Shown here piece by piece: positions 1 to 64,000 of a stretch of 64,000 bases of DNA. Origin of the DNA: Polyodon spathula. Lineage: Eukaryota > Chordata > Actinopteri > Acipenseriformes > Polyodontidae. The stretch lies in assembly GCF_017654505.1 (NCBI RefSeq), contig NC_054537.1, positions 68,043,145 through 68,107,144 of the forward strand. The letters are read 5' to 3'. Made by a program: the position numbers and the translations under genes. Each line of letters opens with the position of its first letter. Within the stretch, counting starts at the first letter, position 1. Below the pieces are notes generated by a model. That model saw only the letters and a program-made list of their open reading frames with translations. It had not been told where the DNA came from and did no database searches.

Positions 1-219
1 TCTCCTTCACCGGTAGGTTCCTTCGTTGACAGTCGGCTGTTCCAGTTGAAATGATCTGTAATCACGATGACCTCTGAGAGGCAAGTCTTTTCGTCCGCAA
101 AACTCAACTGTCTTGATGATGTGAACAAGATGTTCCATGTTTGCTCCAACCGCCTTTTGCCTGCCTCTTATAATAAGATTTCTAACATTGGTACTCTCAC
201 CATTCAGTACTTTAAGCAA
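1..219 (-). pseudogene. hAT-like transposase fragment (DUF4371-type)
   Basis: The minus-strand reading frame (7-219) contains the segment HIIKTVEFCGRKDLPLRGHR. This matches the block just before the catalytic domain in DUF4371/ZMYM-like hAT transposases, where an FxxRQGxxLRGH-type motif is usual. The fragment is cut by the window edge on its C-terminal side, and no continuation is recognisable upstream (220-340). About 70 residues remain of a protein that is normally about 600-800 aa. No catalytic D/D/E residue is in view. Family assignment is from the motif; whether it is functional cannot be judged here, and a dead copy is most likely. Confidence 0.6.
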
Positions 220-1951
220 GTCATCAGTCTTCTGTGTACAGTTTTTTTTATGATACTGAGTAGTCTTGTGGTAACTTAAGACTTTTTATGGTACCTGTAT
301 AACTTGTAAAGCCTCCTGAGTTTCTGCTCACTTTGTGTATTGCTGCCAGGCGCAAATGCCACACAAAATTTACAAAATCCACCCGGCTGTGCAGCACTGT
401 ATGCCAGCCATGGATATTACAGCAGCTATTTGTGCTGAGAACTGTGTTTCTCTTTTTTGTGGGCTACAGTGCAGGGCAGAAGAAACTTGCAAGCATATGG
501 TGGTATTAAGCAGTCTTTTAATATAATCATTCAATCGCTATCGCTTAAAAACATAATTTTTTTCACACATTGTCATTTTGTTCCGTTTATCTGCACGTGG
601 TCCTTCACTTGATTCTGCTATTTCTTCTGATGGAGATCGAGGCCATTTCCCCAACGATCCTAGTGGCTCCAATGAAAAAAAAAAGTCAGTGATTTTCTTC
701 ATTTTAGTCTTTCGCTTAAAGTATTGTAGAAGGAACTCTAAATCAATAGCTGGCAGGTTGCTTTATTATCTGTTCATTGCAAGCTGACATGACTGTATAT
801 ATGGAGAAGATGAAACAAAAAGGAAGCATACAGTAAAAACACATTCAACAAAAAACAAGGTTGTGTTATGTCCAGCCCCCTCAGTCCCCCCTCCCCTTCT
901 CTGCGCTACTGACTCAGTGGCTGACTATTAATTATTTTGTTTCTCTTAAGTGCCTTCAACAGTGTAACTCAGATAAATACTGTATATAAAATAAGTTAGC
1001 TGGGCTTTGCTACAAAATATTGGACAAAGGACAACTTCATTAACTATGATGATTTATTTTTGTTACATTGAATTGAGGGGAAAAAAAAAAAAGAATGTAT
1101 GAATATATGTTCATATACATCCATTGCACCCCCCAATCCACACATCCCCTTCACACACACACAAACAAATGTAAAAATAGAAATTAGAAGTTCTTTAATT
1201 ATAGTATATTTAATAACACATAGGGAATTGTAATAATAAAAAAGCAGTGGATTTAAATACTGGCGCCTTTTAAAACTACTGGTATGTCTTGACCTATATA
1301 CAGTAAAAATACAATGAAAATCAGGTTAATACAGTACATTTTAGGACTGTGGTTTTAAGATCTGGCACTGTGTAGATCCATTAAACATTATTTAACATTT
1401 GTGTTTTCAGCAAAATTATACTTGTATTATTTTACAGTGCAGTGGATGTAGAAATCAAGTCAATTAAATTAAGATTACCATCACAAAACATTAACCATAA
1501 TCACATAATCTATGAAGAACCATTACGTTCTTCATAGGTTACTGTGTTAGTATAATATAGTTGACATTATGCTCTTATTCAGTGGCAGCGCCTGCTCTAC
1601 CCTGCCATCAAATGGATATTGTGATTTAGTAATACTAAGGCTCCTCGTCCATTATTGGCCAATTTTTCGTAATAGAGCACTTCCTAAGTCAAACAAAGCA
1701 TACGTGCCTCTAAGTGAACTTTGGAGTTGAGGGCATTCTGGTTTATCTTTCCTTTGAAAAAATAAACTCTTACAGTGACTAATAACTCAGCTGGAATGTG
1801 AAGTGAGATTACCATTAAGCACGGCTTCTCAATGTAATGAATATCCTAGGTTGCTTCATGTATACAAAAGGGTCCTGACTTTCTTCATTCTGACTTTAAG
1901 GCAATCATAGAATGATCAACAATTTTAAAATTACTGAATATCCTAAGGAAA
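220..1951. other. No gene seen; AT-rich spacer
   Basis: Only short random open frames are present. A perfect 11-bp stem with a 6-nt loop sits at 1510-1537 (CTATGAAGAAC / GTTCTTCATAG). A run of A lies near 1080. Nothing else is recognisable. Confidence 0.6.
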
Positions 1952-2007
1952 AATGGTAGTTTAAACCTATTACGCAATGGTTCAGGTCTTCTCTCTCTCT
2001 CTCTAAG

Positions 2008-2058
<51 letters not shown>

Positions 2059-2126
2059 GAGAGAGAGACGGAGAGAGAGAGTAGACCTGAACCATAGCGT
2101 ATTGCGTAATAGGTTTAAATACCATT
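1952..2126. repeat. Long inverted repeat with CT/GA core
   Basis: Arm 1952-1989 is the reverse complement of 2083-2126, apart from a 7-bp insertion in the right arm (AGCGTAT near 2095) and a one-base difference near 2119. Inside the arms, a CT run (1990-2004) faces a much longer GA run (about 2010-2080) across a TAAGCAA-like spacer, so nearly the whole 175 bp can fold as one hairpin. It may be a small inverted-repeat element whose core expanded as a microsatellite. Confidence 0.75.
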
Positions 2127-5100
2127 CAGAGTATTTATTTCTAAGTCTGTCAAGTACCTTGAAGTTGGTAACAAATGATAACAAATGATAAAAAAAAAGA
2201 AAAAAAACAAACAAAAAAACTGGGTCGTGCAAAGTCATATTTTTACTTCTGTCTCAGGCAGCCATTTTGAACTCCAGGTGATCCCTCAAATGCATTTGTA
2301 ACTCAAACATACTTTAAAAGCAACTGTAAATCTGAACAAGAAGAATACATTAGTTAAGATAACTGCACTATTTCATACCCATCATGCCAAGTGTCTCTTT
2401 AAGGTTAGGTCATTTGAATGTATTGATATGTTATATATTGCCATTAGTAACTGAATGTATTGATTATATAGAAAAATAAGCTACATACAGTATATCATTG
2501 TATAGTAATATATTAATTATGGTACTATTTTAACACCATTGTTGTCACTGTTGTTAAAATATTGGACTACACTAGTTACCCTGGTTTGCACTTTGTTTTT
2601 ACAAGCAAAACTGACGATCTATTGTTACCACTTATGCTATATATCACGTTTAACTGGTATTGCTGTTAATTATTCTGTGATTAGTTTTTTCATTCTGGTC
2701 TAGGTATTTCTCACTGCCAGTGCTACAGGCTATCATCCTACAAATGGAGCTCCAAATGACAGACAGCTTTTTGGTCTGACTGTATTGTGCAATAAAATGT
2801 CACATCACAACTTTTCTATTAAGTGTATTGTATTAATAAAGTGTGTCCTCAGAAATCCAGAGTTACTAATATTGGTAGACAAGTCAGCAAGGCACAGAAG
2901 ATGTTAGAATTAAACTACTTTAATCATTGAGATGTGTATATATTTTACTGTTGGCATTAATATACATATAGTAATGAATATGTTTTAATAACTTTATCAA
3001 ATATTGCATTTTTTCCCTGTGATCAAGATAATAGTTTTACATGTTATGAGAAACATACAAAAATGTCAATAGTACATCCAGTTTGCATCAACAAACACAG
3101 GTAATTTTTATTTCTCCTAACAAAGATGCATTCAAGCCTTACACAGTAAATGGTTTTTGTCACTTTATGTTATCATGCAGGGAACAGAAGAATGGGAGCA
3201 TAATACTGTCTGCCAATTGCAAATAGCTGAGAAAGGAGCCATTTTACGACCAGCCATAGTTGTCAGCTTCTTTGTTAGCCTGTAGCCTGAGTGATATGGC
3301 TTCTCTAACCGAGAGTTGTCCCTGAATATTTGGAGGAAATCTGCTTAAAATACCATGACTGAGTTTTCTGGGGGGTTTGACCACCAGTGGGTAGATTTCA
3401 TAATAATGCAAAGTTTAAGACTGTTGCGGTCTTCAGACCAATGTTGCAGTCTTTGAGACCTCGAGAAGACTTGGGCTGTCACAGGAAGAATATTTTGCCA
3501 GTGATTTACAACCCAATTGGAGCCACTGTTTTCCTGTTTCTGTAAATCAATGTTCATGAACTGTTTGGTAAAAGACTTGACAACTTGGCCAAAGCTAATG
3601 TTCAAAAGCTAAGATTCAAATTTTGTCCTTTTGATTTTAGCTGAGCAGCTCCATCGTGTGATTTCTATCTGCCATGATACAGAGACTGAGGAGAACTTTT
3701 TATACTAGGACTACTATAAATAAAAAAGTGCTATCCAGCCCACAGGAATGCATGAAGTAACTTGTATTTGCAATGCTTGCCTTGGGTAATAAATCACATA
3801 TTGTTTTATTTTTTACAGCTTTGTTTAAAGTTAGCTTTTTTTTTTTTTTTTTTTTTTTTTGCCACAACTTGTTTGGTTGACATAAAGTTCAAGCAGTTTA
3901 ATTTTGTTCTGAAGAGCTAAGTTTGGTCAAAGCTCCTGCCACTTTACTACACCCTGATTTGCTAAATATAGGATAGTAGCTGGCTTTGAGTGCATTATAA
4001 GCAAGTAATAACATCTAGAGGATTCAGAGGTCATTAATACCCTAAGTGTGTTCTTATATTGACTGTATACAACAAAATGCAAGGGAGTAATGTAAAAATA
4101 AAAACAAACAGAGAAATATATATAAGGAAAGCCACTCGGCATCAAGGGTGAAGTGATAAGTATTACTTTGTTTTTGGAAGACGTGTGTCTATGCATTTTT
4201 AAGTTAACAGATTTTCATGTGTGGAGCTATAATTGTTTTTTTGCAATGATTAGCCATTAGCCCAACACTGAATTTGAAAAATAATCTGTTGTATATAACT
4301 ATTATATATAATAAAACATCTAAATAAATACCTGAAACACTCAGATAACAAGTAAATATAAAAAATAAGAAATCTTGCAGATTTCTTGTCTTCTCTGATT
4401 AATCATACTTTTAGTGTGTACTGCACACAAGCACCTCCACATCACACTAAACATGTGCCTATAAATAGATAACAATAAATCTTGGACAACAGAGAATTAA
4501 CATTAAAGGGTGATGTCATATGAATATTAATTTCTGAGCATGAGTATGAATACAAGTTCAAGTAATGGCTTCTCTGTAATGGATAGTATTATGGTTAATC
4601 ACATGCTTTGGGTTAACATTTTTGATTTACTGTTAGAAATGCACTTTGCCTAGATAGGATTCTAGTTCTGAAGTAGATTGGAAGTAGGTTGGATAACAGG
4701 TTCTGCTTTGTTGTGACTCATTAAGTGGCAAGTATTGTAATCAAGTGCTGGGTTCAGCAACTCCATGTGTGGACAGTGTCTTTCTTTGATCCTTGATGGA
4801 TCTGGGCTAAAGAAACCAAATGGTTTGGTTTGGTTTTTCATGTAAACAAAGGGACCAAAAATGCTTTACATGTACCAAAAAGCCAAGTTAGAATAAAAGG
4901 ATAAACCGTATAAATATTTCATAACACAAAAAAAAATAAAAAAAATAATAATAATAATTAAGCTAACTTGCAAGATTAAGATTTGTTGTTAAAAATGCCA
5001 ATAGATGCAAATGGTGGAATACCTACCTAAATTATACTCCTGCCTAATATACAAGTTTTATTTTATTTTATTTTATTTTCTGATTATGGTAAAACAAAGG

Positions 5101-5630
5101 TGGTTTGGTCAAATGATTATAGCAAAGAGTAGGTGTATCTGCAAGCATCGAGCCATCACACAAAATGTCAGATACTTCTATTAGTCCTCAATCTGAATTC
5201 AATTTTGGCAGACAGTTGGAACTGTAACTGTCAGTTCAATACATTGCAGAATAGCCTGTAGAGCTCTTTCAGTTGAGTTTGCTTGTTTATGTATCGATGT
5301 ATTTTTCTGAAAGGTGAAGCTTGAGGAACGGCAAGGTTGAGGATGAGTTCAAAGCATAGCAATATCAAAGCACATCATGGAGAAAGCTTGAAGGACAGTA
5401 CACAGGTTTTATTTGAGGCAGTCTCTTCAGTAAATGTAGAGTGTTATGATTTGAGGTTTATCGAGTCCCACTGTTTCTGTTTCTAGTCTTTGGTGACCTA
5501 ATTCTCTTGGGGCCTTTGCAGTCTGTCAAAGTTTTGCTCAAACTTTTGTACAAACAACAACTTATATGTCACAGATTTCTAAAGCACCACAAAGGCAGAT
5601 TTCCTGAGGAGTGTAGAAAGGGATTTTTTA
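2127..5630. other. No gene seen; AT-rich spacer
   Basis: No frame resembles a known protein. Simple sequence only: a T run at 3836-3860, an A/TAA-rich patch at 4927-4960 and a (TTTTA)n microsatellite at about 5057-5080. Confidence 0.55.
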
Positions 5631-5639
5631 TATAAAAGA

Positions 5640-6143
5640 GAAAAAGGACATTTGGAGGTCATTTGCTGTGACAGAGGCAATACAGTACAATTCATCAAGG
5701 CATCAGGAACACCCTGACTGTCAACAACATTGGAGAGTCCCCTAAAAAAAGCAAAACCAAAAAAAGGCAGAGTTTGTAACAGTTTATATTACACAGCTCA
5801 AGAATTTGCCTGGGAGCTTGGCTTGACAGATTAGCCCTGTACCCATACTGAACAGTATGATGGTGAAACAAGAGCCACTTTTATGAGGTACGTAACAGAA
5901 GAACAGGGCAGTCGCAGTAAGACTGGAAAGTGATCCCTTGATGAAAGTGAGTGCAGTGCTCCACCTTTCAAGCTTTCCATAGCTTTTATTTGGAGTGCAC
6001 ACAGACAGAGCTGCAGACAGAAATGACAGACAATTAAGGGTGCACAAAGGCAGGGAAATTTAGTATCAGGCTACATGACCCCTACAAGCTGGCAGTATTT
6101 CAATGCATATGGCTGCCTTTTGTAATAAAATTCCAAAGCAATG

Positions 6144-6184
<41 letters not shown>
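5640..6184 (+). repeat. Possible retroposed transcript 3' end with A39 tail
   Basis: AATAAA lies at 6124-6129. After 16 more bases a pure run of 39 A begins (6146-6184). That is the spacing of a polyadenylation signal to a cleavage site, so the upstream sequence looks like the 3' end of a reverse-transcribed RNA (processed pseudogene or LINE tail). I recognise no protein in it and found no target-site duplication. The 5' limit given is arbitrary. Confidence 0.4.
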
Positions 6185-6186
<2 letters not shown>

Positions 6187-6979
6187 GCCTTGAGCTCTGC
6201 TAGTAGGTTAAACATGCCGCTATATGCCTTACAAATTTTGGTTTAAGTAACCACCTCTAAGCATCAAAGGCGAGCAGCAGTGGAGGGGATTAATGCTGAA
6301 ATAAACCTTGGGTTTTCTACATATCAAAGAATAGATAAAGCTTATGAAGTTTAATTCATATGTTTCATTCATTGAAAGTAGACATTTGTGATGGTCGCCT
6401 TGTCCCTGTAGAATATGATAACAATCTGTTTTCAATCCCAGACCCATACTCTATATCAATTTTAAGGGAAGAATAAGGCTAAAAAATAGAAAATAACTTC
6501 ACATTAACTGAAAAGGATTTAATTTTTTTTTAATGGCCGTCCACACAGAGGTCTTCATACCATAAGAGATGTTCCAGTTCAAGTCAAGACATAAGACTTA
6601 AAGACTAGAAGTAAGATTGTTCGCACAAGGAATGGTTTGTCATTCTTTTCAAAGCAAAAAAGACTTTCCAGCTCTGCAGAGAATAAGCCAGCAATTTGAA
6701 TTCACTTACCAACCAACACCAAGGTCACTCAGGTGAGCAGCGCTTGTGTGCTGAAGATCAATGCCTAACGCAATGAAGACTTCTTCAATGTCACTGATCC
6801 GAAGTTGGAAAAAAGCTAAAGGCTAAGATGGACAGTTTAACACAGCAACAAAAGGGACAAACTGACTAAACTTCTGACATACATAGGTTAATAAGTGACA
6901 GTCAATACATGAACACATTTTTGTTTTTTTTAAGATTATTATTAAGGACTAATCTCAACCACTCAGTGGGAAGGAAAAA
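6185..6979. other. No gene seen
   Basis: Unique-looking spacer between the A39 tract and the short DIRS element. No motif or protein was recognised. Confidence 0.5.
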
Positions 6980-7652
6980 CGTTAGGTTACTTACTGTGAC
7001 CGAGGTTCCCTGAAAGAGAAGACGACCACCAACTAATACTTTGGGGATATGCCTGCCTTTGGTAGGTATTCGCTGAGCATTTTATGTCAGAGCTGCCGAT
7101 AGGCTCATCAGTGGAGTGACATCCTTGGTCCCGCCTGCCAGGGGAATAAGTAGTCACTCCACGGAGCTCACTTCCTCTTTTGCATTGAACCCACGAATGC
7201 AAATGATGCGACCTCACAGGGTTTGGTGATCGTCTTCTCTTAAAGGGAACCAGGGTTAACATTCCCTTTCAATTGGAAGACGACCACCAACTAATACTTT
7301 TGGGAAAGTATACCAGAGCCGTCGCGAGAGAGCATGAGTGGACAGTATACAATGGACACCTCAACAGCGGTGCAAGTTACAACACAGCCCCAGTGGAGGT
7401 CACACAGCTGACTGGCTGTTGTTGCGCAACGACGAGGCAGCAAGCCGAGCCCCAGTGGAGGAACAGTATTCTCCTTGAAGGAGTAGGTTGAAGACAACAC
7501 ACGCACACACCAATACTGTGCAGGCAGTCACACTCATACGACAGACAGCCAAGAAAAGATGGCCTGCGACACAGAAATGCTCAACAAATACCTACCTAAG
7601 GCAGGGATATCCCAAAAGTATTGGTTGATGTTTGTCTTCGAATTGAAAGGGA
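6980..7652. mobile_element. Very short DIRS-type (tyrosine-recombinase retrotransposon) derivative
   Basis: The left part (6980-7260) matches the right terminal region of the long DIRS element at 36955-37247, including the GGTTACTTAC-type start. The last ~95 bp (to 7652) are an imperfect inverted copy of 7003-7095, giving inverted terminal repeats. A short internal complementary region sits at about 7240-7300, where the GAAGACGACCACCAAC motif is repeated. The ~350-bp middle contains AGCCCCAGTGGAGG-like sequence also found near 42830, but no coding capacity. This is a DIRS copy reduced to its terminal repeats, mobilisable only by enzymes in trans, or a deletion relic. Confidence 0.7.
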
Positions 7653-7674
7653 CCCCCCCCCCCCCCTCCCCCCA
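7652..7674. repeat. C-rich homopolymer tract
   Basis: Two runs of C separated by one T directly abut the right end of the short DIRS element. The complementary strand is G-rich and could form a quadruplex. Confidence 0.8.
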
Positions 7675-8430
7675 AGTTTTTTGAGATGTTATAGTAATAA
7701 AATAATGACTTAGATAGAATTATTGAGGAGTTTGGTGAAAAGGACATGATTTATCATTATGCACTATTATGAAGAGATATGTGATAAATACATAGAACAA
7801 TGAGAGATGCGGTACTGAGTGCAGTAATTACTTTTAAAGAGCGCATGTGAAATAAACAGCTTGCGTGAAAATAAACTGTACCGGAAGTGCCTGACAGGTG
7901 CTGAATAAATGGGCCGCAAAGGGTTAATTGCCTGCAGACTCAGGATTGAACAAACAAGTACACCCAAAAACACAAGCAGAGTAGGACAAATAATCCTGTG
8001 ATTCAGTCATGCTATCCCATGATTCAATGCGCACACCACCATGGATGTTATAATTGGAGCCCACCAACAGATGGAGGTAAACAAGTATAAGACAAACAGC
8101 ATAAACAGACTTTTACCTTCTACGTAATTTGCACAGGGAATCACTGAAAGCCAGAACAAGAAGGTGTCATGAATACATACTGCCACTGTTATTATAGAAC
8201 CACTCCAGTTGTGACAGTAATGTAAACACAGGGCACTGCTGACAGAGTACAGTACACCTGATCCAAACGCACACATAAAAATTAAAACAAATTAAAGCAA
8301 ACTACTCCTATCAAATTTACTACCAAAGCACAGAAAATGTAACAATTTAAGTGAAAGCCTGGCGACGCATAAACAAGCATGGATGGCCGAAATGAAAAAG
8401 ACATTTTCAGTGGTCACAGTTCTTTGCTTC
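7675..8430. other. No gene seen
   Basis: Spacer with only short random frames between the short DIRS element and the minus-strand remnant at 8.4-9.8 kb. Confidence 0.5.
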
Positions 8431-8439
8431 TGTTTCTCA

Positions 8440-9782
8440 ATGCTGGGGAGAGGAGCCTTCGGTACTTTGGCCTGTACGGCAATACCATTGACAGGATGAC
8501 TGGTCCCCTTGCCAGTCAGTCTCTTTCAGTCATCAGTGTTGTCCCATGTTAGATTTGTGAAAACATAAGGCTGAATGTTGGCTGGGAGAACAATTTGCTG
8601 ATTCAAGGTAGCTGCAAGTTTCTGGAAATATAAGGCTGTGTCATTTCTTCCAGCTGTGAGTATGAAGCTTCATGTCCTAGTCGGTTCAATGTATAGGTGA
8701 TTTCAACATTGCCAGTGAGCGTCTTTACAGCATAGTGGAGCAACAGGTGTTTGGGGAGGGGTTCTGTTGGCCACAGGTCACTACATATATAATGTCCTGT
8801 CTGAAATATTGCATCAACATGTTGACACTTTGAGAGGGCTTCTTGTGCCACCTGTCAGAAGACCCAGCAGGAATCATTAAAGATAATCTAAACAGTGAAG
8901 GATTCTTGATCAACATCAGAGGGATTATAAGGCCATGCTGTTATAAAAGTTTACCACAGTAAAAACATAGCGAAGCATAATAAAGCATTGTGAAAGCATA
9001 GTAAAGCACAGGAAATCAATGTAAAGAACAGTGAGGTATGATAAATTATATTAATAAATTATGGTTAATACATGGTATTACCATGGAAAAAGTATAGTAA
9101 ATCCCATTGTCCTAGCTCAGATTACAATTTTCTATGGACATGCTTCTTGGTTGATTCTTTCAGTCCCTGGACCCCTCTAGATTCTATGAGCGTTTCAGGC
9201 TTTTCTGTCAGGGTAGTCTAGTCATCTGGACAACCTCTTGTTTAGGAATGACAGCAGTTCTAATGTACTGAAAAAAGTCACCATAGGCCTCATTTTCCAT
9301 CTATTTGTAGTGAACATCAGATTGGATATTCTCTGCCTTTTTCTTCAGCTTTTGTTTTAACCCTTATGTAGTTCTTATAGCATGATGCATGGTAATATGC
9401 CTCTGCAGCCACTATGTCCCTACTAGTAACTGCTAAAATCTTTGTATCGCCACTGATGATTGCACACTTGCAAAGCCTTTCATAAACTCTTAGCTGTGTG
9501 GCCTTGATTAATTTTTCATGTGTTGATGTTCCCTTGTAGTATCTGACCTTTTTTTTTTTTTTTACAAAATATGCACTGTTTTTAATACACCCTTGACTCT
9601 GTCGAAGTGGTTCCAGCTTTATCACTGAGACTTGCTTCTGCTTTTTGTTTCAGAGTCTCCAAGTCTCTCTTCATGGTAAACAGGCTCCTGCATTTCCTGT
9701 GGTAGAAAATTTGGGGGATTTCTTTGTCTCTCATATGTTTAGCAATGTCTAGAATTGGGCAGCCTCTAGCAAAGTCTGCCAT
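8440..9782 (-). pseudogene. Decayed selfish-element gene of unassigned superfamily
   Basis: Minus-strand frames join end to end in the order of one protein. 9782-9582 has DIAKHMRDKEIPQIFYHRKC, a Cys/His-containing segment. 9625-9317 has RDIVAAEAYYHASCYKNY, a second HxxxCY site. 9300-9120 is a shifted continuation. 8916-8440 has QDIIYVVTCG, then HYAVKTLTGNVEI and a LNRLGHEASYSQLEE segment. I recognise these blocks as recurring in long uncharacterised proteins of fish and invertebrates that occur in many copies, but I cannot name the superfamily. Several frameshifts and stops are present (for example near 9600 and 8610), and a repeat block at 8940-9105 interrupts it. A selfish gene or relic is more likely than a host gene. 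Confidence 0.5.
8940..9105. repeat. Degenerate short tandem repeat (AGTAAAGCATA-like)
   Basis: Loose units of about 12-14 bp of the type CATAGTAAAGCA follow one another, ending in a palindromic CATGGTATTACCATG. The block separates two coding segments of the surrounding remnant, so it was probably inserted or expanded there. Confidence 0.5.
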
Positions 9783-11555
9783 GGTTCATAGCTTTGTGGA
9801 CTGGTTAAGTGGTCCTTTGCTTTTACTTTTGTGAAACTTTGTGAATTCTACACTGGTTGTGAGGACAACTGTGAGATTTGATTTATTTTGGTTTCTCCAT
9901 AATGAAACTGGAAGCTAATGATAGTCTACTAAAGTACTTCTAAACCTACTTCACCACCACCAAGTTACCTAAAAACAAAATTACTGTTGCAATTGCAATT
10001 ACTAAAAATATACCGTAAATGCAAATTATCAACAAATTAAAGTTGATGTGTGCATATGGTAGATGATAAACACCTATTCAAAACATCAAGATTAACTTTT
10101 GTCATTTTAAAGAGGCAGATAGTATATAAGAGATATAAGATAAAATAGCTCTTATGCAAGCATTTGTTTGGGAATTTGAAAGTTTTACAGTTTTAATAGG
10201 CTAGTGATGCACCTTTTCACTGAACAGAAAATGGGAGTAGGGGTATATTATCCTATCACAAACTAATTAATATGGCACCCAGAAAATTACAAAAGGTCTT
10301 AAATTGACCCTGATACATTACTCAATATACAAGTGCACTAAGAACATCTTATAAAAGGAGTTGAGATATTTAGATTAACTTTTAACTTAGTTTTTAGTTT
10401 TCTGAACTTTAATTTAAGATAAGGTAAAATAGAGAGTCTGCCAATGGCAAAACAGTGAAGATACTTGAATGTTTGTTACACTGGCAAGTGTAGGTGCTTG
10501 ACTAGTTTAGCTCTTCATTTTAATACCCTGACTTAACCACTAAAGATTTTGTAAGAGATTAATATAACGACCCTGCAACACAATTGTAGAACTCTAGCTA
10601 CTGGCAAATTGGGGGGTATGGTTGAAAATGTTATTGCTATCACCTATTTTCTATCTCTAGGGACCCAGATATTGCCAAAAATCATAATGAGCCTTCGTCC
10701 CCCCTGGCTCATGGACTATAGTGGGGTCTGCAATGCTCAGGGATAATACGCAAATGCAAAAACAGCCAGACAGTGTTCGACCCAGGGCTTAAATAGGGGG
10801 GTTAATTGATAGATTGCTTGGTTAATTAAGGTTAATTAAGGAGAAGTCCCTGCACCTGCCCCTGAATAACATCAAATTAATACAAGAACAGAAGAGGAAG
10901 CATCTCTTAGGATGTTATTTAGCAAATATGATATATTGAATCAGCCCATAGCATTCTAGATACATCTTTATTTTATTTTTATTTTTTTAAAGGGAAAGCA
11001 GTCATGCAATGTACATGTTCGCAATGCCTTTGTTGGGGTTGTGTTTTGAAGTTAACAGGCACCTCTATTTTGAAGTACCACTGTGACGTGCTCACAGCCA
11101 ATCTGTGGTAATAGAGAGGTTCACACAAACCATATTAGGTGCATAATGCATAGGGTGATTTGTAAAGTACAAAAAAATATATTTTCTATAAAGAATAGGA
11201 CATTGAATTAGTTTTAATGTGTGTGTGTATTGATGAGCATTCAGTCAACTCTTACTCTTAGAAATTATATAGATATATTTCCTCAGATATATATTTTTTT
11301 GAGATCATACATGATATTTTTAAAGATTCTCTACACCATAGTTAATACAAATTAAAAATAAAAACATAGAACAATTATTGGCTAGCACCAATTTTAAATA
11401 TGAGGTTTTAATTTTTATTAAATAATTAAAATGTACTTTAAACTATAACCATGAAGGCATATATTATTATTTTTCTGAATCAAAACTTGAAGAAGAACAC
11501 ATTCTTGAAAACTTTTGATTTTCACAAAAGGTTGTTTTTCTGTCCACTGAGGTGA
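9783..11555. other. No gene seen; AT-rich spacer
   Basis: No recognisable protein. A more GC-balanced patch at about 10560-10860 contains repeated GGTTAATTAAGG and could be repeat debris. I cannot classify it. Confidence 0.45.
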
Positions 11556-11559
11556 TCAG

Positions 11560-11856
11560 ATAATAGTGACAACTATTCAGAATAGGGTTTCTAACAGAAG
11601 ATTGGGCCTAGCAGCTCAGGATAGGTTCCTATAGAGAACTTATGAAATGATTCAGCATTGTTCTGGCAGAGGTGGCAGAGTAACATGAGAATCTGTAGCA
11701 AGGAAACCTAATGTGCTGACCCAAGGAAACAGATAGAATGTCACCTCTGCCATGAAGCATGGACAGTTACCTGTGCTATGAAGGCTAACATTAATAAAGC
11801 CTCTGGATTGTACTGGATCTCTAGTGTGTCTTCACCTAAACTACTGTTATCACAAG
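11560..11856 (+). repeat. Possible LTR-like fragment
   Basis: AATAAA at 11793-11798 is followed by GCCTCTGGATTGTACTGG, which resembles the R/U5 part of an LTR. No paired LTR, primer-binding site or target duplication was found. This is a weak call. Confidence 0.25.
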
Positions 11857-12169
11857 TCACGTTTTTGTCAAAATCAAGCTAACATCCTGAAAAACATTTA
11901 TTAATCACAAATAGGCACTTACTAAAGTGTGATCATATATTGCATAGCATATTGAGCAATATGAAACTGACAAATTACAGCAAAGTAAAGTTGTAAGTGA
12001 CTTATAGGATTATAAAAAAGGGGCCAGCCTCATAGTCTTAGCCAGCGGTGCTCAAAGTGTACAGAGTAGAGGTTGCAAGGTTACTGTGGGACCGTGGGCC
12101 GCAATGTGACCAAATTGCATGGATTACAAATTTCAAGAATCATTTTGAAGTGCATTTAGTGTGCTGCTA

Positions 12170-12530
12170 GCCATTTCAATATTTCAGTTAATAAATGACA
12201 AACTTAATAAATGTAAATAATTTCTTAGTATTTACTCCCTCTGTCAATAACTTGCAAAATCATTAACCCATGGCATTAGCATCTAGTCCTGTTGCCAGTG
12301 ATAAAACACTTAATTCAATACATTTTAAGTATCAAATAATGTGCTATATTACTATCATTGATAAAAGTAAATTTAATACAATAAAAGAAAAAAAATCTTG
12401 GCATTTATTAACAATGCCACTGACAGTAGCAGCCAATTCAATACATTGTAAAATGAAATAATTAGCATTTATTCATGTTGTCAGTGACTATAACAAGCTA
12501 TTCAATAAATTGTGAAGAATATCATTACTA
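12170..12530. repeat. Degenerate tandem repeat inside the hAT element
   Basis: Units of roughly 60-85 bp recur, built on TTCAATACATTNTAA, then TTAGCATTTATT, then TTGTCAGTGA. At least four diverged units are visible. Confidence 0.55.
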
Positions 12531-13059
12531 TCTGCGTGCACGGTATGTGAGGTGAACTAAAATAAAACTGTTTTTTAGGCTCCTTTAATCTACAATCGAT
12601 TACTTTTGAGGCAATAGGTACTCTACATTTCCATTTAAGCAAGTTGTCTCTGGCTAGGGGTGAATTATTTCAAATAAATAATGCTGTACCCACCGCTTCA
12701 ACAATAATCAGTTGTATCTTAAACATTAGTAAGGAGAGTAAATTGTCATTATTTTAGAAAATATTGCTACGTTATTAATTCCTTGCAAAGACTCTGCGCA
12801 CCTTTTCTCCTCACCTATGTAGTGATCATCTGCTGCGTGTTTTGTTTCATAATGGCGTTACAGTCTTTCATGACTACAATTACAAAATATTTTTCTGTTC
12901 ATTGATCTTGAAATGTTCGAAGCTCTTCTTGAACTTTACTGTTGCCATTGCTTGCGTAGCAGAGTTCACTATCTCACTCAGACTGGCGTGCACATGGAAA
13001 CCGTTGCTTTAGTCTGTCATTAGTGTTCATGCGTAGTGCATGCAAAAATATATTCCTAT

Positions 13060-13139
13060 ATCATTATATGAGTTCCTGCGTGATCCTGCTCTCCTCCCTA
13101 TCATTATATGAGTTCCTGCGTGATCCTGCTCTCCTCCCT
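13060..13139. repeat. Perfect 40-bp tandem duplication
   Basis: 13060-13099 and 13100-13139 are identical (start ATCATTATATGAG, end CTCCTCCCT). No divergence is visible, so it is recent. Confidence 0.9.
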
Positions 13140-13323
13140 CTCTTCATGCTGCTTAATATCAACAAACTGCTTTAGGAACCTCTGCTGTAAAGGTTACTGT
13201 AAATCAAGTGCTTAGCAGGTTCTCATGTTCATTGCTGGCCATATATAAGGTTCAATTGGAGAGACGATGCAGGCCGCATTAAAGGGGTTATCTGGCCTTG
13301 CTTTGGGCACCCTTGGTCTTAGC

Positions 13324-14420
13324 CAACACTATTAATATTCTAAAATATAACCACATGCACCCAACAGTGACCAAGTTTCAACTGTCTAGTAAGTGTTTAC
13401 CTTGTCAAGCATAGTAATCCCAGTGTTTAAACAAGTCTTACTAATAAATTGTGTCAATGTTATTCATAAGAAACAACTTCATACAAACTGCTGTTCGGGA
13501 ACAGAAGTACCTTGTAATCCCAATTTTAAGAAACAGGCAACCAGAAATAAAAAGAAATAGCAATTTCCTCTAACCTCCAAAATTCCAGCAAAATTAGACT
13601 GTAGTGGAAGCACTAGATCTGTTCTCAGTTGTGAATTTCAAATCTTCCTGTTAACCAAGTGCTTGAGTTGGCTGAATAGGATTCTAGTCCATGTAGTTGT
13701 CTCAATACAATATAGTGTTCACATCTCATTTTCTAACCAGAGATATGGTATAAAAATTCCATCAAAACATTAAAAACAATCATTTTTGATTGGGTATTAC
13801 TCGTTACATATGCTGTTCATGCTGCTTGTAATATAACATGACATGACTTGCTAAGAGAACATCACATTTCTTTAACAAATGATAAGAGAAATACATCTAC
13901 CCCAAAGAGGAGGGTTGAGGAAAGGTAGAGAGTCAGTCAGAGCTGCACAATATAAATCCCACATACCACCATTTCAATTGTAAACAGGTGGCTGGATTAA
14001 AGCCTTCATGTGGTTTAAAACTTTTTCCATTGCTCTGTGCCATCAAATTTTTCAGGTTAGCTCTTATCTCACTTGAAGTAATAACTGAAAACTCACAGGT
14101 TATAAAGTAGGATACCACTTAAATCAAAAAGAGTGAAACACAAAGTAAGCCTTCAGAGGTCACTGTAAGGAATACAAGTACCATAATTTTCCTTCCGCAA
14201 CCCCTGCAGTTCACCAAAGAGATGAACTACGCGCACATAAGTTAATAAAACAGCATTTTTGTGCAAAATAGTGTGCCAAGTAACTTCAGACAGTTCTGAA
14301 ACATCTGTTTGAGGATTACATATCTCTTCCTAATGTGCAAAAATGTGCTACCAGCCAGCTAATACATGTGCAAAACTTATTTTCGGGGATTTTTATTATT
14401 AGCTACAATTTTCTTTAAAA
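13324..14420. other. No gene seen
   Basis: AT-rich spacer between the hAT and Tc1 elements. Only short random frames are present. Confidence 0.5.
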
Positions 14421-14422
14421 TA

Positions 14423-16022
14423 CAGTGCCTACAGAAAGTCTACACCCCCTTTCTACATTTTTACCTTTTGCTGCCTTATAGCCTGGTATTAAAATGCATT
14501 AAAATCTTTTTTTTTTTCCATTTATCTACGCATCCTAGCCCACAACTTCGAAGTGAAAAAAAATATTCTAGAACTTTGTAGAAAATGAATTAAAAATAAA
14601 AACTGAAATAGCTTGGTTGGATAAGTGTCCACCCCCTTGTAATAGCAATCCTAAATTAGCTCAGGTGTAACCAATCACCTTCAAAATCACACATCAAGTT
14701 AAGTGGCCTCCACCTGTGTTAAATTGTAGTGATTCACATGATTCAGGATAAATTCAGCAGCTCCTGTATGTTCCCTCTGCTGGTTAGTGCATTTCAAAGC
14801 AAAGATTCAACCATGAGCACCAAGGAGCTTTCAAAAGTACTTCGAGACAAAGTTGTTGAAAGGCACAGATCAGCGGATGGGTATAAAAAAAAAAAAAAAT
14901 CAAAGGCCTTGAATATCCCTTGGACCACAGTCAAGGCAATTATTAAGAAGTGGAAGGTGTATGGCACCACCAAGACCCTGCTTAGATCAGGCCTTCCCTC
15001 CAAACTGGATGACCGAGCAAGAAGAAGACTAATCAAAGAGGCTACCAAAAGACCAATGGCAACGTTACAAGAGCTACAGGCTTTTATGGCCAAGACTGGT
15101 TAAAGTGTACATGTGACAACAATATCCCAAGCACTCCACAAATCTGGCCTGTATGTTAGTGTGGCAAGAAGGAAGCCATTACTCAAGAAAGCCCATCTTG
15201 AATCCCATTTGAAATATGCAACAAAACACTCAGGAGACTCTGTAGCCGTGTGGCAAAAAGTTTTGTGGTCTGACAAAACTAAAATTGAACTTTTTGGCCT
15301 AAATGCAAAGCCTTATGTTTGGCGCAAACCCAACACAGTGCATCACCCAAAGAACACCATCCCTACTGTGAAGCATGGTGGTGGCAGCATCATGTTATGG
15401 GGACGTTTGTCATCGGCAAGGACTGGGGCACTTGTCAGAATAGAAGGGAAAATGAATGGAGCAAAGTACAGAGAAATCCTTGAGGAAAACCCGCTGCCTA
15501 CTGCAAAAAAGCTGAAACTAGGATGGAAGTTCACCTTTCAGCATGACAACGACCCAAAGCACACAGCTAAAGCTACACTGGAGTGGCTTAGGAACAAAAA
15601 GGTAAATGTCCTTGAGTGGCCCTGTCAGAGTCCCGACCTAAATCCAATCGGAAATGTGTGGCCTGACTTGAAGATTGCTGCCCATTAACGCTCCCCAAGG
15701 AACTTGACAGAGCTTGAACAGTTTTCTAAAGACGAATGGTCAAATATTGCCAAATCTAGGTGAGCAAAGTTGGTAGAGACCTATCCCAACAGACTCACAG
15801 CTGTAATTGCTGCCAAGGGTGCTTCCACCAAATATTAACTCAGGGGGGTGGAGACTTATCCAATTATGATATTTCAGTTTTGTATTTTTAACATATAATT
15901 TTTATCTCAATAAAAACTTTTTTTCCCTTAACAGTGTGGAGTATGGTGTGTAGATAAGTGGGAAAAATCCTTATTTAAATATAAAAAAAGTTCAAGGGGG
16001 TGTAGACTTTCTATAAACACTG
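14423..16022 (+). mobile_element. Tc1/mariner element, full length, inactive
   Basis: The ends CAGTGCCTACAGAAAGTCTA (14423) and its imperfect reverse complement (to 16022) are flanked by TA on both sides (14421-14422, 16023-16024), the Tc1 target duplication. An inner inverted pair (GGATAAGTGTCCACCCCC near 14620 versus GGGGGTGGAGACTTATCC near 15846) gives the IR/DR organisation of fish Tc1 elements, with terminal repeats of about 215 bp. The 1,600-bp length is typical. The transposase gene inside is broken. Confidence 0.9.
14813..15838 (+). pseudogene. Tc1 transposase pseudogene
   Basis: The frame opens at ATG 14813 (MSTKELSKVLRDKVVERH) and stays in one phase to TAA 15836-15838. The N-terminal paired-type helix-turn-helix (LNIPWTTVKAIIKKWK) and the LPSKLDDRARRRL linker are followed by the catalytic domain. 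There the first two acidic residues are visible in [11 protein letters not shown] and [18 protein letters not shown]. In-phase stops occur at 15101-15103, 15686-15688 and 15761-15763. The third catalytic position is Gly (DLNPIGNVW) where the family has Glu, so the enzyme would be dead even without the stops. An A-rich run near 14887 encodes a Lys tract. The length of about 341 codons fits the family. Confidence 0.9.
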
Positions 16023-16024
16023 TA

Positions 16025-16440
16025 TAACGTCCCCATATCCAGGGGTTCCAATGTCGCTGCCAGCGCCACCATGGCCGGAGTTCCCCTGCGCCGCTGCCAG
16101 CGCCACCACAGCTAGAGTTGAGGAGACCACCTCCACCACAGCCCCGACCACCACTCTTGTACAACAGTCCGGCACGTGTGAGTCGGTTCCCTTGACCTGG
16201 TCTCCCAGATATCTGGCCTTTGTGGACCTCTGGCCTCTAAGCCAGACTCTCAGGTAGCTGCACCACCAGGCACAGTCGGTCACCTGGTGCCCTGTTCCAC
16301 TCCCCTGAGTGGGCCTGATGTTGCTGCACAGTCGCTGGGGCTCACACCTCTGCCTGCAGCTGCAATCGCCTGGTCGCCAACTTGCGCTCCTGACGCTCCA
16401 TCTACATCGTCGGTTCTTGGTCCCATGACTTGTGGAAATG
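16025..16440 (+). repeat. GC-rich debris, probably LTR-element interior
   Basis: GC-rich, CCACCACC-type sequence sits directly against the Tc1 right end and contrasts with the AT-rich surroundings. It resembles the Pro/Thr-rich interiors of the LTR elements at 20 and 31 kb, but no long frame survives. Confidence 0.35.
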
Positions 16441-16690
16441 GTTGTGTTTTATAATAATATAAAATATAATAATATCTTTATTTTTATATAGCGCCTTTCA
16501 TAGTGGACCACCATCATGAAGCTCTTTACAGAGGTATGCTGCGAAATGTGCATTATATGCAGAGTCACTTACAATAGGACATTGGTTTAACATCTCATCC
16601 GTAGGATGGAGCACAAGGAGGTTAAGTGGCAGTGGCAGAGGTGGCAGAGGGACCCCGTATTTAACCACAGTGCCATAAAGGGGGGGGGGG
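16441..16690. repeat. Probable interspersed repeat piece
   Basis: The segment TTTTATATAGCGCCTTTCAT, followed by CTCTTTACAGAGG, has the look of a dispersed repeat I have seen in vertebrates but cannot name. It ends at a G10 run (16681-16690). Confidence 0.3.
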
Positions 16691-16734
16691 TTTAAAAGGG
16701 AGGAGGTGGCCGATTGCACCCAAAAGGCTGGAGG

Positions 16735-17149
16735 TGTGAGACAGGGCATAAGCCCTGTATGTTGTGTACATAAAGAGTTATTACTTTGAATTTAACTTTG
16801 GCAGGAATGGAGTTAATTCCATCCCTGCCAAATACACGTGTGGAATGTGACTTGATTGAATAATTGATCCTCAATCAAGTCCCAGCCACATGGTATAAAA
16901 GAGAAGCAAAATCCTTTGTTTGGAGGAGTTTTAGTGAAGACGACTGTTCAGCCTAAAACAGAAAGGTGTGTTTTGTTTTGTGCCCCTGTACCTTGTTTAT
17001 TTCTATTTGTTTTTTGTTTAGTTTGTGTAAAGAAACATACACATTAGATTAAACTGCAGCTCTCTTGTCTCTGAATCTCACTCTTGACTGAACTGCAGCT
17101 CTCTTGTCTCTGAATCTCACTCTTGCTGGTGACAGCTTGGGCTGTGACA
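16735..17149 (+). repeat. LTR (solo or fragment)
   Basis: Begins TGTGAGACAGGGC and ends GCTGTGACA. It has a TATA box (GGTATAAAAGAG, about 16890) and a near-perfect palindrome at 16800-16829 (GGCAGGAATGGAG / its complement), also found in the LTRs at 37307 and 58762. A 35-bp segment (AACTGCAGCTCTCTTG...) is tandemly duplicated at 17052 and 17091 (39-bp period). No convincing 5-bp target duplication was seen, so the limits are approximate. Confidence 0.55.
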
Positions 17150-19403
17150 CTATCCTCTCACACAATACCAGAAATATTGATTATTTTTGTCTATAGGATA
17201 ACCTGTGATCTACATTTAGTTTATTTAGTCTTGGGTGACATCTTGCATATTGTCTAGTTCATCTAAAGATTTACAATGCAGTTATTTAAAAACTATTTGA
17301 TCACCAACCATATTTGATATGCTGTAAGTATGTTGTCTGTACAGTATAAAGACATGCCAAAAACTTGTCTTAATTATTCACAATTTAATCCAATGTTTGT
17401 GCAGTCTCAATACTCAATACTCAATTTCTGATAAAGGCGAGTGTCTGGTATCAGCAACACAAAAGGTAAAGGGGTTAACATTGCAGTAATTCATAATCAT
17501 GAAGTGGTATGACGATATTAGCAGGGTGGAAACTGACACTATGTATCTATTTGTAGATACACAGGTAAGGAACCTGACCTGGAGGGGGCACTTAATACAA
17601 GGATGACTGTGGAGACTGAGGCAGTTATTTTTTTTATTTTTTTTTTATCAAACTAGGACCTGTATGATATTGAGCAAAAACATTCATACAGGTCTTTCAA
17701 ACATGACCATTAAAGATGTTTATGTCTTAGGGTTGAGTAACTTTCGCTTATTTAAAACCAATGTTATATGTTACATTTACAATGAAAATAGTATGCGATA
17801 ATTGTCGATCTATTATTTCTGAAACAATACTAGTCTTTTTTTATTATTTTGACAAGGGTTTATAACAAACTTTTAAGTGCCACATGGTTAGGTTAATATT
17901 TAATGTAGCATGCATCATAAGAACGTGCCAATAATTATACACACATTGCAATAAAAAGGGCCATCTGGGTTTAGAACAGATGTAACTGGAGCATTCTAAT
18001 AGTCATCTATGTTTTTTTTTGTTTTTTTTGTTTTTTTTATATATATCTCCAAGAATGTTTAAATGTAATTATTTGTTAAATATTTCAATAAAATAAAATA
18101 AACAATACCTAAAGGAATTCAGTAGTGTGCTGTGCTAAAGTTATGCCAACATGCTACTGCTACTACCAATTACACTAAATTAAACTTTTATTTTTTTTTA
18201 ATATTTAAGTAAATATGTGCTTTGTTTTAAGGTTACTCAGCATGGCGATTATAACAGTCATTACACTATAACATAAACATAGAAATGTACCATTTATTGA
18301 TTTTAGGTTTATTGAGTCCTTGCATTATTTGTTTTGATGTAGTGCAGTATGCATTTCTTAACACAAGATTTACAACAGGATTACGGGAAATAAGGAAGTG
18401 TATTTCTGTCTCAGTAAGATAATGATTCTGCAATTTGTCCTTTTAATTTTACCAAAGTGGCAGTGGCATACCTCCCTGAGGCATACCATGGTTGGTCTGC
18501 ACATTTCCAAAATCTAGAAATGTGTAGTATGATTACGCTCCACTGTGGGTGCCAAGAGTTGTTGTCAATGTAGCCATTGACAGTTAGCTGTTTGTAGATT
18601 CTAAGTTTGCACATTGTCCTACCAAATCTAAAAACATACACAATCTGCTAAAGAGTGCAAAACCAATTAAGCCCCAGTTTGATTGTTTTGTAACTATTAG
18701 GAAATTGCCCCAATCAATATGCACCTTACTAACCACATATTTGTTTGGTTAAACATATTAGTGGTACAAATTATGCAAATTTAAAAACAGTTTTCAGTGT
18801 ATACCATATGTATTAAAAAATAAAAAGAAACTTGTTGAGATCAGTTGATGAGTACTAATCTTGAAAAGTATAATTAAACTAAGTATATAAGTTGCACACA
18901 CATTCACAGTCCAGAGTGGATTCAACTGCAGCCTTGTGACTTATTTCATGTGATCAAATTTAAATTCAATGTGTTTTTGCAATTTGTAGTCTTTTGAGAT
19001 TAAACTTACATGTTGTAAAATCTCAATTTATGTGACAGGTGGGATAAGAAACTTTGTTGACCCCAATGAAATCAATGAGAGGGTTGATGAAAGGTCATAA
19101 ATACATACTTTGGCAGCAAGACAAGCGGAGTGCTTACATGGAATCATGGGTGCTAGACAACACTTCATGTTAGACCCAAATGTTAGAGCAAGAAATATAA
19201 GGCTTGTTAAAATGGACATCATATTACAATCATATATTTCATTGCTTAAATGGCAGTGTTATACTTCAGATTTTAAAACTCAGTAGTAATTCATTGTAAA
19301 TGGTTTACATTGGAAGAAATAGTCAAGTATTTATAACTGTTTAAAAGAATCTCAAAGTTCATGCCACCACATCTATCATAAACTAATGTTTTCTGTGCAG
19401 CTG
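17150..19403. other. No gene seen; AT-rich spacer
   Basis: T-rich runs at about 17629-17647 and 18010-18037. A higher-complexity patch at 18400-18640 has no coding frame of note and might be conserved non-coding sequence. Confidence 0.45.
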
Positions 19404-19898
19404 TGTGGCGGGGTACTCCCCACACCGTGCGTACTTTGTGTTTTGGGTTATTTTGTATGTGTATGTGTTTTATTATTATTTAAACATATTGTTTAGTTTG
19501 TAAAAACACAATGTTTTGTTATTGTTGCTTAGTAGCGCTGATGGGATTAAAACTCCTCATCCATGCTAAACTTATGTAGAATACGACCGTCTCCAGATTA
19601 ATTAATTTATTGCTAATTTGTAAATGGTCACATGTATAAAAATCTGCAGCTTTGGCTGAACATGGTTCGTGTGTTCAGAGGTGGAAAAAGAGACGTGAGT
19701 CGTGAGACAAGAGAGTCAGTATTAGAAAACAATTACTACCCGTTCTGGTTTACACCAGCACGATGTTTGCTTTTGTTTTGTGTCTGTTTTGTATCTGTCT
19801 ATATATTTTGGCCACTGTGCTGTTTTGGTTGTTTTGTGAAAGTGTTTTTGTTTTGTTTAAACCTTTTGTTTTAAACCTTTTGTTTTAAATGTTTTATT

Positions 19899-20290
19899 AT
19901 GAAGAGGGGAGAGTATATGGAGCAGTGGCATGACCACCAGTGGCAGTTGAAAGCCAAATGGGCTCTGTGGAGCATGGGCACCTCCTGGATGTATGCCCCT
20001 GGGAAGACCCCCTCTTTATGCAGGCCTTCAATTGGGATGAGGTGGAGACAACAGAGAAGTGGATCCTTCTTAAGGCTGTACCATTGCCACAGACGGACAA
20101 GGACACCTGTCTCATCTTCCTCAAAGGGGAAGAGTGGTGCTTTCCACGTGCTAAGCCTGGGCACACCACCATGTGCAGCCTCATACACGGGCCTCTTCAG
20201 CCGTCTGTGCCGAAGAGGAAGATGGGAATGAGTGGCTGTCTCTGGAAGAAGGGGAAGAAGCCTAGACATGCTCCAGCACCCACGAGGTAG
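19899..20290 (+). pseudogene. Gag-like N-terminal region
   Basis: The ATG at 19899 opens MKRGEYMEQWHDHQWQLKAK. Homology of style then moves to a second frame (LLDVCPWEDPLFMQAFNWDE ... PRAKPGHTTMCSLIHGPLQP), so there is a frameshift near 19975. The second frame stops at 20288. The charged, Trp-rich helical look and position after an LTR suggest a Gag-type structural protein. I know this type only as an uncharacterised ORF in fish LTR elements. No zinc knuckle is visible in this copy. Confidence 0.4.
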
Positions 20291-20639
20291 GAGTCAGAGA
20301 GTCCAGTGCCCACGAAGGAGGAGCCTGAGCATCCAGTGTGAATGAGGGGGGAGCACGAGCATCCAACGCCATCAAGGAAGATCAACCTGCTGTGGACCAG
20401 AGATGGGGAGTAATGAGGAGCCTGGGAACAACAACATCGCACAGCGTCCCTCCTAGCCATTGCAGCAATGGTGTTCAGCTACCTGGCTGCAGATATGTGA
20501 ATGTCCCCACAATTTATAATCCCATCTGGAGGGGCCATACCTATTCTAGCTCCACAGGCAGTAGGCACAGCCAAGCTAGAGCCAAAAGGAGAGCCACAGC
20601 AGTCCCCATCGACCGAAGGAGAGCTGCACTAGTCCCTGG

Positions 20640-21260
20640 TGACTGAGGTAGAGCCAGACCCATCACCAGTGACTAAAGGAGAGCCACACCAGTCTCCAGT
20701 AACTGATAGTGAGCTTCATCAGTCCCCAGTGATCACTGGAGAGCCGCACCTGTCTCCCGCAAATGGAGAGCCGCACCAACCCCCAGAGACTACCCGCTGC
20801 TCCTGCCTCCTCCACTAGGGGGAGATTACCCGCTATTTCTGCCTTCGCTGCCAGGGGAAGACTACCCTCTGCTCCTGCCTCCACCACCAGGGGGATACTA
20901 CCTGCTACCTCCCGAGGGTCAGCACCTGTCGTCGCCTCCCAAGGTCCAACTGCTGTCCCTGTCCTGCAAAGCATGCAAGGCCTAGGGCTGCCACACCTGC
21001 AACACCTAGGGCTGCTAAGCCTGCATCACCCAGGGCTGCCGAGCCTGCATCGCCCGGGGAGGCCAGTTCACCATTACCAGGGGAGGGCAGTTTGCCATCA
21101 CCCGGGGATGCATATACATCACTGCCCATGGATGCCTGCTAGTCATCACTTAGGGCTTTGTTGTGTCCAGCAGCAGCAATTGCGCTGCTGGAAATTCTGG
21201 GTATGGAGCCCAAGAAAAGAGAACAGCCAGCTACAGAGGAGGGAGGAGAGGTGAGGAGAC
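20640..21260 (+). repeat. Coding-type repeat modules of the LTR element
   Basis: Three modules follow in order. (1) A ~30-bp unit encoding GEPHQSPVT-like peptides at about 20645-20790. (2) A ~36-42-bp unit encoding DYPLLLPPP-type peptides at about 20795-20915. (3) A ~33-bp unit encoding GLPSLHRPG-type peptides at about 20985-21130. They lie in different frames with stops between. The same three modules, in the same order, occur on the minus strand at 31.33-30.87 kb. Confidence 0.6.
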
Positions 21261-21350
21261 CATCTCTACCTGCAGCAGTTGCACTGCCGGAGTACGCAGC
21301 ACCAGAGTGTCCCACGCTGAGGGCAGCATTACCACTGTTTGGTTGTGCTA

Positions 21351-23700
21351 ATTAGGTATAAAAAATGTTTAGGCTGTATGCTTCATTTAAACCGTTGCAA
21401 GAAATGTTCTAGTATTAGGTTAATTGAATACATATTTGTGGGGAACTGAATCACTATCATAGGCCATGTCTTGATTATTTCTTAATATTTCTATAGGCTT
21501 CCAAAGCCTACAAGAAATCCAGGTGGTGCTCCACTAATTCTGATGATGATGCTACAATTCACATCTGGGGAATTATTACTTACACTTTCTTTTTCTTGAA
21601 AACACACACTGTTCTTCCAGTTAAAAGTTAATTTATTTGCGTTTACACAATGTTCTAGCTTGCTTACTCAAGCATTTTACTTGGCGACCAAAATGCATTA
21701 AAGTTTCAGTGCAAGCCTGATATAAATTTCCTAAAAAATATTGCAACATTTAAACGTAGGGGTTGGTTGGAGTCACAGAGTCTGCAAGATGTAATTTGAC
21801 ATGTTGGTTATTCTGAGTCCAATCTGGAGCTGACACAAAAGCTCCATTTAATGTGCTGCCAGTCATTGGAATACACAACCGTAATATCTGGATTATGAAA
21901 TGCTTCACATTTTTCAGTTGTTGTTATTGTTACTGAGCCAGGACACATAAGAAATTAATGAACGAGCAATTGCAGGGTAAAGGGAAGTTGAATATTTTGC
22001 AGTTGCCAATATAGTATTAATAGTATGTTGTATATAATAGACCCACCACTTAAAACGTAGGCATACACCCTTGCCAAGTGGGTGACATTTGGGAGAATTT
22101 TTTTTTTTTTTTATCTATTAACATAAGGCTCAAAAACTATAGACAACTTGTGGTTCCTATGATTTTGGATGTATTTCAGGGAGTAGAATGTGTTTTTTTT
22201 TTTTTTTTTTTTTTTTTTTGTCACGTAACCCTTGTTTCAGATCCTTCAGTGTGCTTTACTTGTAGCAGCATAATTGCAATGACACATGGTTGAAAAAAAA
22301 CAAAAGCAAAAAAATAAAAAAAAAAACAGCCAAGATGCCATAGGAAACTCTTAATGTAGTTTTCATGTAGTTTTGCTTATTTGCTGTGTTTGAACTGAAC
22401 CACTGAACACTCCCGTTGGATTTAATTCCATTGTTATTCAAGTTTCATCCGGGGCTGTAGTATTTACACTGGCTATAAGTGTATGTTTATCAGTATAACT
22501 GCATGGTTGGCCATATATGTATATGGTTTGTGTTGGATTTGTCTTGTTGCTGCAGAATACATAAATTGTTTTCTGTGACCCAACAAGCTGTAACGACTTT
22601 GAACGTTGTATATACTACAATATTAAAACATCAATAGGGAATTTCTTGTGAAAATTAAACTTCCTAAGTGATCAATTTTAATTTACCTTCCAATTTCAGA
22701 ACTCGGTGCCCTCAGTATTCTGACTTGCAAGAATCAGTTTGACTATATGTATGCTTCCTCTGCCTTTCATTTGAGAAGTAAACCTATGGAAGATCATTTG
22801 CGTCAAAAACGCAAACTTTAGTACACATTTGAACTATATTTAGAACATGTTCTAAAACAATTTGGAAAACGATTCAGTAACGTCAGCCAATCAGCTTTCA
22901 GCTTTAATAAACAGTAGATGCTTGCTCGAACATCTCAGCATCAACTGTGAATCACATTTAAAATCAATCCACGTCTATACTGTTTTTTTTTTTTTTTTTA
23001 AATTACATTAAATACCACCCTAAAATGCCTCATAACTCATCATGTTTCTACCTTTAGCCAAAGTCTTTCTCTCCTGAAAATGCTGCCACACAATCTACTT
23101 GGTATACTTACAAACCACTGTAATAGAACACGCTTGGCAATTTAATGGCAACCATCAGTGAAAAATTCAATCTCACCAAAAGGTGAACAAATCATTGTGT
23201 GAGAGCAACAGCTGTTCTTCTAACTGACGCTGGTCTGGAGACAAGAGAAATCATGTCTGTAACAGGGCACCGTAATGATGAATAATGCTATTGAACAGCA
23301 AATGTTCAGCAAAAACATAATTGGTTTAAAATACTGCCTTGGTTGGATCCTCCAAACAAGACTCAAAACCAACCAATCAATCAGTGAATCCTGTTCCTGT
23401 CACTGTTGCGTCAGCCAATCCACTCCCTGTCAGCTCAAATGGCGCTCCAATAACAAGCAGTTCACACTCAATCGTACACAGACTGTTCAATAATTGCTCC
23501 AGTCATTTCTCAGGCCAGCTTATAAATAAAATAAAAATCTATTTACTAAATAAAAACACATTGTTTTTCTCTTTATATGTATGTCATCCTTGTTTTGTTA
23601 TTTAAAAATTGTTCAGGACTATTTTCTTAGAATGTTTTTACTCAGAGGCAAGGTACTCGACGAATCAGTACAAGTTCAAAGTAAATCTAGGTTTTAAGGT
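21351..23700. other. No gene seen
   Basis: AT-rich spacer. A T run lies at 22193-22219. The patch at 21480-21620 is more complex and contains a CTATAG/GCTTCC junction resembling a splice acceptor, but no supported exon was found. Confidence 0.45.
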
Positions 23701-23724
23701 GGGTTTTTTTTTTGTTTTTTTTCA

Positions 23725-24002
23725 GTATAATCATAAATCTCGAAAAAACTACTCACTTCTAAATCTTTTGTAGTCATTTTTGTATTACTTTAGTATAAAT
23801 ACATGTTAATTTGGATTCATATGTTGTTTTTATCTGCCCGTTTTTCCATTGGAAATAGTGATATTTTGAAATATCACTGTCCTGGTCACAAAAGCAAAGT
23901 TTGTGGGGAATAATAGCCATTTTTTATGCTTTTGAGGCATAAGCAATTAGGAAATAACACTTACTACCCAGGAACAAAAAAAAAAAAAAATGTTACACGG
24001 TG
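23725..24002 (+). mobile_element. 5'-truncated MITE of the 49.8-kb transposon family
   Basis: Matches 57426-57725 from CAGTATAATC to the terminal TGTTACACGGTG. It includes a subterminal palindrome AGTGATATT/AATATCACT and the block GGTCACAAAAGCAAAGTTTG. The left inverted repeat is missing; the copy starts at the same CAG where the 57-kb MITE joins its two halves. Confidence 0.8.
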
Positions 24003-25040
24003 TTATTAATTTTTAAATAGCCTGTTAACAAAGGGTTAGATTCATGAGGTTGAATGATACATATCTATGTTATCACTACAGTGGTGTGAAAGAATGTACA
24101 TTCACATGCTAATTTGCTTTCTGCCTGTTTGCTTCCCATAAAGCTACAGAGATTTAATATGTAACACCCTAACCTTTTGTTAAGTGCTAAGACATTCCTT
24201 TGTAAATGTTTTGTACAACATTATGGGATAGATGTACTAAAGTGTTAGGTTATGCCTGTCACAATAGTCGCAAACCAGTTGCAAACGAGTCGGAAGTCTT
24301 GGGTGAAATGTATTAAACAACTATGTGCGACTTTTTAGGGAATGCTTTGAGTCAGCACTTTCTGTTTGCGGTTCAAGCGTAGATGAATATGTAATTATGG
24401 GCGTTCCTGCAAGAATTTGCAAAATGGGAACAGAGATAGTGCAAATGAGGGTTCTCAAATATTCTAATGAGATGTACGAAAGCTGCAGGCAATTGCGACT
24501 CTTACAATTGCATCAATTTCTTAATAACTTTTAAAAGCATGTTTTAAACAGTCATAATTGTTGCTGGCATTTCACAGTCTGCTTTTTGTCATGCATTGCC
24601 AGTTATGCTCAATGCATTTTCGAGGCGAATATTTTTCAGGCAATAGATGAAATGCAGATCGCCACAAAGTTAAAAAGGCCGAAAAAGACAAGACAGGGCT
24701 AAAAGAGGAGATCAACAAAATTGTATTCAAAGGATGACCACCAGGAGCTAGACTTGGCTGTAATTAACATATATAATTATGAACTTAACCAAGTTCAATT
24801 ATCTCGTTCCTACTAATGCTGTCAATGCATTTAGGTTAAAAGTAAATTGTTACACATTTTTTAGACAATTGCATTTGAAATATTATTTTAGAACGAAGAA
24901 ACACATTGTAACAACGTAATTCTCTGGGTAAATTTAAGAAAAAAAAATCTACCTTCTTTCCAGTGGGTGTACAAAACCCAACATTAAGCACATTTAGTAA
25001 ATTAGTTGAAAATGATCTAACAATAAAGTTAAAAAAAAAA
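24003..25040. other. No supported gene; possible Harbinger-like debris
   Basis: 24225-24545 begins GGGATAGATGTACTAAAG, a style seen at ends of some fish DNA elements. A Lys-rich stretch (ATKLKRPKKTRQG) at about 24660 is reminiscent of Myb-like Harbinger proteins, but is far too short to call. Confidence 0.25.
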
Positions 25041-25049
25041 AAAACACTC

Positions 25050-25640
25050 AGTACCTAAATATCACAATGTAAGTCAATTTGAGTGGAACACTATTAAGGA
25101 ATTAAAGGAAAACAATAATATCATAATCAAATCTATTAGATAAGGGAGGTGCTATATTTATCCAGAATGCTGAAGATTATGTTTCTGAAGCGCTAAGACA
25201 ATTAAGTAACACAGGTTTTTATGAACCCTTGAAGGGAGATCCAATAGTGCGACTCAAACAAGAAAGAGAAGTAATTCTTGTTAAAGCACTGGAAAGCAAT
25301 TTGATCACGCAAAATCTTTTTTTTTTTTTTTTTTTTTTTAAAGCTGACTTTCCTATAACACCAGTATTTTACAAGTTACCTAAAACACATAAAAAACCTT
25401 TAAGCCCTCCAGGAAGATCAATAGTATCGGGCAATGGTTCCATTTTGGAACTGCTAAGTCAATTTATAGATTATTTTTTCAAAGAAATTGCAAAAGATTT
25501 ACCTTTATATTTAGCTGATACTCAAGATGTGATCAAATTGCTTTCTTAGTATTCTCCTGAACAGTTGCATATTTCAAGTTAGCTAGCTTGATGATTGTGC
25601 AGCATCCTTGACATGGTCTTCTACTATATACCAGGGTAAT
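25050..25640 (+). pseudogene. Penelope-like element reverse transcriptase fragment
   Basis: Frames from 25050 onward give NNNIIIKSI, then (shifted) DKGGAIFIQNAEDYVSEALR and, after a T22 insertion at 25318-25339, PVFYKLPKTHKKPLSPPGRS followed by IVSGNGSILELLSQFIDYFF. DKGG, FYxLPKxHK and GRxIVSGNGS are N-terminal reverse-transcriptase blocks of Penelope-like elements. The frame ends at 25549 before the catalytic YxDD region, with only a weak trace afterwards. Frameshift near 25140, T-run insertion and truncation mean a dead fragment. No GIY-YIG endonuclease was seen. Confidence 0.7.
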
Positions 25641-26207
25641 TATTAAATCTGTCAGAACACATGCTACACATTTAAAAAACTAAATAAATTTAGCCTAATT
25701 ATTAAGGGAAGTTCAGTAGGTTGCGTTAGGAGATAAAGCGGATAGGAAAATCAACAATGGTAGCTTCCCAAGCATCAATAAAAAGTAAACATTATTGCAG
25801 AGCTAGCGTAAACATATTGCTAGAAGAAATATAAATTAATAATGATTTGTTGTTTTCTAAAATTAACAACTTAAAATTTTTGTCAAATGGACAAAAATTG
25901 CAAATAAAATGAGTGCTGCTAGCGAAGGCGTGGAGAAAATAAAAACAGACCTAAGTCCCCTCATCCTGTTACACGCTCACAGCGGAAGAAGAGCGGGTCA
26001 CTGGAATATTGTCACATATCTCCCCTCTTCAAGCGGTTCACTATAATTTCTTGATCAGACACCATGTCAGAGATACTGCGCACCCATCTTTTGATGCCCT
26101 GTTTTGCTGTAATTGTCCCAGCTTATGTTTTAAATACACAGCATAAATGACCAAGTAGTATGATCAGTAGTGTGATCACAACCATATATAAATGCTTTAC
26201 TATGTAG

Positions 26208-26238
26208 ATATATATTATATATATATATAGATCATATA

Positions 26239-26269
<31 letters not shown>

Positions 26270-26270
26270 C
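26208..26270. repeat. (TA)n microsatellite
   Basis: Interrupted TA dinucleotide tract ending directly before CTCGAGCTCGTCGAC. Confidence 0.9.
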
Positions 26271-29200
26271 TCTCGAGCTCGTCGACATCGTACCAGTCTG
26301 AGACAGGTACAGGTATATAGAAACGAGCCCTGTTCTAAACAGTGGCAGCTGTACCGTAATTCCTGTTGTCATTTAAGTTGGCATGTGAAACTTGTTACTT
26401 GTATGGTCTCTTTGATCAGAAATATGACTTAATGATTGGTGCACTATTGGGAGTTGCATCTTCAATTCCAGATGCCTTCAAGTAGATAACATAATAAGTG
26501 TATTTTCTGAAAGCATAAAGCTATACAACTATTTCCACGCTTCCCCAACTGTTATTAGTGTTATACCATTAACATGTATTAAAAAAAGAAATCATTTTGT
26601 ATAGTGACACAAATTATTAAAAAAAATAAATAAATAAAAAAAACTGATTGGTCTATTGTCCATCTTTAAAGCAAAAGATGAACTGTCAAAGAAATGCCAG
26701 CAAAATTAAATGCAAGGTAATCCCACCTTACTGAATCCAGAATGTACCGCCAAAAGCAAACAGCAATCGCTACATGTGTATTATAGATGTCAGAGGAACA
26801 GGACTAGCTGAGTGATGACTCTAGTAAGGCTTACTGAACATATTGGTTCTAAAACATTTTGACAGTGTTAATGAAAAGTCTCAATTTGTCACAAACCATG
26901 AACTTAGATTGCTTATAAATATCAGTCCTACATTTTTCTATTAGATTTCCCTTGGTATCAAGAGTGACCACAATCAACCAGGCAATATATGAGTTGTAGA
27001 TTTTTTTTTAAGCTTTGGCTATGAGAGCACCATTTCCTTTTTTTAAAATATTCATTTTTTTAAATACAAGGCTGTATAGTAAATGCTGTTACCACAACAT
27101 ATTATCTGCATGTGATGCCCACTCATACCAGTATATATGTTTGCAATCCTTCCACATGTTCAGTTATCCTCAATGTAGGGATTGTTACAGTATATTGACA
27201 CATTTCCATATGCTGTACTGTATTAGAGTATTCAAAAGCATTTTACACCAAAAGAGTCAATGACTTCAAGTAGGTTAATGTGGCTGGGATTTTGCACCCA
27301 ACAATTACCAATATGTACTATACTATGCTTTATAAAGATTCCATATTCCAGTGCAGACTAGGAATTCATGTACAGTATGTACTGATAAATCTAGATTAAT
27401 TCTAAACTACTAGATCAGTGATAATAAACTATAAATAATAAATACTCTTCCATAGCTTAAAAAAGCCATCTCATAAACGTGAAACAGGCAATCAGATTAA
27501 TTCCATTCAATGTTATTCAATGAATTTTGTATTTTTTTGCATTGAAGAAAACATTATACGGTCTCTAGTCATTTATGGACATGCAGGTATAAATCAACAT
27601 TTATCACAGAAAGCTGTTTCTCCGATAATTGACGTCCCATATAAATTTCTATAAGCCTACCACCAGATAGGTAAGAATGTCAAATACCTCTTTAGTGCTC
27701 TGCATTGCTTCAGAATGTTCCATAGTTTGCCTTTACTTAGTCAAACATTGTAGAGAAATACTCCACTATTATAACTTAATCTAAAAAGTGATATATTGCT
27801 AACTTCAAAAAGGGGGAGGTGTTTAAAAATATATTGATTTTTAACCCTATTAAGCCACAAGTGCAACTGTTAATTTTCAGACTGTAAAGGCTGTGCCTTC
27901 ATATAAAATATAAAATGCTAATATTATATGATAGACAGTTTAAATACATACATATTATATATAATTTTATAATTTTGTTAGTGTGTGTGTATATATATAC
28001 GCTAATGAAAACATAAAATGAAAATCATTTGTTTGCGCAGGTAAAGATTGTTAGAGTATCTAAGTTTTTTTTTTTTTTTTTTTTTTCTTAAATCCGTATC
28101 ATGGCACATTGAATACAGTTTCACAAACATGATATATAAGAAGCAGCAAAATGAATTGTTTTAATCCTAGAAGACCATTTTGATTTGTGACCATGGCTGC
28201 TCACAGTGAACTAAGTTAAAATATAAATAGGAACAAACATCTGTCCTCTTCTGCGGCTAGATGGGCTTGATAAAGAAAATGTCAGCAAAAATACTAAAGC
28301 TGTGTGTCACAGCAGCTTTCTGACAGATAGAGGAAAAAGGTAAAAAATGTTCTATCATGTCCGACAAGGTGTTCTTTTTGAGATTTAAAGATCACTGTGC
28401 AACTTTAAACATGTTTGTCACTTTTACTCTGACTGGAACTATCAGGGGCTTCATAAGAACTTTATCAGCTCAGCAAGGAAAAATAAGTCCATTCCCATTT
28501 ATCTTAGCTGGGTTCCCTTCAAAGCCAACAAATAAATTACAGTGTACATTTGATACAAATTGATTTCTTAACTCAAATAACAATGTTGTCCTCCCGGTCA
28601 GGCCATGTGTCAGTCAGTCGCAAGCCTGAGTGAAAGGCTCAATCTGTCTCTGTGATAGAAATAGGCCTGACACATCTCAGCCAAGGAATGCTAATCATCC
28701 AGGCCTGGCCTAGGCCTTTGTGGGCATGACGTGATAAGAAAAATCAGTTCACCTCCTGTCAGACAGTGTGAAGGCCTGATCTATGCTTGTATGTTGGAAA
28801 CGGGCAATGGGCCTACAAGTTACTGTCCGTCTTTTTTTTTTTTTTTTTTGTGCAGTTACATGAGAGAACAAATAAATAAAAAAAAATAAGGCCACTGTGG
28901 TGAAGGCTCAGCGGCTGTGATTAAACTGAAGTGAAACCCATTGAATATCTTGAGGTGATCTTATCAGCTGCCAGAGAAATGAGATATTGGCAGGGGCTGT
29001 TAAGTTTTCTCACAGCTGAGCAGGTTAATAGGGTCGGGAGGCAGGCCACAGACTAATTGGATTTGCCTTGGCTAGATAAACAGGGGCAAGCTTTTTTGCC
29101 AGTAAAACATACACAGACTAGACAAATGAAACACAGTAGTCTTCTTTCCTTGTAGCTAGAAAAGCATCTTCATGAAATTCCTAGCTGGGCTGAGAAAACT

Positions 29201-30034
29201 CTCTGTAACAGTAGTTGGCCACCTCCTGATTTTAATCAAATACCATTTAACCTCAGTGACCTTTAAGAGTCATCACACATCTTAGAATGAAGTGTGGCTT
29301 AGCTAACTAGAATGAGAAGATGGTGCAAAGTGCAATGTTGTGTTAAAATGTCCTTGAGTTTTGCTGTTACGTGAATATTCTTCCCTGCAAAAAACAATCT
29401 TATTTTGTTTCCATTTTGCTTCCAGATCCTCACCTTGTCACCTTTTGCTTTTTGCTATTCTCAGATGTCCAAAATTACATTTTTACTTTGGTGTGGGGAT
29501 AACCATTCAAAGCAATTTCCCCTTGTAAAGTGCTGCAAAAAGTACGTCCCCAATGTATGCTTATATTTTCTTTTAACAGTTTGATCTTTCTGAAAACATC
29601 TTCTTAATTGCTTTGTAGCGCTGTCAAAAGCACCAGTAATGGGAGGATGTATATGCTGTTGATAGGTCATATTTAAAGGTGTTTTAGCTCTTGATGTCAA
29701 AAGTCAACAGACAAGGGGTTAATGCATTCTTAATGAACTTCTTTATTTTCAACCCTCTCAATTTTCATTTTTAAAGGCAAAGGAACTTCATGACATTGGT
29801 CAAACATGTTCAGAAGGTCACAAGCTTCACAGAAATGTTGTAAATCTCCCTGCGGATACCCGGGTCTTTTTCACGTAATGATAAAAAAAAAAAAAAAAAA
29901 AAAACAAGAAAAAAAACCCACATATATTAATGTTTTAAGTGCATGATACATATTTAAATACTATATAGTACACATACATTTAATCCCTTCAGATCTGTAG
30001 ACTTGGGTAACCTTTTTCAGTACTGGAAACATTA

Positions 30035-30035
30035 A

Positions 30036-30107
<72 letters not shown>
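30035..30107. repeat. (ATA)n microsatellite
   Basis: About 24 uninterrupted ATA units. Confidence 0.95.
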
Positions 30108-30719
30108 TCTCAGTTTGAATACAGTTATTAATGTTAAATGCTCTTATGCTGCGGGATTCTTTGTGACATCTACTGGCCATATTCCACTGTTGTTGTTGTT
30201 GTTGTTAATGTAATGTTGTACTTGTATCTTACTGTTCTTTCTCTTTCTCTCACTTTTCCTGTTTATCCCTTTTTGTCACATTTGGTTTTTCTAACTTTGT
30301 AATTCACCGGTCTCTCTTTGGCAAACACAATAGTCGAAAACAAAACTTAAAGGTGCAGTCCTCCAAATCCAAACTTATAAATAAACATCAATATTTCTTA
30401 CATTAAAATGGCACCCAAGCAAAGCATTGTGTGTAATGTTGTTCTCATACTAATTTAATTGTGCATTTGCACTTTACGCATTTTGGAGGGCGTATGCATT
30501 CTGTATTGGAAGCCATATGGTTATTATGAATGGATAATTAAGAGTTATCACTGACAAAAAGATGTTTTCCTTCCGATTTAGTTCCTGAGAAGAATAGTCA
30601 CCACAGTTATTATTATTAAGGTGTACTTGTCACTAATGCAAAGCCATGCTGTCCTTGCCCGTGACACTCCTGCAGTGGCGGTGGCGCTGTGTATTCTGGC
30701 AGTGATGGTGCTGGCAGTG

Positions 30720-31735
30720 GCAATGCTACCTGCAGTGTGTGACACTCCGGCAGTGGCGGTGGCGCTGCGTACTCTGGCAGTTATGGCGCTGGCAGGGAAA
30801 TGCTGATGTTAACACTCTGGCAGTGGCAGCGGCCTCAGGAATGAAAGACCCCCAGGGTGGTGACAAACAGGCATCGCCAGGCAGTGCGGGACAGGCAATA
30901 CCACGGGCATTGAAGGTTTGCCATCCCCGGGCGGTGCAGGCTTGGCAGCCCTTGGTGTTGCAGGCTTGGCATCTCCAAGTGTTGCAGGCTTTCAGCCTTG
31001 GCATCCTCAGGCATTCCAGGATTTGAAGCCCTAGGCGCTACAGGATTGGCATCACCAGGCTTTGTAAGACGGGGCAGGAGCTTACCCACGGGAGGTAGCT
31101 TCAGCTCCTTTGGTGGTGGAGGCGGAAGCAACAGGTGGTCCCCATCTGGCAGTGGAGGTAGTGACAGCTATTCTCCCTCTGGTGGTGGAGGCAGGAGCAG
31201 CGGGAAGTCTCCCCCTGGTAGCAGAGGTGGGAGAAGCTGGTAGCCTCCCTCTAACACTAGAAAATGGTGTGGCTCTCCCTCAGTCACTGGGGACTGGTGT
31301 GGCTCTCCCTCAGTCGCTGGAGACAGCAGGGCATCTCTTTGTAGCTGGAGGAAGGTGCAGTTGCCCAGAAAGTCCCCACACTCCACACAGGCGGGGCACC
31401 AACTCGAGATCTCGAGTAGGTGGAGGTAGGCTTCCCAGTGGTACTCCTGCTGTGTAGTTGCCAAGGGTGAGGGGTATTCTGGCCTTGGCAATGGTGGCCC
31501 TGGAGACAGTGTCCTTGTTAGCCTCTGGGACCGGCTGTTCATCCCCTTCCTTTTGTGGGCAGGTTGAACTTCCCTTGCCTTCTGAAAGGGGAAGTAACTG
31601 GTGTGGGGTCCCACCTCTGTGCAATGCAGGCACAATGGACCTTCTTCCTTCCTCTTCTCTCCAAAAACAATTCACAAAAAAATGTAAAAAACTGTACCCG
31701 TAGTACTTTTCCTGGCCTGCGCCTGTGGAGGAGCT
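30720..31735 (-). pseudogene. Gag-like ORF remnant with degenerate zinc knuckle
   Basis: Minus-strand frames give, in order: a Lys/Arg-rich N-terminal part; SSWCPACVECGDFLGNC (about 31400-31350), a shortened CCHC-type knuckle lacking the His; EGEPHQSPVTEGEPHH (about 31320-31270); FPLLLPPPPEGE (about 31215-31170); then LQHQGLPSLHRPGMANL (about 30960-30900). Frame changes between these blocks show several indels. The modular order matches the copy at 20.6-21.3 kb. The function is presumably a structural Gag protein, inferred from position and knuckle only. Confidence 0.5.
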
Positions 31736-31758
31736 GTTTCCTGCTTCTGGACACCCAG

Positions 31759-32340
31759 TGTGACAAGATTGACTTGTGTTGATGTCAGACCAGGAAGAGA
31801 GACACATATCTACGAGTTATGAAGCACTGCTGCATGTGTTCATTGCAAATTAAAGCTTTGTACAAAACAGAAACAAAAACAAAATAGCATGTTGGCCAAA
31901 ATAAACATACAGTACATTTAAACAAATAACATTCTGGTTTATAGCAAACATGAGTAGCAATTGTTTTTATCCATACTTTTTATAGATCTCTTTCTTATGT
32001 TCCTCCTCTGAACAACCAACCCAGTTTAGCGAAATGCTACTGGTTTTTATATTGTGGTCGAGGGATTAACTGGCCATCAGTTACCAAATATGTCCCTTGA
32101 CCACCTTCTTCACAGGTTTTCTCATCTGCGTGGCCAGCAGCCAATGAGTCAATAACTCATTAGCTACCGACCTTGCATTCTCACAAAATGTAGTCTGGTA
32201 GAAACGAGAAGCAAACATTGTCTCTCCCAAACTACAATAAATTATAACATTAAAACACATATAAAACAGTACATTTAAATAATAATACTACAACTCAAAT
32301 ACAAAATAAACAAAATATGCACAGGGGCAGGGTGCACCCA
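31759..32340 (-). repeat. 5' LTR of the minus-strand element
   Basis: Bounded by a TG-rich start at 32340 and CA at 31759-31760 on the minus strand, with a TATA box and a following primer-binding-like site. AT-rich, about 580 bp. The start is approximate. Confidence 0.5.
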
Positions 32341-33480
32341 TTCCTAATTATAGCAGTCCATTGTCTTGGAAACAATATGCAACATTAGGAATTCTGTGCG
32401 GCTCTCCTATAACATATTTCGCATCGAAATCAATAATCTGGAAACTGAATTTGTACTTTAAGATGGCCTATATATGTTTGTCAAAACAAATACTGAACTT
32501 CTTGATAGTGTGTTCATACTATAAAGTACACTGAAAGTCACACATGATTGATTTAAAATATTTAATATACATTTAAAAATTTAGAAAAGATATTTAATTA
32601 TGTCAAATGAAACTCTTTTGCAGGTTTGTATAAAATAAAAAAATCACGACTAGATTATTTGGCATTCTTATGAACACCCTCTGAATGCAAAATGTTTTCA
32701 GCAGATACCGGGATGTGTAAATGCTGTGTGAATTGAGCCGTGCATGTTTAGCGAGGCAATCATCCTTTTAAATAGTTTGGCTAGAAGATCCATGGAGAGA
32801 TACTCTTCACCACATTGACAGCAGTGAGTTAGATGCCCTCTGACCTGACCTTCCTGTTTGGGGCCTCCTTTAATTTGTGAGGTATATGATACCGCTATAA
32901 AACATAGTCAGCCATCGACCGCTTGGTAATGATGGGGCATTGTAACAAAAACAATCAGGGAGGCAGCTCATGGTTGCTATCTGTCAGCACTTTTTAGTTA
33001 TGAGATAACTAGCAGTCACATATTTCTTTTTTTATTTCACTCTCATTCACTGACATCATGGTTCATACCTGCTTTCCTGTTTTGAACCAAAGCCATACTA
33101 GTTAGATAAAGCATACACAGTAGAACTTCAGCAGTTAGGGCTTCAGTGGATTTATAAAGTCACGTTGCAATCTCCTCAGTCGTTTTTATCAGGTATGCCC
33201 CATATGTATCACTACTGGTGTATAAATCACAACCCTTTATAGGTAGAAAATAAGGTATTAACACTTTACAATGAATTTAAAAAAATACTTAGGATTCTTA
33301 GGTTGTTATCATCATTTGTGAGGCCTTAACAAAGGAGTTATTTAAAAGAATGTTTGATATCCATGTTCTGTTTCAAGTTTATTGAACAAAAACCTAGAAC
33401 AGGCTAATGCACACAAATCTTGTATGAAACTATTGCCTCAAAACAGGATCAGAAAACTTTTTAGAATGAGTTAAAGCTTT
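32341..33480. other. No gene seen; possible conserved non-coding block
   Basis: 32680-33000 is high-complexity sequence without repeats or long frames. The rest is AT-rich spacer. Confidence 0.35.
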
Positions 33481-33489
33481 GTGAATAAG

Positions 33490-34040
33490 ATGCTGCAACA
33501 GGGGTGTTCTGTTACTGTGTGGATATTTGCTGATAGACGAGAGAGACAGAGTTTGACGTTGAATCGCCGCACAGGCATCCAGGTTTTAGTAACAGGATTA
33601 ACAGGCAGTTGCAGGTGGCTGCCATAGAGTACCAACAATGGTAGCCCTAGTTCGGAAGAACATATACACAAGTGTACATAAAAATAAATACAAACATGCA
33701 AAAATGAAACACAGTGGGTAAAACAGCTAATAAACAAAAAAGTTTGCCAAACACCGGCCGAGCACTACGCTCACTAAAAGGGAGGTCACACTCCAGGAGC
33801 CTTCTCCCTAACACACTATAAATATGCTGTTGTGGGATTAAAATCCCCTAAATTAATCCCTTTGCTGAATCCCAAGGATCCGGGTTACACACGCGGTGAT
33901 TCTCGGGTTTTGGTTCACTCATCCTGGATCTACATACAGTCACGAGCAGGGATCTTAGGAATCCGTTTGCTGCGGAAAAACACTGATTTTCTATGCTGTC
34001 GGATAATTTTTTGTTTTACACTTGGGGCGGGGCAAAAAAC
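33490..34040 (-). repeat. Possible LTR-like block, minus strand
   Basis: On the minus strand a GC box-like start (TTTTGCCCCGCCCCAAG, about 34035), a TATA-like TATTTATAGTG (about 33820) and TTTATTAGC/AATAAA-like A-T signals give an LTR-like order. No ends, target duplication or primer-binding site are clear. Confidence 0.25.
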
Positions 34041-35525
34041 ACGCTAGGCTTTTTTTGTTTGTTTGATAACCAAATCATTACAATAATCATTTATAATCTT
34101 TACGCCAACAATTTTGCTTTAGATTTATGTAAACACACGTTAATTGATAATCAATAAGTCAATCAACACCTGGCCACATGCTGCACATGATTTTAAATTA
34201 GGCATGGAGGGAATTCTAACATTATACACTGCCATATCTAGCACAAACTTAATTTATACAAATGTGTCAAATGAAACACTTTTTCTTTACAAACAAAACA
34301 AAAACTGATGTACACGTGCAGGGCCCCAGCCCTGCCACAGGCCAAATTGTGATATCCATATGGACATCCTCAATTCAACAGTTGGCCAACAAAGCATTAA
34401 GTAAAAACCAAGATACAGCACACCAGGGGTGTTCCACTCTAGGTTAAACAGGTACAGCTATATTATTAACTACTTCATTGTCTGGGTGGAGGTTTAATTG
34501 GTTCAAGTAAATCATTTAGAACAGGATTGGAACAAAGATCAGGAATGGAAGGGCCAATTTCAGCCACCTCTGTAATACATTAATAATTCATAATATTTAC
34601 AGTTTTGGTTTACTTTACAAGGATTAAAGAAATGGTAAAAAAGAAAACCAACGTCATTGTGAGAGATGGACCACTTATAGCATAGGGAGAATAATATTGT
34701 AATTCCAGATGATTTTTCTAAGGTCAAGATTAAGATGCCCCATATTAATGGGATATTTGACATTGTGTAGTTTGCCAGTTTAATGAATATGGCTTTGTAC
34801 ACACAAATGGCATTTTTAAACCAAGTGCTCTGTTAAAAAAAAAAAAAAAACAAGAAAAACATCTGAGTGAAAAGTAAGAGCTTTGTACCTTAAAGTCTTT
34901 TTCCTTTAACTTAGATATTTAACTATATACTGCTTAGAAGTTAGAAGACTTTAAGCCACAAGTTTATGTGCAAAATATTTACATTTGTGTAAAAGAGCCT
35001 GGTTTTGTACAGTTGATGAAGAGTTTGCAAATCAGTAACACCCATTTTCTTCTATTTTTCCAAATCAGGGATCCTATATGGTTCTTACCGCAATAGTAAA
35101 CCTCTTTACCAACTTACTTTCAAGTAGTATTGAAAGGGTGATACAGCTAAACAGCAATATTTTAGACAGCACCACGTTACAGGAAAGTACCAGTGTTATT
35201 GATCCATGTATTTCAGCATGATCTTTTACATTTCAATTGGCAGCTTTGCCAATAAGGTTGAAAGAAACACAGGAGATGCCAATAAAATGCATGGATCAAT
35301 TTTAAATATCGTCTCCTTCGGTTGCAATAAGTGCTATAATTAGTTTTAGTTTTTGTTGGATTTAAAGATGTTCTTGTTTGTGTCTTGCACCACATGATCA
35401 GGGTCCTGGGCACAAATACTTTCAATGCAGTTTTTGTTTTCCTTTTTTTTTCATTTTGTTTTTCTTTTTCACTGTTTTCAATTGTTTGTTTTGGTTACTT
35501 TTGGTCCCGTTTGTATATATGACCA
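34041..35525. other. No gene seen
   Basis: AT-rich spacer with an A run at 34834-34850. The segment 34290-34560 has the look of dispersed repeat debris but is not assignable. Confidence 0.4.
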
Positions 35526-36156
35526 TGTAACAGGGCGAGGAGCCCTGTACATGATTGTTTTAAATATTTTTAGAACGGGGTCTCTCCCGCTGCCATTTTC
35601 TCATTTGTGTTTTATGATTTATGTATTATTCTATAGGAGGAGCGAGGTGCCGTCCTTCAGTGTTTTGCTATTGTTTATTTGTATATATATGATGGCGAGA
35701 AGCTGTAGGTTTTGTTTGGCAGCTTGGAAGGGAAGCTCCATCCACATTAAAAAAAAAAAAAAAAAAAACCTAGTGCAGAAGGTGACCATCTCCTGAGTTA
35801 ATTAATTGCTTAATTGTTGCTAATCGGGAGATGGTCATCTGTATAAAAGTCTGCACCTTTCAACGCTCTGGTGGATGTTAGGAGGAGCGAGAGGGGCATG
35901 TAAGAATAAAGAATAAAAAAATAAGTATAAACAATGAAGGCGATTTGCCCAGCCTGATCACGGTATTTTGTGTTTGTTATTTTGTTTTTGTATACCTGTT
36001 TTATTTGGCTCTGTGAGCCATGTTTTTTGTTGAAATGTTTTCTTTTCTTTTTGATATTTAAATAAATGACGCCACAGCGTCTTTTGCCCTGCAGTATTGC
36101 GTTGATTTTCCTTCTTGCGTCTGGCCTAACGTTACCACTCTGCCATCCATGTCACA
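35526..36156 (+). repeat. LTR, probably solo
   Basis: Starts TGTAACAGGGCGAGGAGCCC (a short palindrome also seen at 40227) and ends CATGTCACA. A TATA box lies at about 35843 (CTGTATAAAAGTCTGC) and AATAAA at about 36060, followed by a GC-balanced R/U5-like tail. An A20 run lies at about 35749-35768. Flanks GACCA/CGCCA are only a partial target-duplication match, so limits are provisional. Confidence 0.55.
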
Positions 36157-36954
36157 CGCCATAATTCCTTTTGTTTATTAATGTTTTTTTTTTGTTTTTA
36201 TTTTCTAAAAAGCATCTCTCTTTTTCTGTGGTTTTTATTATCTGTGATTAACAGGGTGAATCTCAGACTATTGAAAAACAGCATGATCCTTACAGAGAGC
36301 AATGGCTTCGAAGAATGGATGGCCAATGAAGGACTGATACTAATTACTTATTTGACTGGACTAAGAAGTCACATCATTTGTAAGTAAAATGCTGTTGTAT
36401 GTAGAAGAGTACTACGATACATGTTCATTTGAACCATTAACTCTTGAACCTGTTTTTTGTTTGCTTGTGTTTATCACAATATCGCATAAGAACAATCTTG
36501 CTGGGGAAAAAAAATAAAATTAAAAAATGTGATTGGTACTTAATTGTCCTTATTTGTTTTGTTCTCTATTGCAAAATACTTACTCAAAAATGACAGTATG
36601 ATCCGCAATACACCAACTAGAGTTATCGAACAATGTGTACAGATACGCAAAATACAAAAATAATGAAAATGTACATTAAAATGTTGTATGTTGTTTCCAT
36701 TTTTACTTCAGCTGCAACTAGTTAATTTGTTCTTGCCACCGTTCTTAATTTGTTCCTTTTTTGTTGTTTGTTTTGTTTATTGGCTGTTTTATTGGAATAA
36801 CAGTATTATAACAGTAAACTCTGAAATCCTACTCACAGAGGAGTAGTGTTATGCTGGCATTTTCTTCCTTTTCCATCCTTTCTGTATATTACTATTCTTG
36901 TTTTTGTTTATTTAGTTAGCTCAATTGTGTATTTAGGATTACCATTCAAAATAA
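36157..36954. other. No gene seen
   Basis: AT/T-rich spacer up to the DIRS right end. Confidence 0.5.
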
Positions 36955-37306
36955 CATTAGGTTACTTACCGTAACCCTGGTTCCGTGAAGGAGAAGACAA
37001 CCACCAACAACACTAGGTATTGGATATGTCTTCCTATTAGTAGTTATTTTCTTATCTCTCTATATCAGACCTGCCGATAGGCCCCTTCCTGAGATGATGC
37101 CCTCGGTCCCGTCTACTAAGGGATTAAAACCGTCATACTGAGGAAGCCATTTCTCTTTTTGCATCAAACCCGTGAGGGCGAGCGATGCGACCTCGCGGTT
37201 GGTTGTCATTTTCTCTTCCAGGGAACCAGGGTTACGGTAAGTAACCTAACATTCCCTTTCAATTCAAAGATGATCACCAACAACATTAGGTATGGGATAA
37301 TGTATA
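36955..37306 (-). repeat. DIRS right terminal repeat plus internal complementary region
   Basis: Holds both copies of the GGTTACTTACCGTAACC-type sequence in opposite orientation, then the start of the complementary region, where the inserted LTR element begins at 37307. Confidence 0.75.
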
Positions 37307-37722
37307 TGTGGCAGAGCAAAGCTCTGCCCTTTTTAAATTGGCAGGGATGGGGTTAATTTCCCCTACCTGCCTGGGTTTATTATGTTCAGGTGGCTGGGGT
37401 TGATTAGGTTAATTAACAATCAATCAGCGCCCAGCCACCTGACATAAAAGGAGGCCTCTGCTTCTCATTTAGGGGGAGGGAGCTGAGGAAGAAGGTTGGT
37501 GTTTGTGATTGTTTGTGATTTTTGAGTTTTGCTAAATCCAGTGAAGGCATTGTCCAGCCTGGAAACCTTATTTTTGTAAGTTTTGTTTTGCTGTCTTTCT
37601 TTTTGTGTTTAAAGATTTTTATTTTGCCCTTGTGCACGTTTATTTTGTGTTATAATAAAATTAGTATTTTTTTTGAACTGCAGTCTGTCTCTGGGCCTCT
37701 TTCCACTCGCCAGCCTGCCACA
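37307..37722 (+). repeat. 5' LTR with U3 palindrome, TATA and poly(A) signal
   Basis: Ends TGTGGCAG...CTGCCACA form an inverted pair. The palindrome at 37340-37371 (GGCAGGGATGGGG / CCCCTACCTGCC) is shared with the LTRs at 16735 and 58762. The TATA-like CATAAAAGGAGG is at about 37444 and AATAAAATTAG at about 37654. Length 416 bp. Confidence 0.8.
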
Positions 37723-37820
37723 TTTGATGTCAGAATGGGCCACCTAGAGGCTCAGAGCAGTATTTTTTTGTTGTTTTGTGGAATTTTTGGGATAATTTAT
37801 TATTATTTTTTTTTAAAAAC

Positions 37821-39094
37821 ATGGGAAAGAAGAGCAGACAGTGGCAAAGGCAGGACAAGCAGCAGCTGAAGAAATGCTGCAGCCACCGTTGGAGCATTGG
37901 CGGTCCTGCCCAGATGTGACACCGGCAAACTGTTGTGGCCGGTGTGAGGAGGACGGCCACAACTGGGCAGGATGCCCCTACAAACAGGTCCAGGAAGAGG
38001 TGCAGTGTTCACCCCAGGCATCAGGGGCCACCCCACTACCTCCAGCACCACCACCTTCACCACCGTCCCAGGAGATCTGGGACTGGTTGATGCACCCTGA
38101 GGCAGACCTCGTCCACGATCTCCCAATAGTTATCAACACGCTGTGGCGTCGAGATGGGGAGAGGTGGGAACAGTGGAAGGAACAACACCACCCGGCGTCC
38201 TTCCCAGAGGTTGCCCTCATGGTAGTTAATTACCTGGCGGTAGACATGGGAGATGCCCCGGTCACTCCAATAAAGAGGGGTGAGCCGCCTTCCCGAGAGC
38301 CAGAGAGGGGTGAGCCGTCTTCCCGAGAGCCAGAGAGGGGTGAGCCGCCTTCCCGAGAGCCAGAGAGGGAGGAGGAGCTGCCGTCGCTCCCAGAGCCAGA
38401 GAGGGAGGAGGAGCTGCCGTCACTCCCACAGCCAGAGAGGGAGGAGGAGCCGCCGCTCCCAGAGCCAGAGAGGGAGGAGCCGCCGCTCCCAGAGCCAGAG
38501 AGGGAGGAGCCGCCACTCCCAGAGCCAGAGAGGCCTGAGCCTGCCTTGCACCGCCCAGGGATGCCACGCCCGCTCCGCTCAGGGATGACTCATTTGGATC
38601 GCCTGGGTTTGCCTGCTGCTTCACATCGCCTGGGGTTGCCTGCTGCTTCTCATCGCTTGGGACTGCTAGTGTCTCCTTTTTGTTTTCTAGGGTTGCCGAG
38701 GGTCTGCCGCCGTCGCCGCCTCCGCCACCAGAGGGAGCCGGGCCGCCGTCGCCGCCTTCGCCACCAGAGGGAGCCGGCCCGCCGTCGCCGCCTCCGCCAC
38801 CAGAGGGAGCCGGCCCGCCGTCGCCGCCTCCGCCACCAGAGGGAGCCGGGCCGCCGTCGCCGCCTCCGCCACCAGAGGGAGCCGGGCCGCCGTCGCCGCC
38901 TCCGCCACCAGAGGGAGCGGGGCCGCCGTCGCCGCCTCCGCCACCAGAGGGAGCCGCCTCCGCCACCGCCACCAGAGGGAGCCGGGCCGCCGTCGCCGCC
39001 TCCGCCACCAGAGGGAGCCGGGCCGCCGTCGCCGCCTCCGCCACCAGAGGGAGCCGGGCCGCCGTGCAACCTCAAGGATTCTCCTGCCTATTGA
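37821..39094 (+). pseudogene. Gag-like ORF with CCHC zinc knuckle and repeat domains
   Basis: ATG 37821 (MGKKSRQW) looks like the natural start, but the long frame runs from about 37841 in another phase, so a small indel lies between. The long frame (to 39094) has CGRCEEDGHNWAGC, a perfect C-x2-C-x4-H-x4-C nucleic-acid-binding knuckle (about residues 32-45). Then come a DxWLMHPEADLVHDLP segment, a 10-12-aa Glu/Pro/Arg repeat (about 38275-38535) and HRPGMP/HRLGLP repeats. After 38700 a 36-bp GC-rich repeat is read here as Arg-rich. In another phase it reads PPSPPPPPEGAG, the version matching sister copies, implying a second frameshift between 38540 and 38700. Confidence 0.6.
38700..39065 (+). 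repeat. 36-bp GC-rich coding minisatellite
   Basis: About ten near-identical units (CCGCCGTCGCCGCCTCCGCC followed by ACCAGAGGGAGCCGG), one shortened near 38950. The unit is a multiple of three and encodes a 12-aa repeat in each frame. Near-identity of units shows recent expansion or homogenisation. Confidence 0.9.
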
Positions 39095-39095
39095 A

Positions 39096-39960
39096 GGCAA
39101 GTAAGGATCTACCACATTCAAGCGGTAGAACCTGGAGAATGTATGCAACATAACCTAGCTAGCCGCCATACAACCCTCTAGTAGATTGCGCAGCTACTCT
39201 CCTAGGTGGGGGTAAGCCAGCACTATCATACTCCACAAATAATGTGTCACCAATCCAAGGCGACAGTCGCTGTTTTGAGAGGGGCTGTCCTAGGGTCTGT
39301 ATACTGTTACAGACAAACAGCTGGTCAGTATGATGCAGAGCTATCCACATAAGAAATTTAATCTCCTATCCTTCGAAGCAAAGAGGTGGATGGAAAGACT
39401 CCAATTCCACAGACTTTCATGTGGAAGGCTGTAATCCCCTTGGGGAGGAACCCATGGTTTGTATGCAGTTACACCCTGCTGCCATCGTCCCAAATACGCA
39501 TACAGGAGCTGTGCATCGACAGTGCCTGCAACTCACTGACCCGCTTAGCGGAGGTGGTAGCCAGGAGGAAGGCTTTCTTCATTGACAGAAGCTTCAACTC
39601 TATGGAGTGTATAGGTTCAAACAGGGTCTTCATGAGAGCCTCCAGTACAACATCAAGGCTCCACTTGGGGAGAGTGGTCCTCCTTGGACAGCTTACCTGC
39701 TGAATGCCCTTGAGAAACCGGGTCACCAAAAATTGTGCATCCAGAGATACCGAATCTATGGAGGCATGGGACACAGAGATTTCAGCTAAATGCACCTTCA
39801 GTGTGGAAGGTGACCTACCAGCATCAAGCAGTTCTTTCAGAAACTTAAAGATAAACTGCATGGGGCAAGAAACTGGGTCATAACTTCTTGTCAGACACCA
39901 ATTCTGGAAATACTTCCACTTACAAGCATACAGCGACCTAGTGGAGTCTGCCATAGCACT
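39096..39960 (-). pseudogene. DIRS tyrosine recombinase pseudogene
   Basis: The minus-strand frame 39954-39469 has MADSTRSLYACKWKYFQNWC and onward: the SAM-like core-binding domain of a DIRS-type tyrosine recombinase. Its end, SAKRVSELQAL, contains the first catalytic Arg. The frame then stops, and the remainder is in shifted frames. 39350-39159 has LSKQRLSPWIGDTL ... VAAQSTRGLYGG, where the catalytic HxxR box reads QSTR (His replaced by Gln). 39151-39100 has TFSRFYRLNVVDPYL with the nucleophile Tyr. All four catalytic positions are thus traceable, one altered, with frameshifts and stops. This enzyme normally integrates the circular DNA copy. Confidence 0.75.
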
Positions 39961-40009
39961 CTGCCGAGTTCCTACAACCGTGTCTGATAGCCCTTAGTCT
40001 GTCCAGCTA

Positions 40010-40226
40010 TCCCATAACTTGAACCTGGCAGGTTGCAGATGCTGGAGAGTGTCTCTCGTCTGACTGCAGTGCAGTACAAACACACAGACAATTACTTTCA
40101 GGTGCAAGGGTGTTTATTGACAATGATAACAATGTCCAGAGCCCTAAAGCAAACACCTGTAAATAATAAATGCTGGAGTGATACAGCTGCATGTATCACT
40201 TGTAACTGTAGTCCCCGTTTTGACCC
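40010..40226 (-). repeat. LTR-like 3' end piece, minus strand
   Basis: On the minus strand, CAATAAACACCCTTGCACC (about 40112) followed by a GC-balanced tail ending near 40010 looks like the R/U5 end of an LTR. It abuts DIRS sequence at about 40000. Confidence 0.35.
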
Positions 40227-40380
40227 TGTAACAGGGCTGGGAGCCCTGTGCAAGAGAAGGGGGCAGGGCAGAGTCATGCTCCTATGAAATGTATTTGTTT
40301 TGTTGTATTATTGTTATTGTTATTTTTATTATTGTTATGATTTATTATATATATTTAAATGACGGTGAAAACCGTCATCG
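40227..40380 (+). repeat. 5' fragment of an LTR related to 35526
   Basis: TGTAACAGGGCTGGGAGCCC at 40227 matches the start of the LTR at 35526. AT-rich sequence follows until a short palindrome GACGGTGAAAACCGTC at about 40360. Confidence 0.5.
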
Positions 40381-40382
40381 TA

Positions 40383-40687
40383 CCAAGCATTGCGTGCACC
40401 AAATGCGCTGAGGTGCTATGTACCTAGCACCATGCGCACCAAGTGCACTAAGCACTGGGCGCACCGATTGCACTGAGCACCATATGCACAGAGCGCATTG
40501 AGTGGACTGAGCACCGAGCACACTGCGTGCACCGGGTGCCATGTGCACTGAGTACCATGTGCACCAGGGTTGTGTGTGCACCAAGGTGCTATGCCCACAA
40601 TACGCAATCAGTGCAGTAAGCACCGTGAGCACTGTGTGCACCGGACTCCGAGTGCACTGGGCAACACATGCACCGAGTGCACCGGGG

Positions 40688-40690
<3 letters not shown>
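40383..40690. repeat. GCAC-rich degenerate minisatellite
   Basis: Repeats of a 10-14-bp unit of the type GAGCACCGNGTGCACT, each with internal GTGCAC/GAGCAC palindromes, run for about 300 bp up to a poly-G tract. Open in several frames on both strands, but with no similarity to a protein I know. Confidence 0.75.

Positions 40691-40691
<1 letters not shown>

Positions 40692-40718
<27 letters not shown>
40692..40718. repeat. G27 homopolymer
   Basis: Twenty-seven consecutive G. Potential quadruplex former and likely site of sequencing length error. Confidence 0.9.
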
Positions 40719-41001
40719 CAGCTGAAGCAGCGGTGCCTACCCTAACCACGTGTAGTCACATGTCTTTTCAGCACGTAATTTATACCAGGGGACACACAGG
40801 CTGAAGCCGCGGCGGGCGAATCTGTGGACGGAGTACAATGTAATAATACAATTACAACAATATTTCAGGGGAGCACACTGCTGTTGTTGAGGTGGTCGGG
40901 CCGGGGCAGCCAGCATGGTCTTTTTTTTAACCTAGCTGCTGCACAACAATACTGTGTGCACACTGCAGATGTGCCAGCAAGGGTCTTTAGTCAACAACAA
41001 T

Positions 41002-41006
<5 letters not shown>

Positions 41007-41070
<64 letters not shown>
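41007..41070. repeat. (TA)n microsatellite
   Basis: About 32 uninterrupted TA units next to the left end of the Tc1 element. Confidence 0.95.
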
Positions 41071-41075
<5 letters not shown>

Positions 41076-41109
41076 AGATATATAACACAGCATGCAGTGT
41101 GTGTCACAC

Positions 41110-42778
41110 AACGTTTTCATAAGTCGAACCTTGCGTTAAGAGAGTCTCTTCATGTTTACGGATGTACAGAATTAAAGTAATAGACAAATTTCATCTGTTT
41201 AAGAAAATTTGTGATTTTTAAAGTCTAAAACTCAGAATCAATCTATGGTAAGGTATTATTCCACTAATAAGGTGTAATAAGGTGTAAGGTGACATTGGTT
41301 TTATGTTGGGAAATATTTTTAAGAAAAATAAAAAACTGAAATATCTTGCTTGCATAAGTATTCAACCCCTGTGCTGTGGAAGCTCCCAGTTTGCACCGAT
41401 GAAAGAAATTGCCCTAACAAGGACACAATTACCTTACCATTGGCCTCCACCTGTGAACCATTAAAGTTGCTGTCACATTTTCTGGATAAAAACCCCACTG
41501 TTGAAGGATCATTGGTAAGGCTGTGAATCTGAAGGAAAATGAAGACCAAAGAGCATTCTACAGAAGTTAGAGATAAAGTAATACAAATGCATAGATTAGG
41601 GAAAGGGTACAAAATAATATCCAAGTGTTTGGATATCCCAGTGAGCACAGTTGGATCAATAATCAGGAAGTGGAAGCTGCATCACACCACCCAGGCACTG
41701 CCAAGAAAAGGCCGTCCCTCAAAACTCAGCGCTCAAACAAGAAGGAGACTTGTGAGAGAAGCCACAGAGAGGCCAACAATCACTTTGAAGGAGCTACAGA
41801 GTTCAGTGGCTGGGAGTGGAGTAATGGTGCACCAGTCAACCATATCAAGAGCTCTGCATAACAATGGCTTGTATGGAAGGGTGGCAAGAAAGAAGCCGTT
41901 ACTCAAAAAGTACCATCTGAAAGCACGTCTGGAGCTTGCCAGGAAAGCATGAGAGTGACCCAGCTGCGATGTGGGAAAAGGTTTTGTGGTCAGATGAGAC
42001 CAAGATAGAGCTTTTTGGCCAAAATTCAAAGCACTATGTTTGGAGCAAACCTAACACTGCCCATGCCTCAAGACACACCATCCCTACAGTGAAGTATGGT
42101 GGTGGCAGCATCATGCTGTGGGGATGCTTCTCATCAGCAGGGGCTGGGCATCTTGTTACAATTGAAGGACAAATGGATGGAGCAAAATACAGGAAAATAC
42201 TGCAAGAGAATCTGTTGCAGTCTGCTAAAAAACTGAAGCTTGGGAGGAAATTTACCTTTCAGCAGGACAATGATCCCAAGCACAAGGTCAAAGCAACATT
42301 GGAGTGGCTCAAAAACAAAAACGTGAATGTCCTACAGTGGCCCAGTCAAAGTCCTGATCTCAATCCCATTGAGAATCTGTGGCACTATTTGAAAATTGCA
42401 GTCCACAAACGTTGCCCAACCAACCTGAACAACCTGGAGCAAATCTGCCAAGAAGAATGGTCCAAAATCACTCCGACACTGTGTGCAAAGCTGGTTCATC
42501 ATTATCCCAAAAGACTTAAAGCTGTTATTGCAGCGAAAGGTGGCTCTACCAAATATTAATATGTGGGAGTTGAATATTTATGCAAGCAAGCTATTTCAGT
42601 TTTGTATTTTTCTTAAAAATATTTCCCAACATAAAACCAATGTCATCGTCCAATAATTGATTTTGAGTTTAAGTGTTTTAAAACAAAATATCGAACAGAA
42701 CGAAATGTCAATGTACCATTTGTAATTCAGTAATATGAGAGAATTGGTCAGGGGTCTGAATACTTTTGCAAGCCACTG
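41110..42778 (+). mobile_element. Tc1/mariner element inserted in DIRS
   Basis: The right end is clear: reverse complement CAGTGGCTTGCAAAAGTATT ending at 42778 with TA following. Inner inverted repeats match well (GACATTGGTTTTATGTTGGG at about 41291, inverted at about 42625). The outer left repeat is diverged and carries an inserted AAGGTGTAATAAGGTG patch near 41265, so the left limit is uncertain by tens of bases. DIRS sequence resumes at about 42785. Confidence 0.8.
41539..42559 (+). pseudogene. Tc1 transposase with a single frameshift
   Basis: The ATG at 41539 (MKTKEHSTEVRDKVIQMHRL) opens the DNA-binding half: helix-turn-helix LDIPVSTVGSIIRKWK, then the GRPSKLSAQTRRRL hook and a second HTH (VMVHQSTISRALHNNGLYGR). 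Near 41945-41949 one extra base shifts the phase; the first frame stops at 41952. The second frame continues to TAA 42557-42559 with all three catalytic acidic residues present: D in WSDETKIELFG, D in QQDNDPKHK, E in PDLNPIENLW. The C-terminus GGSTKY is intact. It is far less damaged than the copy at 14.8 kb and is a different subfamily. Confidence 0.9.
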
Positions 42779-42784
42779 TATATT

Positions 42785-43321
42785 AAAACTGCCAGGTCAG
42801 TCACTCGGCAGTGGGGGTAAGGCAGAGCCTAGCCCCGGTGGAGGACGTGCTTCCATGTGCGTGAAAAGCTGTAAAAGACAACAACATTCACTCCTTTAAA
42901 TCAATACTGCACAGGAACTCGATTCATGTACCACAAACAGGACAGAAGCAGCCTGCAACGCAATCGCATGCAGGTTGCTGAGTAAAAAAAAAGAAAAAGG
43001 TTAAATCAGGAGTCACTGATTCCGTGAAAGCAGCCAGCCAGCTTTCAGCCTGAAAGGCAAGGGAACTACAGCAAACTCAAGGTCCTTTTTCCCAATACAT
43101 TCAGATACCAACACAGGGTCTTACCTTACCATCTTGTGAGGCAAAAAGAAAAATGGCTTCCTCAGTATAATGGTTTTAATCCCTCAGTAGGCAGGACTGA
43201 GGGCATCATCCCAGGACAGTATCATCTCTCTAGTATAGAGAACTAGGAAAACACCTACCAATAGGGGAGACATATCCCATACCTAATGTTGGTTGGTGGT
43301 CATCTTCGAATTGAAAGGGAA
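42785..43321 (-). repeat. DIRS left terminal repeat
   Basis: The reverse complement of 43130-43320 matches 36985-37165. The inner part shares AGCCCCGGTGGAGGA-like sequence with the short DIRS element at 7450. Confidence 0.75.
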
Positions 43322-43978
43322 CTGGCCTGGCTGTAAAATTTATAGAGCGGCAGTCTATTTTCTGCAAACTAACCCTATATTTTAAACCCCTTTGGAGCCT
43401 CCAGTTACAAAAGAAACAAAGCTTATTTTTTCCTTGCTTTGACTGAGCCAGCCCCCTCTGAATTACAGACAGATACAGGGAGGCTGTGTTCCATCACAGG
43501 ATGAATTTATAAACTTGACTTAAACGTCTTCTGAAGAATTTATGAATTGCAGTTAATAATCAGCTTTATCCACTTCAAGAGAAAGAACCACATTTTGAAG
43601 ATACTGAGGTCTGCTAAGTAGCCCAAGGGAACTGCCCCTGCATCCCATTAAATATGAAAAAATAACCTCACTACCACAGGAGGTAAAACATTTCAGTCTC
43701 TACTCCTTTTACGTGGTCTTACTCCCCCTCTCTAATGCTTAAGTAAGCATCACAATTCCACCTTTTTTATTCCTGAGGGAGAAGCTATTTAATGTTTTCA
43801 TCTTTGAATGGTATCTTTTTCTGCCTATTTTTCTTTTTTTATTTATATATTTTTTTTTTTACGAGTCTCTTATTTTCAACTTTTATGGATTTTCTTTTTA
43901 CACTGAGGAAGTGTTAGCTAGAACATAAGCAGTGTGTTGATCTGTTTGCCATTAGACTGCTTGGCAACCAGAAAAAAA

Positions 43979-44034
<56 letters not shown>

Positions 44035-44708
44035 TAACACTTGAGTTTTATTCTTCACAGTCAAACGTGTAATAGCTAACTTTTGAAAAGGAAGTAATAC
44101 CATTTCAAAAGATGTTTGAATGAATGTGTGTATGTGCACATGTTGGAAATTAGCATGTGGCTTGTGTCATTGTGCATTGATAGAAAGGGGACCACACGGA
44201 GGCCTCTGTTTATTTGGCATTTTTATAATCTTAAAAGTAATTTTTTGAAGAACATTAAAACACAGTACAGAAAGCACAAATTCCCAATTGAAGCTGAACG
44301 TGTATTCAGAATCAATCTGACATGAAAAGTTTGACATGTAAAGTTAGTCGGATCCTCATTTTTCTTTTTTTTTTCCTTAATCAGTTTTGCTCTGGCGCAT
44401 CTTTGCTGAACAAGCCAAAAAAGTGTTTTGACAACCTATATTCATGACAGAGTTATGCATGCAGTTAAGACAAAAGAGTTGGCTTCACTGCAGAGGTGGT
44501 ATCCTGTGCATAGAGAATGGGATGTTGACAGTGTGTGTTTATATGATCTTTAATATTTTTTTTTTTTTATATTTGGGGTCCAGATTGGTTATAGCTGAAA
44601 GTTTGTTATAATGAAAGGCGTTATAGCCGCAGGCTGAGGGCATTACACCCTGGAGGTAACACTAGTCTTCCTGAGGGGCATTTAATTTTCCATTAATATA
44701 CGAGTCAG
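43322..44708. other. No gene seen
   Basis: Spacer with A25 plus (AC)n at about 43971-44033 and T-rich runs at 43850-43860 and 44550-44570. Confidence 0.5.
43971..44033. repeat. A25-(AC)19 compound microsatellite
   Basis: A homopolymer runs directly into about 19 AC units. Confidence 0.95.
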
Positions 44709-45420
44709 TGTGGCAGAGAAAGAATGAATCTTGGTTATAAATCTCCCTCCTGACCTGTGAGGGCGCTGTGTAAAGGGAACAAAGTGCCCTCGACTGGATG
44801 GCCTGGAAATTAATTCCTAGGGTTAGGTGGAAGTCGGACATCTAGAAAGGGGGCAGAGCTATAGTACACCAAGTCATCGACCTGGAAGACAACTGGCAAC
44901 TGCGGATTGGATGAGAACCAGTTGCACTCGTTAACCAAGGGGACGTGACTGACGGTACATAAGAGGTGATCTGTTTCTTTGTTATGGTTAAGCTGAACCG
45001 AAAGGAGTACTGTGAAATTATCGTGAGTATTTTGTTTGTTTTGTTGTGTCGAAAAATCTACTTGTTTTTTATTATTAGATGGCTAACACGATCTGGAGCT
45101 GTCACTACAGGCCAGCACTAAACCCGGACAACACTGCATCTTTGTTTACAAATAAATTGTTTTCACCACAAGCACAATAACAATCACTCTGGACTTGTGA
45201 ATGTGTGTCTTTGTGTGTGTTCTACTGTGTTTATTATTTATAAACAGTGTCTTATTATTTCGGGGCTGCAACCCAATGTTTTGGAGCAATGGAATACACA
45301 TTGCTGTTTATTGCCTGGGATTATTCTTTGTGGTTACCAGACCAGGATTATAAACAGTAAAACCCATTTGGATCTTGAACTTTGTCTGTCTTCTGTTTCA
45401 CAATCACGTCATCACAACAC
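44709..45420 (+). repeat. LTR-like block
   Basis: Starts TGTGGCAGAGAAAGAATG, the same opening as the LTR at 37307. It contains a GC-balanced U3-like region, a TATA-like GTACATAAGAGGTG (about 44957) and AATAAATTG (about 45150). The 3' end is not definable, and no target duplication was found. Confidence 0.45.
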
Positions 45421-47467
45421 AGCACTGCAAACCACTTTGCCTCAGTCAAAATAGTAAGAGGTTGGATAGTAAACATGAATTTACATATTGTAAAGCCATA
45501 TATATTTGCAAGCTTTTTATTATGTGTTTTTCGCATAAACATTTTTGGCATGAATATCTTACTGCTGTACATATAATGAAGTAATATACTACTACCAGTG
45601 CAACAGGTCGCCAACATTGCTGGAGCAAAGTAAGTTTTATGAGTGTGATTCACCAAATAATTTGGCTGCAAATATTTATGGCTTTACATTATTGTGTTTA
45701 AATATAGCTGATACAGCATAAGTAAATAATCTAAATAACAGAAATAAATAATAGAAAATGTTTTTGAAGTTCATACCACAAGTTTTTTTCTTTCTTTTGT
45801 AGTACATTTTTTAATTCATTTTCTGTCACAGCCATTAAACTTTTAATTCAGCCATTTTATCTTGTTTTTTAGGAGTGGAGGTGGAAGGCATTACTTTGAA
45901 AAGGGCAGGACTGACAGTGATGTGAACGAATGACATGATAGACTATTGCCAAATGGTGTAAGGATATGAGGGCAGTAGTTAAATCTACTCCTATGATGAG
46001 GTTTTGACCAATCACAGGCCAGAATTTCCAAGAACTATATATAATAGAATATAATAGAATTGTCTTCAGATATGAACAGACACATTAAAAAAAGTGTCAC
46101 CTTCAGTCAAAACCAGTGCACCTTATTCATTTTAAGAAAAAAAAAAAAAAAGCACTGTCCTTAACAATAGTCAAGTTGAGATTTGCTAGCATTTGGGACA
46201 ATGTATAATCTCTCATTTCTCATCACTCTTGTTTGTTTTTGTGTTACCTCTTGTTTGTTTGTTACAGAGAGATCAGTGGGCTGTCAGTCATCTTGACCGG
46301 CAGCACTCAGTTCCTTCTCATTTGGAATTCTAAACAGGGTCAATATTGTCAGGTCAATGGAATTCAGGTCAGGTTTAAAATGACCCTGACACAACAGACC
46401 TAAACTTGTATGAATCCTGCTTAACAAGCCTTATCTATAACAGTCATTCTTGGATGTTTCCCTGAATTACTATATTTTCACAGTTGACTGATAAACAGTA
46501 TCCAAGATGTGTCTAAAATAAAGTAACAGTGAGTAGATTGGCAATCGGATATTAACCTCATCGTTATACTCATACCTAGACCTTACCCATGTGATTTAGA
46601 TGTAGGTTTAGGTTTCATTTTTTATGTTTGACGTTGCTCACCGCGATAAAAATACTTAAAATGCAATTTCCCCCAAATCCAGGTTTACATTTGCAGTTGG
46701 AGTTATGTGATTCAAAATATTCAAAAACTTTATACAAGTTAACTGTTGGGTGTATAAAAAGACAGCGACTTATTGTGTAAATGTTATATTATATTATATT
46801 ATATTATGCTTTAAAACAATAAATGTACCTGCACTATCATGGTTCCCTTTCAATATAATGTACAAGTGACTTTATTCATTACGTTCGTTTTTTTTTTTTT
46901 TTTTAAAAGTAGTGTTACAAAAAAATAAAGGAAATGACCTGCAGTCAGAAAAGGATATACATGAAAAAAGCCAGTAGTCTAAGGGCAAAGCTGTTAACCT
47001 TTTGTTAAAACTTGCCTAGGTCTGCAAATATTAAAATGTGTTAATACATCAACCTATGAGAAACTGAATCTGAAGGCTGAACTCGGGTCCTGGTTGGCAG
47101 AAACCACCATGACAGTTCTCCCATAGAATACAATGATGGGATCATTCATTTATAACATAATGTTTCACTTCAACTTGAATGCATTGCATGCATGTACTTC
47201 TAAGTAGGATTTGATTCTGTGTAAAGATTTTATTCTAGATGTATATTTTCAAAGTCACTTTAAATCACGGAAAAAGAGTCAAAGGGATGGAAACAACAGA
47301 GACAGGATTTAGTATTTCATTCCATTAGTAGAGACCAATGGTATCTGCAACCACTTACAAAGAGCTTTCCACTGTTTGTTTAAACTATATTTTACACCAC
47401 CATCTTATACATTGTAAATTGGGTACTACTAAAACATTTAGAGCTTAATCTATTTTTTTTTCAAATA
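45421..47467. other. No gene seen
   Basis: AT-rich spacer with A/T runs (46137-46151, 46889-46905) and a short ATATT repeat at 46787-46806. 45870-46000 and 46260-46400 are more complex, possibly conserved non-coding. Confidence 0.4.
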
Positions 47468-48693
47468 CAGTCAAACCTGTATTAAGAGACTACTCAAGGG
47501 ACAGTCTAATAGTGGCCTCTTAACACAGGTGGTCTCTTAAAAGAGGGCCCATAACTAATGGATTTTCTATTTGTCTCTGACATGCTTTCCTGTAATTATG
47601 TATTTCTTACATACACTGTAAAAGCCAGCAGATGTAATATGAACAAAAGGAAGTATATTGTTCAATAACATTCATTTAGATAATGCATTTACAAAACAAA
47701 TTATTTTGTGAAAGTAATGAATGCTTGCCTGTCTCAGGTCATGCAAAATGTTTTAAATCCTTTGTAAATTTCAATGTCTGTGTCTGCCTTTAAGGTACAT
47801 GTTGATTCATTGCATCCTAAAACCGACGCCAGCATAAGATCTTTTTCGATTGCCGCACACATTGTTTTCTTATAAGTGTGGCTTGAATTTTTCAGTGTTT
47901 ATTTTTCTTTTAATGGTTTGCCTTTAAGTCTTAAGCCGCTACATCCTAATTATGAGAACATTCTGTTAAATTAGTGGGAAAGAACAACACAACATTAAAC
48001 AGACCCGTATGAAGCTATCTAGTTCCCAGGCAAGTGCGAGAACGAAATGCAAGTTAAAGTAGCATCTGGGGGAAGTGATTAATGTCATTGCTTGCTCTTG
48101 TGTTCGAATAATGAAGAAGGTGAAACAGAATCAGCAAGTCAATCAGGACATCAAGTTAAAAGAAGCGACTTTGTTTAGTAATTAACAGTTTAATTAAGAT
48201 ATTGAATCGGCTTAAAACACGGTCACCTGAACAAAAATAAAACCCCCAAATTTCCAGCCCAAGTTCTTTTCGTTTCAAAATGTTGTATTTGTGTCTTTCT
48301 AGTGCCAATATTTCTCAGCAGTTTTTCTGGCACTTACTGTTTTTACAAGTTTAATAACTTTAATTCTGTCATCTAAGGAGGACCTTTTGTTTCTCCACAT
48401 TTTCTCTCTTCCTTTACAAGAGAGCGCTGTTGCTTTATTAATTACTGATAAAAGACTGCTAAAATGGTTACTGTATTCCTTTGAATTTAGGATGTACCAT
48501 TTAAAAACATATTGTTCTTCTAATAGCCCTGTTTAGGGTGCTCAGTACAGGTTTGAGTCCGTTGCTGGGTAAGAGAATTGTTGTCGCTTAATACAGTTAA
48601 ATAGAAACACAAATATAATTGGGAGAAATTTAAAGCTGTCACTTAGACCAGGTGGTTGCTAAATAAAAGTGGTCACATGAGCAGGTTTGACTG
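47468..48693. mobile_element. Non-autonomous pogo/Tigger-like element
   Basis: The left end CAGTCAAACCTGTATTAAGA and the reverse complement of the right end (CAGTCAAACCTGCTCATGTG) share the CAGTCAAACCTG terminus. TA precedes the left end, while the right flank reads CA. Inside the left end, GTGGTCTCTTAA-type repeats occur, typical of such ends. No transposase frame in 1,226 bp. Confidence 0.55.
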
Positions 48694-49839
48694 CATGTGA
48701 TTATGTGTAATATCATCATTGTGTAAAACCAAATGAAAATTATTTTAAAAAAGACATTATACGGTTGTGTATTTATAATACAAGACATTTATTTACAAAA
48801 TAAAAAAAAAAAATGGTAGTTGGTAGTGTCTTTTGTAATTACATGGTATTGACAAATGTGGTTGTGTATTTACAATGTAATTACTATGTAATCACATCTG
48901 CAATTACAGTGCACTTACAATGTAGTTAAAGGCGCCTAAAATGTAGTACTGTATTGTATTGTGGGTTCATTTGGGTGCTGTTCTTTGTTTTCATGTACCA
49001 TTAGCTGTTTGTTTTGCTTTTTGCTTTAGAGAAAAGCTGGCCTAGAGGGCTCTCAATGAATGACTAAACTCCTTAATGAGAAGCAAGCTCATGCTGCTAT
49101 ACCGTTAATACAGGGTACACCTAAAAAATTCCCAATCCCACTCCAAGACCTCTTAAGCACCAGTTGATTCATACCTTAAGATGATATATGGTGACCACTG
49201 CCGTTTTGTAGGAGTGCACAAAAAAAACCAATATTGATAGTCTTGATATTTTCACAGCTGACTGCTCCTTTCCTCTTTTCCTGAGCTTTTTTTATTTTCC
49301 GGCAACACTCACTCAGATTCCATTCCTGACACATCAGAACAGCAACATTCATCTTAAGATGACATCTGTGAAGAATTTTTCAATAACCTAATGGTTATAA
49401 AGCATGTGAAGAGGGGGGATAATAGAGGGATTATGACATAAAAATGCTAAAGCCCTTGTGGGGGAACCACTGCACATATAGTTTTGATTTGGTAATTCAA
49501 ACTAATGTGGTTTGTAGTCCTCTGGAGACAGGGCAATAATCCTGTGTAATATACATTCAAACCCTGATGCATAACACATTGCACTAGGGCCAAAGGTACC
49601 AAATAATATAATTATCCTACAGTACAAACTAGAAATTGTCGCAGCAGCAAGTAGAGTGCAAGTTGTCTTTACTAATTTATTAAATCCAGACTCTTACAGT
49701 ACCTTTAAGCTTTACAGTGTTAGAACAGATATCAGAAGCCTAGTTATATTAACAAACTAGCGTGCCCAAGTCTAACATTGAAAAACCACTGTGCTTATCT
49801 GCCAGTATCAACTTGGTTTTCTTTTCTAAATTATTATTA
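48694..49839. other. No gene seen; short TAATTAC repeat patch
   Basis: 48830-48935 repeats a loose ACAATGTAATTAC unit. The remainder is AT-rich spacer. Confidence 0.45.
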
Positions 49840-50120
49840 CACTATGTAACACAATTTTTGTTCCTGGGTAGTAAGTGTTATTTCCTAATTGCTTATGCCT
49901 CAAAAGTATAGAAAATGGCTATTATTCCCAACAAACTTTGCTTTTGTGACCAGGACAGTGATATTTTGAAATTTACCTATTTCCAATGAGAAAATGGGTG
50001 AATTTGTGTCTTTTCGTTCACATAAAGTCAGAAAAAAACAACATATGAATCCAAACTAACATGTATTTATACTAAAGTAATACAAAGATGACTACAAAAG
50101 ATTTAGAAGTGAGTAGTTTT

Positions 50121-51738
50121 TCAAGATTTACGATTATATTGCAAATCACTTTCACGAATCAGCCCCCAAATGTAGTCTCCCATTATATTCCCGTTATACT
50201 GTCCTTGGTAGCAGCGCTCAAAGTCCAGTATATCCTGGTGGAAGAGCTCACCTTGCTCCTCCGAGTACGCTCCCATGTTCTCCTTGAATTTATCAAGATA
50301 ATCATCAAGGATATGGACTTTGAGGGACATCCTACAGCCCATTGTGCCGTAGTTCTTCACCAGAGTCTCAACCAGCTCCACATAGTTTTCAGCCTTGTGA
50401 TTGCCCAGGAAGCCCCGAACCACTGCGACAAAGCTGTTCCAAGCCGCTTTCTCCTTACCAGTGAGCTTCTTGGGGAATTCATTGCACTCCAGGATCTTCT
50501 TTATCTGTGGTCCGACGAAGACACCGGCTTTGACCTTTGCCTCAGACAGCTTAGGGAAGAAGTCTTGAAGGTACTTGAAGGCTGCCAACTCCTTATCTAG
50601 AGCTCTGACAAATTGTTTCATAAGGCCCAATTTGATGTGCAGTGGTGGCATCAGCACTTCCGGGGGTCCACCAGTGGCTCCCACTTGACGTTGTTCCTCC
50701 CCACAGAGAACTCAGTCCGCTGTGGCCAGTCCCGCCTGTGGTAGTGCGCCTTGGTGTCCCTGCTGTCCCAAAGGCAAAGATAGCAGGGAAACTTGGTAAA
50801 ACCGCCTTGGAGACCCATCAGGAATGCCACCATTTTGAAGTCTCCTATGACCTCCCAGCCATACTCATCATACTTCAAGGCGTCCAGCAAGGTCTTGATG
50901 CTGTTGTAATCCTCTTTGAGGTCCACCGAGTGAGCCAGGGGAAGAGACGGGTACCTGTTACCATTATGGAGCAGCTCGGCTTTGAGGCTCCTGGATGAGC
51001 TGTCAATGAAGAGGCGCCACTCATTCTGGTTACAGGCGATTCCGATTGCCTCGAACAGACTGGTCACATTGTGGTAGAAGCAGAGCCCATCTTGACGGGT
51101 GAAGAAGCTGGAAAAAGGTTGGTGACGCTTCCTCTGATCTGCGACTTGCACACTTTCATCCAACAAGTTCCATTGCTTGAGCCTAGACGTCAAAAGCTCG
51201 GCATTGGACTTGGTGAGACCAAGATCTCTAATCAAGTCGTTGAGGTCTTTTTGGTTGGGGTTTTATGGGTTTCTCTCCTCAGCTCTACCTCTGAAATTGT
51301 CATCTGGATCTACAACGTCTTCCTCGCTCTCTGACTTGCTGCTCTCTTCTAAAGACGGCTGCTCTCTATATCATCGTATATGATATATTTTTTTCAATAA
51401 CATTGAAAATTGTAAAACATTTTAAAATGTAAAACTTTTACAATTTTAAAAATTTTAACAAATTTTATAACATAAAATTCCGAGCAACAATTGTCCATCT
51501 TACCTTCCAGAGTTTTTTTGCAGTGCTCGCAGGTGAAATGAGGTGCCCAGGGTTTGTTTTGATCCCCGACAGGCATGCCGAAATATGCCTTGTAGACCTC
51601 ACACATCTTAGCAGATGTTTCCACGGAGTACTTTTTTGCTCTTGTCTTGATAAATTGGCCGCAGACATAGCAAAATGCGTCTGCCGGATGCTTGCAGCCT
51701 CTTGATGCTATATCAGAAAAATGCAGATATGTATCCAC
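50121..51738 (-). pseudogene. Transposase-like gene, uncharacterised fish/arthropod family
   Basis: Three minus-strand blocks. (1) 51738-51503: DTYLHFSDIASRG and CYVCGQF ... CEHCKKTLEG, two CxxC pairs suggesting a zinc-binding domain; it opens with GTG and has an in-phase stop just upstream, so the ATG is apparently lost. (2) About 51360-50655: acidic ESEEDVVDPDDNF, stop at 51263-51265, then EWRLFIDSSSRSLKAELLHN, WEVIGDFKMVAFLMG and CYLCLWDSRDTKAHYH. (3) 50684-50121: PPLHIKLGLMKQFVRALD ... EQGELFHQDI ... QYNRKS. Blocks 2 and 3 are joined by a 1-base deletion near 50660. FID, IGD and EQGE could be DDE residues around a CxxC/H insertion (inference). GGTAAG at 51503 is a plausible splice donor. 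Confidence 0.65.
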
Positions 51739-51783
51739 TTAGGCAGCTGGAATTAAACTGAACTGGTGGGCTTAAGGCCCCTG

Positions 51784-51791
51784 TATTTATA
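51784..51791 (-). promoter_or_regulatory. TATA box of the transposase gene
   Basis: The minus strand reads AGTATAAATACAGGGG. It lies 46 bp upstream of the first codon position (51738), leaving room for a start site near 51755-51760, and 23 bp downstream of the proximal heat-shock element. Confidence 0.6.
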
Positions 51792-51814
51792 CTACTATTT
51801 ATATTACTGGGAAG

Positions 51815-51832
51815 TTCTAGAAAGTTCTAGAA
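51815..51832 (-). promoter_or_regulatory. Proximal heat-shock element (four perfect units)
   Basis: TTCTAGAAAGTTCTAGAA is an exact TTCnnGAAnnTTCnnGAA array, the binding site of trimeric HSF. A further GAA lies at 51811-51813, one base out of register. The motif is palindromic, so strand is nominal. Confidence 0.75.
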
Positions 51833-51867
51833 GTTACTCCAAGTTTACTCAGCACTGAATCTATCTG

Positions 51868-51880
51868 GAATGTTCTGGAA
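51868..51880 (-). promoter_or_regulatory. Distal heat-shock element (three perfect units)
   Basis: GAATGTTCTGGAA is an exact GAAnnTTCnnGAA, 36 bp further upstream of the proximal element and just inside the terminal inverted repeat. Confidence 0.7.
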
Positions 51881-52033
51881 AATAGGTAAATTTCAAAATA
51901 TCACTGTCCTGGTCACAAAAGCAAAGTTTGTGGGGAATAATAGCCATTTTCTATACTTTTGAGGCATAAGCAATTAGGAAGTAACACTTACTACCCAGGA
52001 ACAAAAAAAAAATAAAACATTTGTTACCCGGTG

Positions 52034-52035
<2 letters not shown>

Positions 52036-52110
<75 letters not shown>
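52036..52110. repeat. (ATT)n microsatellite
   Basis: About 25 units directly at the right end of the transposon. Confidence 0.95.
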
Positions 52111-55100
52111 TCCATAATTCTACAGTTAAAACAGCATTATACTAATTTAATATGTGTCTATAAATATATAAAGGGATCCATATAAATACAGCTTTAAAAT
52201 ATTTAACAACAACATACTGTAAGTGTCTGTAAAATGTATCAGACAGCTTAGCACTTAGGTGATCCATTTTGGATCAGTTCCATATTTTGACATATATTTT
52301 CCAAGACACATCTAGATGAAAATGTTGATAGCATTAAACTTAGCAGTGGCATGTGCTCCCTATAACTGAAAGGGTACAACATGGTAACAGTAAACTCCAC
52401 AGCTAGAGGTTACTACAACATATTTCTGACACTGAAAAACAACTAAACTGCTTCAAATCTGCAATGGTAACCTTACTTTTTTTTTTCACCCAAACAATGA
52501 GTCAGTAACACAAATCTGTCATCCATCCTCTAGCACCCCATGACATTAACCAATACAACGAAATGAGTACTATAGGTGTGGAAGAATACCAGCTTTAGAA
52601 GATTTAATTAGAAAAAATAAAATGTGTGGGATTATAGTGCATTACATCCTGTTCTATATACATACATTCATGTTTAACAACAAGATGCCTGATGATTTAT
52701 ACAGTGGTTAATTAGACAATGAATTAAAGACATGTATGCACATTTTGTTAACACTGTGTTATAGGGCATGTTATTGTAAACCATTATTGATAAACTATTG
52801 TATGTACATCTACAAGTTTATAAAGTGCTGACAAAGATCCAAGGAAGCTCTATAGATGAATAGGGTAATTAGGTTCTAAATAAGCAAGCCTCCCCTCGTG
52901 GATTACCTAATGTGGAAAGACCTAATCATTTTCTGATGGGACATTGTAAATAATCAATGTGTTACACTTCTGTATAAGATTCCAACAGTCAATATTGCTG
53001 CTTGGACATATCCTATTAGAGCAAGCCAACTAGTTGTATCAATAAAAATGTGTCATGCCTGTCAGAGTAATCCAGAATTAATCATATTAATGTCACGCGA
53101 GAGCTCCTCTGGAGCTGGGAGTTTTGTTTGCTGAAGTGGTTCCTGGGGTGTGCAGAGAAACAAAGCAAGCACTGAAATAAGAGATATTCTGTGTGTTGTA
53201 CAGATGGGCCATGGCTCTTTGCACTGTGCTGCCTGGGAGACTGCTATGGGAAGCAGCCAACCTGCAGTCTGTCAAATTCAGCATTGTCAAGCCATTGTGT
53301 ACATTTAATTGTTACTGTGTACATGGAATATTTAAAGCTCTTTCTTGATAAAGGTACAAGTGCACTGAGCCTTTTGCCAGGCTAGACAGCTGCCCCATGG
53401 TGTACTGGTTGGGGCGTATTCAACTTCATTCACTGTATCTGCAGCAGATTCTGTTTTTAAAAATATTACACAACTATGAATATAGATAGTACAGAGAATC
53501 CAGATGTGTTCATACAGTACTTCTGGATTGGCCAGTGACCAGGGAGGTACAAAAATACAATATCCTCCCACCATGGATGGACTTTCAGCATTTGAGATCT
53601 CTACTGTATGTGCCATAAGAAATATGTGAATTTGGGAGTCAGCTGTTTCAAAACTGAAAAAAATAAAAAAAAAATCCTTTTAAAATACCCGATCTAACCA
53701 TATATGGTTTTCGCTGGTGAAGCTTACTTTAATGCCATTGAATCAAAAAGGCCATTTACAGTGTCAGAAGAACACACCAGTGAGCTATGCCAAGTTACGA
53801 AAAGGTCAATCAGCCAGCCACTGTCTTTGAAGTAGATATTTTTAAACTGGACATAAGTGACACATGCAGTGGCAAGTACATACCTGTAACGTGTGCATGT
53901 CACAGTCTATATCTATGTTATTGCTGAGACAGGGACGCCCTCACAATTACAATACAATACATTTGTATACATCTAAAACGCCTTTACATTTTGATGTGTT
54001 TTACATAAGCTTCTTATTTACAGGAACCCTTGAAAACAAAACAATTCTGGACATCCATAAGGAGGGTAATCTACTTTATCTTGTGGGTTGCAGTGAAAAC
54101 CAACCAAATGGTGGATCAGTCAAAGTCCAGAAAGAGAGGACCTATGGATAACCAGGTGCTTAATGGACAACTTAGAGAAATGCTGGAGTCATGTCATGCA
54201 CAAGCTATAACAGTTTAAAAAATGTCTTAATGTGCATTGTTTTATTATATTGTATGCAAAGCTAATATTCTGAAACTCCAAACTCTAACAAAGTTTCACA
54301 AAAGTAAATGTCTTTATAAATCCACTTTCTCCACAGTGAGTTAAGAATGACTGGTTTCCTAATTGTTTTATTCTTTGGGAACTAAAGGGGAAAAAAGGGA
54401 AAAAAGCAACAGAAGAATAGTGTAAAAATAGACTTTCATGTCTAAGTAAATGTCCCTAAGCAAGATTAGGATTGCTGTGAGCATGTTTCACTAGTCACTT
54501 CTTTGCCTGGGGAGAGACTGCAGGCAAAATTCATCCAGTCAGTCAGCTTACTGAAAAGCAAAAGCAGGAAGTAATTATAGTTCGATGAAAAACACACGTC
54601 ATCTCAGCAACCAGAGTTCATAACCAAGGCAATACACTTATTATATGTTAATTGATCACAGACATATTATCCTTCTGTCTGAGGCTTAATTTGCTCTCTG
54701 CATCAACAACTTGCCAGCTAACTACAGTCATTTGCACTGCAGAGTAACATAACTTGACACATTCTTTTGAAGTGTGTATGATTCAGGACCAATTTACGTC
54801 TTAAAGTCTCAGCCGCTTGAATAGATCTTGAAGTGAATGGATGGGTATTTTCTGTCAGGACTTGGAGACACTTGGATATGGTTAGGATTAGGGTTAGAAT
54901 AAGCATTACAGTTGAACTGAGAATACTTTTGCGTAATTGGAATGTGGAAGAACTTAATTAGCCATCATTTTCAGAATACTCTGTTGGAATTGTGGGTCAT
55001 AAACTGGGAGGTATTGTATATTGAACCTAAAAAAAAGTGGGCACGTAGATAATATGAAATAAATAATATGGAGTTATATGATGGCGATCTGTGTATGAGG

Positions 55101-57247
55101 GGACTATTGGTTGATGTGAATGGGCCGAAGCTGCTTATGCACTGCAACTGTCGATAAAACCTATACACAGACACTTGCAACTTTTGATCTATATACATCT
55201 ACTAATGCAAAATAGGTATATTTTTTTATTTTTTTTGTTTTTTTAATTTTATGTAGAACATTGTTCCCATGAACATGACTTAACATTCACTCTATAATCT
55301 TGAACCAAATACCTAATTGCTGTCAATTTTTACCAGTTAAAATACTGTGCATAAATCCCATTCCAACTAATGGGTAAAAACATATTGTTCATTGTTTATT
55401 TATTTTTAGGACTGTAAATGGAACTGATGTGTCAAAGGTCATCTGAGACTAATATACATAATAGATTTACACCTTTGTCATGGCATTTATTCAATTTAAT
55501 GTTAAATACCAAGAAATGGATCACACTGATAAAAACTCCACAATTTCTTATAAATAGATATTCATAAACTCTTCTGCTCCCTGTTATTGTTTTTTATAGA
55601 AACATGTTACGCAATTATGGTTCACAAAGAGAGTCTCTGAATCCCAACAGGCTCAAGATTTTAAAATTAAAGAGGATAAGAGACCAAAGAAAATGGATAA
55701 AAGTCTGAAAAACTTCAGAATGAATTTAACTTTCATGTGACTGACATCTATAATAAATTCATACATTTCATCTAGCCATACATTTCACAGTCATTTACTC
55801 TTAGCTGCCAAATATAGTGGAATATCTATTGCCAAATGCATAAAAACTAATATTATATATGCAAACCTAATGTAGCCATTGGTAATGTATTATTTAAAAC
55901 TTATGTGGCAGAATAAGACTGTATTTTCTTCAAATTGAAATTTATATTTTCATTTTATAGTGCTAACCTCAATATGGATGTGGTGTATGAATGGCAAAGA
56001 TAACAGCAATGAAAAAGCAATAACTCAGTGACTACACTACTCATAAAAGAACTATTGGAACCAAGCAACATAAAGACAGCCTGAGACATATGAAAATGCA
56101 AGGTAAATTAGCATCAAACAACAATAATTAAACATGGCAAAACTTTCTTGGGCTTGGCAGGATGAGCAAGGATGACTGCGTACAGCCTACCTTGGTGAGA
56201 TAATCAAGATTTTACATACAAATGACTCTGAAGAGATTTGGTGGCACTTGAAAATAAAATCCTTACAAACACCTCTGAATATGAGGACTGTCTAACATGT
56301 CATAGAATCATATATTAGAACTGGCACAATAGCTAAAACATACCATAGCACTGGAGCTTAAATTTGAGTCACGTCAAGGGTTTTACTACTAAAATAAGAA
56401 TGCAGTCATAATGGCTTGTAGGATATATTCCTTGCAGATGGTAAGAATGGCTGCCCTTGGAATGGAGCATAGATGGATTTTTGAAGCATTCAATCCTGTC
56501 TAATCAAGCCTATCTAGAATGCCTTCTATATATTTGAAACATGTAATACATGATTTAAACATACAATACGATCAATAACAAAAACAATTCAGATTTTTTA
56601 AGCCTGAAATGAAATAGCCGTTAAATTTTATTGCTATATGTTCATCAAAGCTGTGATACCTAGAGCACAAAGATGTTTATTTAGTTGGATTGGATATTCT
56701 TTTGTTAATGGGCGGTCATCCAAAGGGAATGAAATGATTGATTTCCCCCATTCGGAATAAGGTTGAATAAACTGATGCTACATCTTCAAAGGGGAAATGT
56801 TGCCATTCCATGCACATTTCAAGTGGGAAATGCAGCAAACCTGTGGCTACTGACTAAGAAACAGAATAGTCTGCTACTTAGGTTTCCTAATGAAATAGTA
56901 ATGGTAGAACGAGACAATAAGAAGTTGTAACTGCACCCTCCTGTAGTTCGGGATGTATTTGTCACTTTGAGGCTCTGTGAGACATCTCTGGCCTGATTTC
57001 ATTTGACTTTGAATGTGTGCAAATCACAGAAAAATGTGAACTGACTACACTAGTGGCAAAGACAGAAAATCATTGCAAATCACAGCCTTATTAATATCTA
57101 GCGTTTGAATATCGTGCACAGTGTTTAGGTCATTCTCATTTACTAGCAAATGCTAGATTATGCACAAATACACGTTTTTCATTCCACGGAATACTTAATT
57201 CTTTCAAACTATTTATTTTCTCTTTTTCAGTATGTGCTTGCAGGTAG
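52111..57247. other. No gene seen; spacer with complex patches
   Basis: No repeats of note and no protein recognised. Patches at 54440-54720 and 56590-57110 are long, repeat-free and base-balanced compared with their surroundings, and are candidates for conserved non-coding sequence. This is judged only by texture. Confidence 0.4.
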
Positions 57248-57725
57248 CACCGTGTAACAATTTTTTTTTTTTTTTTTTGTTCCTGGGTAGTAAGTGTTAT
57301 TTCCTAATTGCTTATGCCTCAAAAGTATAGAAAATGGCTATTATTCCCCACAAACCTTGCTTTTGTGACCAGGACAGTGATATTTCAAAATATCACTATT
57401 TCCAATGGGAAAACGGGCAAGTGCAGTATAATCGTAAATCTTGAAAAACTACTCACTTCTAACTCTTTTGTAGTCATTTTTGTATTACTTTAGTATAAAT
57501 ACATGTTAATTTGGATTCATATGTTGTTTTTTTCTGACTTTACGTGAACGAAAAGACACACATTTGCCTGATTTCCCATTGGAAATAGTGATATTTTGAA
57601 ATATCACTGCCTTGGTCACAAAAGCAAAGTTTGTGGGGAATAATAGCCATTTTCTATACTTTTGAGGCATAAGCAATTAGGAAATAACACTTACTACCCA
57701 GGAACAAAAATTGTGTTACATAGTG
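57248..57725. mobile_element. MITE derived from the 49.8-kb transposon
   Basis: Ends CACCGTGTAACA and TGTTACATAGTG with ~165-bp inverted arms. 57426-57725 is the reverse complement of the left ~300 bp of the coding element, including codons for the last residues QYNRKS and the stop. 57248-57420 is its other terminal repeat. The coding interior and heat-shock promoter are gone. Length 478 bp; no clear target duplication. Confidence 0.85.
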
Positions 57726-58482
57726 TTAATCAGAGATACATTTGACAGTATTCTAGTACTGTGCAAGATAATTATTACCTGAGTTCTGTGTGTGACACAA
57801 CTCAAACAATTAAATAAGTCTAAACTTCTAATATGATTTTGACACCTGCACCAATCAGCCTGTGGACTCTTTCTTCTGTATTTCCAGCTGCGTTCATATC
57901 AATGCTAATTTGTCATGAACCATGTCATTACTGTGGCAATTAAGATAATTAGAGAGAATCAAGAAAAAAACATGGGAATAAAGCTTCCTGTCACACTTTT
58001 AGATACAAATAGTGTGAAATATTTGATCTGATATAATTTAATTAGTTTTCTATTCTTATTATAACGCTAGGTTTGTATAGGATAAAGTGAGTACTGGTGT
58101 TGTGTCTTTTTTACTTTTAAGTTGTTTTTTATTGTTATTTTGCATCCAAAAGTAAAATAATTCCAAGTATTATTATTGCACAAATATGAGTAAATGTTAG
58201 GCTAACTGCATAATAAAAACTGACAAAAGACAACACATCAGTCCTGGCTGTGAACGAATAGAAAGGTTCAGTCGTTGCAGCACTCTTCAGTCCTTCATTA
58301 CTCTTCAGGTCCTTTTTCATCACATTCTTATATTACATTCTGTAGGCCCTCTGCTCTCCAATCAACAACTTCTGAGATGTTAAATAAAACACACTTTGAT
58401 TCAATTTTCCATTTAATTCAATAACAATTATAAAATTTTTCCAATTCATAACATGTTTAACCTTCTGACAATTTTTATATAT

Positions 58483-58565
<83 letters not shown>

Positions 58566-58756
58566 CTATTGCTATGGACAGTCTACCTCTACCCCAGGAT
58601 TACAATTTAATTAAGGCATTGCTTGTACATGATTGCCGACTTCTGCTTCTGTTATATTATGACAGTTCAGGGCGTTGCCCACCAAGCATTCCCATCACAA
58701 TCTTTGCACTGTTTCTCTGGAGCTATCAGATAGATACCAAGACAATGTTATTAGTA
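57726..58756. other. No gene seen; (TA)n tract
   Basis: AT-rich spacer. The (TA)n microsatellite spans about 58475-58559. Confidence 0.5.
58475..58559. repeat. (TA)n microsatellite
   Basis: About 40 TA units with one early interruption. Confidence 0.95.
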
Positions 58757-58761
58757 TGGTC

Positions 58762-59205
58762 TGTGGCAGTGTGGTAGTGTGAAAGCCCTGCTGGTACACA
58801 GGTGTGTGTTTTGTGTGGGGAATATTAGGTTAGCAGGGAGGGGGTTAAATTTCTCCCTGTCAAAACACGTAGTAATGTGGCTGGACCCGATAAATGTATA
58901 AAATAAGTGTTCACGGGTGTTAGAGGATTAGTGGAATTAATGTTGGTGGTAGAGGCTGAGGTCCATATTGTGTGCTCCTTGCTGTGCCGTCCTGTCTTGT
59001 TTACTTTCGTGAGTTTTTATAAACGTTTTTGTTTAGGCCCTTGTGCCGTTTATTTTGTTAAGTGTGTTTTGTGAAGTGTTTTGTCCATGTTATTTTTATT
59101 TATTAGTTTATTAAAAGAGCACATTAGTGCAATTTAATTTGCAGCTTTTTTTGTCTGAGTCTCTCTCCCTGCCAATACAATCTGGGCTGGCGCTACCACA
59201 CCACA
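58762..59205 (+). repeat. Solo LTR with 5-bp target duplication
   Basis: Ends TGTGG...CCACA are inverted and flanked by TGGTC on both sides (58757-58761, 59206-59210), as expected for Ty3/Gypsy-type integration followed by LTR-LTR recombination. It contains the U3 palindrome (58833-58861), TATA-like TGTATAAAATAAG (about 58898) and a C/T-rich U5. Length 444 bp. Orientation is from promoter order. Confidence 0.8.
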
Positions 59206-59210
59206 TGGTC

Positions 59211-62200
59211 CAACATTTACTCCATAATAAGCTGATTGCATTTGAATTTTGGGACCAGGGAGTGTAATTAACAATATTTCAGATTACTGAACCCAGGTCT
59301 CAGGGCTGGATGCCGACGTGGATACTAATGTACAAATTAATTGAGAAACTTCCTCTAGCAGCCATTATGGAAGGCTCTTCTCTACTCGTTATGCTAGTAA
59401 GGATTGCAGCTAGCCAATCAACCTGAATGCAATTCCACCCTGACACGTTACAATATGTATGATTTGCATATAGCTGCCAACATTCAATGTGAGTCAACAG
59501 ATATATAACACTATATATCCAAAATACATTCACAGCATTGATGCTAACAGATTATTTTACATTGCTGAGCAATTCTGTATTAAAGTTGAACATGCAAATA
59601 GTAAAAAAAAATAAAATAGAAGGCTTTATACATTTGTAAGTAGTAGTGAACTAATATGCATTTTATTTTCTCAAGACCCTTTAATTTTTCTGAATATTAC
59701 CTAAAAAATAGTAGGTAATGTCTTCCATTCAACCCCTTATCTGTGAGATGTATGCAACAAAGTTAAGCACTGTGTCTTCTTTATCCAAACTGCTATGACA
59801 TGATGATGGTTATTCTTGGCTAATCTTGTAAAGTTAACCTTTTAAAAAAAGTGTGCATATGGTTGGGAGAGGGAGGTGAAGGACTGGGATGGGATGGACA
59901 GCAGTGTACAGGACTGTAATCATCCTAGTGCTGTCCCTGTCCATATCTAATGTAAGGTTATAGGAATATCATAATCCCTTCTCTGAGCTCCTTTGCACTG
60001 AAGATGATGACTAAATTTCCAGTGTCTTATCACACACTCACAGGCTGGAACTAATACAAGGGGTTCTGAAGGAAACACTGCATGAAAAGTGGGGATGAGA
60101 TGATCAGATTAACAGCTATTGGATTTGTTCGCGCTGGTTGCAATCGGAGTGGAGCAGGCGTTGTTCAAAATGCCCATGGAGATGCAAAGCCTTAACCAAT
60201 CCTTTCACCCATTTAAACTCTCTTGGGGTTGAGGAGGAGGTGGTGGGGTGGGTGCGTAAGTAGGGGAGACAAAATTTAACACTTTGGGGACTTGGTAAAT
60301 GTATCCAAGGGGCAGATACCGTCAAAGGCAAGTGGGATTTACACACTATGCAACAGGATGCCTGAGTTGTTAGCAGTAAGGCTTTTTGTCCAATGCTGTG
60401 TGAAGGTTTTTCAGTAGTTTTCCTCTACCTCTCTTGTAGAGAAGTGTGTCCTGTCTGATAAAGAATAATAACAGCTGAATACCTTGTAGGTCTCGGAATC
60501 TTCCCCATATAGCACATAAACAGAAAATCAAAGTCGTATTTTGTGGGAAGGTTCGTTTTATAAAATACCTACCACTGGTCAGGCTTCTTAGTAGTGTTAT
60601 AGTTGTATTATATCCCTTATGTATTATGTTTGGTAAATGTTTCTTTAAGGCAACATATGTATCTAATAGATTAGTTTGTCAATGTGGTCTTTCTATGACG
60701 ATTACATTGAATTACATTACATAATGTATGATTCTTGAAGGAAGTAAGGTAGTTACAAAATTAACTATTTTAGCACATTGCTTAGAAAAACAATACTTAT
60801 ATGCCGAGCCTTCTCAGAAATACATATGCAGAAAATGTTATTTATTTTTTTAAACAGTTCTATTTAGAACAGATGTAAAACATATTACACAGACTTTTGC
60901 AAAAACCTTGTGCATACTATAACTTGTGTGGAAGCTGTGATAAATAAGGATGTCATACCAAATTTAATACAGATCAAAAGAAGTCAGTACTATGATCAAG
61001 ACATTTCTTTACTTAGAAGATTTTTGCTAAATAATGTTTTAGACAAATGGTAAAATGTATAACAACATTTAAAGTTATGTCATTGAAAGTCAATTAAATA
61101 TATCATTACCTGTAAATTCAGACATGGAAGGATTGAAGATCTGAAATGACTGCATGTCAATATTTATGGCCAAAGTATGCATTTTTTAAAAAAAAATATG
61201 AAGTATGCATCACTACCTTGTTGCATAGTGCTCTGGAATCCTATGCTAAGTCATTTCATTAGAGTTAAAAATAGCAGCTCAGCACAACAGGGTCGGTCGA
61301 TAAGTTAATGGCACAAATCAATAGAAAAGATTTGGGAGAGATCTTAATTAAAGAAACAACTGCTGATACAAATTATGTTTTCAATGTATTGATATCACAG
61401 AGGGCAGGAGGTTGTGTGTAGATGAGCATTGATCAATGTGCATAACATTTGCATCACTTTTCATCATCCACCAAGATCACTTAAGGTTCTCGTCTTTTGT
61501 TGTTTACTTACAGACGCTGCTTGGGAAATTTCAAGACACTGCCAGCCTCCTACACCTCCCTCAAGGTGAATTGAAGGTCCAAAGGTTTAGTGTCTGTTTC
61601 TATAGCTACACTATCCCTTCAGGACGCTGCATTAAATAATTTTTAAAAAGGGGTTTTAACACGTATTGTCATTTTACGTAAGAGAAAGGAGGATAGAATC
61701 TATCTACTATAAAATACTTAACCCATAAAGATCCTGTGCTTGTTATCAATTCTCTGCATACATGTTAGCAGTGTTACATTATTTGGAAATTTCTTCTTAT
61801 TTACCTCATAAAATACTTCTTTGCAAGATGCCCCCAGTGTTCTTTAGGCATGCAGGTTTGATTTTGAGGTTGTGGTTTGAAATAGCATGCCAAGATTGAG
61901 ACAAATGGTCAACATAGCCTAAAATTCCTAATGTAGGTAGGAGCTAAGATCTCTCTGTGCTTACACAGGGCAAATGAGGAAAGCAGCAGAGCCTCCATTC
62001 TCCAGTGAGCAGTATAACAATAATAATTAAAGGGAAGCTGAATTGATGGATCCCATTAAAAGCAGCAAAAATCCTCCAGTGGCCAAGCAGCACAAACATC
62101 CAAAGTCAATAGTTTGGATTCCCTGGATAGCTTGGACTGAGACCCAGTTTAAAGAGACATCAATCTGTGATGTCAGCAGCCAGCTAATGAAGCTTCAAAG

Positions 62201-62300
62201 AATCAATATTCAAGATCCCCCTTCTGAAAATAAAGTAATGTACCGGTATATGTTAGTATTCTTTTTTCCCCCAGCTCCAATTCTGTTAGTTCAGCATACA
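59211..62300. other. No gene seen
   Basis: AT-rich spacer without recognisable repeats or proteins. 60100-60420 and 61250-61430 are higher-complexity patches. Confidence 0.45.

Positions 62301-62302
<2 letters not shown>

Positions 62303-62360
<58 letters not shown>
62303..62360. repeat. (GT)n microsatellite
   Basis: About 29 GT units, followed by degenerate TGTATG/TATGTG repeats to about 62425. Confidence 0.95.
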
Positions 62361-62361
<1 letters not shown>

Positions 62362-62701
62362 TGTATGCTTGTATGTGTATATGTATGAATGCATGTATGT
62401 GTATACATGTGTGTTTGTGTGTGCAGGTTGAGAACATTAGGACATTTACTGTATATTAGGCTCTCTTTTTTCAGAAATCACAGTGAATTGAAAATTCATG
62501 CTTTGAACAATGCCCAGCCAAAGAGTGTAAACATAAATACTAAATTGCAGACTAAGATTATCTCCTTTAGTGGTTACCAAGAATAATGGATCTTCATTTT
62601 TCATGTTATTCACTGGTCCAGATAAACTTTTTTCAAACTATGCATTCCATAAATACTTATTAAATAGGACATGACTTTTGTCTATATCAGACTATTTTGG
62701 C

Positions 62702-62726
62702 TTTTTTTTTTTTTTTTTTTTTTTTT
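62702..62726. repeat. Poly-T tract
   Basis: Run of about 25 T. No AATAAA-type signal on the other strand was noted. Confidence 0.9.
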
Positions 62727-62810
62727 GTGATACTGTGACTAGGAACCTAGTGGATCATTTTTGTCCTGATTTATGATTTTTGGAATTTTAATCACATAGT
62801 GCCCGTTAAT

Positions 62811-62811
62811 T

Positions 62812-62882
<71 letters not shown>
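62811..62882. repeat. (ATA)n microsatellite
   Basis: About 24 uninterrupted units. Confidence 0.95.
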
Positions 62883-62883
<1 letters not shown>

Positions 62884-64000
62884 TAGCATTTTCAGGTACT
62901 CCTGGGACAGAGACTGCAAATAAAGGCACAAGCCGTTTATTATTTACAATTATTACGTTTATCAGAAAATAAAATCATAAGATGAGGGAAAGGGAACTGG
63001 GAGTCGAAAATGAAAATACATGATTACAATTAGTAGTAGTATTGGTTTCTTTTGATCCTTTTCCTCTCTGTCTCAATCTCTCCCCACACACACCCCTCTT
63101 TGTTACGCTTGTTTTCTCCAAACTCACAGTCTTTTTCCTGCACTCTTTTATATGCCCTTGCTTCCCCCCATCTTTTGCACCAAACCTGCACCTCAATTCT
63201 CCTCCACACACATCCACACAACCCCTGCACGCAGGCACACCCAATGCAATCCCTTATACACCCTCTACACTATCCTGATTCTCTTCTCCCTCACCCACCT
63301 TGCAAATTTGTATTATATCTATCAAAATAGCCACAGATTACAGTGGGCCCTATTCACAAACATTTAAGTTTGTATTTATTTTTATTTTATTTTATGAAAA
63401 TGAACTCCTAACCTAAATATGTTTTCAAGAACCATAGACCTAATTTAAATAAATCAAATATGCATTCAAAAACATTCCTAAACAAAACATTATTTAAATA
63501 TAGAGGACTGAACACACACTGATGATGGGTGGAATTTCAAATGACACAGAGGAAAAACTGCCATGGATGCTGAAGCTGTAGCTGCGGTGAGTTTGTGTAC
63601 TTGTTATATGTGAGGCACACATATTCAACTCCGTTTTCATACCCTTGCATCCAAATTGTACCAGATTAAGTTGAAGATGAAACCAGACTTTAGGCACCAA
63701 TCGGACCGTGGTGTCAGGGGACAGCGCCTCAGTTTCCCGCAGATTCTTCAATTCCAGGCTGGTAATTTGGGGGGTGGTGTCTGGCCATGTCTTTACCTGC
63801 TTTTCTAAAAGTTTTCATGACTGACAGGAATATGTTCTTGTTGGTTTTAAACTCGCTGTCAGCAGAGATGTTAAAACTTCTACTGTTAAAATATCTATTT
63901 AGTCCAGCTCAGCATTATAAAACTGGAGACTGAATACTGGTCCCCAGCTGAACTTTTGCACAGGCATAAAATTTCCTTATGTTGTTGCGATTTTTTGGAC
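62883..64000. other. No gene seen
   Basis: Contains a C-rich pyrimidine stretch at 63060-63300 (CACACACC-type) and otherwise AT-rich sequence. The minus-strand frame at 63751-63494 resembles no family I know. Confidence 0.45.

Follow-up and report, generated by a model that had tools for sequence, protein, structure and literature searches.

Two perfect heat-shock elements and two TATA boxes ahead of the transposase gene in a broken Merrow-like Chapaev3 transposon copy

Binding of heat-shock factor (HSF) trimers to heat-shock elements (HSEs), with a TATA-dependent transcription start about 30 bp downstream, is established HSF biology, and the mobile element ONSEN is under HSF control. ONSEN is a copia retrotransposon of Arabidopsis, named in the available passages of PMC6927752. 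As a mobile element transcribed under heat stress it resembles the element proposed here, while differing from it in being a plant LTR retrotransposon. The same passages describe Helitron1_CE of Caenorhabditis elegans, which has HSEs in the promoter region of its transposase and an HSF-1-dependent induction by heat shock, and report that Helitrons scatter HSEs near host genes in Caenorhabditis (PMC6927752). Helitron1_CE is, like the element described here, a DNA transposon with HSEs before the transposase gene (PMC6927752, available passages). However, it is a nematode rolling-circle Helitron and its case is experimentally proven, whereas the present copy is of the Chapaev3 type and known from sequence alone. 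CNEST, from Cryptococcus neoformans, is a DNA transposon of the CMC supergroup, nearest to Chapaev and Mirage, which is mobilised more often at 37 C; it differs in being fungal and of a distinct superfamily, and the HSEs that the available portions of that paper name belong to TCN3 and TCN12, two LTR elements, and not to CNEST (PMC12810828). Promoter activity, repressed by a YY1-like factor, is also described for the TIRs of ProtoRAG (PMC7481187, excerpts).

The closest described family by sequence features is Merrow, a Chapaev3 transposon with hosts that include lampreys, sturgeon and others (Zhang et al. 2014, PMC4079192). According to the accessible text of that paper, the element is 2,451 bp long, its transposase is encoded in two exons (78 + 484 = 562 aa), membership requires at least 80% nucleotide identity over 300 bp, and the target site duplication of Chapaev3 is a 3-bp TWA (PMC4079192). 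The same paper places Garfield, an element of insects, nearest to Merrow. We use ‘Merrow-like’ here on the basis of protein relatives, inverted arms and end sequence, not of nucleotide identity to Merrow, whose DNA did not occur in the collections searched. The words ‘heat’ and ‘promoter’ are both absent from the accessible text of PMC4079192. Likewise, no Chapaev transposon with an HSE promoter is described in the portions of the open-licence literature at hand, and none is found in the parts available of PMC12810828, PMC7922186 or PMC4298943 (for the last, passages on other terms). This agrees with the original prediction, which knew of no description of such a promoter for this transposon family.

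We define as the window the whole 64 kb stretch of DNA that was analysed. It contains a Merrow-like copy of 2,194 bp (against 2,451 bp in PMC4079192, as far as its text is available), which is broken and whose features are collected in Table 1. The copy begins with CACTATGTAACA and ends with TGTTACCCGGTG, that is, with the CAC...GTG ends of Chapaev3 elements (CACTATG from 49840 and CCCGGTG ending at 52033). The 128-nt ungapped cores of its two TIRs differ by about 2%. Beyond this core the ends diverge more, with CACTATG versus CACCGGG, a T run and an 11-nt difference in length, and the core may thus understate the age of the copy. Regarding the MITE-like relatives, the flanks of the copy at 57.4 kb are TAA and CTA, and the one at 23.9 kb has a single end. 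The left-end heptamer CACTATG (49840-49846) is identical to the TR1 heptamer of ProtoRAG and near the RAG RSS heptamer CACAGTG (PMC7481187, excerpts), which fits the RAG1-like fold of the transposase.

Table 1. Positions of the transposon copy, its promoter-end motifs, its transposase gene and its short relatives in the window
Feature	Position	Strand	Basis or remark
Merrow-like Chapaev3 DNA transposon copy, 2,194 bp	49840..52033	-	sequence, inverted arms, protein relatives
Putative target site duplication, left, TTA	49837..49839	.	sequence; TWA rule from PMC4079192 (available text)
Putative target site duplication, right, TTG, one change	52034..52036	.	adjoins TTA microsatellite, weak
Left TIR ungapped core, 3' side of gene	49855..49982	+	98% complementary to 51880-52007
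Right TIR ungapped core, promoter side	51880..52007	-	inverted-arm comparison
HSE2, perfect three-unit heat-shock element GAATGTTCTGGAA	51868..51880	.	9/9 unit bases
HSE1, perfect four-unit heat-shock element TTCTAGAAAGTTCTAGAA	51815..51832	.	12/12 unit bases
Second TATA box TATAAATA, missing from the original prediction	51796..51803	-	11 bp from HSE1
TATA box TATAAATA, named in the original prediction	51784..51791	-	sequence
Transposase exon 1, codons 1-70 of 562-aa relative P0001	51502..51711	-	tblastn of P0001
Remaining transposase, codons 142-562	50106..51367	-	tblastn of P0001
Short MITE-like relative, both TIRs, without transposase, without HSE	57248..57730	-	best four-unit score 9/12
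Second MITE-like relative, one end only, without HSE	23719..24015	-	best four-unit score 8/12

To characterise the gene, we took the best 120 of 1,822 protein relatives of the transposase, aligned 31 of them and compared the 120 with the window by tblastn, using the matches of P0001 to P0006. Three segments of the window copy match P0001 at 93-94%. The gene spans 51711-50106 on the minus strand, and codons 71-141 of P0001 are without counterpart here. Codon 1 reads ATA, and further lesions are stops at codons 176 and 557, a frameshift near 50657-50666 and a change of His498 to Tyr in the H(4)H motif; it is very unlikely that the window copy can still produce active transposase. P0001 has 562 aa, and P0002 and P0003 have 484 aa and begin at its residue 79, lengths which fit the two-exon, 562-aa transposase of Merrow (PMC4079192, available text). 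The splice donor is likely the GT at 51503, after codon 70, versus a first exon of 78 aa in the table of PMC4079192 as far as accessible. Residues D263, D317, E515, C339, L384, H385, H493 and H498 are invariant among the 31 aligned relatives, several of which are partial, and C336 is present in at least 90% of them. From their invariance and order we infer that D263, D317 and E515 form the catalytic triad, which the window copy retains, but with H498Y. The 31 relatives present the C(2)C, LH and H(4)H motifs and the DDE triad of Chapaev3, and the C(2)C and H(3-4)H motifs that CMCT transposases have in common with RAG1 point to a RAG1-like fold. These C(2)C, LH and H(4)H motifs, together with the CAC...GTG ends, hosts among fish and lampreys and the MITE derivatives, are shared with Merrow as described in the accessible text (PMC4079192). 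Among the best 120 of 1,822 relatives is a protein from Lethenteron reissneri (P0079) with 90% identity over 59% of the query. Sequence searches of Pfam and PDB with the transposase gave only matches under the curated cut-offs or with E above 0.1.

The original prediction had placed a TATA box, a four-unit HSE and a three-unit HSE upstream of this gene, in the manner of a heat-shock promoter. A check of the sequence found the three motifs exactly at the positions given for them, in the order described and between the TIR and the start codon. HSE1 and HSE2 are the only perfect HSEs of three or more units in the 64 kb window. They are separated by a gap of 35 bp, the whole pair fits within 66 bp, and HSE2 ends on the base with which the right TIR core begins (51880), a one-base overlap. 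The pair is located in the 168 bp that run from the right TIR core to codon 1, which is where the promoter has to be. The two TATA boxes are both in sense orientation, at gaps of 11 and 23 bp from HSE1 and of 84 and 72 bp, respectively, from codon 1 of the transposase. Hence the region has phased inverted nGAAn units upstream of a TATA box, the layout of heat-shock promoters. TATA boxes are weak evidence per se, since TATAAATA is found 21 times in this AT-rich window on either strand.

We favour, with moderate confidence, the reading that the window holds a broken copy of a Merrow-like Chapaev3 transposon, and that the transposase of the active source element was likely transcribed under the control of the host HSF. 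The motif anatomy is best read as a promoter with HSEs, and it is this anatomy that suggests heat induction. In the source element, two HSEs and two TATA boxes would have lain between the terminal repeat and the transposase start. On this reading, HSE1 and HSE2 would be bound by HSF trimers, and the transcription that these drive from a TATA box would begin some 30 bp downstream of the box, shortly before codon 1. The trigger could have been heat, another stress that damages proteins, or the activity of HSF in germ cells during development. The heat-shock-type promoter of the original prediction is upheld as regards its motifs, but the transposase gene said to sit behind it is broken in this copy, so the claim concerns the source element.

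One could argue that the HSEs are real HSF sites which serve mainly for expression in germ cells or the early embryo without heat, the response to heat being incidental. This overlaps with the reading we favour, as an HSF promoter is common to both and only the trigger differs. Only expression in the germline benefits a transposon, and roles in the vertebrate germline are known for HSF1 and HSF2; however, the motif layout is that of the classical heat-inducible kind, and we regard a mainly heat-independent use as possible, though rather unlikely.

In order to contextualize the HSE pair, we performed 300 dinucleotide shuffles of the whole window. The shuffled windows contained on average 0.61 three-unit and 0.013 four-unit HSEs, and in none of the 300 did a four-unit HSE occur with a separate three-unit HSE at most 70 bp away, which supports the statement of the original prediction that such a pair is unlikely by chance. 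Using only the 201-bp stretch 51700-51900, 20,000 shuffles gave a four-unit HSE in 0 cases and a three-unit HSE in 0.145%. These figures overstate the surprise, because the HSE motif was chosen after the sequence had been read. We also estimated how far the window copy has diverged. It has private amino-acid changes at 20 or more of the 491 residues compared. This count excludes the missing codons 71-141 and uses P0001 as the sole reference for residues 1-70; since positions at which P0001 to P0003 disagree do not enter it, 20 is a minimum. The private divergence of the copy is roughly 2%. At 1.2-3% divergence, simple arithmetic gives a probability of 0.78-0.53 that the 21 critical HSE bases survive by chance; that the HSEs are intact while the gene is broken therefore gives no indication of selection on this copy. 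Given the low divergence, the source element very likely bore the same HSEs, and their arising after insertion is implausible. It is in this light that we consider it improbable that the array is a chance product of the window copy or its immediate lineage rather than a feature of the family: one copy has been seen and the motif was chosen once the whole window had been read, but only 0.013 four-unit HSEs are expected per window, the pair is absent from the 300 shuffles, and in so little-diverged a copy the motifs very likely predate insertion.

The sequence of the promoter end comes from a single copy, and we searched other collections for sister copies and relatives. The HSE1 region, read in its open antisense frame, gave no match among predicted proteins. 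The equivalent search with HSE2 gave two matches, P0121 and P0122, which, compared by eye, cover the left, non-promoter end, so that 0 of 2 reach the HSE region. By protein, there were no relatives among 3 and 55 pattern matches in viral contigs or among 27 in prokaryote genomes, and the TIR pattern had no match in viral and genome contigs. The search of plasmids gave no relatives, and that of phages by protein gave a single match at E 6, which we took as noise.

Comparison with other sites in the window helps to define the role of the HSEs. The best four-unit HSE score is 8/12 at the other end of the element and in both TIRs, and 10/12 inside the transposase gene. The matches of the two MITE-like copies to the 2,194-bp element stop at 50143 and 50145, where their mutual alignment ends too; in other words, the inner breakpoints of the copies at 57.4 kb and 23.9 kb agree within 2 bp. 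This suggests that the two short copies represent a MITE subfamily that moved without HSEs. As such a subfamily apparently moved, the HSEs would be promoter elements rather than ends needed for transposition. That the TTCTAGAA-type repeats are subterminal transposase sites or an end structure for transposition, with an accidental likeness to HSEs, is therefore decidedly improbable: they directly adjoin the TIR, and there is a precedent in CACTA elements, whose subterminal repeats bind transposase, but they are found at one end only (8/12 at best at the other), they are absent from the two short copies of the apparent MITE subfamily, and an HSE promoter would be expected to show just this 5-bp-phased GAA/TTC alternation together with TATA boxes.

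We also looked at other mobile elements in the window. A Tc1-like element (14415-16035) has an HSE-like site scoring 11/12 at 14566-14583, at its left end. By chance, 0.43 HSE sites scoring at least 11/12 are expected in the window; the best score is 8/12 at the other end of this element and 9/12 at the ends of a second Tc1-like element, and the site was set aside as a second case. The second Tc1-like element (41300-42800) shows, by eye, two overlapping transposase reading frames. Besides, two further reading frames were noted by eye, one on the minus strand at 39469-39993, like the tyrosine recombinase of a DIRS-like element, and one at 25127-25549, like a Penelope-like reverse transcriptase.

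According to these results, the promoter-like arrangement in this broken copy of a horizontally spreading kind of transposon is real and non-random. DNA transposons driven by HSEs are already known, Helitron1_CE being the case described in the available passages of PMC6927752, and what would be new is a Chapaev-type case, if conservation is confirmed. HSF and its binding site are common to nearly all animals, and on this ground one may go further and suggest, as a doubtful extension, that Merrow carries a portable, host-independent HSE/TATA promoter, which would give expression in any new host along with bursts under stress and would help to explain its crossing between lampreys, sturgeons, teleosts and dragonflies. 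Should the HSEs prove to be a trait of the family, an animal DNA transposon that spreads horizontally would be wired to the stress response, and the old idea that stress mobilises transposons would become directly testable in vertebrates. A promoter readable by every animal would then be a reason for the success of such families across phyla, and Merrow insertions could scatter HSEs near host genes, as the available passages of PMC6927752 describe for Helitrons.
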